In this document: positions 1 to 64,000 of the stretch, in pieces
How positions within the stretch are numbered: position 1 is the first letter of the stretch
How the letters are laid out: every line of letters starts with the position of its first letter
Assembly (NCBI GenBank): GCA_029378245.1
Contig: JARKIF010000013.1
Coordinates: 496,001-560,000, forward strand
Origin: Roridomyces roridus
Taxonomy: Eukaryota > Basidiomycota > Agaricomycetes > Agaricales > Mycenaceae
DNA: 64,000 bases
Direction: 5' to 3'
The notes under the pieces: model-generated
Databases searched by the model: none
What the model was told of the DNA's origin: nothing
What the model saw: the letters and a program-made list of their open reading frames with translations, nothing else
Program-made: the position numbers and the translations under genes

Positions 1-1668
1 CCGCCCTGGTGTTCGGACATGAGCGCCCACAGACGGGCGTACTCCTTGAGATGGTTCCCGGATCGGAAATCGACATCCAGAATGAGGCTCAGATTGCGGA
101 ACTGAGGAATAAAATTTGGTACGTCCAAGAATCCCTCCATTCATGTGGACGTTAACTCGAGGGATCCTAGGCCAGCGATCGAAGAAGCCAACGCCATCGC
201 ACCGGGATTTAGCCGTCTCTTTAAAGAGATGATACTTTTTGCCTCTGCGGACAAGCCCCTTCCCCGGGCTGGCAAAGGCACAGTTCTGCGGAAGGCCGCT
301 CTCACGTTGTATGCCCCTGAAATCGATGCCTTGTGAGTTTCCAAGTTCTCAGCAAGTTTCGAGAAGACCCATGGGTTGTAGATACAAGCGGGTCGAGGAA
401 CACGCTGTGGACATCATCGAGGCGCCGACTGTATGGAAGGTTGAATCTATTCAGCCATGGTTGTTGGAGGTGGCGGCCAGTGTTTGCACTTTTATGGCAT
501 TCTCGCCACGGACAGATCTTCGTCAGCAGGGATTCGACAGGTCTGTAGAGCCTTTCTTTCTTCCTTCACGCTACGGATGATTGATTCCTTTCTCAGCCTC
601 ACGGCGACTATCTTTCGATTACACATCACCAAGGGTCTCCGGTCGCGCAAGCTCGAAAAGGAGGCCAAGGCAATACCCCAACATCTCGTGTATTCCCGTC
701 CGACTATCGAAGAACTATCCATCTTCCTCGAAAGCCTGGTCGCTGGGACTCTATCCCAGACCGACCTTCGAACAAACCCCGCGGCTCAGTACGTCGCCCC
801 CATGACCTCCGACACAGTCGTCGAGCTCTGCACAGAGGCTGGTGGAGTTCCACTCATCGTATTCCCCGGCATCCGCGGCACCCTCGATTCAATTCGACCG
901 ATCCGCGCACATTTCCGTGGAACCATGTGGGGCATCCAAATTCAAGACTCGACGCCCATATCCCCTTTTGCTACCTTCGCCGCCTTCCTGACGGATAAAA
1001 TCCGCGAAAAGCGACCACATGGGCCGTATCGCTTGGCCAGCTACTCCGGGGCCTCCGTCCTTGTCGTCGCCGTGGCGAAACTGTTGGAAGAGAGCGGCGA
1101 GGAGGTCACACAGCTTTCCTTCATCGACCAATTTCCCTTGTTCTGGACCGTCGAGCCTACGTATGAGGCATTGCGAGATGAGGAGAAGCGTTGTGCGTGG
1201 ACTTCGCAGGTGCCAACCCGAGAGGTTGGGCTCTTTGCCCATGATCCGCTCTATGGGCCGGAGAGCGATCGGCACAAGGAACTCAAAGCGGTTACGACTG
1301 CATTTGCTGCGGGGGAATCACATGAATATGAATTCGAGATGGAAAGGATGGTGATTCGGCAGCGCCAGATTGATTCGTTGCTTGATTTTCTCGCGAGCTT
1401 CCTACCCCCGACGAGCTCTGGATCTGGACTTGCCGAGTACGCGGATGCGATCAACCGCTGGTTGTCCTCAGTCAAGGCGCCCCTCAGCGCGTTCACAGCG
1501 GAATTTGGGATCGTCGCAACTATGCCTGACGATGTGCGCAGGGAGTGGGGGGATTTGGGTGCCAGTCGGTGTTTCAAACCTGTCAAACATCATTTCCTCG
1601 ATGGCGTTGGACATTATGGGATTATGGGGGATAAGAGGTTGTCGGAGCTCTTGCAACAGAATGCGTAG
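1..1668 (+). CDS. NRPS-like synthetase (adenylation-thiolation-thioesterase), 3' part
   Basis: The gene enters from the left edge, so its start is missing. Four exons are visible: to 118, 171-332, 382-540 and 597-1668, with GT-AG introns between. The first exons give the C-terminal part of an adenylation domain (HERPQTGVLLEMVPG, then PLPRAGKGTVLRKAA). The carrier-domain site GFDSLTATIFRL is created only by splicing 540 to 597; its Ser carries phosphopantetheine. Then comes an alpha/beta-hydrolase thioesterase (VPLIVFPGIRG, GPYRLASYSGAS, LSFIDQFPLFW). The A-T-TE order is known from basidiomycete quinone (atromentin-type) synthetases and related NRPS-like enzymes, which activate an aryl or amino acid and release it through the TE. 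The substrate cannot be read because the specificity pocket lies outside the window. The TE nucleophile motif is SYSGA rather than GxSxG. Stop TAG at 1666-1668. Confidence 0.85.
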
Positions 1669-1771
1669 TAGAAACTGGTTCTGAATCTGGTTTCAGCTCA
1701 ATATCGGGTCTGCTGGGCGCTGAAGTGGGTTACGCTCCTGGGCAGAATGGCCTATAGCTATGGCCCAAAAA

Positions 1772-1866
1772 TGGCATCACCGTGGATTGAACACGGGACC
1801 TCCAGATGAACAATTTTGTGATCACTCGACTTCAGTCTGTTGCTCTCCCAGCTGAGCTATGACGCC
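1772..1866 (-). tRNA. tRNA-Phe(GAA) with a 22-nt intron
   Basis: Read on the minus strand, a full cloverleaf forms. The acceptor stem GGCGTCA/TGATGCC has one G-U pair. The D-arm is GCTCAGCTGGGAGAGC. The anticodon loop CTGAAGA has anticodon GAA, and the T-arm is CCGTG-TTCAATC-CACGG. A 22-nt intron (1808-1829) sits between nucleotides 37 and 38, the canonical nuclear tRNA intron site. Mature length is 73 nt including discriminator A. The 27-43 pair is an A-G mismatch, the only flaw. A run of five T follows the 3' end (1766-1770 read on the minus strand), as expected for a Pol III terminator. Confidence 0.93.
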
Positions 1867-2191
1867 GTACGGGAGAGGTATTCGTCGGTGTGTCTCCTGT
1901 TTCAACAGCGGGTTCGGCAACAGGAAATTTGCTTTTCAAGTCGTACCATACGGCAAGATTGCAATCATCCTCCATAGACCGGATTATATGCATGTCCGGA
2001 CAAGAGCCGCTCCGTCCCTACTTCGAGCATGTGGCTCCACCATTCTGGTCATCATGTCCATCGAAATGCCTCCATTCGAAGTGGATTTACGAGCACTTTT
2101 CCAAGTTGGGTCCCAGAATCCCGAGTCGTTGCTAGATATTTCATACAATTTACAAGTACACGGTACATTCGTTCAATCCAACGCAATCCCT
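1867..2191. other. Intergenic, no gene seen
   Basis: This stretch lies between the 5' side of the minus-strand tRNA and the 3' end of the next minus-strand gene. Open frames here have no recognisable domain and no convincing start context. Confidence 0.5.
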
Positions 2192-2566
2192 TCAGAAAAA
2201 CTTCTCCATCCCCGCATGCTCCTCAAACTGCGTCGGACACGTCAAAGAGCTCCTCCTCCTAAACATCTGACGAATATTCGCCTCTGCCTCTCCTCCTCCT
2301 ATCCCGGCGGTCGTCGAGTCATCCTCCGGTACGTGAACACAGTTGTTCGTCCGCACAATAATGTTCTCGACGCCGATCTGATACTTCAGGTGCGCGTAAT
2401 CGGTGATGGTGGGCGTGACGGTGAGGGATGGCCGGCGCGCGAGGCCCGGGTGTGCGATGGAGAGAGGACGCGAGCACGGGGAGAAGGCTTCGCGGAGCAT
2501 GAATGCCCGGGCTTCGCTCACTGAGAGCGTGGGGGTGGTGATAGGGGTAAGGGTAGGACACTGCAT
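2192..2566 (-). CDS. Hypothetical protein, 124 aa
   Basis: I do not recognise this protein. Its support is architectural. A TATA box (2701-2709) is followed by an untranslated leader, a GT-AG leader intron (2575-2624, GTAAGT to TTCAG), and an ATG nine bases after the splice site. The product starts MQCPTLTPITTPTLS, has a short charged middle (YQIGVENIIVRTNNCV) and an Arg-rich tail (MFRRRSSLTC). No signal peptide or membrane segment is evident. Cys residues are few and scattered. A short fast-evolving protein or a spurious frame on a non-coding transcript are both possible. Confidence 0.4.
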   Translation of the reverse strand: MQCPTLTPITTPTLSVSEARAFMLREAFSPCSRPLSIAHPGLARRPSLTVTPTITDYAHLKYQIGVENIIVRTNNCVHVPEDDSTTAGIGGGEAEANIRQMFRRRSSLTCPTQFEEHAGMEKFF

Positions 2567-2700
2567 ATTGTTATCTGAAGAGGAGAGTAAGAACGGAGGT
2601 TGGTGGGTAGCCAGGCGAACTTACACGATGAGTGTGGTTGGAATTTAGGAGAGCTGAGATGGTAGCGGGTGATTGCTGGAGAAGGGAGGAGAACCGCTCA

Positions 2701-2709
2701 CCTTTTATA
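2701..2709 (-). promoter_or_regulatory. TATA box
   Basis: TATAAAAGG on the minus strand, about 140 bp upstream of the ATG at 2566 and upstream of the spliced leader of that gene. Confidence 0.5.
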
Positions 2710-2945
2710 CGCAGCAGTTTGTGAGACAACTTACCCTGAAGGCTGTGGGATCCGCGACGGGTTCCAGGCGGGCCGCATGTAGCCGCATGTCTCAGAATCG
2801 CGGTGGTCCAGAAATGAGACATTCAGAATGATCCTACCAAACAACGGGTCCCCTATACTCTCCTCCGATCCTGCATCTCAAAAATAACCCTCAAAACCTC
2901 GCTCCACACGCCCACATCATGATTGAACCCCTCCAGACGCCGCAC

Positions 2946-4313
2946 CTATGTACTGTCTGGCGCGCCAATCCGTCCGACATACCGAATCTCGTCCAGACGA
3001 GGAAACAACCGATCGAGATGACGTGCGAGAAGACCCACATCCGCCTCTTCCTGCGGGGGGGACGAATGCAGAAGGAGCTGCTTCAAGTTATGCTCGAGCA
3101 CGGACGTCTCGTGGATCGGGGGCATCGGCGTGAGAGATGTGAGGTCCAATTCGCCGACGAGGAGGAGAGGAAATTGATGCGCCAGACGCGTGAGCGCTGA
3201 CAGACTGATGTCTGACGCCATGGGGATTGATACAGTTCGGATGTCCGCCCAGCGCGATGCCAAGTCGAGGAATTCGTCGATATGGAAGGCACGGCAATCC
3301 TTGAGCCGGAAGGTCTGCAGCGCAGCGCATTCGGCTAACGGTCTGAGATCCTCGAGGGTTGTGCAGGCAAAGTCGAAAGACGTGAGCGTGCGCGACCAGC
3401 GTTGCGCGACGATCTGGCAAATATGCTTGCCTGAGCTATTGTGGATGAGGACAGATTGGAGATCCGGGGACTCGAGTGCGCCGAGGAGTTGCACGGCGGT
3501 GATTTCGGACACGGATGAAAGCCGCAGGCACTTCAGGCCTGGGAACGGTGGGAAAGGTGCTTGGAACGGGGGGATGGTGTGAATCGTGAGTGAACGCAGG
3601 ACGGGCAAGAAACGGTGGTCGAGCGGGCGATAGAGATCGCGTGTGATCCAAGGGACAAAATTGTTGACCGTGAGGTGTTCCAACGTGGAATCGACCTCTG
3701 GGGGGATGCGACTCAAATCCGTGTGCGATACATTCATGGCGAGGCAGAGATGCGTGAGGCCCGCCGGCGGGGGAAACGGGGGCAAAATCCCGAGATTCTC
3801 CGCGTTAGAAGGTATTCTTGAGGTCCCGAGAGGGAATGGCGCCAAGGATGGTGCCAGAAGCCTGCACCGAAGTTTTTTGAGATTTACTAGGAGAGGCTGG
3901 CGACGACTGAGAAGGATATCCCATGTTTGAGGTTGGAGCAGCGCCTGAGTGCCCCATTCAGTGATTTCTTTGACCCAGGCGGCGTGCTTGTCAAAAGACA
4001 CCCAATCTGAAGCATTGAGTGGGTGACTGAAGCCCTATACTTACTGATCAACGGGGTCGTATGGAAAGTTCGGGACACATACACAGCCATTATTCGCAGA
4101 TATGTGCATCTGGAATCCCGGGAGGAGTCTCAACAAAGGGAGCAGGTCCCTCAGCGTGCGCCAGAGGACACGCTCTGCCGATTCCGACACCACTTTGCTC
4201 GTCAGAACGAGAGCGGAGAGTGATTTCCGGTCATCGTGAATCTTGTCAAAGATGATTTCTTGAAGGTTGATGTTCAAGATACATTCATGGCACCATTGGT
4301 GCGTGGTAGCCAT
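2946..4313 (-). CDS. F-box/LRR-type protein
   Basis: The N-terminus (4313 downward) is a short F-box-like segment: LQEIIFDKIHDD, then LSALVLTSKVVSESAERVLWR. The large exon ending at 2946 carries irregular leucine-rich strands (LTHLCLAMN, LEHLTVNNF, LKCLRLSSV, LQTFRLKDC) and ends RLFPRLDEIRYVG, the usual close of mushroom F-box proteins. Such proteins bind Skp1 in SCF ubiquitin ligases and recruit targets through the LRR part. The junction is unclear. The two parts share one frame, but TAA and TAG lie between them near 4030-4042. GTAAGT at 4044 to the acceptor at 4007 would be a 38-nt intron and shifts the frame. An 18-nt intron from the same donor, or a longer one from a GTGTAT donor, would keep it. 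A lesion is the alternative. Confidence 0.75.
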
Positions 4314-4417
4314 GGGTGGTGGTGGTGGTGAGAGAGCGCGCTAGATTACATAAGCTGTCAATCACAAAATCTGTCTTCTTCTGCCACCAACGACATCTGC
4401 TTCTCGCCTTCCTGATC

Positions 4418-6781
4418 ATGGACACAGAGGCTCTCAGGACCTTCATGAAAGGCAATGGAATGGATGCAGATCGTTTCCTCAAGATGATGGCCCGCGTAGA
4501 CTTGAAGTCGGATCCTATCCGCCCAAACGCTCCCACTCCCCCAACCTCGGCCACTGCGTTGTTCGCGCCTAATGCTGCAGCCACGGGCCGGAGACCACAG
4601 AACGACAGAATCCAGATGCTTGCGCGAAATCCTGACGGATTGGACGACCTCTGTCCACCCAACACCACCAATCGTGCCACCTGCTTTGTGCGGGGCAATG
4701 TCTTCAAAGCTAAGGCCGAGAGACAATGGGCGGCCAAAGCGTACTCTGACGCGCGGGTATCTTATGTGCAGGCTGCTTGGGAAATGCTTGGAGTACCTGT
4801 GCCGGGAGCTGGCGAGGTCCGCTCAGAGGATTACGCGCGTCTGGGCAGCGGCTGGGATGCGGTCGATATGCTGGGATGCATCAACGGGGTCATCGCGTGC
4901 TCCAGGCAATTGAAGGATTACATCACTGTGAGTGCCACGGAACTTCCATTTATCTTTATTCATCGGTATACAGGCGCTGTTGTGGGTCGAGGAAGCCGCG
5001 GTGGTCGTGAAAAACATCGAGATTGCGAATAAGCTGGAATCTTCTTTCGGTGAGTCTTCCCTCATCCAACCACGGCGGCGTTGATAATTTGACAGAATGG
5101 ACTCCGATGCAGCTGAGCGCTCTCCCCGACTATTTCTTCGAACGCACCACGTCTTTGTGTCTGGCTGCGGACATCTTTCTCGCGGTCGGGAATACTGGCT
5201 GCGCTGTACATCGTCGTTGGGTTGCTGACGAGATGCTGGCGTTCCTCCCTGATCGCCTAAAGACGTCGCAAACACGTCAATTTGACCCTCCTCTCGGTGT
5301 CGACATCGCTCGTCTCCGTCATCCCGATCCTCAGAGGATATCGTCCTCGACCATCGAGGATCCGACGCTTCAGGTGCAAGGATCCTGGCAGAAGCTGAGC
5401 ATCCGAAAGGCAAATACACTCAGTCCTCGTCAGCGTTGTGCTGTTATGGCCTTTGACGGTGAGTTGCGTTCATCTTTTCGCCTGTCATCTGACGTCTTTT
5501 AGGCAAGCTGTACGTCCTCGGAGGCGAGAAAGTCACCGGCGGCCCATACTACCGCGATTTCTGGATGCTCGACCTAGCATCTTTGAGCGGATGGGAGCGC
5601 CTCCCCGACTTTCTGATTCCCAAACATGTCATGGGGGACTTCATCGGGTATCAAATGACCCCTCATCGCGATGGGGCCGCCTTCGTCTTCGTTGGCGTGC
5701 CCATGGTCGCCATCTTTCATCTGCGACGGCGTAAATGGGCTATGCTGGATGCAGATTTCATTCCGGACGCACAAACGCCCGAGTGGCCATACTCGCGTGT
5801 CCGAGACTACAGCGCCCATTGCGTCGGGGACAAGCTGTATATCTTTGGTGGGACATGTCCCGGGAGCGCCGTCGGCACTGATTTATTCATGGAGCTCGAC
5901 ATTACGAGTAAGAAGTGGCGGAGGCTGGGTGGGTCGGCGGTACCCAAGCCATCGGCGGTGTCCCCTGGCCCGCGCGCCGATTGCTCGAGTTGGGTGTCCA
6001 AAGACCAGAAGCAGATTTTCTTTTTGTTTGGAGCGGCCGATAGGAATGCTGCGATGCAGCATGGCCAGGTGCATGGGCATCTTTACTCGTACGGGTATGG
6101 TGATTTGTGGAGTTGGGATATCGGCGAGGAGAGGTGGACGAGGGAGCGGATGATTGGGAATGTGCCTTCTCCGCGCGGGGAGATGGCGTGTGTCTATGCA
6201 AGTTCCGCGTTCTCTTTCTTTCTCCTTTCCTGGTTAACCTTAGCTTGCAGCACGAAGCCCTCGACAAGGTCGTCCTTTTTGGCGGGTACAGCCCTACCGT
6301 GCCAACCTGGTTCGACGAAATGAACGACACGGTAACATACACATACTACGCTGATACCTTCATCGGCGACATGACCTCCTCTTCTTCGTCTTCGTCCACC
6401 AACCCGAACCCTGTATCCTGGCGTCAAGTCCTAACCCGCGGCTTCCCCACCTACCGTGCCCAATCATGGCTCGTCGTCGACTCCAAGACGGGCAAGATAT
6501 ACCTCTTCAGCGGATACAAGAACACGACGTACGTGCCGTCCAAGGGGAGTACTAGTACCGAGAACAAGGGCAAGGACAAGGACAAGCCCAAGCCCAGTTC
6601 GCGGAGTTTTCTCGATTTGTGGCAACTCAAGCTCGATGTGCCTGGTGGGCATTTCACTGGGGTTGATTTAGAGGAGGAAGCGAGGACGGCGGTGGTAGGG
6701 CCTTGGCAGAGGTGTTTTGCGTGTGGGTCGACGGGGCCGTGGAAGAAGTGCGGAGGTGTGTACATCATCCAGCGGAAATGA
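4418..6781 (+). CDS. Kelch-repeat protein with partial MYND zinc finger
   Basis: Exons are 4418-4927, 4974-5049, 5096-5458, 5503-6197 and 6251-6781 (724 aa). The N-terminal third is helical and TPR-like (FKAKAERQWAAKAYSDARVSY). From exon 4 kelch blades follow: KLYVLGGEKVTGG, KLYIFGGTCPG, VVLFGGYSP and IYLFSGYKN. The C-terminus holds the first knuckles of a MYND finger (CFACGSTGPWKKCGG) but reaches a stop before the remaining Cys/His ligands. MYND-kelch proteins are numerous in mushrooms and probably work as protein-interaction platforms. The fourth intron (6198-6250) begins GCAAGT, a GC-AG intron; removing it joins ACVY to HEALDKVV in frame. A missed 3' exon after 6765 could complete the finger, but I found no good candidate. 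Confidence 0.85.
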
Positions 6782-7004
6782 AGTCTGATAAGACGCCAGG
6801 CTCTGGCGTATGATTATCTGCTGCATGCTGGACTTCAACCAGGCTCGCGCCAAATGACAGAACCTTATCCGCACTGTGAGGATCAGATCTGCGAAAGCAC
6901 TTCCACCTAATATTTTTTCGCCAGCGAAAATCGAGTAAGCTACACATTATTTTCCAACCATGTAAGTACGTGTATACGTTCGAAATGACTCTTGCAACCC
7001 ACAA

Positions 7005-7937
7005 CTACCCCGCTGCATTCTCAGCTTCCCCTGGCCACGTCAACATCGAAGGAGCCTGTCCACCGCCAGGTTTCTGATGCTTCAACCTCGGCTTAACTTT
7101 CCTATTCCTCATAAGCGCAATCGGCCTCTCCTTCCCTCTCAACCGCGCATACACGCCACATGCATTACAAATCTTCACCCCGCCCTTGCCGCGACGCCAC
7201 ACGGACGTGTGACGCGTGTGGCAATGGCTGCATCGCGGGCCGGTGTACCCCTCGTCATCGTCGTCCTCATCGGTGGACGAGGAAGAGGGGGAGTCGGCGT
7301 CGATGAGCGCTTGGGGGCGCAGCATGTTCCGCTGTTGGAGGTAGAGCCCGCAGGCGTTGCATAATGGGAGTCTGGTCGTGGGGTTGCGCCGCCAGAGGGG
7401 CGTTGTGGTGGTGTGGCAGTGGGAGCAGGATTTTTGGTTTGGGTTTTGGGCCACGGGTGCCTGGGCCTCGCGATCGTCGGTGTGCGTGGCCCTCGGCATC
7501 TGTGGGAGCGGGACCGGTGGTGGCGTTTGCGAAGGAGTAGGGAGGAAGTAGGTTGATAAGGATGGAGAGGAAGATGTCGTCGAACTTGAGCTCGAGGCGG
7601 GACGCATGTTGGTGTGAGGAAGCGAGTAGTACTCGGAGCCGCCCCAAAGCTGGGGTGTCGGCCTCAAGAATTGGCCATGGGAGCCGGCGGTATCGGGTGC
7701 AGTGGGCATGTATGTCCCATGAGAACCGCCGCCATATTCCGCAAAGTGCGGGCTCTCATCGTATATTGGGATGAGAGTCGAAAAGTCGAGTGGAGGGTAG
7801 TTGCTGCGCTGAGCTGGTGGAGCTAAAGAGAGGGATGATGAGCACAACGAAAGGTGGTCTTGTTGTTGTGAATACTCACCAGTGTGCCAGCTCGACTGAG
7901 GCCAGCGCGAAGCAGATTGAGAGTAAAAGTCGTCCAT
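7005..7937 (-). CDS. GATA transcription factor with two zinc fingers
   Basis: The product has two GATA-type fingers of the form C-x2-C-x18-C-x2-C. Finger 1 begins CSHCHTTTTPLWRRNP and ends LCNACGLYLQQR. Finger 2 begins CSHCHTRHTSVWRRGKGG and ends ICNACGVYARLRGKE, followed by a basic tail (RNRKVKPRLK). The N-terminal half is Ser/Pro-rich and likely disordered; an acidic run (DEDDDDE) links the fingers. It should bind GATA sites in the nucleus. The iron regulators of the SRE/Fep1 type have a Cys-rich segment between their fingers; it is absent here, so an iron role is not supported. A 57-nt segment early in the frame (GTGAGT to TTTAG) is probably an in-frame intron. A TATA box lies at 7983-7993. 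An alternative 5' exon may exist further upstream (8020-8250). Confidence 0.85.
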   Translation of the reverse strand: MDDFYSQSASRWPQSSWHTGEYSQQQDHLSLCSSSLSLAPPAQRSNYPPLDFSTLIPIYDESPHFAEYGGGSHGTYMPTAPDTAGSHGQFLRPTPQLWGGSEYYSLPHTNMRPASSSSSTTSSSPSLSTYFLPTPSQTPPPVPLPQMPRATHTDDREAQAPVAQNPNQKSCSHCHTTTTPLWRRNPTTRLPLCNACGLYLQQRNMLRPQALIDADSPSSSSTDEDDDDEGYTGPRCSHCHTRHTSVWRRGKGGVKICNACGVYARLRGKERPIALMRNRKVKPRLKHQKPGGGQAPSMLTWPGEAENAAG

Positions 7938-7982
7938 GGCACTGATATGAGACTAACCACCCCTTCCAAGGACGCACCATGG

Positions 7983-7993
7983 ATATACTTATA
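7983..7993 (-). promoter_or_regulatory. TATA box of the GATA factor
   Basis: TATAAGTATAT on the minus strand, about 46 bp upstream of the ATG at 7937. Confidence 0.5.
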
Positions 7994-9253
7994 GGTAACC
8001 AAAACCCCGAGTGCGGATCTGGGATCAGTCCTGTAAGGTTGTTAGTGTTACCGGGGACTGCCACTCGGGCGCATCGTTCGCATCTGTCATACGAGCGGTG
8101 CACGAGCCCTCGACTGGGGTTGGCTGCATACCCGAGATCGTCGGAGGATGACTCGAGTAAAAGTCCCGGTACTCCGCAGAGCTGTACAATGTGCCCTTCC
8201 ATGCATCATAAGAAGGTCTATTCTCCAGGGACTCGACGCCATCGGAGGCAAGGCACGGACGGACTCCGTGATGCAGTGACGACTATGCAAGGCAAGCCAT
8301 CTCGAGAAACTTACGCCACAGGAGAACAACATATGTTTGACTCTAAAAGGCTAATTAATCAAACCAGACTTGGGAAGCATGCGCACTGCGCAGCTATTCT
8401 GGAGTACTACCGGTGGAGTGAAGGGAGGGTCCGACGGAGGGTGGCACCGACGGAGTAACGGGGCTGTGTTTACTTTGCGGCGACCACGCAGTTCAAAAGG
8501 CGAAGTTCCCCACCCGGCGAGAGCACCCCTGAGGACTCCACGAGCGATATGAAAGCGAGGAGCAAGATCTGTATGGACCACGTGGATCTTGCGTGGATCA
8601 AACACGTAAGAGCGGGTAATGGATCAAAGATGCCGACTCGGAGCCAAACAACTACATACTTGTCTCTTGCCTTTCGCCTCCGACCTCGGTCCGCATACAG
8701 CTAGGGCGAGGATTTCTCCGCGCTGCGTCGACGTCGTTCACCCCTCTATCTCCAAAGTCCAAGAAAGTCCAAGACTGAGACCTTGGCACCTCTCGCGGCT
8801 GTATCTTTTCTCCAACTTTACACAAGCCGGGATCGACTCCCCGTACGCATGCAGAGTCAAGTCGATCAGAGGCGATCATGCGCAGCAACGCCGAGGCCTA
8901 CCGAGACAAACCGTTTCTTATTCCTTTCCCGCAGCGCCCCTTTCCAAGGAATCACGAGGATCCATTATCCGACCTTCCGAATTTCATGCCCGAACTTTGG
9001 TGGCAGGGCAGGCCGTTTGCATTTGGACGCCCTCCCGCCACCTCAAGTTGAAGACTTGAAGTTCTCTCTGCACAGTGCATGATGATGGACATCGGCTCAC
9101 GCTGCTTGGCTCTCACGGAACGATCACGGGGGGACAGCCGAAACGTCTGCCAAGCACCACAAGCGAACACAAAGTCTGGGCCAATTAAAAGGTTTCAGAT
9201 CAACGGCGCGCTCTCGCCTCGCCCTCCCCTCCCTCGTCCTCCCCGCTATAGGC
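7994..9253. other. Intergenic, possible upstream exon of the GATA gene
   Basis: No gene is firmly supported. On the minus strand, about 8020-8250, one frame reads like Ser/Pro-rich coding sequence (LYSSAEYRDFYSSHPPTISG) and is bounded by GTAAC and TAG signals. It echoes the DFYSQSASRWPQSS start of the GATA protein and could be an alternative first exon. The rest is the shared upstream region of two genes. An AATTAAAAGG element at 9182-9191 is a plausible TATA-like site for the plus-strand gene at 9254. Confidence 0.4.
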
Positions 9254-10560
9254 ATGATGGTCCCGTCAACAGGCGCACTCTTCGTCGCCGCCCTTGCAGT
9301 CTGTCATGCCTTCGCCGCCAACCCCGAGATAACGCCCGCTCCTACGCCGACCCAGGCTTTGGACCCTCGTGCGGCCGGAGCTTCAGGAACGCCCATCCTC
9401 TCGACTCTGGCATACCCCTACACTGCGCTTCCCTCCCAGGTTTATCCCTTCGCCGTCCTTCGTGGCCCGCAGTTTGGTTATAACCAGTGCGGTGCGGCCA
9501 ACGCGACTGATTCGGCCAACTGCCAGACGCTTGTCTTGAATAACGCCGTGAGTCGTGCAGTCTGCCTTGTGTGTGTTTCTTTGCTGAGAACGTGCAGAGT
9601 GACTTCTGTCTGTGGGGATCTCCCACGAAACAGGGAACAATCGGAGACATCGAAGCCCGGGTCGTATCTTATTGCACGGATCCCAAGTGGGGAGGACGTC
9701 CGATTCCTGCAGGTGCGATCCACGGTGTGCAGGTGCGTCTAGATCAATCCACTTATTTGCCACTCATCTTCCCTGCAGTTCATGCGCACCTCCGCGTACA
9801 TTCAAATGGTCGGCTTCATCGACAACACGGCGCTCAATCTCCTCTCGGATGATTCCGGCGGCGAACTCGACCCACACGGTGCCGATCTGCAAGGCAACCC
9901 CCTCGGCGGTGTCGTCTACTCCACCGACCCCGCCTTCTCCCCCGACGGCGGCGTCACCCCCGGCCAAGTTATGAACTGGAATTTCTTCGTCGGCAGCAAC
10001 ACCTTCTGCTTCAAATTATGCTACAACAACATCACCTCCCCGGATTACTGCGAGAATCGGTACGATTTGATTGGGTGCGAGTATAATATGCCCAACGCGT
10101 TGGCGACGTCGACATTTGAGAGCTGTGATGGGGATGTCCAGACGCCGGTAGGGACGTATACGACTGGCGGTCAGACGATCACTTGGAGGATGCCTGACCC
10201 GCTCGTGGGCGACCCGCCGTATACACCCAATATTCCCGCGAGTCGTGATTGCCAGACCTACTCTTCGCAGGATTTGTTTGCGAATCTCGCTGGGGTGTGT
10301 CTTCCTCTACTGTGAAGGCGAAGATAACAACTGAATGTTCGTAGGCTTCGACCTCTGCTTCGGCGTCTGCCACCGGGAGTGCGGGTGCGAGCGCCACTGC
10401 AGGCGGTTCCGGTTCAGCCTCGCGTTCGGCCTCGGGCTCGGGCGCGAGCTCGACGGAGAGCAGTGCTGCGCTTCGTGCAGTACCCATCTTGAGCCTCTCG
10501 CTTGGCAGCGTCCTTATCTTGCTTGGCGGCATGCTCGTTGGGGCTGTGTCTCTGTTCTAG
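9254..10560 (+). CDS. Macrofage-activating-glycoprotein-like surface protein, GPI-type
   Basis: Exons are 9254-9547, 9598-9732, 9779-10294 and 10345-10560 (386 aa). The N-terminus MMVPSTGALFVAALAVCHAF is a signal peptide. The core carries conserved Cys motifs (YNQCGAAN, FCLWGSP, NTFCFKLCYNN, YCENRYDLIGCEYNMP), the signature of the basidiomycete 'macrofage activating glycoprotein' family. The last exon is Ser/Ala/Gly-rich (SASATGSAGASATAGG) and ends in a hydrophobic tail (SLGSVLILLGGMLVGAV), typical of GPI anchoring. It is predicted to sit in the cell wall or outer membrane leaflet. The biochemical role of this family is not established. All three introns are 46-50 nt with clean GT-AG ends and the frame is continuous. 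Confidence 0.85.
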
Positions 10561-10689
10561 GGGCGACTGTGGGATGATCGTAGTGCCAGGATTACTTCAT
10601 GATTTTTCGTTCGAAACTCGCAACATACTTACTTACATACCTCATTGGACTTTGCTGAAGGATTTTATCGGTACTATATCATCACAGCG

Positions 10690-12075
10690 CACAGTTTTGT
10701 CGGACCTTGCATTTATGAATGGGCAATCGGTTTTTGTTTCTTATTCGGAGATTCGAGGCAGAGTTCCTCGTCCTGTAACCGTACATATCTGGTGGGTTGA
10801 AAATTGAGAATTCAAATTCTTGAAGGACCACACTGCTCGTTCGACTCGGGCGCTCGCAGCTTGACGACTTTGCAGAACCTTTTTCCGCCTGTGACTGACA
10901 TGTACTGAAGTCAACTAATCAGGTGAAGGTCGACTGAAATACAACCTGTCGCCTGGAAAGTTCATAGCCAGACCTTTCTGGTCTGTTGCAGTGGCGAAGC
11001 CAGGCGGCCAGTTGGCACAGCTCGTTCGATTCGAGTGTCCAATCTAATTCACTCTCTCGTGTTGCATACAGACACCGTCATTTGGCGGCCGCGGGTACAC
11101 AGTAGAACTGTGGATTATACACCCAAAGATGAGTTCGTGCAGATGAATTCCAGCTCTGTTCCGGGACTCCAGTCTTTTCAAAGTCCTTGAGGCGACTCTG
11201 CTACCCGTTCGATTCGGATACTCGCCCTATATGAGTAGCCTCTCGTTTTGTGTGAGTCTATCGGTGAGGATTGGGAGACATTGCGGCATGTGTTATTATG
11301 TACACTAGATGGAACAAAGCTCAAGATCGGGCAGGTCAATTTCGATCCAGCTCCACCCAAGTTCTCTCTCAAGGCGATGCCACCCGTTCGATTCGGATGT
11401 TCGCTCTACGGAAGCTATCAAGATATGGTGTTTTTTGAAACTGATGCAGGATCAGGAGACATTCCTTCCTGCCTTCAGGATTTCCGGATTTTGCGAAGAT
11501 CCACCCAGCTACTTAGCCTACTAGATCTCGTAGTATCGAATCTTTCCTGTTGCTGCTCAGCCTAGCACCTTGGATTTCAGCCCAATGTACATCAGCTGCT
11601 ACTGGGCAATGTTAGGTGCTCTTGCAATGTCATGAATTGAGGTCTAACTTTTTTTTAAAGCGGGAGCATCACCTACTTGAGGGCCTGGAGATCGAACGGA
11701 CAAGCCACCCGGCCTCAATCATCACTACCAAGGATCTCCAAGTTACTTATTCCTCATAGGAAACCCCCAAGGTATACCGAAGCCTCGCGTCAGCGACGTC
11801 CCATGGCAAGTCTTCGCGGGTTGATTCGAGTAACTTCGACCCTGACCTCGTTTCGATTCGAGGCTGGCCATTCTTCGTGTCGCAGTCTTTTTTCTCAATT
11901 TTGTCTTCTGATGTTTGCGACATAATGTAGTGTTTCTTGATTTTCTCACAGACCTAAACCCAGATACTCAAGCAGTAATTACGAACTCGATAGTTCAAGT
12001 TCGCTTCCATCAATGCGGCTGGAAGGCGGCATCGCCGCATCACCTGCCAGACATCAAGCGGATCAATGATCCGCA
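10690..12075 (+). repeat. Large dispersed repeat, copy A
   Basis: This block aligns colinearly, with many substitutions and small gaps, to 18390-19930 in the same orientation. Landmarks in the same order are: GCATTTATGAATG; CACACTGCTCGTTCGACTCG; CATTTGGCGGCCGCGGGTAC; TTGCAATGTCATGAATTGAG; ATGCGGCTGGAAGGCGGCAT. Within the copy a motif close to CGTTCGATTCGG recurs about every 170-195 bp (near 10838, 11030, 11212, 11385). No coding domain is recognisable. It may be an old nonautonomous transposable element or a segmental duplication. Confidence 0.7.
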
Positions 12076-12119
12076 CCGCATCAAGTGCTCACAAAAAGCA
12101 ACTGGTTGCGAACATTCAC

Positions 12120-12260
12120 CAGAGTCGCGAGCGGACATCCGAGTCGAACGAGTCGATTCGAACAATCGTCTGGTTCTTCAAGTTCAAGCCTCTGAATTCT
12201 CGATTTTGCTAGCTCACGCTGCAGAGGCCCCGATTGGCTCCAGGGAATGGGAAGGAGAAA
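12120..12260 (+). repeat. Segment repeated in inverted orientation at 19965-20105
   Basis: Sequence such as CGTCTGGTTCTTCAAGTTCA and GCTAGCTCACGCTGCAGAGG is found as its reverse complement around 19970-20060. The flanking repeats A and B are in direct orientation, so this part has been inverted relative to its neighbours. Confidence 0.6.
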
Positions 12261-12567
12261 TACTCATCGGGTAACGAGCATGCAAATAACCTGAGCCTCA
12301 ATATCGTCTCGATCCTGCTTGTCACTACGACCCAATGAAAGTTCCAAAGGTGATGCCATTAATATTTGTTCGATTACGAGTACTTGTGTAATGAGCACAG
12401 CGAAATGAAATGAGTAATCGGTTCTTTCAAATCCTGCACCCCATCAATTGAAAGCGGCTCCCGATCATGTAAGGTATGATCGGTGTCTTTGCATATATTT
12501 GTTCCGTCATGTGAGTTGATCTTTGCACGCATTTGTTCCAGTGTGTCACGCATTTGTCACGCGTCAA

Positions 12568-12598
12568 ATGTCACGGTCGGGTTGCCCGACCGTGACAT
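12568..12598. repeat. Perfect 14-bp inverted repeat (hairpin)
   Basis: ATGTCACGGTCGGG and its exact complement are separated by three bases. TGTCACG half-sites also occur just upstream (12543-12562), so this is a cluster of TGTCACG words. It could be a hairpin, a protein-binding palindrome or the core of a small element. Confidence 0.6.
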
Positions 12599-12599
12599 G

Positions 12600-14021
12600 T
12601 CACACTGTTACGCCTTGTCAATTTCTCCGTTCTTTAATGATACATATGGCTCTGGACAAGCTCCCGATTCTTTTGTCTTTGGTTTGTCCAATCCCCAAAG
12701 TTGTACTTGCTCCTTCACCTCATCTCTCTTGCTGTATTGTGCTTCCTCATCCGGGTATTAATTAATATCTACATCTGATTCTACAGTGGCATTTGGCACT
12801 TCTACGGCTTTTTTTGACAGACCACACTGGAGCACGGACAACCGTCGACTCCACAGACCTCAACAGCCAATCCACAGCTTGGCCAAAAGATGAGGTGTCA
12901 CCGGCATGGGCAGATTTAGACACTGCGAGTGCCGTTCAAGAGCCACTGTCCTCCCTCCTGCTGCCTACTATTTCTCTGCAGCCTCTACATTTCTTCTTCG
13001 GCCAGGGATGCTCAAAGCTCATCAGATGAATTGTCTGGGATGCTCATCAAGCGTTATCTCGGGGGTTCTCAAGCACGTTTCTCCACCCTTCAAAAATTTG
13101 TGCCGTTGAACAAAGTACCATCCTGCCAACAAAACTGAAATGGTTTGTACTTATGCTGAAATCAAATTCTGTGCTGTCTCGTCTGAACCTCGTCATAAAA
13201 ATAAGTATGAGTTCTGCCGGACACGGCATCATGCCAAGTCTGAAAGTTGTAATTCACGGTGAAGCGCTTCAAAGTTCGAAGAAAGGACACTCCGACACAG
13301 TTTTCCAGAGACCATTTGTGTCCAATTCAAATACCCTGCTGGCTGGGCGCGATGATTGAAAGGCTACTACATATACTACAGGCCAAGTGCAACTTCTTGA
13401 CATTGTTTCAACCTTGCTTTGATGAAACTCCTGGGTTCGATTCCCGTTCAAAAGCATGCACATTGTTAATGAGTCTTTTTCGTTGTTCTGGATATTCTTC
13501 CATTGCTTCCAAGTACTCATATGTACATTGGAATTGATATCGGACCCCCGGGCCAATGAAAGGCTTCGACTCTGAGTCTAAATTGCGGTCGACAATGAGA
13601 ACACTGCTATCTAGACGTGAGAGAACACGCACCGAGCTTCTAAATGAAGTTACGACACCCATCGGGAGGCTGTCGATTAACGCCGCCTCGTCGGCGGTGT
13701 GATTTGGAGGCATCCTGGACGCGTTGTGGGGCGGCGGGCGCGGGTTAGATGAGGGTAGGGAAGAGAGGCTCTGAGAGGGATGCTACAAATATTTGGCAAA
13801 CAAATGGCGCGATATCGCCAACACTCAACAACGTGTCATTCGTGACGCTCGGTTGCTGTGTTGCAGATCTCTGGGCCGTGCCTTGTATTCTATTGCGCCC
13901 AATCTCCGCAATGCGTGTACACACCGGTTATCGACAGCCTGAACGCACACGCGATTTCCGAGCGGGAGCGGAGCTAGCGGGGCTCGCAACCCTGTCCTTC
14001 CCCACTCTGTCCTCCCCCACA
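12600..14021. other. Gene-poor stretch upstream of the ankyrin gene
   Basis: No gene is firmly supported. One minus-strand frame (13408-13713, starting MPPNHTADEAALIDSLPM) reads like coding sequence, but I recognise no domain and see no continuation. CTGGGTTCGATTCCC at 13430-13444 resembles a Pol III B box, but no tRNA folds around it. Confidence 0.35.
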
Positions 14022-17000
14022 ATGGCCAGCGTTACTGAACTCTGCGCCAACACCGACATCTCGGGCATCGGGGTCCGCGTTGCCACCTACGCCCAAAACT
14101 TCCTCAGCTTCGTCCCGGCCTTCTACGCGATCCTAGGCGACGGAAAAGTCAGTAGCGCCGAAGTCTCATTCATCGAAGACCAGTCGACCAACATCCTCCT
14201 CACCGCCTTCGGCCTCTTGATCTCCACCATTGTACAGGTCACCGATTCTCAAGGCCTCGACAACTACCATGCCGCACTCGTCCTTAATCTCAGCTGGATG
14301 AACAATACCAACACGTTCATATACCTCCTACTCCGCATCCACCGTGCCATTTGGCAGCAGGGCAAGACATGGGCCGACTTCTGGGCCGAGCTGCGAGACT
14401 GGACGAAGAGGACCTGGGCCGTCGTACACCCACGGCGAATTTGGACCGCTGTTTGGACCGAGAGACACTCCTCGACCAAAGCCAGAGTGGTCCCCCACCA
14501 GTCCCCCTCCTGCGAGCCCCCCTCCTCTAGGGACCCCTCCTCCGAAGAGTCATCGTGGTTCTCCGCTCCCACGCTCGTTGGCAGTGCTCACTTGTCGCTC
14601 ATGGCTGCCGTAGGCATCTGGCTGTGGGCAAATCCGGCCGGTTTCGGGACCTCAGAGTCGCCGCAATGCCTGCCTGGGCCACCGCCCTCCATCTCCGTCC
14701 TGGGGCAAAAAAAACTCTTCGATTCTAGCCTGCTGCGCATCCTCTCGCTGATGATCTATGCCCTCGTTGCTATCCCGGGAATCAATCTTGTCCTCCCGAT
14801 ACTCTTCCTCTCCGGACCCTACCTTGTCTTCCATCTGGGGATCTGGGGAAAGGAGTCAACCCCCGATGCAGAAAAAAGGCAGCCCGCTCCCGAGGACAAA
14901 GGGCAGCGCCTGAGCGAAGACAAGGAGCGGTGGGCGAGGTGGTCTTCCAGGTGCCTCATCTCCGCGCTCTCTGCGCTTCTTGCTATCAACATTATCTTCG
15001 TTGTCGACACCGAGCTCGCGATATCTCGGAATGAATCTCGCCAAGCGGGGCAGGACAACATTTGGACTCTCGGTCAGGTGTTAGCGCTCCTGCTCGTTGC
15101 AGTTCTGCTGAAGGATCTTTTATTGTACTTGTGGTCTTCGACACCACTGGGAGCACATTTTGGCACGGAACTTGGACTGGCGATGAAGGGTTTCCGCAGA
15201 AAGCCAGATGCGAGAACAACAAATGCGATTGACGGAGAAGATGATGATCCATGGGAAGTGGTGCGCAAGTGGATCTCGACGATCGGAGACACTCCAGGTA
15301 CGAATTTGAACATCTTACCATTTGATTGGGCTCAAGGCCCCTTCCAGTCAAGGTCGACTTCTCCTGGGTGTATCTTGCTGAAAAGGAAGGTCATGGCGAC
15401 ATCATACGCTTTCTTTTGAGAAATGTACCCAATATCAATGAACAAGGTGAGTTTCCCATTCCCATTCTGCAGGCGATCTACCAACATGTCTACAGATGAC
15501 GCAGGGAAGACTGTGTTGCACTACGCAGTGATGCGCGGTCACCTAGGCATTGTGAAAATTCTTAATGATAATGAGGCTTCGCTCGAACTTGGAGGTGCGT
15601 TGTCATTGATTCGAGAGCCGTTTGAAAGTTGATGGGTGAGTGAAGATCGCGACCTGGCCACGCCGCTGCATCTCGCATCATCAGGAGGATATGTCAAAAC
15701 TGCACAGCTGCTCATTAATAGCGGAGCGAATGTCAACGCACGAGGTTTGTGATCAGCTGTTCTTCCTTGCAACTCGTTGAGTAGCTGGACAGATATTGAT
15801 AGGTGGACACCGCTACATTATGCGGTACTGAAAGGCCACATTGAAACCGCAAATCTCCTCGTAAAGAACCGGGGGGACATTGGTGCAAAAGGTGGGTATT
15901 CTCTGCATCTCTCTCGCTTGCCTCATTGATTACCGGCACAGACGAGAATGGTATGACTGCAAACGATCTTGAAACACGTGTGGTTTTCACGCTACTTTCC
16001 CACGCTTTTTTCATCATCCACACAGGGGACAATGGGAACACACCACTGCATGTTGCATTAGCTGACGGCCAGGCTGACATTGCAAAGCTCCTGATTGAGA
16101 AAGGAGCTAAGATCAGCGTCAAATGTGTGTATTCTGCTCTTCTTTCCCCCTACCTTGTTGACCATCCACACAGGCAACAGTGGGGACACGCCACTGCATG
16201 TTGCATTAGCTAATGGCCATGCTGATGTTGCAAAGCTCCTGATCAAGAAGGGAGCTGACATGAGCATGAAACGTGTGTCTTCTGCTCTTCTTTCCCCCTA
16301 CCTTGTTGATCATCCACACAGGCAACAGTGGGGACACGCCACTGCATGTTGCATTAGCTAATGGCCATGCTGATGTTGCAAAGCTCCTGATCGAGAAGGG
16401 AGCTGACATCAGCGTGCAAGGTGTGTCTTCTGCTCTTCTTTCCCCCTACCTTGTTGATCATCCACACAGGCTACAGTGTGAACACGCCACTGCATGTTGC
16501 ATCAGCTAATGGCCATGCTGATGTTGCAATGCTCCTGATCGAGAAGGGAGCTGACATCAGCGTGAAAGGTGTGTCTTCTGCTCTTCTTTCCCCGTACCTT
16601 GTTGATCATCCACACAGGCTACAGCGGGAACATGCCACTGCATGCTGCATCAGCTAATGGCCATGCTGATGTTGCAAAGCTCCTGGTCGAGAAGGGAGCT
16701 GACATCAGCGTGAAAGGTGTGTCTTCTGCTCTTCTTTCCCCCTACCTTGTTGATCATCCACACAGGCTACAGAGGGAACACACCACTGCATGTTGCATCA
16801 GCTAATGGCCATGCTGATGTTGCAATGCTCCTGATCGAGAAGGGAGCTGACATCAGCATGAAACGTGTGTCTTCTGCTCTTCTTTCCCCCTACCTTGTTG
16901 ATCATCCACACAGGCAACAGTGGGGACACGCCACTGCATGTTGCATTAGCTGATGGCCATGCTGATGTTGCAAAGCTCCTGATCGAGAAGGGAGCTGACA

Positions 17001-17586
17001 TCAGCGTGAAAGGTGTGTCTTCTGCTCTTCTTTCCCCGTACCTTGTTGATCATCCACACAGGCTACAGCGGGAACATGCCACTGCATGCTGCATCAGCTA
17101 ATGGCCATGCTGATGTTGCAAAGCTCCTGGTCGAGAAGGGAGCTGACATCAGCGTGAAAGGTGTGTCTTCTGCTCTTCTTTCCCCCTACCTTGTTGATCA
17201 TCCACACAGGGGACGATGGGAACATGCCACTGCATGTTGCATCAGCTAACGGCCATGCTGATGTTGCAAAGCTCCTGATCGAGAAGGGAGCTGACATCAG
17301 CGTGCAAGGTGTGTCTTCTGCTCTTCTTTCCCCCTACCTTGTTGATCATCCACACAGGCTACAGTGTGAACACGCCACTGCATGTTGCATCAGCTAATGG
17401 CCATGCTGATATTGCTAAGGTCCTGATTGCGAAGGGAGCTGACATCAGTGTGAAAGGTGTCTTCTGCTCTTCTTTCCCCCTACCTTGTTGATCATCCACA
17501 CAGGCAACAGTGGGAACACACCACTGCATGTTGCATTTAGTGCTGGCAAGGTTCGGTTCGGTTCGGTTCAGCAGCATTTTTTCTGA
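14022..17586 (+). CDS. Membrane protein with C-terminal ankyrin array, truncated by a transposable element
   Basis: Exon 1 (14022-15297) encodes about 425 aa with some six hydrophobic segments (SLMAAVGIWLWANPAG, LSLMIYALVAIPGINLVLPI, LISALSALLAINIIFVV, LGQVLALLLVAVLLKDLLLY). Ankyrin exons follow at 15348-15446, 15496-15594, 15646-15744 and 15793-15891, each exactly 99 nt (33 aa) with phase-1 introns. Then come a 36-nt remnant (15942-15977) and ten near-identical 99-nt exons from 16026 to 17456. The eleventh begins at 17504 and is cut at 17537 by an inserted element, reaching a stop at 17584-17586 (926 aa). Without the insert, exon 17 is 34+65=99 nt and the frame closes through a last exon at 18282-18292 (REY, stop) at 935 aa. 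Start chosen at MASVTELCANTDIS. Ankyrins mediate protein binding; the membrane part suggests a sensor or anchor. No ATPase or effector domain is visible. Confidence 0.8.
16026..17537 (+). repeat. Tandem array of 148-bp exon+intron ankyrin units
   Basis: Donor sites fall at 16125, 16273, 16421, 16569, 16717, 16865, 17013, 17161 and 17309, exactly 148 bp apart (99-nt exon plus 49-nt intron). The tenth intron starts at 17457 and is 47 nt. The ankyrin consensus is GNTPLHVASANGHADVA then LLIEKGADISVK. Units differ at the first four residues (NSGD, YSVN, YSGN, YRGN, DDGN), at V/A after LH, and at K/M before LL. The units at 16618 and 17062 encode identical proteins and share a CCCCGTACC intron variant, and the VQ-YSVN junction occurs twice. 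This points to block duplication. Introns are as conserved as exons. Confidence 0.95.
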
Positions 17587-18160
17587 ACCCCGAACCTGAA
17601 CCTGGCGTTCGGTTCGGGCCATTGCCGAACCTTGAACCTGAACGCGCGTTCGCGTTCGGTTCAGGTTCGAACGTGTTCGAACCCCGCCGGTCCCTGATCC
17701 CAAGAATTCTCCCAAAAAAGTGCTATGTGCTGAGGGTACCTGGGAAGGAGTCAACTGAGGTGCTTTGGGGAGCCCGATGGATCATGTACGGCGCTGTAAT
17801 GTGCAGCCGACACATTCCCACCACTATTGATGCGCCATCAATCATCTTGATGATTAGTCAGAGGCACGCAACACGGCGTAAAAATGGGCTACAAGGGTGT
17901 GGATGTTACCGGATGGGTATACTTGCTACAGATCGCACCGGCACTGCCAGAAATGTGGGAAATCCGGCGTGTAATTGACACAATTGCGCTGATGGGGTTC
18001 ACTTTCAGGTTCAGGTTCGAACGCGTGCGGTGCTGGCCGAACCCCGAACCGAACTTGCGTTCAGGTTCAGGGATTTTGTGAACCTGAACGCTGAACCCGC
18101 GTCCGGTTCAGGTTCGGTTCAGGTTCGAACCGATTTCTGAACCGGACCTTGCCACCACTA
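17538..18160. mobile_element. Non-autonomous hAT-like element (MITE), 623 bp
   Basis: The ends are imperfect inverted repeats: TAGTGCTGGCAAGGTTCGG on the left, and TAGTGGTGGCAAGGTCCGG when the right end is read inward. An 8-bp direct duplication flanks it, GTTGCATT (17530-17537) and GTTACATT (18161-18168), one mismatch. Deleting the element and one duplication restores a 99-nt ankyrin exon. Both subterminal regions are full of GGTTCGGTTC and GGTTCAGGTTC words. No transposase frame is present, so it must have been moved by a transposase elsewhere. An 8-bp duplication with TGGCAA-type ends fits the hAT superfamily. Confidence 0.88.
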
Positions 18161-18389
18161 GTTACATTAGCTAATGGCCATGCTGATGTTGCAATGCTCC
18201 TGATTGAGAAAGGAGCTGACATCAGCGTGAAACGTGTGTATTCTGCTCAGCTTTCCCATTTCTTGATGATCATCCGAACAGGCGAGTACTAGACATACTA
18301 TTGCAGCACAGATGGACCCATCTATTTTTTACATTCTACATATTATCTGAGACTGCCTAACCGGCCAGCCTAGCCATCCGGCCATTTGC

Positions 18390-19930
18390 CGTTTTGTGTT
18401 GGACCCTGCATTTATGAATGTGAACTCGGTCACCCGTGTTAGATTTGACAACTGATCAAATACAGGAAGCTGGGGGGCTTGAGCTCGCAAGCCCCCGTAT
18501 ATATAGTAAATCTAATGCTGCGCCGCAGCGCTGCGCAGAATCCGGCGCAGCTGTAGAAGCACCCTGCGCGGTGTTCTAAATATTTCCCAACCCGGTGTTT
18601 CTCCGTGCACACAGCGGGCCTATTCCCAACAACCCGGTGTAAATTTATTTCTCATTCGAAGATACGGGCTTGGATTGGAGGAGGTAGAGTACCTCGTCCT
18701 TTAACCACACGTATCTGGTGAGTTGGGGAAATCGAGAATTCAAATGAATTCTTGAAGAACCACACTGCTCGTTCGACTCGGGCGCTCGCACCTTGACAGC
18801 TGTGCAGAAGTCTTTTCTTTCTCCCTGTGAATGAAATGTACTGAAGTCAATTGCAACTAATTAGGTGACGGTCGACTGGAATACAACCTGTCCGATTAAT
18901 AAGGTCCTGTCGTAGATGAAATTCATAGGCAGACAAGCGCCGGTCTGTGAGCCAGTTGGCACCTGAGCTCGTTCGATTCGAGTGTCCAATCTAGGCGAAT
19001 TCGAACCGGATCACTCTCTCGTTTTGCATACATACACCGTCATTTGGCGGCCGCGGGTACACAGTATAACTCAATATTATACACCCAAAGACAGCTCATG
19101 CAGATGAATTCCAGTCCTGGTCTTGCACTCTTTTCACGTTCTCAAGGCGACTCTGCGTTCGATTCGCATGTTCGCCATAAAGTGACTACCGGGGACTTTT
19201 TTGTGAAGTATGCTTCTGTAGCTATACCGGTGGAGGATTGGGAGACATTGCTCTATATGTTGGCTGCTGCAGCAGTTGGCGTGATGTCTACTAATTGGTG
19301 AACGTCTACTCGAATCCCACCTTGTCGTCACGGTATGGAAAGTTCATAGGCCGACGAGCGCCGTTCTGTGCAGTGTGAACAAAACAGAGCCGGACGTCAT
19401 GCTGGCACAGTTCGTTCGATCCGGGTGTCTGCTCTGGTTAGATTGAGTCGTTTTTTGTGACCCATAAAAGAGCACTTATCATGCGGGTACGCAAACGGTA
19501 TGTACATCCCAGTCTTCAAAAAGCTCTCTTGACCCATCATGTTTTCCGTCCCCGACGGCACCCGAAGTCAAGGTTAATTTCTACCCTAGCGCGTCCCCGA
19601 AGCAGCTCAAGCTCTGTGACTGTTTGCAATGTCATGAATTGAGGTCCGCCTTTTCTCTTTTACCTTGAGCATTACCTCTTGGGGGGATTGAACGGTCACT
19701 ACCAAGCTTAAGGATCTCCAGTTTAAGAAACCCAGCTACAACGAAGCATTTGTTGAATGGAATGGATGCAATTCAGCCACGTACCGGTCCAACGTCAAAA
19801 GGTAGAGTCGGCTTCAGGCTGCTTGCGTCGACACCCGGTTTTGTACCATTTTCGCTTCGCATCAATGCGGCTGGAAGGCGGCATCGTCGCATCACCTGCC
19901 AGACATCAAGCGGATCAATGGTCCTGTTTG
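18390..19930 (+). repeat. Large dispersed repeat, copy B
   Basis: Direct-orientation partner of 10690-12075, sharing the same ordered landmarks. The CGTTCGATTCGG-like motif recurs near 18767, 18976, 19157 and 19412. Part of the inner unit (GGGAGACATTGC; GATGGAACAAAGCTCAAGAT) appears again at 20110-20280, so the repeat is internally reiterated. A 24-nt palindrome (GGGGGCTTG/CAAGCCCCC around AGCTCG, about 18475-18498) lies just inside its left side. No coding domain was found. Confidence 0.7.
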
Positions 19931-19964
19931 AGTTCTGATGAGTCTTTCTCTTTCTTGAATCTTG

Positions 19965-20500
19965 ACCGTTCCCTGGAAGCTGGAACCAATCGGGGCCTCT
20001 GCAGCGTGAGCTAGCAAAATTGAGAATGTAGCCGCTTGAACTTGAAGAACCAGACGATTGTGCGAGTCGGCTCGTTCGACTCGGATCAAGATTGATTCTA
20101 TGTACCGGTGACAATTGGGAGACATTGCAATTGGCGGTGCATTTGCTATTGGTGTGAGAGATCTTGAGGATAGGTATACTATATAGATGGAACAAAGCTC
20201 AAGATGGTGAAGCTTCAAGGTGAATCTCGATCCTACCTCCAGCCCAAGAAAGTTCTGACGGCGATGTCACCCGTTCGATGCGGAGCTCCGCTCTCGGTAT
20301 TGTGCAATGAATCCGCTTTGGATATTACTTTTTGTGAAACTCGTGGATTTTTGTGAACCTGGTGGAAGATCGGGAAAATGAGCTGAGAGGATCTCCGTGG
20401 CTTGTCCAGAATCATTCACTGTGCGAAATCGCCACTTTTGAATTATCCCTGAGCAAATATGGGTATCTACAGGACCGCCAACAAGCCGAAAGCAGCCATG
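19965..20500 (-). repeat. Further copies of the island repeat, partly inverted
   Basis: 19965-20105 is the reverse complement of 12120-12260. 20110-20290 matches 11245-11420 in direct orientation (GATGGAACAAAGCTCAAGAT, then ACCCGTTCGAT). No gene is visible before the 3' end of the next minus-strand gene. Confidence 0.55.
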
Positions 20501-20506
20501 AAGCGC

Positions 20507-21280
20507 TCAGACACACGCGAACGACTCGACGTTGCTGAGACCCAAACTGCCGAGGTCGGTGGTAGCGAGGCTGTTGAAAGGAGCGGAGGTACCAGTGCAA
20601 TCGGGCTCTCTACAAGTGGCGATTCCCAATTAGCCTCCACTTCAACGAAAACATCAAGACGTACTCGAAAAGTGTGCACTGCGTCCCCGCCGTCGTCACC
20701 GAGGCGGACCCAAATACGAGATCTGAGCTGAAGCGCGGGAGGTCGGAGCACCCGCCGTCAGTGCTCGTCGAAGCTTGGAAGCAGCCGAGGGTCGCGTTGG
20801 TGAAGCACAGGTTGAGGGTATCGGCATCGGAGGTGCACAGGAATGATGCGACGGTGGGCAGGCCAAGGGTGCTTAGTTCGACTGTGCCGGAGCCATCGAG
20901 GACGAAGGGAGGGAGGAAGGGCGAGCCGGTGCAGCCGCGTTCGCTGGGGAGTACTATTATGGATGCATTTGGCGGGGAAGAAGAGAGAGGACTTACGGGG
21001 AGAGAATGCACTCGAGGCCGGGGGCGGCCACCTCAGCTGTGGTGAAGTTCTGGCTGAACAACGGCAGGTCGACGCATCCGGCGGAATCGGAGGCAGCCGC
21101 TTGGAAGCAGCTCCCGTCGGCGAAGCAAAAGGTGACGAGGCCGTCATCGCGCGCCTGCTGTGCGAAAAAAAGTTATTTTTCTTTCTTGCATGTCGAGAAC
21201 GGGACACGCACCACAACGGGTCCTGCAGCAGCGAATCCGGCGAGGAGCAGAGTAACGAATGTGGTGGTTTTCAAGGCCAT
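20507..21280 (-). CDS. Small secreted Cys-rich protein with internal repeats, 190 aa
   Basis: The model is 21280-21212, 21157-20997, 20943-20665 and 20570-20507, all with GT-AG introns and one continuous frame. MALKTTTFVTLLLAGFAAAG is a signal peptide. The mature part holds two copies of one module. Copy 1 has VTFCFADGSCFQAAASDSAG then CVDLPLFS. Copy 2 has LNLCFTNATLGCFQAST then GGCSDLPRFS. A linker TVELSTLGLPTVASFLC precedes copy 2. The last exon repeats the linker (TDLGSLGLSNVESFAC) and stops, so the protein looks like two and a half modules. There are about 11 Cys. A TATA box lies 67 bp upstream. I know no named family. It fits the class of small secreted fungal proteins; function unknown. 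The last intron (94 nt) is the least certain part. Confidence 0.7.
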
Positions 21281-21346
21281 TGGAGTTGAATCAAGTGAGT
21301 GTGTGGGATGACTGGATTCTGGGAACGTACGCGCGGCCAGCCCTGT

Positions 21347-21353
21347 TTTTATA
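21347..21353 (-). promoter_or_regulatory. TATA box of the small secreted protein gene
   Basis: TATAAAA on the minus strand, 67 bp upstream of the ATG at 21280. Confidence 0.55.
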
Positions 21354-21359
21354 TGCGAC

Positions 21360-22026
21360 CGGCGTCAATCTTTTGATACGCGATCCCCAAGAGGCTTCAG
21401 ATCAATTGATCGATGACACTGATTGATTTTGTTCCCACGACCCCCCCCTTCCTAACTGAGATTTACCTCCGTGAGTTCCGTTAACTCAGTGCCTTGCCGC
21501 CAGGCTGAGACCGTTGCCTCTGTGTATTTCTTGCTCTCTGCCCTGTCTAATCACATCCCTCTCGACTTGATATCAGTCCCACCGGCCTTTTCCTGCCTCT
21601 CTCGACGTTTTGTGGATTTGGGTATCAAATCACAACCATTCGGAGTTATCACCACTGTGTCACGGATCACTTGATCTACTGCCTCTTGGCGATCCCCCTG
21701 GCGGTCAAGATTGAACGGAGGTTTGGACGTGAGGATCATGATGAATGTATTCCACCGCGAGGACGACGTATGTAACGTTTCCAAAGGGACTGCATCTTCC
21801 GTTCCATCCCGGGTGCGATGCAAGCTCAACGTTCGACGCCCGAGACTTGGCATGATGCGGCAAGAGCAACGGTGATGCCGATCATGATCCGATTCAGGCA
21901 TTCTTTATTTGGTCGCTGTACACGTGACTGATCCGCTCCTGTCCTTTTTCCTCCATCTTCTGACGCCGTGCACGCTCCCCAATCGCTGATTCGCGCTTGC
22001 ATAAACCGTCGCTTGCAACTCTCACC
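21360..22026. other. Divergent intergenic region
   Basis: Lies between a minus-strand and a plus-strand gene. No coding or repeat structure was recognised apart from short open frames without domains. Confidence 0.5.
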
Positions 22027-23367
22027 ATGACGCAGCCGGAATTCAAGTTTGGCGGCGTTTTCCACACGGTCCACCCCGAGATCAAGAAGTACCACAAGTC
22101 GTATTTGACCTCGCCAAAGGACATGCGCGAGGTGAAGGCTCAGAGGAAACAGGCTTGCGCGGTCTGTGGGAACATTCAAAATGAAATCCGACGGTGTGGC
22201 AAGGTCAGTGGAGCTGCTCCGACGCCAGAATGCTACCCTGAATACCGACAGTGTAAACACGCGTCGTACTGCTCGAAGGAGGTCCGTCAGTTTGCTGGTC
22301 TCATTCAATAACGTAAATCTCATCCATACACACAGTGTCAGAAAGCAGATTGGTGCGCCGGTCCAGGTTTCTCCTTATACGCGACATCTGAGCCAGATTT
22401 CAAGGCCGACCCACAAGGTCGCATGCAGCCCTACCGATTCCGGCCTCAACATGCAGAGAGTCGTACAAAACCTCGACGCCAGCACGTTCCTTAACATGCA
22501 AATCCAAGCCGCCTTCATCCTCGCCTTCGACCTCCTCCGTGATCCCCGTATCAACCAGATGTTTGCCGTGCGCATGGACGTGGGGGTCGAGCCCACTGAC
22601 CTCATGAAGTTCCTGAAGATTTACCATGGTCGCGCAGATGCACCTATTCCGGATAATCTCGAGGGGATGGTGCAAATCAACGCTTTCACGCCCCTGCCTC
22701 TTGGATGGGACTTGGAGGCGGCGAAGCGCTCTTGGGCTAGTGGGCGGGCACGTGCCATCGACGGCGGGTTCGGTGATGCCCCAGTCGGACTTATGGTCAT
22801 CTCCAAGGCGAATGCTCTCGTCCAGATGCATCCGATTATGGTCTTCCCGCAGATGATGGAGATGATGCGCAATTCGCCTACGTTCGAGGCTACTTCAACG
22901 CTGACGGGGGTGAAGAAGAGTATACCAGTGGATATTAATGGGCTGATGGAGTGAGTGCCTTTTTCCTTCTTCCTCGTTCGTTTCCTCACAGGATAAGCAG
23001 GATGATGAACAAGCACATCCGCGCCGACGATAAAAACACGCTCGCCATGCGCACAGAGATGACCGCGGGAGATGTGCAGGTTATCCGCGACGCCGCCAAG
23101 GGGAACGTTCTAACCTCTCGACCTCCTAATTGGGCTGTGGTCGCTCCGTCGCCGAAACTCGCCGCTACAATTTTGAGGGAGAAGGTGGAGAGGGATGCGA
23201 TGTACAAGCCGCATATCGTGATTTGCTGAGAACGCCGACGTGATTATTCTCATCGTATCTCACAGATGGGCGACTGGAGGTATGTAGAATGTCTCGAATC
23301 GTACCGCCCAAAGAAGCCTACATATGAAGAGGATTGCGTTGACGTTCGGCCCCTCATTAGAACGTGA
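22027..23367 (+). CDS. MYND zinc-finger protein, 365 aa
   Basis: Exons are 22027-22203, 22252-22281, 22336-22352, 22405-22950, 22992-23217 and 23266-23367; lengths sum to a multiple of three. Splicing assembles a complete MYND finger: CAVCGNIQNEIRRCGK, CKHASYCSKE, CQKAD, WPTHKVAC. The Trp codon is split by the third intron (donor GTGCGC, acceptor TTCAAG). The rest (LNMQIQAAFILAFDLL, APVGLMVISKANALVQMHPI) is a helical domain common after MYND fingers in mushrooms, with no known enzyme motif. The last exon (MGDWRYVECLESYRPKKPTY) follows a 48-nt intron starting GTGATT. MYND domains bind proline-rich peptides, so a scaffolding or regulatory role is inferred. Confidence 0.82.
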
Positions 23368-23517
23368 GATATAACGATTTTTTACTCTCGTCGTCTTCCG
23401 CGCTGTCAGGAGTTATGAGGACCTCCCTCGCGCAAGAGTATTCAAAATCCTTGAATGGCTTTGAGTTTGGCCGTGAAGAAAAAGTTGGAACACACCTTTG
23501 GCACACCTCCTGGCTCA

Positions 23518-23663
23518 CACGGCGGGCAAAAGCCAGCGAAGGTCAAACGAACCTTCCCATAAAGAAGGTTGTTTTCCTCATTTTCCCTTTGTTCGGAAAA
23601 TGAGGAAAACAACCTTCTTTATGGGAAGGTTCGTTTGGCCTTCCCTGGCGTTTGCCCGCCGTG
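23518..23663. repeat. Long fold-back: 69-bp arms, 8-bp loop
   Basis: The left arm (23518-23586) and the reverse complement of the right arm (23595-23663) match at 66 of 69 positions; the inner 40 or so are perfect. The loop is CTTTGTTC. Ends are CACGGCGGGC, and TCA flanks both sides (23515-23517, 23664-23666), which could be a 3-bp target duplication. It lies 150 bp downstream of the MYND gene stop. It may be a small fold-back transposon; if transcribed it would form a long dsRNA hairpin. Confidence 0.9.
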
Positions 23664-23997
23664 TCATGTAAAGCAGTCCTCTTATTCTCCAGTATCCAAT
23701 TCCGGAGTTGAAGGCATGTGAAGGAGAGCATGACAATAAGGACGGAGGATGATGGGAGCAGGAGTTAGCGGGCGTAGAGTACGGCAGGGAGAATAACTCA
23801 TCACCGAAATGTCAATCGGATATCACACGTCACGAACCAATCACGAACTCCCGCATGGCACCCCGCCCATCCCGCTCGCAGACTGCAGCCGGCATGCCCG
23901 CCGTGAAAAAAGAAGCCGACCAAGCGCGCGGCCACGATTCAGGGCTGTGCGCCCTCTTCCCGCTTATCCCCTACCATCGCCTGCTACACTGTTGACG

Positions 23998-25611
23998 ATG
24001 GCAACGACACCACCACCAGTCGCCGCGCCCACAGTCGATGTCGACATCGCCACAAGTCTCCTTTCTAGCAACAGCAGCACTCCAGCCCAGCTCGCATCCC
24101 TCCTCGCCACAGCCCTCGCAGACATCGAGTCCCTACGGGCAGAGCTAGCCTCCACACGTGCCAAAGCCGACCGCGCCGAGCATCTTCTCGGCACTTTCAG
24201 ACTCGCATTACCTCAGGCTCCTTCCACCGACGACGAGCCTCTCCCTGCTGCGACTCTCGCCCTGATAGCCTCGCTGGACGAACGTGTGGCCAATGCTGAA
24301 GCCGCACGCGATGATGCCTCTGCACGTCTCGCTGTCCTCTCCTCCTCGTGGTCTCAGCTCAACTCGTACCTCGCCGTCGTCGAAGCACGAGCTGCAGATG
24401 CGCGTGCGGGGTATGAGCGGATCGTCAAGGAGGGTGGGGGAAGGCTCGTCCTCGGGAGCAGCAGCACGCCATACCCTCCGTACATGGATGGGAGCCGTTA
24501 CGAGCGTGACAGCCGGAAGCATGGGGGAATGTATGCGTTCCAAGCTGGGTCGTCTAACCCCAATGGGAGTGTGCGGCCGCGGGAAAGTCCCGATTCGTAT
24601 CCGTACAAGAAACCACGCGGGGAAGAGTACGGTGGCGAGGTGCGTGCTTTTGGATTTCCACTCCTTACATTGTGATTGACGACGTGCTAGTATTCTACCG
24701 CTCCATACCCCAACCCTCCCGCTCACCAGAGCACACTACCCTACCCGTACCCCTCTCACCCTCACTCTCACGCCCATCGCCAGCGCAGTTCCTCGTCCGC
24801 GTCAGATGACATTGACGCGATCCTACTCGCTGGTAGTGCGAATGGTAGCACACATCACCAGCCTGCTGCAGCCCAAGGTCGGAGTCCAGAGGAGAGGTTG
24901 GTACAGGGGAAGAAGGGCAAGGGTGCGTTCTTTCATTTGCTCATGACATGACTAACTTCTTGCTCAGACGTCGTAGCTCAAGGCTCACCCGCACTCCCCG
25001 CTGCTCCCGCGCCCATTGGGGCGTTCCCCGCGACCAACGCTGCGAATCAGCGAATTTGCAGACAATGTGGGCTTGCAGGGCGGTACAAGGAGGGGAAATG
25101 CGTGGAGAAGTGGGGCCCTGGGCCGCTCGGACCTGGGACCGTGTGTGATCGGTGTAGGAAAAAGATGAAGCGTGTGGAGAGGAGGGGGACGTTGGAGCAG
25201 CAGGCGGCGGTGGCGGCTCCTACGTCTAGGGCTGTGCATCGGACGGATACTTTGCCTGCGCCTGATCCGATTCGGGAGCAGGAGAACTCGATGAGGTCTT
25301 CGCTTGCTTCTCCGCCTCCTCCTCCTGCTGTACCTGCAGCGACGCATAGGCGTGTGATCAATGCTCGGATGGCTGGTACGCCTCCTGGGTTACTCCCTCC
25401 TTTACGCACGCACAGTCCGAGTCCGATGGTCGTTGACGGGGATGCTGATGGTGAGCTCAACGCGGAGGCTGAGGAGGCGGCGGATGGGGATGATGCCGAG
25501 GGGGATCCGGAAATGGATTTGTTGGAGGCGGTCGATGCTGCTGAGGCGAATAGTAATGGGTCGTCGTCGATGAATGGTGGGGCTGCACATGGCGGGAAGA
25601 GTGAGGAGTGA
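23998..25611 (+). CDS. Coiled-coil protein with a GATA-like C2-C2 zinc finger, 505 aa
   Basis: Exons are 23998-24639, 24691-24922 and 24968-25611. Residues ~40-150 form Ala/Leu-rich coiled coils (IESLRAELASTRAKADRAEH, SLDERVANAEAARDDASARL). A Tyr/Pro/His/Ser-rich low-complexity middle follows. Near residue 310 a Cys module reads ICRQCGLAGRYKEGKC, then TVCDRCRKKMKRVERRGT: C-x2-C-x10-C-x17-C-x2-C with a basic tail, similar in layout to a GATA-type treble clef. The C-terminus is acidic (DGDADGELNAEAEEAADGDD). Together this suggests a nuclear, dimerising, DNA- or RNA-associated protein. I cannot assign a named family. The ATG at 23998 is preferred over an upstream in-frame ATG because the coiled-coil composition starts soon after it. 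Confidence 0.75.
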
Positions 25612-25619
25612 GGTCGATC

Positions 25620-27179
25620 GTGCTTTTGCGTTTGTTTGTTTCTTGGATCGTGTCCTTTCTTTAATTAATTCTCTTGCTACCCTTGCTATCGACGACCCAT
25701 GGTATCGGAGTATCCCACATTTGACGCATCTCTGATTCTGCGAGATAGATCGAGTTTCTGCCACGGGTTCCTCAGGGTTTGAGGGACTGTGACTCCCTGA
25801 GTCATCCTGGTTCAATTCATCGTGGATGAGTGGGACGGGGTTGAAGTCGACACCAGATTGGTATTCCCCACCACAACCCCCCCAGCGAGCCACGTTTTGT
25901 GTAGATGGTTCTGCCCATGGATATTCCGGATTATGCTGGTGATTTGTTGGATGGTGCTCTGACTGGTTGCGATTTCTGGTCCAGGGCGGAGGAACGTACT
26001 TATCAGGAGGCGCATCACCCCGGCGAAGGTATGGTGGGCTGATCGTATGTCACAGATGGGCGAATGGAACGAATATTTGAACGCATTGCAACTCACTCTC
26101 AATACAGAACGACCAAAAAAAATCGCGGCAGCGTATAGGATCGGGCCCGGAATCGAACCTCGGCGTGGCCGATCCGACGTTGAGGCATTTTCTCGAATGG
26201 AATGCACTCGACAGCCGTACCGCCCAAAGCGCAGACCAAGTGCAGACCAGTGGGATGCATGAGAAGGTTCACTTTTGACTCGATTAGCCGGTGGGTGGTG
26301 CGTAGCGTTCCATGTCTGAGTCAAAATCAGAACCGTCGACGACTGTCAGGCAACTACTTATAGGTGTCTTGGTGTGATATAGCGGTAGCGGGTCACGGTC
26401 CGTGCGCCAACACTGAGTGTTCAGGATTCGCTGTTTGTCTCCCGTACCCAGGATTGAGGTGAAGGGCCCGCTAGTATCGGCCCTGAGCAGTAAGGCAACC
26501 AAGCTTTCCATTTTTTGAAAAAGAACAAGAAAAAACGGAGGGGCGTCTACTATGCCAGGGCATTGCCAGAGGCTCGAATCGAACGAGCAGAAGGTGATGG
26601 GTTAAATTTCATGGCAACCAAAGTCCAAAAGCAGCTCTCCTTCAAAATTGGAAAGCCGGTGTGTAATAATACCATTGCGATGGGAATTGGTTGGGAATCC
26701 TGTTGGAATCTGAAATTCTGAACTCACCAGCTGCGTCGCATCGTTGTGGCGGGAAGGCGGCATCACGTGCAAGTCAGTGGGCGGATCAATGGTCGTGTTT
26801 GGCGTTGATCTTTGTCTTTCTCGACCACCACCCGAATCCCGACTCCCGTCGTCATCCATGTTGTCCACTCCATCGCCGTTGGTTTTCCGCAGAGAATATT
26901 CATCATATCACGTCCCTCTTCTGCAGCCAATCGGACCCCCGCAGCGGGACGCCAGTACTACTACTAGTCGCCGTCCAGAGTCTGATATCTTTCGCTGTAT
27001 GGTTTCCTTCGAGACCCTTGTGCAAGCACGGTCTGTGACTGCCCTACCACAAATATACGCTATTCTGACTAGGTGCGTAGCTGAGCTCAATAACAAGAAA
27101 CTCAGAGCCTGTCCGAAGTGGTGCATCACCGCTATTTATGCCCGTCTCCCACGTCCCCGATATACCCACCCCAGAAGAC
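25620..27179. other. Intergenic, with scraps of the island repeat
   Basis: No gene is supported. 26740-26830 (GGCGGGAAGGCGGCATCACG, GCGGATCAATGGTCGTGTTT) resembles the ends of repeats A and B near 12010-12070 and 19865-19925. 26565-26582 (GGCTCGAATCGAACGAGC) is a palindromic CGTTCGATTCG-like word of the same kind. Confidence 0.5.
26138..26175 (-). repeat. Hairpin with a Pol III B-box-like loop
   Basis: GGATCGG and CCGATCC arms enclose GAGGTTCGATTCC on the minus strand, and a run of eight T follows about 20 nt further on. It looks like the T-arm half of a tRNA with a terminator, but no D-arm or anticodon arm can be folded, so it is not called a tRNA. Confidence 0.4.
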
Positions 27180-27187
27180 TTATAAAC
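27180..27187 (+). promoter_or_regulatory. TATA box of the peptide transporter gene
   Basis: TTATAAAC, about 45 bp upstream of the ATG at 27232. Confidence 0.5.
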
Positions 27188-27231
27188 CCTCCAATCTTTG
27201 ACGCCCATAACCCTTCTCCGTCCTACCTCCC

Positions 27232-29833
27232 ATGGCCACGAAGCAGGAATCCGACTCTGCCTCAATCTCGGACGAAAAGCACGCGATCGACGCCGATTCC
27301 GACGATATCGTTCTGCAGAACTCGGAGGGCGTCACCCAGCACGATCTCGCCACTCTGAGACACGTGAGAGACAAGATACCGTCCGTTTTTTCTTCTCCCC
27401 CTCCCATCCGTCCTCCCTCACACACCCGCATGTAGGTGGCCAGCCTTCACCGTCGCAGTCGTCGAGTTCGCCGAGCGCTGGACTTACTACGGGACCACGG
27501 TGAGTCACGACGGCCTTTTTGGCTTAGTGCAAAGGCCGACAGACGCCGCGATGCAATAGAACCTCTACAACAACTACATCCGTGCTCCTCTTCCGCCGGG
27601 CTCCCGTGATGGATCCGTGGGGCGCGCGGACCGTTCGTTCGGCGTTGCCGGGGCGCTCGGGATGGGCCAAGAGAAGTCGTTTGCGATTACCACCGTACGT
27701 TCCCCTCCTCGTGATTCACGGTCCTCTATCTGAAATTCGAGTGTAGTTCAATACGTTTTTCGTCTATGTGACCCCGTTCCTTGGTGCGATTTTGGCAGAT
27801 ACAAAATGGGGCAGGTGAGTAGTCTCTTCTACAGACCTTCGATACTCCGTAACCGCCGTAATGAAGGTACAAGACCATCTGCGTGTTCACTGCCGTTATT
27901 TTGTACGTCAATCCTTCCCGCCTCCCACAGAGATTCAATGACGGACCGCAGTTTGGGACATATCATCCTCGTTGCGTCGGCGACGCCCGCATCGCTGGAG
28001 CATCCACAGACCTCTCTTGGTCTTCTCGTTCTAGCCATCTTCGTGATGGCCGTTGGTGCAGGGTGAGTGTGAGGACGTTCTAAAGCCTCGAGCAGCAAGA
28101 ATGATCGGCATTCGCCCAGATCCATCAAGGCGAATGTAGCCCCTCTCATCGCAGATCAGTACACCGGGAAAATGCGCAAAGGTGCGCCCTTTCCACTGCC
28201 ACTTGAATACCCCGTCTAACGCCCAGGAAGAAACGTTGCCCACGGGTGAAGTAGTGATCGTCTCTCCCAGTATAACAATCCAGAGTGTCTACCTCTGTGT
28301 GTCCAGGGTTCTCCCTCCGTTCTCCGCTGACAGTGGTTCCTCCAGACTTTTACATGGCGATTAATCTAGGCTCCACCGGGGCAATCAGCGCCTCCTTCCT
28401 CGCGCGCGACAACGGTTTCTGGGTCGCATATCTCGTGCCGACCTGTATATTTGCCGCCGTCCCCATCGTCCTCGTTGGTTGCAGGTACGCGATCTTTTGT
28501 TCGTTGAATGGGATGTGAACACTGGAACTACTCCTCCAGAAAATACTACGTGATCACTCCACCCCGCGGATCCATCTTGCTCGAGACGTTCCGCGTCGTT
28601 GGGGTTTGTCTGGCTGCTCGTTGGAGGTGGAGTATCAACCCCGTGTTTTTGTGGAACCATATCCGAGCGCCGGGATTTTGGGAGCCTGCGAAGCCTAGTG
28701 GGTTGCTACCTTCTTCCTCTTCTCCCGCTCACATATCGGTCGCAGGTTCGTACAATCCAAGCGAGATACCCAAGAAGATTACGTGGGACGACGAATTCGT
28801 GGGCGAGGTAGAGAGGACTATGAATGCGTGCAAAGTGTTCTTGTTCTTCCCTATCTATTGGCTGTGTATGTTCTTCCATCCTTTCTCTCCTTGTATTCCA
28901 CTCTGATGATAATACCGCCCCTCAGGCTACTCGCAGATCGACGGGAACCTCGGGACTGTGGCGGCAGGAATGACACTGAATGGTATGCACAACTCCTTTG
29001 GATCTGTCTGTGAAGCAGCTGACAAGGACGGCGCTTGTAGGCACCCCGAACGATCTCATCAAGAACCTTGACCCCATTTCCATCGTGATTATGGTGCCTA
29101 TATTCGAGCGGTTCATCTATCCTGGACTTCGAAAGCTGGGAATCAACTTTAGCCCAATCAAGCGTATCACGGCGGGATTCTTTGTCGCTGGTCTCGGTGC
29201 GTCTTGTCTTATCTTGTCTCCTCTTTCCACCGGAATGCTGATGACGGACATTGAAGCGATGGTATACGCCTCCGTCCTCGAGAAATTTCTGTACGCTCGC
29301 TCGCCCTGCACCAACCATCAGCCCTCGGCGTGCACAACAGCCAGCGGTGAACCCAACCCGGCACCACTCAGCGTGTGGATCGTCTCTGGACCGTACCTCC
29401 TCGTCGCACTCTCAGAGATCTTTGCCAGTATCACGAGTCTGTGCGTCCATGCTCTCCCTCCCTTGCGTATGGCCTCACCATCCACAGGGAATACGCATAC
29501 ACAAAAGCCCCTAAACGGATGAAGAGCGTCGTTTCGGCGTTCGCGGCGCTCCAAACGGCTTTGGCTTCCGCGCTCAACTTTGCTCTCACGGCTGTGAATG
29601 TGGAGGAACGATTCGAGTGGTTGTTTGCGTCGTTTGCTATCACTGCGACGATTTTCGCTGGGTTGTTTTATTGGACGTGAGTCCCAATTTTCGTTTTCAA
29701 CGTCGAGCTAACCATGATTAGATTCCGGGACCTCGACAAGAAGGAAACGGAGTTGAATTTGATTGGGACTGGGCCGCGGGGTGGGTTTGTTGGCGAGCGG
29801 GCTGTTGAGCTCCCGGAGAAGGACGCGGCGTGA
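27232..29833 (+). CDS. POT/PTR2-family oligopeptide transporter
   Basis: A strongly split gene with about 14 introns of 45-65 nt. Early exons are 27232-27380, 27436-27499, 27560-27694, 27747-27814, 27867-27902, 27952-28062 and 28120-28181. Splicing gives PWPAFTVAVVEFAERWTYYG (the PTR2 ERxxYYG region), FFVYVTPFLGAILADTKWGR, GSIKANVAPLIADQYTGKMR (the second PTR signature), VFLFFPIYWLCYSQIDGNLG, PNDLIKNLDPISIVIMVPIF and ITAGFFVAGL. Hydrophobic C-terminal helices follow, then a polar tail ending LPEKDAA. The family imports di- and tripeptides with protons across the plasma membrane through 12 helices. Together with the secreted protease at 43.4 kb it fits peptide scavenging, though the genes are unlinked. 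Confidence 0.88.
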
Positions 29834-31574
29834 ACCGAGACAAGACACCGTCTGGCGAAATGTATTTTCAGCTTGCGAGGCAATGGCATTTTGATTGTTT
29901 TCAGATTTCTCCCAGATTTGGGCGCTCAAGATAGACAGCCGTCGAAGCATGACAACTCTCACCGTCGGAGCCTCCGTCGGCCACCTTCGGGAGCAAAAGT
30001 GAGTTAAGCCCCAGCAAATGAGAACCAAGATTCGTAATTCCGATTCGCCACGAACAGCTCCGTTGTGTTGCGCGTGACGAAATGTGACACGTGCTCTCCC
30101 TCAATCCCACCCACTTCGCCAAGCTCGACAAGCTCACCGCGGTATCTCGCTGCCACACATGCAGCCGGTCTCGCTGGGTGGTCTCAGATGGAATTATGAT
30201 GCTCTGGTGAAGCATCCGCATCGGTGCGTGCCATTAGACTCCGATCCTTTGTGGTCGAAAAAATGACATCTTTCAATGTAGCTGACGCTGAACTCCGCTT
30301 GAATCCTCCTGTGTCGATTGCACCAGTTTTAACCTCGACTCTCAAACGTTTCGGCGCCCCGCCCCGTGTCCAATGATGCTATTCTGACCCCCCAGACACG
30401 ACGCGCACGTATCTGGCACTCGACCTCGGGCACGCGGCACACCAGCCTCGCTCCTCCACCCAGTTCCGCACGCATTTCTCTGGTATTGGTGCACAAGCAC
30501 CTCCACACACCGCTTTATGGGCGACTCTCTCTTCCAACGCCGCTCAGTACAAGCACTCGGTCACCACACCATTACGTGTACCTCTTCCCCTTCCCCACCG
30601 ATATTCCCGCGAAACATTCCAGAACGGGCTATTCTCTTCGTATCCGACGGCCTCCAAGGATCTGGGTCCCATGGTCCGTCTGGCTGCCGAGCTCTTTCAG
30701 CCGTGCGCTACGGGCGTATTTCCATCGACTCGACTTGATCAGAGCCAGAGATTGTGCAGTCATAGGCCTCCCACATCCAACTCTCCCAAATACCATGCCC
30801 TCCATCTCCGATTCTCCCTCCTCCGCTGACGACGGGGCACGCTCTACAGTACTGTGTGTGCTCGGGTGGATTGGTGTTCGGGCCCTGGGCCTGCCCACGA
30901 ATCAGGGAGCGGGATGAGCAAATTTTCTCATCCCGTCTCGTTTGCGCGGTGCAGGGCTCGCGGCGTCTCGCGCTCGTCTGCACTCTACTTTGCAGGTTGG
31001 TACGGTTCGCCGTGGGTGCATCGGTGCCTTACGTGCCTCGTTCAATAGTGATTTTGTATTCGATGATTCAATTTAAAAAAATGTTCTCTTTCTTCCAGCA
31101 GGCATTTAAAAGCTCGATGGGATGGCACACAATAGAGCAGTCATTGCAGAAGGCGGCTTATCACGGCGGAAGTGATACTCATCAGGGCTTAACGCGAAAT
31201 CAGTCCCAATTGGGTTAAGCCAACAACAGGCTTGGCTGATGAGCCATTTATACTTACTTCAGAACGGCAGTCGACCCCATCGAGTTAAACTTGGTATTTT
31301 CGGATCAGCCGCCGAGACAGATTTCTTGATATCTTTTGCATTTCGATTTTTGGAGGAGCGCTGAAGCAAAAATTAGCGCTGGAAACATGCTGCGAAATTC
31401 ACAAATGGTATGGACAGTCTCCCCTCTTTTTCCCCTCTCCTCCCTCTCCTCCCTCTTGATAAATTTTGATATATTCCCCGCTGACAACAGACATAAACCA
31501 TGAGCCGTATAAATGGAAAGGTCGCCCCATTATCAAATCCATCACCGCCTTGTGTCCCTTGTACTCACACCGTC
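29834..31574. other. Intergenic, no supported gene
   Basis: About 1.7 kb. A plus-strand frame around 30380-30470 contains TYLALDLG, which recalls hexokinases, but nothing else of that family follows. The sequence from 30400 to 30950 is C/T-rich with long open frames on one strand and no domain. The region 31100-31330 is AT-richer and holds the words TCAGGGCTTAACGC and GATCAGCCGCCGAGAC. Confidence 0.4.
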
Positions 31575-33712
31575 ATGTCACTGCGTGTCCTCGTCACCGC
31601 TGTCGTTACCGCCGTGCTCGTCGCCAGACTGACTAGATGGGCGTATCGCCGCCGTTGGGCTCTCGCTCTCCGCGGTCTTCCCGGTCCACCGAGTCCCAGT
31701 GGAATATTCGGGCATTTTGGTACAGTTTCGGTGCGTGCATTTCGACTGGACGACTAGGGCATATGTACATACCTCTGACACACTTTTGTGCTTAGTTTCG
31801 GAAATTCCAGGGCTGGCATGCGACGTACGGTCCGACGTTCAAGTACCATGGCATGCTGGGTGTCTGTCTTCCCCCCCTCCTCTCCCGCCTTGACGCTGAG
31901 GTATTATCGACAGGAGGCGCATTTATACACCGCCGACACGACTGCGCTCCACCATATTGTCAACAACAGCGAGGTTTATCAGAAGGCGCCGCTCGTTCGG
32001 TACAGCTTGATACAGTTAGTCGGGAGAGGTGTGTGCGTGTCTCGATTCTCTGCATGTCAAACCAACCGTCGGGAATGCAGGACTTCTTGCCCTCGAGGGC
32101 GAAGAACACACGAAGATGGTGCGCTCTGTTTTCTCTTAGTATCTATGTAACTCATTGGGTTGCAGAGAAAGATCATGGTATGGTTTCTTCTTCTTCACAA
32201 GTTTCGGTGGTTGAATGTTCCCAGAGCCCCGCTTTCGGTGTTTCCCAAATCCGTGGCCTCACAGAGCTCTTCGTCGACAAATCGGTCGAGGTAATTGCCT
32301 CTGCCCGCATCCTATTTCCAAAACTCACTCATCACGGCTCCGCGACGTCTGGGCACAAGAGTCTCCCAACGACGCTGGGTGGATTCAAGTCGACGTCCTC
32401 TCTGGGCTCAAGCGCATGACGCTGGACGTCATCGGCAAGGCAGGATTCGCGTACGAGTTCCACGCGCTCAACGCAGGGGACGAAGCCCCCACCCCACTGG
32501 GTGCTGCTTTCCGGGAGTTGTTTATGACTCAAATCGGGCAGCGGCCCACTGTCGTTACCTTCTTGCGCGCCAAGTTTCCTCTTTTGCGCTACATTTTGGT
32601 TCGATTCATAACTCGTGTCTTCGATGGCTTCTCATCGTCGTATAGCCAGGTAACAAACGCACCCTCAATGCACGCCTCACCATGGACAAGATCGGTTTTC
32701 AACTGCTGCAGAATGCGAAAGCCTCCATTGCCTCGGGGGACAAGGATACCGAACGGCGCGACCTGCTTTCGTTGCTTGTCAAATCCAATATGTCGGAGGA
32801 GGATAGTCACAGACTGAGTGACGCGGAAGTCATTGCGCGTACGTCCTGGCATACATTAAATACCTGTAAGATGTTGACCCTGCCTGTTTCAGAGCTGCCG
32901 ACGTTCTTCACTGCGGGCCACGAGACCACAAGCACCGCGACAGCGTGGGCGTTGTATGCCCTTGCACGTGCGCCGGACGTTCAAGATAAATTGCGCAATG
33001 AGTTGTCTGCCATGGGGACTGACAACCCATCGTTGGACGCGTTGAATTCCTTGCCGTATTTGGAGAAGGTACTTGTTCCGTTCCGCCGAGTGATCCCGTT
33101 GATGAAAGGACAATCTCAGTTCGTTCGCGAAGTGATGCGTGTGCATGCACCTGTGGCTTTCACGAGTCGGATGGTGATGCAGGACGACGTTATTCCCCTC
33201 GGCAGGCCGTACACTGACACGCGAGGAGTCTCGCATTCGAGTATCCCGTGCGTCATTTCTTTCCGAGGGAACACGTCCTAGTAGTTGAAAGAATCACAGC
33301 GTAAGAAAAGGTCTCTTCATACGTATCCCTGTCGCTGTGGTGAACCAGGATCCGTGGATATGGGGCGACGATGCCGCCGAGTTCAAGTGCGTTTTCCTTC
33401 ATGTCTTCGTTCAACAATTAATGACCCCACAGCCCCGACCGCTGGGACGCCATCCCTCCCAACGCATCCACGATTCCAGGCGTCTACGTCCAGCTGTTCA
33501 CCTTCTTCGGCGGATCGCACAACTGCATCGGCTGGCGCTTTGCCCTCGCCGAGATCAAGGCGCTCGTCTACACTCTTGTGCGGGCGTATGAGGTTGAGTT
33601 GGCTGTGCCGGTGGAGGATGTAGATGAGTCGCTTGGGCTCATCAGGAGGCCCATTTTGAAGAGTAGGATGGGGGAGGGGCCGCAGTTGCCGATGCGGTTA
33701 AGGAAGATTTGA
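31575..33712 (+). CDS. Cytochrome P450 monooxygenase
   Basis: The start MSLRVLVTAVVTAVLVARL is a membrane anchor, followed by the Pro-rich hinge GLPGPPSPSGIFG. About ten short introns interrupt the gene. P450 landmarks appear in order: a C-helix region with EEHTKM-RKIM; I-helix FFTAGHETTSTATAWALYAL (AGxETT); K-helix FVREVMRVHAP (ExxR); PDRW in the PERF region; and the haem-binding loop FFGGSHNCIGWRFALAEIK with the Cys thiolate. It should be an ER-bound haem monooxygenase working with P450 reductase. The substrate and CYP family cannot be told from sequence alone. No biosynthetic partner gene is adjacent, so it may serve detoxification or general metabolism. Confidence 0.88.
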
Positions 33713-34359
33713 ATGAGTTGGGGTGGGGGGTGACTAGTGATGTGAGATACCCTTTGTTACATGCCCTTCGAGAAACGCTGGTCCCGGGGAGGGTGGACTC
33801 CTGCGTTAGCTGGTGTATGTGACCATCGGCGCCATTGATTGATTGTTGAACTCGGCGACGCTACTCATGTTCGAAATATACGCTGGAGGGCATCCTGTCA
33901 AGCGAATGAGCAACACAATTCGTGTAGAGTACAAATCAATTCAATTGTTTGGAATCCAAGATTCTGAGCTTCACGTCCCAGTCCGAACGCCCCCAGTTCC
34001 ATCTCAAGCTCCCTGATTCGACCAGCCCACATGGGAGCGTCGTTCACTCGCGCTCCTCGTCCTCCTCGTCATCAGCCGGTGAGAAGACCCCATTGCCTGA
34101 GCTCTCCTTCCTCGGTGCCGTCGTTCTGGCATCTTTCGGCTGGATTTTCTGTCTGTGACTTAGAAATAGAAGAAACTGTCCCGGCGTACTTTAAGTACTT
34201 GTCAACGGATTCAAAGAGGACCATCACACCGGTGTGATCGGCACTGGCAGGCGCATCATTGATCATTGGCCGCTACCCATCTTCTTCTCTTCTTCCCTCC
34301 ACCCACCCTCGATCCTAGATCGCTATCCAGGGCCCAATCTACCTACCCCGCCACTCACC
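33713..34359. other. Intergenic and promoter region of the phosphoglycerate mutase gene
   Basis: No gene is supported. A pyrimidine-rich stretch (34280-34350) directly precedes the ATG at 34360, as is common for highly expressed fungal genes. Confidence 0.5.
34223..34238. promoter_or_regulatory. Perfect 16-bp palindrome
   Basis: ATCACACCGGTGTGAT reads the same on both strands and lies 122 bp upstream of the phosphoglycerate mutase ATG. A binding site for a dimeric regulator is plausible but unproven. Confidence 0.4.
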
Positions 34360-36275
34360 ATGTCCTCTACCAACGAAAAAGTCTGCTTGATCGTCCACGA
34401 TGGCTGGGGAGTCGCTACGGAGCCTGGTCTCAAGGGTAACGCCATCGAAGCTGGTACGACGGAGAATATGGATACAATCGGCAAGGAGCACTCTCAGCGC
34501 AAGCTGGCAGCACATGGTGTCGCTGTGGGTCTGAGTGAAGGGCTTATGGGTAACTCTGAAGTCGGGTGCGTCTCTTTTTTCACAGGTATCTCTTCTCCGA
34601 ACAATCGAGCAATGCAGCCATCTCAACATTGGAGCGGGCCGTATTGTCTGGCAAGATATCGTCCGCATCGACGTGTCTATCAAGAAGCGCGAGCTCCACA
34701 AGAACAAGAATATTCTCGAGAGCTTCGAGCGTGCAAAGTCGGGTAACGGGCGTCTCCACTTCCTGGGCTTGGTGAGTCGCCTCACACTCGTTACTCTCCC
34801 AAACTCATTCAAGTAGATCTCCGATGGCGGTGTGCACTCACACATCACCCACTTGTACGCTCTCCTTGAGGCCGCCAAGGAGCAAAACGTTCCCCACGTC
34901 TACGTCCACTTTATCGGCGACGGCCGTGACACCGCCCCGCGCTCTGCGGCTGGCTACTGCCAAGACCTCCTCGACTTTATGGCCAAGGAGAAGTACGGTG
35001 CGCTGGCCACCGTGGTGGGTCGGTACTACGCTATGGACCGTGACAAGCGTTGGGAGCGTGTCCAGGTCGCTGTCGATGGGCTGGTCGGAGGTGTGGGCGA
35101 GGAGAACACGGACGCTGTCGCTGCCATCAAGCAGAGCTACGAGAAGGACGTGACGGATGAGTTCATGAAGCCTGTCATCGTCAACGGCGACGAGGGACGC
35201 ATCAAGGGTGGGTTTCCGTCTCCATTCGTTTCGCGTCATATCCCGCACTAACTCCATCGACCGCAGACGACGACACGCTCTTCTTCTTCAACTACCGCTC
35301 CGACCGCATGCGCGAAATCTCCGCCGTTTTCGGGCTGCCCGACAAGCCGATGGAGGTGACCATCCCCAAGAACCTGCACATCACGACCATGTCGCGGTAC
35401 AACAGCGAATATCCGTTTGCCGTGGCGTTCCCGCCGCAGGCCATGACGAACGTGTTGGCCGAGTGGCTTGCGGCCAAGGGTAAGAAGCAAGCGCATATCG
35501 CCGGTACGTCTACAGTTCTTGCTCTTGAATGCTCGCTGATAGGGTGCAGAGACGGAGAAGTACGCCCACGTTACGTTCTTCTTCAACGGTGGTGTGGAGG
35601 CTCAGTTCACCGATGAGGAACGCCACATGATTGCTTCGCCCAAGGTGCGCTGGAGTCTATAGTTTCTCTGTGGATCTCACGTTTTTTCTACAGGTCGCGA
35701 CGTACGACCTTCAACCCGAGATGGCTGTCCAAGCCGTAGCGGACAAGGTCGCCGAGGTCGTCAAGGCAGACACGCACGATTTCGTCATGTGCAACTTTGC
35801 CCCGCCCGACATGGTGTGTGCTCTTTCTTCTCGATGTATCCAATCTGAATAGCAATAGGTCGGCCACACCGGCAAATACGACGCGGCTGTCCAAGCCATC
35901 ACCGCTACCGACGCCGCCGTTGGCACGATCTACACCGCATGCCAAGACGCGGGGTACGTCCTGCTCATCACCGCTGACCACGGCAACGCGGAGCAAATGC
36001 TCAACGCTGAGACGGGTGCGCCGCATACGGCCCATACGTGCAATCCCGTGCCATTTATTATGGCGATACCGCCGAAAAGTAAGGACAAGTATGGGTTTGT
36101 GGAGGATAAGGAAGGTGCGGAGGAGGAGGCGGGTGCGTTGTGTGACGTTGCCCCGACCGTTTTGGATTTGATGGGGTTGGAGAAGCCTGAGGGTGAGTTT
36201 GCGTCTTTCATTCATCGAGGTTCTGTTGAGTCTGTCGACAGAGATGACTGGGCGGTCGTTGCTTCTGCGCAAGTA
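34360..36275 (+). CDS. gpmI: 2,3-bisphosphoglycerate-independent phosphoglycerate mutase
   Basis: Exons are 34360-34565, 34618-34771, 34817-35207, 35267-35503, 35550-35644, 35694-35813, 35859-36192 and 36241-36275 (523 aa, a normal length for the family). It interconverts 3- and 2-phosphoglycerate in glycolysis and needs Mn2+. Visible landmarks: [10 protein letters not shown] (first metal site); [16 protein letters not shown] with the phosphorylated Ser, assembled across intron 1; [47 protein letters not shown]; and [11 protein letters not shown] (second metal site). Removing the last intron gives the family-typical ending [17 protein letters not shown]; reading through it would give an unrelated tail. 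Most ascomycete yeasts use the dPGM type, while many filamentous fungi carry this one. Confidence 0.93.
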
Positions 36276-36481
36276 GATATTAGATAGGATGAAGGTAATA
36301 CGCCCCGAATTGATGTCGCATGGCCCGGACGCTCACAGGACTTTTGCAGGAATCCGTAGACATAGAAACGAAATCCGCTGTACTTACCACTATAGATCGG
36401 TGTAGAAAATTGAAGTTCTAGACGTGTCTTCCCTCCTGAATCCTCCTCCATGATACTTGTACAAGAGCGCTACATACAACT

Positions 36482-37279
36482 CTAGTCGACCTCGGAATCC
36501 GTTTTGTGTTTCACAAGCTTGACGTGCCCCATAACGAGATTCGCCTTTTTCAACAGCAGTTGCCCCGTTGCATTTAGTTCAGTCCCTTCCTTGACGGCTT
36601 GCAAGTGCGCCTGCCCCATCTCAGTCTCAGTCTTGTTCAAAAAGAAGAAAAAAACGCACATCAACCGTATCCCACCCAACGACCAAGACAACATTCCTCG
36701 CACTACTCTGACAAGTAGCCCACAACGCCGGCGGATGTGCACCTGCAGTCACATCCAGCCCCGCTTTCAATTCCTCGAATCCTTGGACTAGCTGCGCATC
36801 TTTGGGTGAGACGTCCGGCTTGAGCGTCCAAAGTCCAAAGTCCGTTATCGGGGCGGAGAAGGCAGGAATGAGTTCGACGGCACTCGGCCCAGTGGAGAGG
36901 TAGTGTACTTTGGGGTAGCTGGCTGCTGCTGTCTTGATTCCGGCCAAGATGCTAAAGTGCCCGGCGCCTCCGGCGAAGGATTCATATTGTTCTTCCGATT
37001 CCCAGACTGGTTGAGTGCTATGGAGTTAGTTGGCTGGACGACAGTGAGGCACCTTGAAAGACGTACGACTGAAGATGTATACGGTCTTGCCATCCTCGAT
37101 TTGTAACCCGTGGAACACGCTACATCCATGGATTAAATATCCAAGCCCCGAAATGAAGCGACACACCCAGCGCAACCCTCTCCGCTCTCAAGAGCATCCA
37201 AAGCCTCCTTCATCACATTCTTCGGCTGTGCGAGGTACTTGCTCGACGCGGTGAATGTCACTATCTGCAGAATGGTCAT
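36482..37279 (-). CDS. Dimeric alpha/beta-barrel (ABM-fold) protein, 213 aa
   Basis: Exons on the minus strand are 37279-37167, 37119-37067, 37006-36660 and 36610-36482; the summed length is in frame. The start is MTILQIVTFTASSKYLAQPK. The protein appears to hold two ferredoxin-like ABM modules: VFHGLQIEDGKTVYIFS followed by WESEEQYESF, and FGLWTLKPDVSP followed by ARNVVLVVGWDTVDAHLQAV. Such small proteins include monooxygenases and stress-response proteins; no catalytic residue can be assigned here. A TATA box lies at 37325-37332. Its stop is about 200 bp from the stop of the phosphoglycerate mutase gene, in convergent arrangement. Confidence 0.72.
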
Positions 37280-37324
37280 CGTCGCCGTGGGTGTCGAGCA
37301 CTGAGATACACATCCGATTCCGGG

Positions 37325-37332
37325 CTTTATAT
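37325..37332 (-). promoter_or_regulatory. TATA box of the ABM-fold gene
   Basis: ATATAAAG on the minus strand, 46 bp upstream of the ATG at 37279. Confidence 0.5.
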
Positions 37333-37668
37333 GTGAAGCGGACTCGGGTTCCAGACTGAGACCGGTGACGCAGAGTGGGTAGTTATCACGTCTTCTGTCG
37401 GGGTTCATACGATGGGCCAGCTGATCGTGCCGCACTGTGATCGCCAAGATTAGTGAAGTGGGTAAAGATTCAAAGCTTGACCGCTGGGTGGTATCAGTCG
37501 AGTCTCGAGGAAGGGTTTTAGGCGGAACGCAGACTCCAAACAAATGACATATTGTAGCCACCATAGCCAACCTGACCTCAAATTCCACCCTCACCTGGTC
37601 TGTCTGCGCATTTGCCAAGAATATCGTTCGGATGAGGAAGATGATTAAATTGGAAGGACACAATGCGT

Positions 37669-38032
37669 CTACCGATATTTTTTATCGCTGCCGTTTTGAT
37701 TCCGGAATCGAAACCTCAGTCGACCTGCCGAGGCAGCATCGGAGGGGAGGGTACACTGCGAGAGGATCGACCTGTGGGTCGCGCGTGAGTCAGATAATCC
37801 ACAATCTTCAGTGACAAAGAACACCCTGTCCGTAATATTCTGCAACCACGTATAGCAACGAACCTTTGCAATCCTTTTGGCTTCGTCGTCGTGGTCAATC
37901 GCCCATCGGACGCGGTCGACGAGGTCCGAGAGGTTCACTTTGACGGGGACATAGTGCTCGTTCACAAACCACCAGGAAATTCTGAGAATCTGGCCGTCGC
38001 CATGGGATATTCTCTGATGTCGAACCACTGAT
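37669..38032 (-). pseudogene. Fragment of a CAP10-type glycosyltransferase
   Basis: On the minus strand the frame reads [20 protein letters not shown] then [20 protein letters not shown] and KRIAKV. This is the C-terminal region of CAP10-domain glycosyltransferases (capsule/xylosyltransferase type). Everything upstream is missing: the homology begins exactly where a repeat element starts at about 38033. The tail [15 protein letters not shown] is partly preserved. It is a dead remnant, possibly cut by the adjacent element. About 130 bp of its 3' part recurs near 40870-41005. Confidence 0.65.
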
Positions 38033-38260
38033 ATGTCGCAAATTTCTTTTTCGGCAAATTAGCACTGACTCGGCCGGATCTGGGCTGATAAGGCGGCCAG
38101 CCTTACGGGAGGCTGATATCCTTGATAAATTCCGAATCAGCCGCTGATCAGACGACGGTCAGACGCTGATCAGGCTCGTCAGACCTGGTGAGGTCTGAGG
38201 GCCTTGTCAGGCATGGTAAGGGCTTATTGGGCCTGATTGGTAGAGCAAATTTCAAAGGGA
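38033..38260. mobile_element. Fold-back repeat element, copy 1
   Basis: Starts TGTCGCAAATTTCTTTTTCG and is dense in TCAGAC/GTCTGA and GATCAG words, ending near GTAAGGGCTTATTGGGCC. The outer end matches, in reverse, the end of the element at 40020-40047 (TGTCGCAAATTTATTTTTC). Either two related small elements are present or the pair bounds one 2.0-kb element (38033-40047). No transposase gene lies between. Confidence 0.45.
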
Positions 38261-39839
38261 TAAAAGGAAAAAATCCTACTGCCTTCTCTCTTGCTGTTCA
38301 CAGTCTTCATTTCTCAACTACGTTACTGATCTCACTGTTGTGTGCAATGTTTTACTTACCACTTGACCGATTCGAACGAGCTACCTTACGGGAATCTGTT
38401 TAATTAAACTAAGAGCACTAACTACTGGACTACGCGCGCATTGTGACCCCGCCGCAACATGTTCCATACATGTTGCAACTCAACTTTTTTTCTGCGCCCT
38501 TCCACATCTCAGGCTAAACGGCATATTTCTGTCGCACTCTTTCGTTGCTACATGGCTCACAGGGCTAACGTTAATCTGGAAGTGCCGCACAGAGACCTGT
38601 CCCAGGTCCCTCGGGATCATGAACCCTTTGATCCGGTGCAGTGCCACTTACGGCACTTGGCCGGCACGACCACCGACCCTCCCTAGCTTCCGTCCTGCGC
38701 TATCCCTCGGGTCCCAAGCCGCGATACGCCGTGTACATGCGCTTCCGCATCGTTCCCTGCTATCGCTGCTGCAGCTGGCCGAGGTCTAGACACTTCACGT
38801 GGCCGAGACGATCAGATTGGAAGGAGGACAAGGAGGGACCTATCTATGCGTCACTACAAGGTCCGTCGTTCCCGTCAAGCCCGTCAAGCTCCCCGCCATC
38901 CCTCTCTTGCGCCCCGCCGGTCTCGCTGCCCCCGCTCCCGGTGTTTCCTCCGTCACTTTGACGCCCGGACTCCTCGTTCTCGTTCACTTCCTCGTCCTCC
39001 TCAATTCGCTCCCCCTGAAACAGCGATGCGACCGCCTGTTGAAGAGTTTTTGCCGAGGTCCCATCTCCCATGACGCCACCGAGACTCGTTTCTGTGTGCG
39101 GGAACAACTCCTCGTCCCACGGAAGATCTCGACGAGCCCGTTCGTCAAATAGAACATGAGAGCCCCGTGCTCGTCCCTCCATTCTGCGCCCGTTTGTTCG
39201 CATTTACCCTTCAATTGTGTGTCCGCAGAGAGGGCCCACAGAGTCTAGAGGTTCGTCAGCCGGGACAGCATCACATCAGTATTGACTCGTTGAACGATAG
39301 CAGCGTTGGCCACCTATCCCGGCGTGGTGTGGGTGATGTGATGAATGTCTTTCATCACCGGGCCCGACGTGGCGCTGGTCGCGCCCCCCCACCAAGGCAA
39401 TAGCTTTCTGCCGCCCATACAGAATGGCGGCAACCTAGAATGAGGTGAGATCAGATTCCCAAGCAACAGAGCGTACAACTTACGTGCATAGGACTGCGTT
39501 CTTTTCAATTCTGACCAATCAGGCTTGGCTTTTGCCCGCCTCCGTGCGCTAGTGCGCTGCCGTCTGCCCTCACAATGCGTTGTGGACCTTGCTGTCGTTC
39601 AAGAGATGAAACGCAGTAACTGGCGTCCGCGCACGTCGTGGGATGGCTCTTCTGTCTTCTCTCAAGAGGCTGACTTGTCTTCTCTCCTCATGGACTACGT
39701 TGTTCGGGGCACTTTGCTTGCCCCCGTTCGCCCGCACCTGTCATCTCGATCGCAGGCAAACCTTCATTTCCTGGTGGATGTAGTTGATGGAGATATGTTC
39801 CTGTGTTGCCTCAATGCCAACAAACATGTATGCTATTGA
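38261..39839. other. No supported gene between two fold-back elements
   Basis: Several open frames of 60-120 codons occur (for example 38799-39152), but none shows a known domain. C/T-rich blocks at 38880-39010 explain their length. The region may be the interior of a decayed element. Confidence 0.4.
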
Positions 39840-39884
39840 ATAAATGCATTAGATTAGGGACCCGACCCCAATTGTATGAATATT

Positions 39885-40047
39885 GCATGATTGGCCCTTA
39901 TAGCCGTCTGACCACCATCTGACCCAACTCTGATTACCCCTTATTCTGCCTGACTGACCTGATATGCGATGGTCTGGCCAATGTCAGACATGTTCAGCGT
40001 CTGATATGACTGTAAGGGCTTATTCGGAGAAAAATAAATTTGCGACA
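39885..40047. mobile_element. Fold-back repeat element, copy 2
   Basis: Ends with a partial inverted repeat: GGCCCTTATAGCCGTCTGA on the left, and AGCCCTTACAGTCATATCAGA when the right is read inward. The centre is full of TCTGAC/GTCAGA words. The family resemblance to 38033-38260 includes TAAGGGCTTATT and TCGCAAATTT. Confidence 0.45.
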
Positions 40048-40244
40048 ATTGAATCCGCGCCCGAGGCAAGTCTCTTCTTCCTGTCATGCCTTCTCGGGCT
40101 TCTAATTCTAACAGCTGCTCGGATTCAACAACTCCGTGGGCGCCAATCGAGTAGAAAGTGAAGGACAGGACGAGATTTCGATGCCGGGGTCGTGGCCAGG
40201 TGAATTTTGAACCCAGATTGCTTCCCTCCCTACACTGCATTCCG

Positions 40245-40752
40245 CAACCGTGTAGGCAGACCTATTTCTAGCTGTGCCGACATGTGCCTACCCCGCTAGG
40301 CACATCAATTTAGGCTGTGCCTAGGTGAGTACGTTGAAACTCTGCCTAGCTGTGCCTACCTTCTGCCTACGCTGTGCCTACATGACCCCGCTTTTCTGGT
40401 CTCACCGCCGTTCTCGTGCTCGCTACGACCTATTCACTAAGCTCCGGGCCGGAAAACTGTGTCGCCTGTTGGTTGCCATCATCACCCATAGCCGAGAGTC
40501 CAAAATAAATCCCATAAATCGCGCCGGTGGTGCCGATGAGCCTTAAACCCGCTGGCAGCGCCGAAATTGACAGCCGTGAGATTAGCTTGCTGTAAATTGA
40601 ATTCAACCGAACCCTGGATGCATTCGAGTGGTTGGCGGACCTCCAGTACAAGTTCACAAGCTCTTGAAGCCCCTCAGAGGCCAGATTACCGTGAAAAACA
40701 GGTAAGTTTGCCTACCTGTGCCTATCCCCATAGGCAAACCCTGTGCCTACAC
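40245..40752. mobile_element. Small element built of GTGCCTAC/TAGGCAC words
   Basis: About ten copies of TGTGCCTAC or its complement lie in two groups (40250-40382, 40700-40752). The outer ends are inverted: GTGTAGGCAGACC on the left and GTGTAGGCACAGG from the right. No coding sequence is present. It is consistent with a MITE-like element with subterminal repeats; the target duplication could not be defined. Confidence 0.5.
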
Positions 40753-40943
40753 CCCGGCGGAATGCAGTGCCTGTCACGAATTATTCTGGTATCAAGTGTA
40801 TTTTTGTGAATCGAAGGATAGCGACACTTTCTAGCGCAAAAGGCTCGTTCCCGCACCCGACATCTCAGTCATCATGTGGAGGCGGCATTGGGGGATACAC
40901 CGCAAGGGGATCGACCTAAAAACCGCGGGTCAGATATCCATAA

Positions 40944-42439
40944 TCAAGAAAGAAAAACGGCACGACACACGGTCTCCGTAATGTTATGCAAACCACGAAT
41001 ATCAATTCTCACTCCATCCCTCTTCAACGCCCACAACGCATCCAAACCACCATCCTCTTTCTGAACGAGAGAGGGCCGCCGAACAATGCTATCAGTGCGC
41101 TGCCCTGCAATCACGAGCTCGAATCTCTTGAGTTTATCCCGGCGCATAGCAAGTACGCTTGCGAGCCAGCCAAAGGGAATCTCAATTGCGCCGAGACACG
41201 GGTTGATCGAAAGAGAGGTCAAGTTCGGGACGAATACCACCGTGTCGCGCATGTGATCCAGAAGGTAACCCAAGTTGCCTGTATTCCGCGAGACGTTTCT
41301 CAGGTTAACGTCAGTGACCGTCCAACCTGCGGCTTGCAGGCATCCGACGGCCTCGCCGCAACTCGGCGTGTACAGCGTGATTGAGCGCAGGGTGCACTTG
41401 GAGCGTGCGACGAAGGTTGCGAGTAGCCCGGGATCGGTAATGCCGATTATATAGGACGATTGTGGGCGAGGGTCAAGTGGGAACTCGATGTGCGTGAGGG
41501 CAGGGAGGGTGAGGTGTGCCAGGAGCCTGGGCTGGCAGTACTCTAGGACATGGAGGCTGCGGTGGAAGTGGTTGAGATTCAGAGTATGGAGTTGAGGGAG
41601 GCACATAAATGTGGTGGCGCGCGAGAATTCTTGGGTGGGATTGCGTCCATTGGCGGCGAGTGTCTGAAGTGCGGGTGTCTGACGAAGAATGGACAGGCTC
41701 TCCTCAAGCGACATTTCGATTAGATCGAGACGGGTCAATCGGTCCCATGGCATCGCCAAGCCCACCATACCCGCCGACGGAAGCGAGAACAGACACAGCT
41801 CGCGCAGCTGTGGGCAGTCGACGAAAGTGGTGATCAGCTCAGTGATCTCCTTCTCGCAAGTGAGTCTAAGGGAACGGAGATTCGGAATCTTGCCCTGGAG
41901 GAGCTCGTTTGGAAACCCAATTCTATCCTCCGCGACACATTCCAAGGTTTCCAACTGCGCCAGGTAAGGCTGCAACAACGTCAAAACCGCCGAATGGTCG
42001 GCATAGAAGAGCGAGACTTCCAGCGGATGTGTCCCGGCGCGCGGGAGCCAGTACTCGAAGAACGTCCCTACAGGGCTCGGCGCGGCGGAATCAGTCGACA
42101 CTTCGAACTTGGACCAGATAGGCTTCAAAGCCAGAGCGATTTCGCGCCACTGGCGACAGACGCTTGCGATAAGCAACGGATTGCAAGGGGAAGCCCATGT
42201 ACGACCCATGCTAGGCCACGCTTATCCGCTATGCTACGCCGACTCCCTTCAATCGATGGACGGGTGGTGAGGTACTGGAGGAAGATCTCTGCGGTGATTT
42301 CCGCCGGGAGGTCGATGACTGCTGGGTACCTGACGGAGCGAAGAGCTTTGACGATTGGTTTGCGTTCCGCAGCCAGAGCGACGAGCCGTGCGTGGAGGGT
42401 GGTGATCTCGATATCGATTTCAGCGAGGCGAGCCCGCAA
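40944..42439 (-). CDS. F-box/LRR-type protein
   Basis: Two exons on the minus strand: 42439-42276 and 42210-40944. The N-terminus is a coiled coil (RLAEIDIEITTLHARLVALA) leading into the F-box (VIDLPAEITAEIFLH), continued after a 65-nt intron (GTACCT to CCTAG) by LLIASVCRQWREIALALKPI. Leucine-rich strands follow (LETLECVAED, LRSLRLTCE, LRELCLFSLPS, LHTLNLNHF). It should be a substrate-binding subunit of an SCF ubiquitin ligase. The last 15 residues (HNITETVCRAVFLS) lie in a segment shared with the CAP10 remnant at 37.7-37.9 kb, so the gene seems to have gained a foreign 3' end. The splice model restores an otherwise shifted frame. Confidence 0.8.
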
Positions 42440-42492
42440 GGTGAGGTGAGAAGGAGCTGGGCCTGGGGTCCATGGACGAGGAAGAGAAAGGA

Positions 42493-42508
42493 TGACGTGA
42501 TTACGTCA
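42493..42508. promoter_or_regulatory. Inverted TGACGT half-sites (bZIP/CRE-like)
   Basis: TGACGTGATTACGTCA, two half-sites in inverted orientation, 54 bp upstream of the F-box gene ATG at 42439. A bZIP dimer could bind; this is inference from the motif only. An (AC)7 run follows at 42528-42542. Confidence 0.35.
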
Positions 42509-42544
42509 GTATCACCACAACATAAGTACACACACACACACAAT

Positions 42545-43430
42545 TGTCGATTTGAGGGCGGGAGAACTGACCCTCTGAAAATAATCACTTTGGGGATTTG
42601 GGTCTTACTCTCTGTCCCTTCTATCGAATACAATGGACATCCAACGGGTTGGTTGAACATCAAAATCAGATCATATCAGTGATCCTTGAGCGGATGCCGC
42701 CATCGGCGCTCAGGGGAACTGCGTCCCACGCCCTCCGTGCAAACACCGGCTGAGACTTGTCGGAGTGTTCCCCGAGCCTGGAATTCGACGGTATGCATTT
42801 CAATGGACCTCGGTCATATCCCCAAGGCTGAGAGCCGAAACTAAACGGAACACTGACTCCAAAACGTTCAAAAGCATTCTAGAACTATAGTCTAATTCAT
42901 CCATGCGCCGCGGTCAGGGCTGCTATATGTATCCTGTGCATCCGCCGGGCTGTGCAATACATCTTCCCCGCCCGAGTTCAGGTACCCGTTTGTCGAGCAA
43001 TACAGCCGGTTTCTCGAGTTACATATGAGTATGTAAGGAAATGAGTTGAAGTTTCGCCGAAGTGACGCCTTGGGCGCCGCCGCACATGCACGCGGCGGAT
43101 GGCGCCGGGCTGAATGGTTGAATGTTCCGTACTAGTGTGGGTACGTGGCGGCGTGGGCGGCCTCAGACCCAGTCAGATTTCGCAGAATCAAAGTGAGCGA
43201 CCCCTGCTCGAGAGTGGTACTTGCTGCCGCCGAGGAATGGAATAACAGGGACCCTCAAGACGGCGTCTTCTTGAACAAGGGAAACCCGGCATGCACGGAG
43301 AACAAGTCCCGACGATACATTCAACCAAGAATATCTTGACTTCGGGTAGGTTCGATTCCCCGCACAACGCCGAACATCGACAAATCGTGCTTCCACTATC
43401 CCATTGAGCCCGCCCGCCCACCGACAAGGT
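42545..43430. other. Intergenic, nothing recognised
   Basis: Divergent upstream region of the F-box gene and the sedolisin gene. No coding domain or repeat structure was seen. Confidence 0.5.
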
Positions 43431-43437
43431 TTATAAA
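43431..43437 (+). promoter_or_regulatory. TATA box of the sedolisin gene
   Basis: TATAAAC lies only 17 bp before the first ATG (43454). Transcripts would normally start about 30 bp downstream, which favours a later ATG at 43463 or 43475. Confidence 0.5.
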
Positions 43438-43453
43438 CCAAGCGTGGCTCGAA

Positions 43454-45704
43454 ATGTCGGCCATGACCTCTACCATGAGTCTCCTACGTATTCTCCCACT
43501 GGTGCTTCTCACACGATGCGCGCTCTCAAGCACCAACATGGTCGTGCACGAGAGTGTTTCCAAGGTCCCATCGGGATTCACAGTATCGGGGACTCCTTCG
43601 CCTAGCCAGGAAATCCAGCTACTCGTCGCCCTGGTTCAGTCCAACATCGCCGGCTTGGCGGCAGTCGTCGATGCGGTGTCCACACCGTCCAGCCCTTCAT
43701 ACGGAAAATACCTCACGGCCGAAGAGGTGATCTCGGCTGGCTCGGGGAATTTCGCTCTGACTGCATCATTTTGCTAGATCGCCGAATACGTGAAACCCGC
43801 TGCCGCAACTCTCTCAACCGTCACTGACTGGATCAAACCAAACGTCTCATCCGTGAAGCCATACACACCAGCAGGAGACATTCTCCAAATCTCTCTCAGC
43901 GTCTCACAAGCCGAAGCCCTCTTCAACACGAAATTCAGCACCTACACATGGGGGCCGACCGGCCCACAGATCATCCGCGCATTGAACTACAGTTTGCCGT
44001 CCACGCTTAACCAACATATCTTGCACGTCCATCCGATCGTGGCTTTCTCTCCTCCGCCGAAGAGCACCGGGAGTTCCAAATCTCCGGATCTGGCGTACGG
44101 ACGTAATGTCAGCTCGGAGGCCCGGGCCCTGGAGCGGAGGCAGCTTGCGCCGTGCGAAGATATTGTTCAGCCGGTAGGTGATATCCGCTGGAATGACATT
44201 GATTGATCGCCGACTGATCCGTTTCCAAAGGCATGCCTTTTGGACTTTTACGGGCTTCCCAATAAAACCATCTCGGGATCGACGACGAATAAGATTGGAG
44301 TTCAAGGGTACAACAGTCCCGGGGACGGAGTAAGTTTTCTGTCTTGTATTTTTGTTGGTTCAAAGTTGATCGATTTGGTTCAACGTTCAGGCATACGCTA
44401 ACCTCGCCGACCTCCAGGTGGGCAGATCTCATCCCTTTCTATGGCGGAGTACCAACACTCTGTAGACCTTCCTCAATGAATTTAGACCAGACCTCGCTGG
44501 CAACACCTTTAACCTCGTGACCCTGAACGGCGCAGAGAATTTGCAAGACCACAGCGGGACGTTCAACCTCGAGGGGCAAATCGATATTCAATACACGGTT
44601 GGCGTAGCCGGGGATGTCCCCATTACGTATTTGCTGGATGAACGCAATGCGGACCCGGCGGTGTCTTACATGGTGAGCATTATATCCTAAGCATTCAAAA
44701 TCATATGGGCATGAATTGAATTGGAATCCGTAGGATACGATAAATTGGCTTTTGACACAAACCCAGCCGCCGACCGTGTTTAGCACGAGCTACGCGAACG
44801 AAGAAGGGACGTTCACTCAGAGTGCAGCGACGTCCGTGTGTAACGGATACATGCAAGTCGCTGCAATGGGTATTTCAATGCTTTTTGGTTCCGGCGACGG
44901 CGGTGCTTCAGATAACCAGATGGGCTGTACCTCCTTTGTCCCAATGTTCCCCGCTTCCTGCCCATAGTACGTGCCAGCCGGCGTCTGAGTTTTCATTTGA
45001 CACTGATCAACACCCCTCCCCAGTGTAACGTCTGTTGGAGGGACATTCTTCCAGCCCCCAACGGCATTCACTTTCTCCGGCGGCGGGTTCTCCAACTACT
45101 TCCCTGCCCCGAGCTATCAGACTGCAGCCATCTCAACGTATCTCGGGGGCATTGGCAACACTAATGCCGGGTTTTATAATCCGAGTGGGCGGGGAATACC
45201 CGACGTGGCTTCGGAGTGGGAAGTTTACGTCGTGGATCGTGCGTTCATCCGATCCTCTACTCTTTTTCTGACCAAGCTCTGACTCCGCCTCAATTTCAAC
45301 CATTACAGAAGGAGCTGTCAGTGAACTTTTACTTAATCATCCGGCCTGGCCCTGACACATTAATTACAGGCTACGAGTGTGGGCGGAACTAGCTGTGCCA
45401 CACCTATATTCTCCAGCTTCATCGCACTAATCAACGATCGACTCATCGCTGCGGGCAAACCCACTCTTGGGTTCCTCAACCCCTTGCTATACGGTGCCGG
45501 CAAAGCCGGTTTGGATGATGTGACCACAGGCGAAAGTCGAGGCTGTTCGAGTGCAAGTTCCGGGTGCGTGCAACGAATTGTCCATTTGCTTCAATTAATG
45601 GCGCGTGTATTTGCAGAGGATGGACGGCTGCGGCGGGATGGGACCCAGTGACGGGATTGGGAACGCCGGACTTCCCCGCTATGTTGGCGGCTTTGGGCAT
45701 CTGA
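43454..45704 (+). CDS. Sedolisin (S53) serine-carboxyl peptidase, tripeptidyl-peptidase type
   Basis: Ten exons: 43454-43726, 43778-44173, 44231-44329, 44391-44417, 44466-44672, 44734-44966, 45024-45231, 45309-45320, 45370-45563 and 45617-45704 (up to 578 aa, in frame). MSLLRILPLVLLTRCALSS is a secretion signal. The propeptide follows (SPSYGKYLTAEEV, ISLSVSQAEALFNTKFSTYT). The mature enzyme has the S53 acid pair in NLEGQIDIQYT (Glu, Asp), the oxyanion region MLFGSGDGGASD, and the nucleophile motif VGGTSCATPIFSSF in place of SGTSAS. A Ca2+-site Asp lies in GWDPVTGLGTP. It is an acid-active secreted protease that removes tripeptides. Exon 8 is a 12-nt microexon (KELS). The signal peptide and TATA position suggest translation from 43475. 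Confidence 0.88.
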
Positions 45705-46806
45705 AGGAGGTAGAAATTTTGTTTGTATCATGGGTTTATTGGTTCAAATTTATCCGTCCTACTCAATTTAGAAATTCCACCTGGCCGAACGTGCCGTCTC
45801 GATGCATGTGAGCCAGCTGATGCCAGCGTTGATTCCATCAACAGCCAGTGTTTTACTCGTTCCCATCCCCATTGGCAATGGTACAACTCGTGGATGCACA
45901 GCACGGCCTTCAATAAGTCATTGAAAGATGGCTATCTCATCCCTTTCAAAATGAACGCACGTTTCCGGTCTTTTATTCAATTTCACGGCATTTGCCCGTC
46001 GGCTCAGCCATGGACATCTTCCTACATCTTTCCGTGTTCGCTACCCGAGTCCGCGACACTTTGACTTGGTCCGTGATCCAGCCAGGATTCGTCCTATAGG
46101 TCAGAACAGCAAGAAGCCGGCAATTGATCGATCGGACGATCGGACCAAGTTGAATTCTTTGCAGACTACGAGTCTATTTAAACGAGCTTTCTGTCTTTGT
46201 TTTTAAATATTCATTTGGGTTACCGAGACGGGGTCAGGGCCGAAGCGCTGATGAGAGCCTCTCTGCAAAAGTATTATTCTCCGATCAAACTGGGGAGAGA
46301 GAATCTATGGCGGAACTATCTGGAACTCTGATCTACAATTCAGTTCAGCAATGGGCCGCAGATGTTTCATCCTACGCACAGCAGTCCTTGCGCAATGCTC
46401 CCTCGACAGCACTGTGAACGAAAGAAGTGGTGCAACCCGGGACTTGGGCGCCCGCATCGCGTGAGTTTCAAGCGGAACGTGGTCGTCAACGCGGAGATGA
46501 AAAGCCCGATATTATCACGCCGATCTCGGTACCTGGCTGATGTTTTTTTTCTGTTGACAGTATCAATAGCTCGCCGGAATCACAGATGACGAGGAATCTC
46601 GGGCCATCTCGGCGCGTCACAACACGTGTGTAAACTGCGGAGGTTTAGATGATGCTGATGTGGAAGCTTTCCCAAACCACAGCTTAGTTTCCGCCACGTG
46701 GAGATGTGGGTGTCACCGGTGGATTGCTTCCGACTCCGCTTACTCTTACATACTTATTAGCGGCCCACCGACCACCACTGCCTACCTCCTCTTGGCGCCA
46801 CTGACT
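45705..46806. other. Intergenic, nothing recognised
   Basis: Open frames here are short and without domains. AT-rich stretches near 46180-46270 and C/T-rich ones near 46740-46800 precede the next ATG. Confidence 0.5.
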
Positions 46807-47981
46807 ATGGCCGGCACCTACGTGCTCCTCCAGTCAGTTCATCATTTTTTCGTCCATACATGGCATCCCTGACCACAAGTTCTCTTTCAGATACGGCTCT
46901 GACGCCTTTAACGCACGGTATCAAGACCTAGATGGGCGCGCGGCTTTCACCATGTAGGTCCACCCGTCGATCCATATGCTTCCCCCGCCACTCACGAAGC
47001 GACCGCCACAGATCCCCCGTAAGCCTCTCTAGCGTCTCCCCGCAGGCCCCGCTCACACCCGGTCCCGACAGGTCTCACACAACCCAAATTTACTCGTCAA
47101 GCTCGCACGCGAGGCGGCGTGGTCGCAGCAGCACCCCGGTACGATGGGCCCCGATGTGGCTTGGTTCTACTTTGGCCCATCGGTGGCCTCGTATACTTCT
47201 GTCTACGGTGCTGGTACCCCCATGCCGTCGCCGGGCTACATCGTCTACGGGAATAATCGCAACTCCGTGCCGATGCCCGCCTTGCGAAGGCAGAGGAACG
47301 AGCAGAGCATGTACGTCTGTCTCCCCGTCTGTGGCTGCCTACTTTCCCCTGCGTGGCACCTGCCTTCTCGTCTTACCCATGAGACCTCACTGACGTATAT
47401 TTAGTTCGCGGTATTTCACAGCGCAGAGTGGGAGGGATTACAAATGGAAAATAACACCGCAACGCATGGAGGTGAGGCGCCGGCTCATTCCATTTCATTC
47501 TTCCCCTCCCTCCCTCTCGCTCGCTTACTTCCATTCATTTCCTTGCGATCTTCTCGCTGCTCCCAAGGGTGTTTCCGAGCCACACTGTGCACACGGCCGC
47601 CGCGTCTCCCCTCTACCAACGACGCCCGAGGCTCCTCTTACGTAGCTTCGTGCCCCGGGCCTGGTAAAAATACGGTGGCTTCGTGGCTCTTATGGGACCG
47701 CAGCCGCTGATCGTCCGCGGACTCGGTGTGTCGTGTGCGCATGTTGTGGCTTCCTTTCCCCGCTTTTACTCCTCTCCGTCCCCGAAAAAAACCAAAAATC
47801 GCTAACGATACTCCTGCAGCTCTTCGAAGGGCGCAACATCCTGGCAGTATGGGAACTGAGCACGACGACAGACGACTTTGACGCGCGCCTCACGATTCGG
47901 CAGGCAGGGCTCTCGATAGTGACCGAAATTATGGCAACGCTCACGCTGAATCGCATCGGCGAGGCTCTCGGCTGGGGCTAG
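46807..47981 (+). CDS. DUF6593-family protein, 187 aa
   Basis: Exons are 46807-46832, 46891-46953, 47012-47018, 47072-47310, 47405-47471 and 47820-47981, in frame. The product reads [69 protein letters not shown] and [20 protein letters not shown], ending [13 protein letters not shown]. This matches the layout of the DUF6593 proteins that are multiplied in agaricomycetes. The fold is probably a tubby/LURP-like beta barrel, but the function is unknown. A 7-nt microexon (ATCCCCC) is needed to keep the frame between exons 2 and 4. The last intron is 348 nt, long for this genome, and may hide another small exon. Confidence 0.78.
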
Positions 47982-49984
47982 GACTTCCGATTTCCATCTC
48001 CGCACGGCGACGCTGCTCTCCTTTTTTTTCTCTCACATTGATAAACATCGACTCGTGTGGTCTGCTCTCCACTCTGCATTCTGTATCACCACCACCATCT
48101 CTACTCACCTTCTCCCGCACGCCCCCTCCCCGCTATGTATTAGTTTATGCCACGCCCTCTGACTAGTGATCCAAAAATCCTGTTTATATGTTCGTCGTAG
48201 TGTTTCAGGGTCATCGAATTCTGTTCGTTTCTGTTCGGTGTCGCCACAGGCTTCCATCTTGGATTCGACGATGGCGAGCACAGCGGTCGGGCTGTGGCTC
48301 CCAAGTCAGCCCCGAGTTCCGACGCGTTGCCGAGATCCGAATGAGTCACCGACGCTGGCCGCCGCCGAGCCATTTGCGGGCTTATCGATCGTCCCTGGGC
48401 CTCGAGGGTACGGCGGAGGAAAAGCGTTTATACTTGGAAACACGTGATGGCCGAGGTCCACGCTGACGAGGAACCCCGATCCCGCTCGCGTGGCTTTGGA
48501 CAGTGGACTTCCCGAATCGCGTGGCTTTGGCGGCGGAACTGTTGACATGACAGCTTCCGTCTCGCACGTGGGATTTCATAATCAAATCGGGTCCGTGATT
48601 TCCACTCCCCTGACCTCACCCGGTGACCTCCGCAACTCCACATGTGGATTGGCTCCGTGGACCTCCGTGTAGATGTCAGAGTGGCGGCATTTACGAGAGC
48701 TTTGAGAGCAGTGATGAAGTTCGTTCCCGCTCGGATTGCAAAAAACAATAAATTCGTGAACCAGCGCGGAAGTGGCACCAAAAAACTCCGTAGAGTTGCC
48801 GTAGAGCATGCGTTTCATCCGCGATATGCCGGATAGGAACGGATATCGTGCGGCACAGGCCCGACGTCCCGGCTGCGCGATGGTTCGGGATCGATGGATA
48901 CCGAGAGAAGCAGAAGACGAAGAAGAAGAAAAACCGCCGAGGTAGGGATGACGACCCGTTGTCGTAATTTTCACTGGTGCCCTGCATTACATCTTCTTTG
49001 AGGCAGAACAAAAAAGCAGGACCCACATCAAGCAAGGGTCGCTAATCCCGGCCCTGACAACGACGTGCATTCCTCAGGCCGCCGGTGGATCGACGCGAGC
49101 GAGCAGTCGCTCGCATTGCTATGTCCGCTGATATCCTTCGACGCAAAGGGGTGGGTGGGTACATATTGCCGAGCACCGAGTCGAAAGTGGACCTCCCGCC
49201 TCTGTTGTTGCTGCCACCGCCGACCTGGGCTAGCTCATCTGGACTCAAGTCCGCGACCCTTTCAGCACTCTTTGGGAATGAATTTCGATCACGTTCATTC
49301 GCACATCGCGATGAGCTTCAAAAACCTTGAAAGGCGATCTCAATTGGGGGCGGATGTCCAGAAATAAACTCGCACTTCATGGCAAGGCCTCGTTTCTCGT
49401 TAGTTTACCTTAGGGCTGGCATGGACACTGTCTGCATAGTCTACCTTCAGAAAATCGGAGAGATCAGACATTTTGACCTTGTCGTTCCTTTCAACGAGCT
49501 CGCACAATGTTGAGGTATGACACTTATTACGGCACAAGAACCAGCATTGAATCTGAACCGATTCAACAACCCCTCTGGCTACCTCAAATACGAGGGAAAG
49601 TGTACTGGCAGTTGGCATACATGGTATGTTGCTCGAATCTTGAAAAATCGCGGCTTTCTGATGGCTGTGATTGGATCTATTGGATCTCTCATCGGCACAA
49701 TCATGCCGGAGCGAACAATCATTGATCATCATCAAATCAACTGCGTTCGATGGAACTTCGAGCACTAACCAACGTTCCCGTGGTTTGATCGACCAGACAG
49801 TTCAGTCGGGCCAAACCCTTCTGTTCTCTGCTGGGTAGAATTGCAAAGGCGGGAAATTTTCAGTTCCAATTGAACAGATCGGATCACAGTCGGACGGCAA
49901 GCGCCGGCATTATTTAAACCTCAGACGTCCGGCCCAGCCCGATGGGCGTCCTTTTGGGCGCTGCACTGTCACTCTATGACTGTC
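47982..49984. other. Gene-poor stretch, nothing recognised
   Basis: Two kilobases without a supported gene. Open frames on both strands are short, overlap one another and show no domain or splice architecture. Confidence 0.45.
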
Positions 49985-49987
49985 ATT

Positions 49988-50599
49988 AGGGGCAGTCAGA
50001 GTAGGCGATTCAACCGCGATTATGACTTCGATTCTGAGTCCGATTTTCGAATTTTAAATCGTGGGATAATCGTAAATCACCATAATCGTCGAATCATTGT
50101 ACAAGCGGCTCCCGAGCCGCTTGTACATGCGATTATTGCACGATTCTCGATTACTCCCAGATGTACAGGGAAACTTCAGCTGTAACCACAGGCCCTTATT
50201 CATTCTGGGACTACAAACCGCATGCAAAATCCTACTTTGAGCTGTTTGAATGAGTGTACAGCTCACGGATACCTGCCTTATTTTTTTCCAGAAGATACGC
50301 ACTGGAACTCATGAACCAGGGTTGAAAAAATCTGTTCTTTCCCCAGCATGTGCCGGGATGTTCCTGGCGGCGCACGCACTTATTTCTGGGCCCCACAACA
50401 ACTATGCATTACAGTATATGCCCACATGTTGGTTTTTGTCCCCAGAATCCAAGGCAGAATCGGCATCAGAATCGAAATCAAGCCTGGGGCGGTCAGAGTG
50501 AACCGGCGATTATGCCGATTATGATCACTTTTTAATTCCAGAATCGGGACCATAATCACGGCCATAATCGCCGCTGAATCGTCTACTCTGACTGCCCCT
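49988..50599. mobile_element. MITE-like element, 612 bp
   Basis: Ends are inverted repeats: AGGGGCAGTCAGAGTAGGCG at the left, and AGGGGCAGTCAGAGTAGACG when the right end is read inward; similarity continues about 60 bp (CGATTATG words). ATT flanks both sides (49985-49987, 50600-50602), a likely 3-bp target duplication as in PIF/Harbinger-type elements. Inside is a perfect 13-bp palindrome (50099-50126, GTACAAGCGGCTC arms). No transposase frame. Confidence 0.75.
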
Positions 50600-50641
50600 A
50601 TTGTCGTAGCAACTCGGCGAGCCGAACTGTAACATCATGCA

Positions 50642-50648
50642 TATAAAT
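50642..50648 (+). promoter_or_regulatory. TATA box of the LURP-one-like gene
   Basis: TATAAAT, 59 bp upstream of the ATG at 50701. Confidence 0.5.
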
Positions 50649-50700
50649 TCACGGTATGTAAGACATTCAAACCAGTCCCACTCCTCACACTCCGACTGCC

Positions 50701-51087
50701 ATGTCCCAACGCCTGGGTATCTTCCCTCAATATTGCGCCCAGCAGCAAATCGTCATGATTCTCAAGGAGAAAGTCTTCTCATTCACTGGCGACGACTTCG
50801 AAGTCAAAGATCAATGGGGGAACGTCGTCATCCATTGTAAAGGGACTGCGATGAGTTTGACTGAGCGCAAAAGTGCGTTGTTGTTGCATTCCAAACTCGT
50901 GTGTGTTGCTGACCGAGTTTCAGAGTTCATGGACGCAGCAGGGAATCATCTATTTGATCTCAAGGACAAGCCATTCCATCTTCATCGGACCCTTGAAGTC
51001 GAGGATCCCGCGGAGAAGCCGTTGATGAGCGTCAAACAAAAGTTCCACAAGGCATTCCTCCGCTTCGCTCCGGAACTTTTTATTTGA
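50701..51087 (+). pseudogene. LURP-one-like (tubby C-like) gene, N-terminal half
   Basis: Starts MSQRLGIFPQYCAQQQIVMI and continues FSFTGDDFEVKDQWGNVVIH, GTAMSLTERK, FMDAAGNHLFDLKDKPFHLH and EKPLMSVKQKFHK. One intron, about 50874-50929, is removed. These are the first strands of the LURP-one-related beta barrel, a fold shared with tubby C-terminal domains and phospholipid scramblases. The sequence loses homology after KFHK and stops at 51087. The matching C-terminal half lies at 53486-53767, 2.4 kb away on the same strand. The 5' splice site expected after KFH is absent (AGGCAT in its place). Confidence 0.7.
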
Positions 51088-51099
51088 ACAAACTCAGTT

Positions 51100-51905
51100 G
51101 AAAGTAACAATTGAGAGTAAGACTCAAGCAGTAGGGTAAGGAATAACCATCTAGAGGACATAATTACGAAGCCGCGCCTGCTACATTGGATCTGCTTGTC
51201 AACGCCCAAGGTGCCACCACGAAAATGGTTCGTTACGCGCTCCATGTACGAGAGGGCACAGGGCAGCGGCATTCAAGGAGACTGCGGGGACTTGTGGTCT
51301 GAGGTCAGAAGGCTGCGGTTCAACCTGCGATGCTTTCTCGGGTTGGTCAGCGTCGGCTTGGCGTCGGTGGCTGATGAGGTCGAGCCAGTTTGGTCGGAAA
51401 GCTCGCAGACGCTTGTGTCGGAGACTCGAGAGTGTTTGCCATCCGGGAGCCCACCGTCGTGGGCCAGCAAGCACAAATGATTCGGGGCTCGGCAAGGTCG
51501 CTGCGAAGTTCGAGCCTCAGATACTTGATGCAAGTTTCAATCGCACGTGGAGGAGAAGTAGCCGGGGCCCAGTGTCATGTCAGGCATACAGAACTCGATG
51601 CAGAGAGACAGTGCAGAGAGACAGAGAGGCACAGAGCTCAGCAGCGCAGAGGGCATTGAATCAACGATGAATCCAATGAATCTAGACTCGGGGAAGCTCA
51701 GGACCAAAAGTGGGCGGAAGAATGAGATGCTTGTATCCGGGGTGTCGATTGGAAAACGATGGCGCGGGCTGGTGTTAAATAGGTCACCAGGGTGGGGGCC
51801 GGCCCAGAGGCCAAGGACGCGCGTTCACTGCCGTGTTCTGTGTCAGAAGTCCACCGGGGATTCACGGGGCAGTGTGAAGGCTGTTGAATAACATGAGGCG
51901 GGTCA
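51100..51905. other. Insert between the LURP-one halves, left part
   Basis: Contains a purine-rich simple-sequence patch near 51598-51650 (AGAGAGACAG words) and no recognisable gene. A minus-strand frame at 51199-51495 is open but has no domain. Confidence 0.4.
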
Positions 51906-51909
51906 ATTA

Positions 51910-53133
51910 CAGCTCTTTGCGGAACATAGGGCGCGAGCCGGATTTTTATCAAATATTGTCAGATTTCGATCACCTGCAGTATTCCGCTTCGTATGGGGTC
52001 AATTCTTGTCCAATTCCCTTCGGACATGGACCATTCAATTTCCACGGTTGTTTTACAGTGCGTAGGCTACTAAAATTAATTGTTCTTGTCTACATTTCAA
52101 TCACAAAGAAGCAAACAATCAATTTTGACTATTTACACAGTAGCAGTGGAATCAAGTTTGCTGGAGTCCCGGTATTTCACTGGGGTACTCTGATGGGCTT
52201 CCTACAGCGCGCCAGGGTACTACCTTGCTGTCAGATACATCAGGGGGACACCGGTGTATTGAGGTCTCCAGCCATCACTGTTCAACTGGATCTCAGCTCA
52301 TGGTGGGCAATTTTTCTGAAACAGTGCACGCAGTGCAATGAAGAAACACCTCAACCTACCATTTCGTCCCATCCGAAGGGCATATACGCCTTGGGCAGCG
52401 AGCAGAACGTTGCCCGACGCCGTCACTCGTAGTTTACGTAACATCACTGTCAAAGTTGGATCTTTTGGACTGATTATGCTAACATGTCCTGAGCTCATTT
52501 CTTGTCCGATTGTCTTCGGACATGAACCGATCGATTCCCACGGTTGGTTTACAGTGCATAGGACTATAAGGATCATTTATTTTATTTTCTCTTGTACTGA
52601 ACCACATCCAACAATGTTTTTGTCACTGTTCTGCTCTCTGGACACTATCAAGAGGAAATCAGACCCTCGGATGGCCCGGGATACTAGTAGGTGGTACTCA
52701 TGGAATGAAACAAATGTTTCGCTTCAGAACAGTTGCTTTCTGTGGGACAAAATGTATCTGAGTGATGCTGGCTACATTTCTTGGCACACCCTGTGTATCA
52801 GGATTGATACAGGACCGAATTAAGCACCCAGCGCACTTTAAAATACACATATAGAGTACCCTTACAAGGTATTGGGATCCCATAATCCCCTGATGGTCAG
52901 TTGAGGCGTGGATAGTTGAAAATGATATTTGGGTCTTTCTTGGCTCAAGACGCTCACATAACAATTTATGTGAGTAGCCTAAGCACTGTAGAACGACTGT
53001 GGGAATCTATTGGTCCATGTCCGAAGACAATCGGACAAGAATTGAGCTCACAGCAGGGTAATTAGTGAAAGTGATCGAAATCTCAACAATTTTGACAAAA
53101 ATCGAGCCGCGCCCTATGTTCCGCAAAGAGCTG
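51910..53133. mobile_element. Inverted-repeat element, 1.22 kb, TA target duplication
   Basis: The left end CAGCTCTTTGCGGAACATAG and the right end read inward are identical for the first 26 bp. Similarity continues for roughly 125 bp with gaps (TTTCGATCAC, TTCTTGTCC, CGGACATG). TA flanks both sides (51908-51909, 53134-53135). A third, internal copy of the inner part lies at 52490-52600. No transposase is preserved. TA duplication points to the Tc1/mariner group; the internal copy suggests a nested or rearranged insertion. Confidence 0.72.
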
Positions 53134-53485
53134 TAAGGGAAGGGAACCGAATTCGGGATCATTGCTGTGGAATCAAGATGAACATCGCAACTCTCGGCAG
53201 GTATACGTTGCCTTGAGCCGGCGTCAGGTGAACTAAAATGCTGTTGAAATGCTATGGAGTCGTGGTTCTTCATGAGAAAAATGAGCATAGATCTCGAGGA
53301 TTACCATTGGCTCCATGGCCAGATGAGAGAGGAGGAGAAAAGGAGCTTGACACAAATGGAGACAGAAGGATGAGTCCGATCAGAAAGGCAGGCATAATGT
53401 TAAAGAACGGATAATCTCTTCGGTACGTCGGTCTCTCCTCCCACGCGCGAACTCCGGCTCAACTCAATTATAAATAGGAACCGAA

Positions 53486-53767
53486 ATGGACGCCGAATTC
53501 ACAAACTTTGACGGCGACAAAGTCAAATTGGTGTGCAAAGGCGACTTTCACAACCGAATGGCCACGATCACGCACAACGACCGTGTCGTCGCGCAAATTG
53601 GGAGAGATCTATGGAATGCCCGGCAAATCTTCGGGGATGCGCAGACGTACCAGGTGAGGGTGGAGCCAGAGGTTGATTTGGCTATGATGGCGACGATATG
53701 TATTTGCTTGGAGGAGTTGGAGAAGGCGAGGGAGAGGGCGGTTGAGATGAATCATATGCATCACTAG
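53486..53767 (+). pseudogene. LURP-one-like gene, C-terminal half
   Basis: Reads MDAEFTNFDGDKVKLVCKGD, FHNRMATITHNDRVVAQIGR, DLWNARQIFGDAQTYQVRVE and VDLAMMATICICLEELEKAR, ending MNHMHH. This is the C-terminal half of a LURP-one-like barrel and complements the half at 50701. A splice acceptor (AAATAG) at 53477 would give phase-1 entry (GA ACC GAA ATG), consistent with an old intron between the halves. A TATAAATA word at 53469-53476 is only 10 bp before the ATG, too close to promote this frame by itself. Confidence 0.65.
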
Positions 53768-54035
53768 GCGAGGGAATGTGCGGGGATTCTATGTGAAACC
53801 ATTGTAAACTTTTGAGTAGTCGGGTTGGCCGGTTCGCTCTTGATCAACCGGCGGGCAACAGTCAGGGCAGAGTTTCGGGGGCACAGAAGTACTAGTACCC
53901 TCGGAAAGACTCGGTAATCGTGTTCATCACGAACTCTGGTTGAGTATGAACCGCTGAGCTGAACCAAAGAACACGGAAAACATATGTCATTCTCTTTTCG
54001 AATCGAAATAGTTTTATATCGGAGCGATGAGTCCC

Positions 54036-56027
54036 TCACCCACGCGCCTTGAGCGCCGCAGCGTGCGCCTTGAGGACGGCATAGCTCGGGTCAGTAGGGA
54101 AGATCGCGTACCCATCATTCGGCGTCGGCCCATTCGTAAGCTGCGACCCGGCTTGCCTGTTTGTCGTCAATATACGTCGCCTTGCCAGAGAAAAATAGGA
54201 GTGGAAACCCACCAGATCAAATCCCCCGTAAGCCCAGTGCTGATCACCGTGCTATACCACTCCTGGTAAACCGTAGGCCGCGTGCTGCTGTTGGTGATAC
54301 CGAATTCCTCCACGATGACGGGCTTGTTGGCGTTGGTCATCGCCGTGGCTGGAGATCCGATTCAGAGTTGAATATTAAAAGGTGCCCGAAAGGAACGAAC
54401 CGTGATCAGTGATCCACTGCGCGCCCCATGGCTCGGTGTTGGATTCGCCCCAGGAGCCCTAGCGTGTGGCGTTAAAGAAAGATTTCGAACCGAGTATGAG
54501 CAACGTACGGGGTACAGCTATCGCATACCAAATCAGCTTGAACCATGAACGCAATGGAAGCCAAAACTTACATGGAACGTCCCAAAGTCAAGCGTCGGAA
54601 TCGCCAGGTTCGCGACAAAGTCAATCCCAATGGTTCCCCTTCAAATTCTCCGTTAGTGTCTCCCAACAGGGAACACAGAACACGTACGAGTAAGGGTAGT
54701 CAAAGTCGCCAGGCACATTCATGAATCCCTCATCGCCAATAGCCACAAGATGGTTCTTATCTATCGACTTGATGAACGCAGACATCTCAGACGCCCAGTT
54801 GGTAATGACGGTGTTGTTGCACGTGGGCGAGGCCTGGGTGTTACTGCCTCCACACCTCGGTTCGTTGGCTTATTGATATCGAGGTAAGTTTCGCTTCGGA
54901 GATGAGTGAAGGACGTACAGAGCTCCCATGCCATGATAGTAGATTCGTTGAGGTAGCGCGTCACGACAGTCTGCACGTAGCTCTTGAACGCAGAGATGAC
55001 GGTGGGGTTGGTGAAGAACACGTCGTGGAATCTGTACAAGCTGAGTATCACGTCGGTTGGAGGGACAATGACTTACTGTCCAGAGCCCAGAATCTGCTGG
55101 GTGTAGACGTCCATTCCACCGTAGTCAGACCAGTTGTTGGTCCTAGTGATACATAAATATCGGTCCAAGGCAGGCTCAGGGAACGTACAAAGCGATAATG
55201 AGACGAATGCCGTGAGCCTTGGCCGCGGCAATGACGGTGTCTGCGAATAAATTTGGTACCGTTGGTGAGCACGCAGATTGCCAACGCACCAAGCATTCCG
55301 AGACCATTGGCGCCAGTGTTGACAGTCGCCGTGGCGCCGTTCCAGAGGTGGAAGTAGATTCCATTGGCGCTCGTCACCTCATTGAATCCCCTTCAAACAT
55401 GTAAATATGCGACGCATCGCCGGGGCATCTTTCTCACCAGGTTCTGTCCTCGTGTCAGCAAACATTCGACGGAAAACGAACAAACGCACCGGACAGTCGT
55501 CGCACCACTGTTGACAATGTCGGTGAGCGCAGTGTTGATATCCGCGGTGCTGTAGCCCATGAGCGGCAGCCAGTACGCGTTGGATCTAAAATCAGGTTAT
55601 GACGCCGCGCATATTCTGAGAGGGCTGAGGCATACCCAACGACAGTGTACGGCGAGCCATTGAGAGTAAACTTGGTTCCAGAGGTCTTGACGAATCCGGT
55701 CGAAGTGGGGTTGGACGCAGTCGAGGTCGGGGCGCTGCTGGTGCTCGTAGTTTTCACGGACGTGGTGGTCGGCGGCGGCGTCGTAGCGCTCGAAGACGTC
55801 GTCGTAGCAGCTCCGGGGAGGCATTGTGAGTAATAGGGGTTCATCAAGACACAGGTCGAGCCAGAGACGCAAGCTAGATGACCAGTGAATCAGAGGAACG
55901 AAAATCAGGGAAAAAACATACTGGTCGCGCCTGTCCATCCTTGGCCGCCACACTGGCCGTAGACTGGAGACTGCGCGAGCACAGTGGTAGAGAGAAGAGC
56001 CGCTGCGAGGAGAGTTGTGCGTATCAT
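54036..56027 (-). CDS. Endo-beta-1,4-mannanase, GH5 with N-terminal CBM1
   Basis: A multi-exon minus-strand gene. Exon 1 encodes the signal [18 protein letters not shown] and the start of a fungal cellulose-binding module ([11 protein letters not shown]), completed after one intron by [21 protein letters not shown] Ser/Thr linker follows ([20 protein letters not shown]). The catalytic part begins [20 protein letters not shown] and continues [36 protein letters not shown] (acid/base Glu), [35 protein letters not shown] and [10 protein letters not shown] (nucleophile Glu). These are hallmarks of GH5 subfamily 7 mannanases. The stop is at 54036-54038. It is secreted and should cut mannan in plant cell walls. 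A TATA box lies 33 bp upstream. Confidence 0.9.
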
Positions 56028-56059
56028 CGTGCCTGCGGGACGTTATGCTGGTGAACGCA

Positions 56060-56067
56060 CCTTTATA
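56060..56067 (-). promoter_or_regulatory. TATA box of the mannanase gene
   Basis: TATAAAGG on the minus strand, 33 bp upstream of the ATG at 56027. Confidence 0.55.
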
Positions 56068-56416
56068 TTCCGGGGCCACGGGACTCCCGTGCCACCCGGA
56101 CAATCTTCGCCGGAGATTCGGAACCGCGAGCAGCTGCAGGGTGCGGTCACGTCACTGATAGACCGAAGTGAGGACAGTTCTCGCTGATACGAAGCTGCGT
56201 TGGCGAAGAAATACGATTGGGAGGTGATCAGGAGACTGCGATTATGAGGTTGATATGGCGAATCAGCGGACTAGATGAGTTCCGTACCTAGGCCATTTGA
56301 ATATTGAAAGAGTCCGAGGAGGATGCGACTCAATGGCGGAGATACGGTCAGTCGTGGTGGTGGTGCAAGACAAGCCAGGTTCTGATGCGGGCCAAATACG
56401 TAGCAACAAAGCAAGT

Positions 56417-58903
56417 CTAGGAAGACGGTGCAGCAGGCCAATGCGTAATCTGCGTCTGCGTCCCCGTCAACCTAAAACTATGCATCGCCCTGGTCGGGAC
56501 ATCCAGAATCAAACTATAATCCCCAGGATACAACCACGCATTCCCATTCTCATCCGTCCTCGCAACACTCCCCAGCGTCACCGGCAATTTCACAGTTGCC
56601 GCACTCCCAGGACCAACACCCTTGACACGCGCGTACGATACAAGCTCTTTGTTGGGGAACGGCGGTGGCCCCGCGGTGGTGTTGACAAACAACAGGGCGA
56701 CGAAATCCGACTTGACAGCTCCCTTGTTCTGCACCTCCACCTGGAAGGTATCCAACACCGCACGGTCCAGAGGCGCATCTCGAGGAGCAGCAGCGACAAG
56801 CGCCTGGATAGCATAGGACGCCTTGGGTGTACTGGCAAAACCCGGCACGAACGTCGTGTAGCTCATCCCAAAGCCGAATTCGAATGTAGGAACACCGGTG
56901 TACCATTTGTAAGTGCGTCCGGGATTGGATGCGCTCGGACGCAACGTCATGTCCGTCATAGGAACTTGTTCGACGTAGGCGGCTGGGTACTGTGTTACCG
57001 GCAGACGACCCGAAGGCGCAGTTTGGCCCGTGAGGACATTGAAGATAGCTGTGCCGCCACTTTGCCCAGGGTATCCGCTCCAGACGATAGCAGAGACCTA
57101 CGAGCACGTAAGTGCACGACTATCCAAGGAAGAATGAACATACATTTGGATTACTCTTCAAGTCCACATCATCCAGTTGTCCGCCGCCAAACTGCAGCAC
57201 GACCAGCGGTTTGCCCAGACCCGCAAGCTGCGTGATGAGATCGAGCTGGTTCCCCGGCCATGTCACTGTAGTTCGATCCATACCCTCGGCCTCGACGCTA
57301 GTGTCCAATCCACCCGCATACACGACAACGTCCGAGGTCATCGCAGCCTCGAGCGCAGCGGCAAACCCACTCGTATCGTCCGTGTTGATCTGCGTGCCGA
57401 GTGCGGATACCACAGAGAATCCAGCAGCCTGTGCACCAGCAAACGGGCTGATCAGGAAAGGTGACGGCCCAGCGTAGTTGCTTTGCATCTGCGTCGTTGC
57501 GTTCGTCCAGGGACCGATGAGTGCGAGAGTCCCGGTTTTGCTGGTGGACAGGGGAAGGACGTCGTTCAAATTCTTGAGTAAGACGAGGCCTTCGGCGGCA
57601 AGCTCAAGTGCCAACTGCTGCGCGCTGGCAGTGTTTACTTCCGACCAGCCGATTTGCCGGTATGGTTGCGACGCAGGGGGATCAAAGTATCCTAGGCTAC
57701 AAACTGAGTATCCGTCCTCCATGAAAGAAATCGGACTCACCGTATCATCGACGAATACTGCCTCGTCAATGCCCTCGCAAGTGTCGAAGAATTCGTCAAG
57801 TTCATCTGAATCGCCGCCCCAAGATTATCTCCAAAAGTCGTCCCACAATCAATATCCGTCCCAGCATTCATCCCCACCGCCGCCGCATGCACGAAATCCG
57901 GCACGAACGCGCGCTGGTCAAACAGAAATTCGATCGCATCGCAATCCGCCACAACCCATCTCTCCTCGTCAAAGCCCAGATACCCCCGTAACAGAGTCTG
58001 CAACACGAACGGATCCGCACACGCCGGCAGCCCATTCACCGCGTTGAACGAACACATGACCGAGCGTGCCTGGGCATCCCGTACGCAGCTTTGAAACGGC
58101 TGGGTGTAATACGAGGCCAAATCCTGCTGCGAAATCACCGCGTTGAACACGAAACGGTTGGTGCCAGGTGGATTCTCCAGGTCGTACCCGACGAGGTGCT
58201 TGCAAGTGGCTGCAATCTTGAGCTGCGGGGGATCGATGCCGCCTTGGAGGCCTTGGACGTAGTTGAGTGCGTATTGCGCAGCACGGAAAGGGTCTTCGCC
58301 GGGTGTTTCTTGACCTCGGCCCCAGCGAGGGTCGCGGAAGGCTGAGCAGTGTGTGAGTCCCCGTGGAAAAGTCATTACAGGCAACCTCACGATTGATGTT
58401 TGGTGTGAAATAATCAAGACCACCCATGTTCGCGTTCGAGAAGGCGCGGGCTTCGGTGCTTATAACATCGCCGACGGCCAGGAGTGCGAGATCGTCAAAG
58501 GCGGCGCTCATATGTATCGGCGCAGGGAAGGATGTAGCGAAACTGAAATTGCCGGATGAAGCGAAATTGATGCCCGGGCTAGTAGCCAATCCATGCTGGG
58601 AACCGTCAGAGAGGCACAAATATCGGAACCTCAAGCTCATACCAGCGCTTCCTCCGCGGATTGATAGGCCGGGACACCAAGTCTCGGGACGCCGGGGGCC
58701 CCAGAGTTCGTGTTACTGACCAGTTCGTCGGTGGTAAACATATCAATGAGGGCCTTGGCGCGTGCAGACGGTGAATCCGACGTATCGCACACAGTGGTAT
58801 TCGCGAGCGGGCCATTGACGCAATCCGGGAAGCCGAAAGCCAATGTCTGAGAAGCGTACGCGAGAACTGAGGCAGCCCAGACTGCTTTGCGCATCCTAGC
58901 CAT
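56417..58903 (-). CDS. GH3 glycosidase, beta-xylosidase type
   Basis: A minus-strand gene with several short introns. The signal peptide is MARMRKAVWAASVLAYASQT (continuing LAFG). The N-terminal part reads NTNSGAPGVPRLGVPAYQSA then EEAL-HGLA after the first intron, as in fungal GH3 xylan 1,4-beta-xylosidases. Further motifs: DPRWGRGQETPGEDPF, AATCKHLVGYDLENPPGTN, VMCSFNAVNGLPACAD and WVVADCDAIEFL with the Asp nucleophile (DCDA). The C-terminal domains include EGLVLLKNLNDVLPL, ALIGPWTNAT and a fibronectin-III-like end with FEFGFGMSYTTF. It should release xylose or glucose from short oligosaccharides outside the cell. It lies directly upstream of the mannanase gene in the same orientation, 390 bp apart. 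Confidence 0.9.
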
Positions 58904-59601
58904 GAGAGAGGAAGAGAGCCAGAAGTCGGTCCCGTTTGCGAGCCAGCTTTATTGGGAGGAGAAGGAGAATAGAAGGGAAGCGCGCATCAGCTGATTCGTC
59001 ACCGGATGTAGGCCAGCGCTTTTACGCCCCAGATTGCCAGCTTCGGCAAGTCGCATCCATGTGGAGGAAGCATCCGGTGGGCGGCCCTTACGCGAGAACC
59101 GTAGGCTGAATGACTGGAAGAAGATGACTTTGGGAGTCGGGGACAAGGAAGCTTGCCTCTTGCCTACTCGAGTTCAACGGGAAGTGAAGTTGCCCAGATG
59201 CCGATTGAGGCAAAAGTGAATCACCGAAGGCTGGACTGTAAACTTTCGACGGACGAGATGGAGGCCGGGTCATGGAGGCAGGAGGAAAAGGGAGATGCTG
59301 ACAAATAAATCACTGATTCAAGTCTCGTGACTCGGCGGCACTCGCGCGGCATGATAGATGACCAATACATCACCTCAGCTTCAACGACTCTACAAGACCC
59401 CGGGCTGGTGCAGATCCACGGCTATGTGTCCGGAAATGTGCGCATCCTCTAGAGTCTGAGCATCGCCATCATTTGATTTTCTCTGCCGGAATCGGCATCT
59501 CCGTTCAACTCTGATGAACACTACAGTATTTACAAACCTCTACATATTGGTATTCACTCACCCCCAGTGAAGAGCTGTTGACTCCGGCTTCCGCGCACCC
59601 T
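58904..59601. other. Intergenic, nothing recognised
   Basis: Upstream region of the GH3 gene. A CAATAAAG word near 58943-58950 (minus strand) could serve as a weak TATA element. No gene was seen. Confidence 0.45.
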
Positions 59602-60508
59602 TCAACTTGGATTCTCTTGTTCGACCCGAGACGAAGCACATTGTACTTGATTTTGACCGGCTCTTTTTGTGCTCAAGTTGCGGCGGCACCGTGTCTTGAG
59701 TCTTCGCAGTTTACTTGACTCCGAGAACTGGAACCCAGGCAGTCGAAGTATCCCATGCAATGTGCGCTCATGAACCAGGGAGTTGGAATATTTCCGGAGT
59801 TGTCCACGGGACAAGCGATATGAGATATGGTGATCGGAGTGCGATCTTGGAAATCGACACAGACCAAGGCGAGCTCGCGTTTCCTGGAGCCAGATTGGAA
59901 TCAAGAGCACGGTAGCTGGAATCGCCAAGAAACATTGGAACTCACAAGAATCCGCCCGTCCCGTCCTCCCCATGTACGCCGGTCCGTGAATCTGAAGACA
60001 CCCAACTTCATACTCCGCCACGCGTTCTCCAATGAGAGTATCCAAGCAGTAGACATAGCCCGGAAGATCTGTACTGAGGACAACGAGGTTGGTACCAGAG
60101 ACGGGAAGGATGCTGGAGTAATGATCCGCGATGAATGAAAAGGAACGCAAGGCGCGGGGTGTCTTCGAGCGCCCATTGGTCATCAGACGAGAGGCATGAC
60201 GGATTGCATCTTGGAGTTCGATGACCGTCGGCGTCCAGTCGCTTATGTCGGAGTCCGGAAGAGGAAGAGGGGGTGGTTTTCTACGTCGCGTATCCGCAGC
60301 AAGGCGTTGAGCCACGGGGTCTTCTCTCGCTGGATCTCGCGGATGGCCCGGCTGACCTGTCACCTGTGGGCAATGGGCGGTTTGACGGAAGCCGAGGGAG
60401 GTGCGTTTGTGGATTCACCGAGAGGAAGTTAACGACGTCGACCATAGGTAGCCATTTGGCGAGCTCGAGAAGCAGATCTTCAGGAAATTCAGCGATGCTT
60501 GCAGTCAT
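59602..60508 (-). pseudogene. F-box protein gene with a frameshift
   Basis: Starts MTASIAEFPEDLLLELAKWL and PMVDVVNFLS. After an intron ending GTGACAG the frame continues VSRAIREIQREK, TPWLNALLRIRDVENHPL, the usual F-box follow-on. It then runs into FLFRTPT and a stop. The neighbouring frame continues the family pattern without a gap: PLPLPDSDISDWTPTVIELQ, DAIRHASRLMTNGRSK, SGTNLVVLSTDLPGYVYCLD. A one-base excess in the CCCCCTCTTCC tract, close to 60270, explains the shift. Further 3' exons (VCVDFQDRTPITISHIACPV) are recognisable. Either a young pseudogene or a sequencing error. Confidence 0.65.
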
Positions 60509-60532
60509 GGTGGTGGTACTGTACCATTTCAA

Positions 60533-61457
60533 TCATTTCTCCTTGGCTGTGACCTGTGACACGAGTTTTCGAAGTTCGAAGTACGAAAATGGGCCGGCTC
60601 CAGCGTGACACCCCAAAAATGTTTGAAAATGAGCCGATATCAGTTCCGGATCAAGCAGCTACGGGATTGCTGCCCAATTACCACGCTGAAATCACTTTTG
60701 ATGGTATTCAGGCACATCTCAGGCAAGTTGGAAACTCCGGCTTGCAGATTGTGCGCCTGCTAAAGCGGCAGGCGCGTTGGCGGAAAAAATGCGTTTTTTG
60801 AAGCATTTTCGAGTGATTTTGTGACCGGTTTGGGCACTTCGAAAATGGTCCGAGTGGTCCAACCGGAATGCACAAGAAGACAAGTGGATTCGGGGTCGGG
60901 CAGGGTAGTGGGGTCCCGGGTAAGCCCTGGTAAGTATCTAAGGAGTGAGAAATTTAACATTCAACAGATAGGGTTAATTGCATACAAATCAGGCAGGGTC
61001 AAGCTTATAACATGACGAAGAATGAGTCAACATGTTATAGGGTCTGTCTACGAGACTAGGTCAAGCTTGAGTTGGAATTTCCATCCCGATGCGAGACCCA
61101 CGGCGACTAGTTGAGGCCCGCCAGTAGGAGTCAGTCGTAATGTATACAGTGTACACGACCCTGACACGACGGACACGACAGGCTAACGATAGCAGATAAT
61201 GACTCCAGTTTGTAGGGACGCGCCCTCGTTGTCTCGGTCTTTCTCGTTGTTCCGCATGAATTCGATGTTTAGCAAGAAGTTCTGTAGGGCAAATCGGTGA
61301 TCGTGAAGAGGCATGACGTTTTTCATTCGAAAGTCAAGAAGCAGGTGCCCTTGCGATGCGCTCGGCGTTCAGTAACTAGATGTCCATTCGTTCCATGCTA
61401 GTACGCCTCGGGTTCAACAACACACACAGAAGTCGTACATTTTGTTCTCCCAACACA
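60533..61457. other. Intergenic, nothing recognised
   Basis: Holds a short hairpin (GCGCCTGC with GCAGGCGC, about 60752-60776) and otherwise no gene or repeat that I can name. Confidence 0.45.
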
Positions 61458-62110
61458 TCAGCTCACCTTCGACACTGACGATGATCTAAAAGAGGTACTT
61501 TAAATTGGGATACAGCCGGCGGATTGAATACTCACGGAACGGTGATCAAAGTCCCTGTTGAGTCCTGCTTGATATTCAACATTTCTGTGCCCTAATCGGT
61601 TTGGTTGTGAATAATGGACTGGGCATGGATCAAGTACACCTACGTCGCCTCCCCGAGAGATACTTTGCACAGTCCCATAACGAGGCTGCCCAGTTGCATC
61701 CCAGAAACAGACGCGAGTGCCAACCTGCATGTAAATCCGCGTTAAGTACGTCCCCTCACAAGTAGCAGAGCTCACCGGAAAGCTCATGCTGTCAGGAAAG
61801 ACGAGTACAAGGAATGCAGAATTTGCCCTCCACCCACTGTCCTAATAAGAAGAGTACGGTTGCATTTGGAAGTCTTGGAACAACTACCTCCGTGGCGGCC
61901 CGCCTGTGGCGTCGTAGGTGCTGTCTGTCGCAGTGTTGCCGGGCATCTCGATGCATCTCGCGGGGGGTCGTTTCTGGTGTGAAATGACGTACCTCGAGTA
62001 CTCCCAGGTAGGAAGTTCGGGTGTAGCGGCGGAGCTCCGTAATTGAGGACTAGCCAGTGGGATAGAGTTGACAGCCTGAAACCAATGGTGTTGCATCAGA
62101 ACTGCAACTC
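61458..62110 (-). CDS. Small conserved hypothetical protein, 5' end unresolved
   Basis: Joined minus-strand exons give SAFLVLVFPDSMSFP, VGTRVCFWDATGQPRYGTVQ, SISRGGDVE, MLNIKQDSTGTLITVP and SSSVSKVS, stop at 61458-61460. Each junction has GT-AG signals and the frame holds. Upstream frames QAVNSIPLASPQLRSSAATP (near 62060) and DSTYDATGGPPR are probably further exons. The Gly-Thr-x-Val-x-Phe/Tyr-Trp-Asp-Ala pattern with alternating hydrophobics suggests a small beta-barrel. I recall similar short mushroom proteins but no named family. Function unknown. Confidence 0.5.
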
Positions 62111-62119
62111 CGTTTTCTT

Positions 62120-63205
62120 TTTCCTGGAAAATTTTCGCAGATTCGTGGGGGCATTTGCTGCACCGCAAGCAATGGCGCAGATGTCGGGCTCGATTACACG
62201 ACATATGGGTCTGCGACAGGTGGCGTTGGACTTGGGCACGAATCGAGTTGCAAAGGGATCAGAAATCAACGTGGACAGTGGTATTTCTCGAGGCCGGCTT
62301 GAAGTATCCGGTAGATGATGTGTCGGCCTACCTCTACCGCATCTGCGAAATCAACACACTGGCATTTGATCGCCAATCAAGGAGCTGTATAACGCCCCGT
62401 TCAGAGAAGTCGAGAAACGAGCGCGTTTGCTAGGAGACATCATGCCCTTGGCACTCGGCAGTCTAACTGGTTATCGGTCTGAAGCTCCACGCGTGTCCTT
62501 TGGAGACTCTGCGCTGGGATTCCCAATCGAACCATCCAAAACCTCCGAGAATGTGCGGCGACATATATTTCAAGCCCCCATCGGCGGCGGCGGCGGTCCA
62601 GACCATGTTCGTCTGGCCTTGCAACTGAAGCAGAACCTGAGAAGGACCGGTACGGTACCTAGTTCCACCCACCATGAATCAGCCTGACTCACCGTCGACA
62701 TGAGAAACTGAAGATTATGGGAAAGAGGGCGCAACGAGGACGGCATATTTGTATACGGCGTTCCACTCGAACCAATCGGCAATAAAACTTGTTATCCCGG
62801 GTCTTTTTCTAAAAACGACGTCGTCGTAAGGGTAAGAGGGTACTCAAAAGACGGACAGGGAAGTCGAGCATGGAAAGTTAGGAGGCGAAACATCATGTCC
62901 GTTGTTGTTTCACAGCAGACCAAAACGGGGCAGCGCAGCTTTGAGCGCGCCACGAGGTCGGGGTGGGAGAAGCTTTACAGCAGGTTTACGTCCCACAAAG
63001 ATTGAAATAGACTGACCGAGGGAGTCGCGATCGTATGCGCTGTGGTTTGTCAGCGTCTACGGCAGGATGCAAGGAGGCACGTAAGAACACAGAGAAAGTT
63101 TCGACACTGGAAGCTATAGCTATCCAAGGAATGCTTTCTGCGATAACGATGGAGACGCACGAAATACCAGAAGAAAAACAAAGGGGAATCGTTCTATTCC
63201 GAAGA
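62120..63205. other. Unresolved, possible upstream exons
   Basis: On the minus strand, 62463-62640 reads GQTNMVWTAAAADGGLKYMS and HILGGFGWFDWESQRRVS, which looks coding, but no start or splice connection to the gene at 61458 could be established. The rest is without recognisable features. Confidence 0.3.
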
Positions 63206-63887
63206 CTACTTTAAGTCGTCCGCCGGTGCAGCCTCTGTCTCCGGAGCAGGCTGGATCTCGGGGAGATCGGTGACTCGCCCCATGATGTTGTACCGTTTTC
63301 TGCCATGCATCGGCTAAGCTTGAGAAATAGATGATGGAAAGGAACGAGTCACTACTCACAAGAAAAACGCATGCCAATCATCCAGCACCTGTCTGTGCTT
63401 CGCATCCAGCGGGCTATAATCCGGTACAGCATCCTCCACGTTGAGACTCGACAGTCCCAGCCCCCGAGAGCCGTCCTTGCCCGCAAATATGCTGTACGAC
63501 TTGCCGGGGCCGTAAACCTCCGCTTTGTGAGTAACGTCAAAGACAGTGCCTGCGTGGATATGCTTGAGTACGTGGCGTGGGTAGTACGAGGCGACGTGGC
63601 AGGGAGGAGCGGGGACGCGAGGCGAACAAACCTTTGATGGATACGTAGATGGGTTTGCTCGGATCGGACCCATCGAATGCTGCGAGCTCTGCCTGGGTGA
63701 AGGGATCATCTTTGGGTGGGGCGAGGTCGTCGCGTGGAGCAGACATGACCGATTTGGCGGGTTCCTTGGCGTCAGCGGCGGGGGCGGGCTCAGCAGGGGC
63801 GGGGGGCATCGGTGTAGTCGATAGATACCGATGGGCGAGATACGCAACGGGCAGGACGAGCACAAGCGCGTATTTCAGTGATTCCAT
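63206..63887 (-). CDS. Dap1/PGRMC-like membrane haem-binding protein, 179 aa
   Basis: Exons are 63887-63632, 63549-63360 and 63299-63206, in frame. MESLKYALVLVLPVAYLAHR is a membrane anchor, followed by a Pro/Ala linker. The cytochrome-b5-like domain reads FTQAELAAFDGSDPSKPIYV, TVFDVTHKAEVYGPGKSYSI, FAGKDGSRGLGLSSLNVEDA and VLDDWHAFFLKRYNIMGRV. The Tyr residues (VYGPGKSY) and the D-x-T/S at VFDVTHK are typical of the MAPR family (yeast Dap1, human PGRMC1). These bind haem through Tyr and activate P450 enzymes such as sterol 14-demethylase in the ER. The ATG at 63887 is chosen because the anchor starts there. Confidence 0.88.
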
Positions 63888-64000
63888 GTGACGGCAGGTG
63901 AAGAAGGGATACAAACACGGCCATACAATCCAAGAAAGGAAAGAGGGTCTCACAGTTCTGTATTTTATTGCAACTACTATCTATAGCTAGTCGTTCGATT

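Follow-up and report, generated by a model that had tools for sequence, protein, structure and literature searches.

Does a tandem array in which exon and intron recur together, each exon encoding a single ankyrin repeat, give a mushroom membrane protein a changing recognition surface, or is it a sequence whose turnover hardly matters? The question is raised by a gene of Roridomyces roridus located on the + strand at 14022-17586 of the window, as we call the whole stretch of 64,000 nucleotides analysed here (C35:496001-560000 in a 90.8-Mb assembly of 501 contigs); its gene model gives a spliced product of 926 aa. In the literature cited here, fast-changing, internally conserved fungal repeats are described mainly in NLRs (PMC4986451). 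On balance, we lean towards a membrane protein with a cytosolic ankyrin solenoid in which the turnover of units keeps a recognition surface diverse.

Organization of the gene

Exon 1 (14022-15297) is an open frame of 1,276 nt, i.e., 425 codons plus one base, and encodes the membrane domain. In the gene model it is followed on the same strand by four single-ankyrin exons of 99 nt each that are not amplified (15348-15891; exon 2, 15348-15446; exon 3, 15496-15594; exon 4, 15646-15744; exon 5, 15793-15891). These are surrounded by introns of 48-51 nt and precede a 36-nt half repeat (exon 6, 15942-15977, + strand), which is found also in the three other copies of the gene described below. The array proper consists of ten complete units (16026-17503, + strand), each composed of a 99-nt ankyrin exon and a 49-nt intron (47 nt in the last unit); its ten exons extend from 16026 to 17456, each open in frame. 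All of the 16 exons in the window gene model end in phase 1. The equation of one exon with one phase-1 ankyrin repeat, proposed earlier in a sequence-only reading of the locus, is borne out by the ten complete exons. A Pfam scan of the spliced repeat part returned seven ankyrin families, DUF6140, and a sub-cutoff match to OspC. Because the non-amplified exons 2-5 also measure 99 nt with phase 1, as they do in all four gene copies, the plan of one exon per repeat appears to predate the amplification.

TRF describes the array at 16026-17537 by a period of 148, 10.3 copies, and 93% matches. The exact spacing of 148 bp that had been proposed applies to the nine intervals between the ten unit starts; with a tenth intron of 47 nt, the next start lies 146 bp on. 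Similarly, the interval 16026-17537 first taken as the extent of the array does contain a real array, but the array continues past it, and 17538 is the first base of an inserted element that splits unit 11.

This element (17538-18160, + strand, 623 bp) is hAT-like and non-autonomous, with ends of the form TAGTG(C/G)TGGCAAGG, and is flanked by the target duplication GTTGCATT / GTTACATT; contig C501 has the corresponding empty site. The matches listed for the element in the genome, itself among them, number 52; 28 cover 600 or more of 627 bp, and 17 of these do so at 92% identity or more. From the start of unit 11 the frame enters the element and reaches a stop at 17584-17586 (17504-17586, + strand). 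The insertion thereby ends the frame and severs about two thirds of repeat 11 together with the native protein end: the rest of the unit 11 exon, including the right-hand target duplication, is found at 18161-18233, and the former last intron (18234-18281) with the last exon and its stop (GCGAGTACTAG) at 18234-18292, all on the + strand. The last intron and exon are intact in C501, whose modelled protein ends in REY.

Probable splicing of the array

A DNA search of the genome revealed arrays on C157, C501, and C458 besides that of the window. The window copy (C35) and C501 constitute locus A, C157 and C458 locus B, and the 50 array units pooled from these four gene copies were compared. None of the 50 exons contains an in-frame stop; read unspliced, the window array contains 18-23 stops in every frame. 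The exons measure 99 nt in 48 cases and 63 nt in two (36 nt shorter, a difference divisible by three), and the introns 44, 47, 48, 49, or 50 nt. Free intron lengths, frame-keeping exon lengths, and stop-free exons give good, if indirect, support for splicing, from DNA rather than RNA. The donor reads GTGTGT in 46 of the 50 units and the acceptor ACAG in as many. Two simpler descriptions of the array, a plain satellite and intron retention, were rejected on the stop counts in the exons and in the unspliced frames, respectively.

The modelled spliced proteins of the other copies comprise 869 (C501, with its broken first exon skipped), 1252 (C157), and 889 aa (C458), and, as in the window, all frames are open. 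In C501, nine complete units follow a broken remnant, for which two readings were tried: when the remnant exon is kept, a frameshift leads to a stop after 585 residues, and when it is skipped, the frame is kept. Diversity could also arise at the RNA level, with in-frame exon skipping generating many isoforms per array, as has been proposed for brown-algal LRR-ROCO genes (PMC11378527). Every exon past the first is indeed symmetrical, with phase 1 on both sides, and of the two readings of C501 only skipping of the broken first exon preserves the frame; as the uniform donors and acceptors may equally mean constitutive splicing, we assign exon skipping a small probability.

Unit turnover between near-identical copies

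Outside the array, C501 and C35 are collinear with gaps from the window start to the C501 end (94.5-99.8% identity), with 99.5% identity across the 3.7 kb leading to the array. C157 and C458 are 99.2-99.9% identical outside the array from C157:790325 to the C157 end, and exon 1 is 94% identical between the two loci. We read both contig pairs as two haplotypes of two loci, with the copies within each pair presumably allelic; the C157/C458 pair may instead represent a recent duplication. Its synteny breaks upstream at C157:790325 / C458:1146162, next to a repeat in C458. The break-point sequence recurs on C458 (1129518-1130940 and 1144739-1146161, 100% identical) and also elsewhere, and the stretches of C157 and C458 beyond the break have no mutual match. 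When a second haplotype was sought for the window at 50-54 kb, the matches listed were, besides self, partial and many-copy ones, so the assembly is not uniformly two-haplotype. Two further family members, at C458:290667 and C335:404, combine the membrane domain with a few ankyrin fragments that lie in different frames; no array was noticed within the stretches inspected there.

The array of C157 has 21 units and that of C458 has 10, each including one with a 63-nt exon. C458 equals C157 minus units 5-15, exactly 11 units, as expected if units can be gained and lost without breaking the frame, which had been suggested from the sequence; the first four and last six unit exons of C157 pair with C458 exons at 0-1 difference each. 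At locus A, ten complete units and one split unit in the window correspond to nine complete units after the remnant in C501. Comparison of the complete units (10 x 9, split unit 11 left out) gave only three pairs within 2 bases (W4/C501-6, W6/C501-7, and W9/C501-5), and these are out of order. Such whole-unit differences between near-identical copies in one genome make changes in unit number visible without a comparison of strains. Within the window, the exons of units 5 and 8 are identical, and the preceding introns (of units 4 and 7) have the same private G, in agreement with the block duplication deduced earlier from this pair.

Tandem arrays are prone to misassembly, and the C157/C458 synteny break adjoins a repeat in C458, so that the differences in unit number might be thought to stem from collapsed or misjoined repeats. 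Such an artefact is very improbable: the difference between C157 and C458 consists of entire units whose borders are intact, most of the extra-block units of C157 are unlike every C458 unit, the contigs are long (2.9 Mb for C458), and the C35 and C501 arrays diverge in the sequence of their units as well as in their number. The two-fold difference in repeat number between near-identical copies (21 versus 10) would also suit a length-tuned scaffold or tether, in which the number of repeats sets solenoid length or avidity towards a fixed partner and recognition plays no part. This function, which leaves unexplained the surface-biased variation and uniform introns described below, appears improbable to us.

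According to the favoured reading, in which the turnover of units keeps a recognition surface diverse, tandem duplication and loss would act on exon and intron jointly. Units would be rearranged through unequal crossing-over or gene conversion among them, probably aided by the near-identical introns, and the phase-1 symmetry would allow repeat number and order to change with the frame unbroken.

Variation in exons and introns

The sequence-only reading placed the differences between units chiefly in the first four residues. Variation does peak at codons 2 and 3, but codons 5, 10, 12, 14, 21, 25, 32, and 33 vary too; ankyrin positions 9, 11, 17, and 20 are invariant in 39 distinct exons. Positions 2, 3, 5, 13, 14, and 33, which we take to be the randomised binding positions of designed ankyrin proteins, have a higher summed entropy than random sets of six (locus A, p=0.004, 18 distinct exons; locus B, p=0.0006, 21; both loci, p=0.0005, 39), in tests that treat units related by descent as independent. 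The variation is biased toward ankyrin surface positions, a bias that is expected in any ankyrin from structural constraint alone. For an ANK NLR of Podospora, all but one of the positively selected and polymorphic sites are reported to lie on the concave binding face (PMC4986451).

At locus A (14 units, i.e., window units 2-9 and C501 units 3-8, with first, last, and length-variant units left out), nucleotide diversity (pi) is 0.092 in exons versus 0.008 in introns. Introns are thus about ten times less variable than exons at the window locus, contrary to the initial impression that the two are equally conserved. Segregating sites number 30 of 99 in exons versus 2 of 49 in introns (p=0.0001), in a test that treats units related by descent as independent. 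The corresponding values for C157 (13 units with 50-nt introns) are 0.098 versus 0.039, with 31 of 99 versus 9 of 50 variable sites (p=0.12, with the same non-independence of units). The exon-intron contrast is weaker at locus B than at locus A.

A dN/dS comparison across units, recommended in the sequence-only reading, gave a divided answer. Nonsynonymous exceeds synonymous diversity at hairpin codons 2-5 (pN/pS of 0.26/0.12 at locus A and 0.27/0.19 at locus B), but over the whole unit the two are similar (0.090/0.078 and 0.106/0.093, a ratio of ~1.1), and plain dN/dS does not show positive selection. As pN approximates pS across the unit, the excess of variation over introns extends to synonymous sites. 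The exon-intron contrast suggests, as a hint, positive selection. Diversifying selection combined with homogenised introns may be one reading of it; constraint on the introns, or conversion acting preferentially via introns, may be others.

The four-gamete test indicates exchange within units at 54 of 190 site pairs for locus A and 27 of 91 for C157. A one-base intron insertion is present in 17 of 18 core units of locus B (C157) and in 0 of 14 of locus A (first, last, and odd-length units left out), a locus-specific distribution that argues for concerted evolution. Introns differ more on average within C157 (mean distance 0.067) than they do between the loci (0.041), which shows that locus B is incompletely homogenised. 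In the comparison between loci, exons 2-5 have a dN of 0.050 and a dS of 0.027, values based on few changes (14.5 and 2.5). The dN/dS of 0.33 for exon 1 indicates purifying selection.

Turnover might, finally, be neutral and minisatellite-like, the units lying where unequal crossing-over is tolerated, with little constraint on repeats whose number and sequence hardly matter. The whole-unit pN/pS of ~1.1 would suit such a process, as would the copy cut by a mobile element, the copy with a broken unit, and the unit that has lost 36 nt; the truncation in the window and the broken first unit of C501 could reflect decay of the locus. We consider neutral turnover rather unlikely, because none of the 50 exons has a stop, exon length changes keep the frame, positions 9, 11, 17, and 20 are fixed in the 39 distinct exons, exon 1 is constrained, and drift leaves unexplained the tenfold lower variability of the introns at the window locus. 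Under the recognition-surface reading, selection would maintain a diverse binding face.

The membrane domain and its relatives

Exon 1 matches no Pfam family and no PDB sequence up to E=1. Its AlphaFold2 model (70 sequences; mean pLDDT 82, pTM 0.79) is nearly all helical, with helices at 16-40, 45-74, 81-112, 182-203, 236-277 (kinked), 291-336, and 350-373, and predicts about seven transmembrane segments. Lysines and arginines number 10 in the 113-181 loop and 7 after residue 373, versus 0-2 in the opposite-side loops, the two short loops being uninformative; these charges would place the repeats in the cytosol. The C-terminal end of exon 1, and hence the ankyrin part, is therefore predicted to be cytosolic. 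The multi-pass membrane partner proposed from the sequence is thus predicted by hydropathy, loop charges, and AlphaFold2 alike. Among the matches listed in a structure comparison (VIA-align), none was clearly above unrelated helical bundles.

The same early reading advised looking for the membrane domain elsewhere, and relatives with ankyrin, HEAT/ARM, or WD40 repeats were recovered. There are 186 relatives of exon 1 at E<=0.001 among 8000 scored candidates; the closest among the matches listed are from Mycena olivaceomarginata (65%), M. alexandri (60%), and M. pura (58%), and relative P0002 aligns at 65% identity across 100% of exon 1 (E 1.2e-156). Pooling of two overlapping listings (120 of 186, and 99) gave 171 distinct relatives. 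Pfam assigned Ank to 44 and HEAT to 6 of the 51 relatives scanned, and relative P0125 has WD40. Judged by sequence, the membrane domain belongs to an as yet unnamed agaric family in which it is combined with ankyrin, HEAT/ARM, or WD40 repeats. Several Mycena records of the family are titled 'Multiple ankyrin repeats single kh domain'. P0003 stops soon past an exon-2-like repeat and P0004 contains intron-like translated stretches between repeats, both possible hints of the same exon plan. A search with the array itself retrieved ankyrin proteins of many kinds (best identity 53% among the 120 of 7590 matches listed); it saturated at 8,000 scored candidates and is uninformative on the presence of the array elsewhere.

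High internal conservation (HIC) was taken here as 85% identity or more between internal repeats across 100 residues or more. The best self-match of the window protein is 89/100 at a four-unit lag and 84/100 at a one-unit lag. Internal repeats of at least 85% identity occur in 7 of the 171 relatives under a strict scan (100 compared positions). In a lenient one (at least 33 compared positions in a region of at least 100 residues), 85% is reached by 23 of 171; among the 86 relatives that have 550 residues or more, the count is 22. HIC is reported for 10% of NLR ANK domains and 1.2% of dikarya repeats, by a method that differs from the scans used here (PMC4986451).

Comparison with known repeat systems

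The likeness to the HIC repeats of fungal NLRs, put forward from the sequence, is supported by published accounts (PMC4986451, PMC12222747), with the reservation that amino-acid identity among the ten window units is 79% on average (69-100% between pairs). As described there, fungal NLRs (Podospora het-d/het-e and relatives) share with the mushroom gene sensor repeats, concerted evolution, repeat-number variation, and variable predicted binding positions, and both ANK and WD40 occur on either side. Repeat-number polymorphism of the HIC type is found within one genome between near-identical copies, presumably alleles (ten complete units plus one split versus nine complete plus a remnant; 21 versus 10). 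Unlike those NLRs, the mushroom gene lacks a NOD/STAND domain and its repeats are partnered by a membrane domain. Membership in the NLRs was rejected, since Pfam detected no NOD (NACHT/NB-ARC, STAND) in exon 1 up to E=1 or in the repeat part, consistent with the initial statement that no STAND ATPase is present. The duplicating unit, moreover, includes an intron, a word absent from the main text of both PMC4986451 and PMC12222747.

Fast-changing arrays in which each repeat has its own exon have a precedent in brown algae, whose LRR-ROCO and NB-TPR genes are reported to combine this layout with fast exon turnover and diversifying selection; in LRR-ROCO, as in the mushroom gene, the repeat exons are symmetrical with introns of one phase (PMC11378527). 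The algal genes, which belong to another lineage, differ in containing LRR or TPR repeats, phase 2, and a ROC-COR or NB partner, in place of ankyrin and phase 1 in the mushroom; neither ROC-COR nor LRR was found by Pfam in exon 1 and the repeat part.

The NACHT-ANK genes of Tuber melanosporum also combine a fungal ankyrin sensor with an exon structure that serves diversification (PMC4986451, PMC9815663, PMC10197012). As reported, they are NLRs that use 3-bp mini-exons and alternative splicing, whereas the mushroom gene has whole 99-nt repeat exons and genomic turnover, and its model closes without 3-bp mini-exons (beyond exon 1, exon lengths are 36, 63, and 99 nt). In the SSSGP genes of the Hessian fly, too, tandem copies have introns more conserved than coding sequence, which was read as positive selection with homogenisation; these are separate secreted-protein genes rather than repeats within a gene (PMC2955719). 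The unnamed agaric family has the same membrane domain followed by repeats, as seen here in protein records. Neither the membrane-ankyrin family nor mushroom ankyrin arrays built of exon-intron units came up in the titles and abstract openings searched. The parts thus have precedents in NLR repeats and brown-algal repeat exons; the combination of a membrane module with intron-bearing units was not encountered in the literature search.

Implications

If the recognition-surface reading is right, the solenoid would recognise variable partners (nonself, a symbiont, a competitor, or allelic self), and the putative recognition would be signalled through the membrane domain, making the protein similar to an NLR sensor without being an NLR. 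The array constitutes a natural experiment: every unit brings its own intron, against which the evolution of the exons can be gauged, and the presence of two near-identical copies at each of two loci allows array turnover to be seen against slowly changing flanks.

More tentatively, and as something possible rather than probable, agarics may possess a class of recognition receptors that lack a NOD, in which a seven-helix module is combined with ankyrin, HEAT/ARM, or WD40 sensors, part of them highly conserved internally, carried here as intron-bearing cassettes. The near-invariant introns would then provide homology for recombination and the exons the variable binding face, with phase-1 symmetry keeping the frame upon any gain, loss, or skipping of units. 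A membrane-anchored family whose repeats behave similarly and are interchangeable in type would widen the search for recognition receptors in fungi.

Structural differences between array copies

The window copy of the array gene is interrupted by a hAT-like non-autonomous element of 623 bp (window 17538-18160), which is flanked by an 8-bp target duplication and terminates the reading frame. The element is lacking in C501, the near-identical partner copy in the same genome, and many near-full copies of it occur across the genome. Another insertion-like stretch lies downstream of the gene (window ~18437-18637); comparison of the two tails showed that C501 is also devoid of it.

C501 bears damage of its own: a deletion spanning exon and donor site has reduced its first array unit (L010:4667-4725, on the C501 stretch used for coordinates) to a 14-nt exon remnant. 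The frame stays open if this remnant is skipped and is lost if it is retained. Units 3 (L010:5118) and 2 of C501 display a single GC donor and a single CAAG acceptor, apart from which the splice sites are rather uniform.

At the second locus, two 100% identical repeats of 1.4 kb each (C458:1129518-1130940 and C458:1144739-1146161) sit at the upstream edge of the segment that array copy C458 has in common with C157; they probably constitute the ends of a young LTR element.

Neighboring genes and domain context

Four of the 10 scanned neighboring open frames gave family matches (thioesterase, kelch, GATA zinc finger, and glycosyl hydrolase 3; window 457-1665, 5565-6320, 7008-7937 on the minus strand, and 57740-58423 on the minus strand), and no obvious kin of the array gene was found among the 10. 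In other Mycena proteins (P0125, P0134, P0131, and P0136), the window-type membrane domain is joined to WD40 or HEAT/ARM repeats; those of P0134 are identical to each other at 86 of 100 positions.
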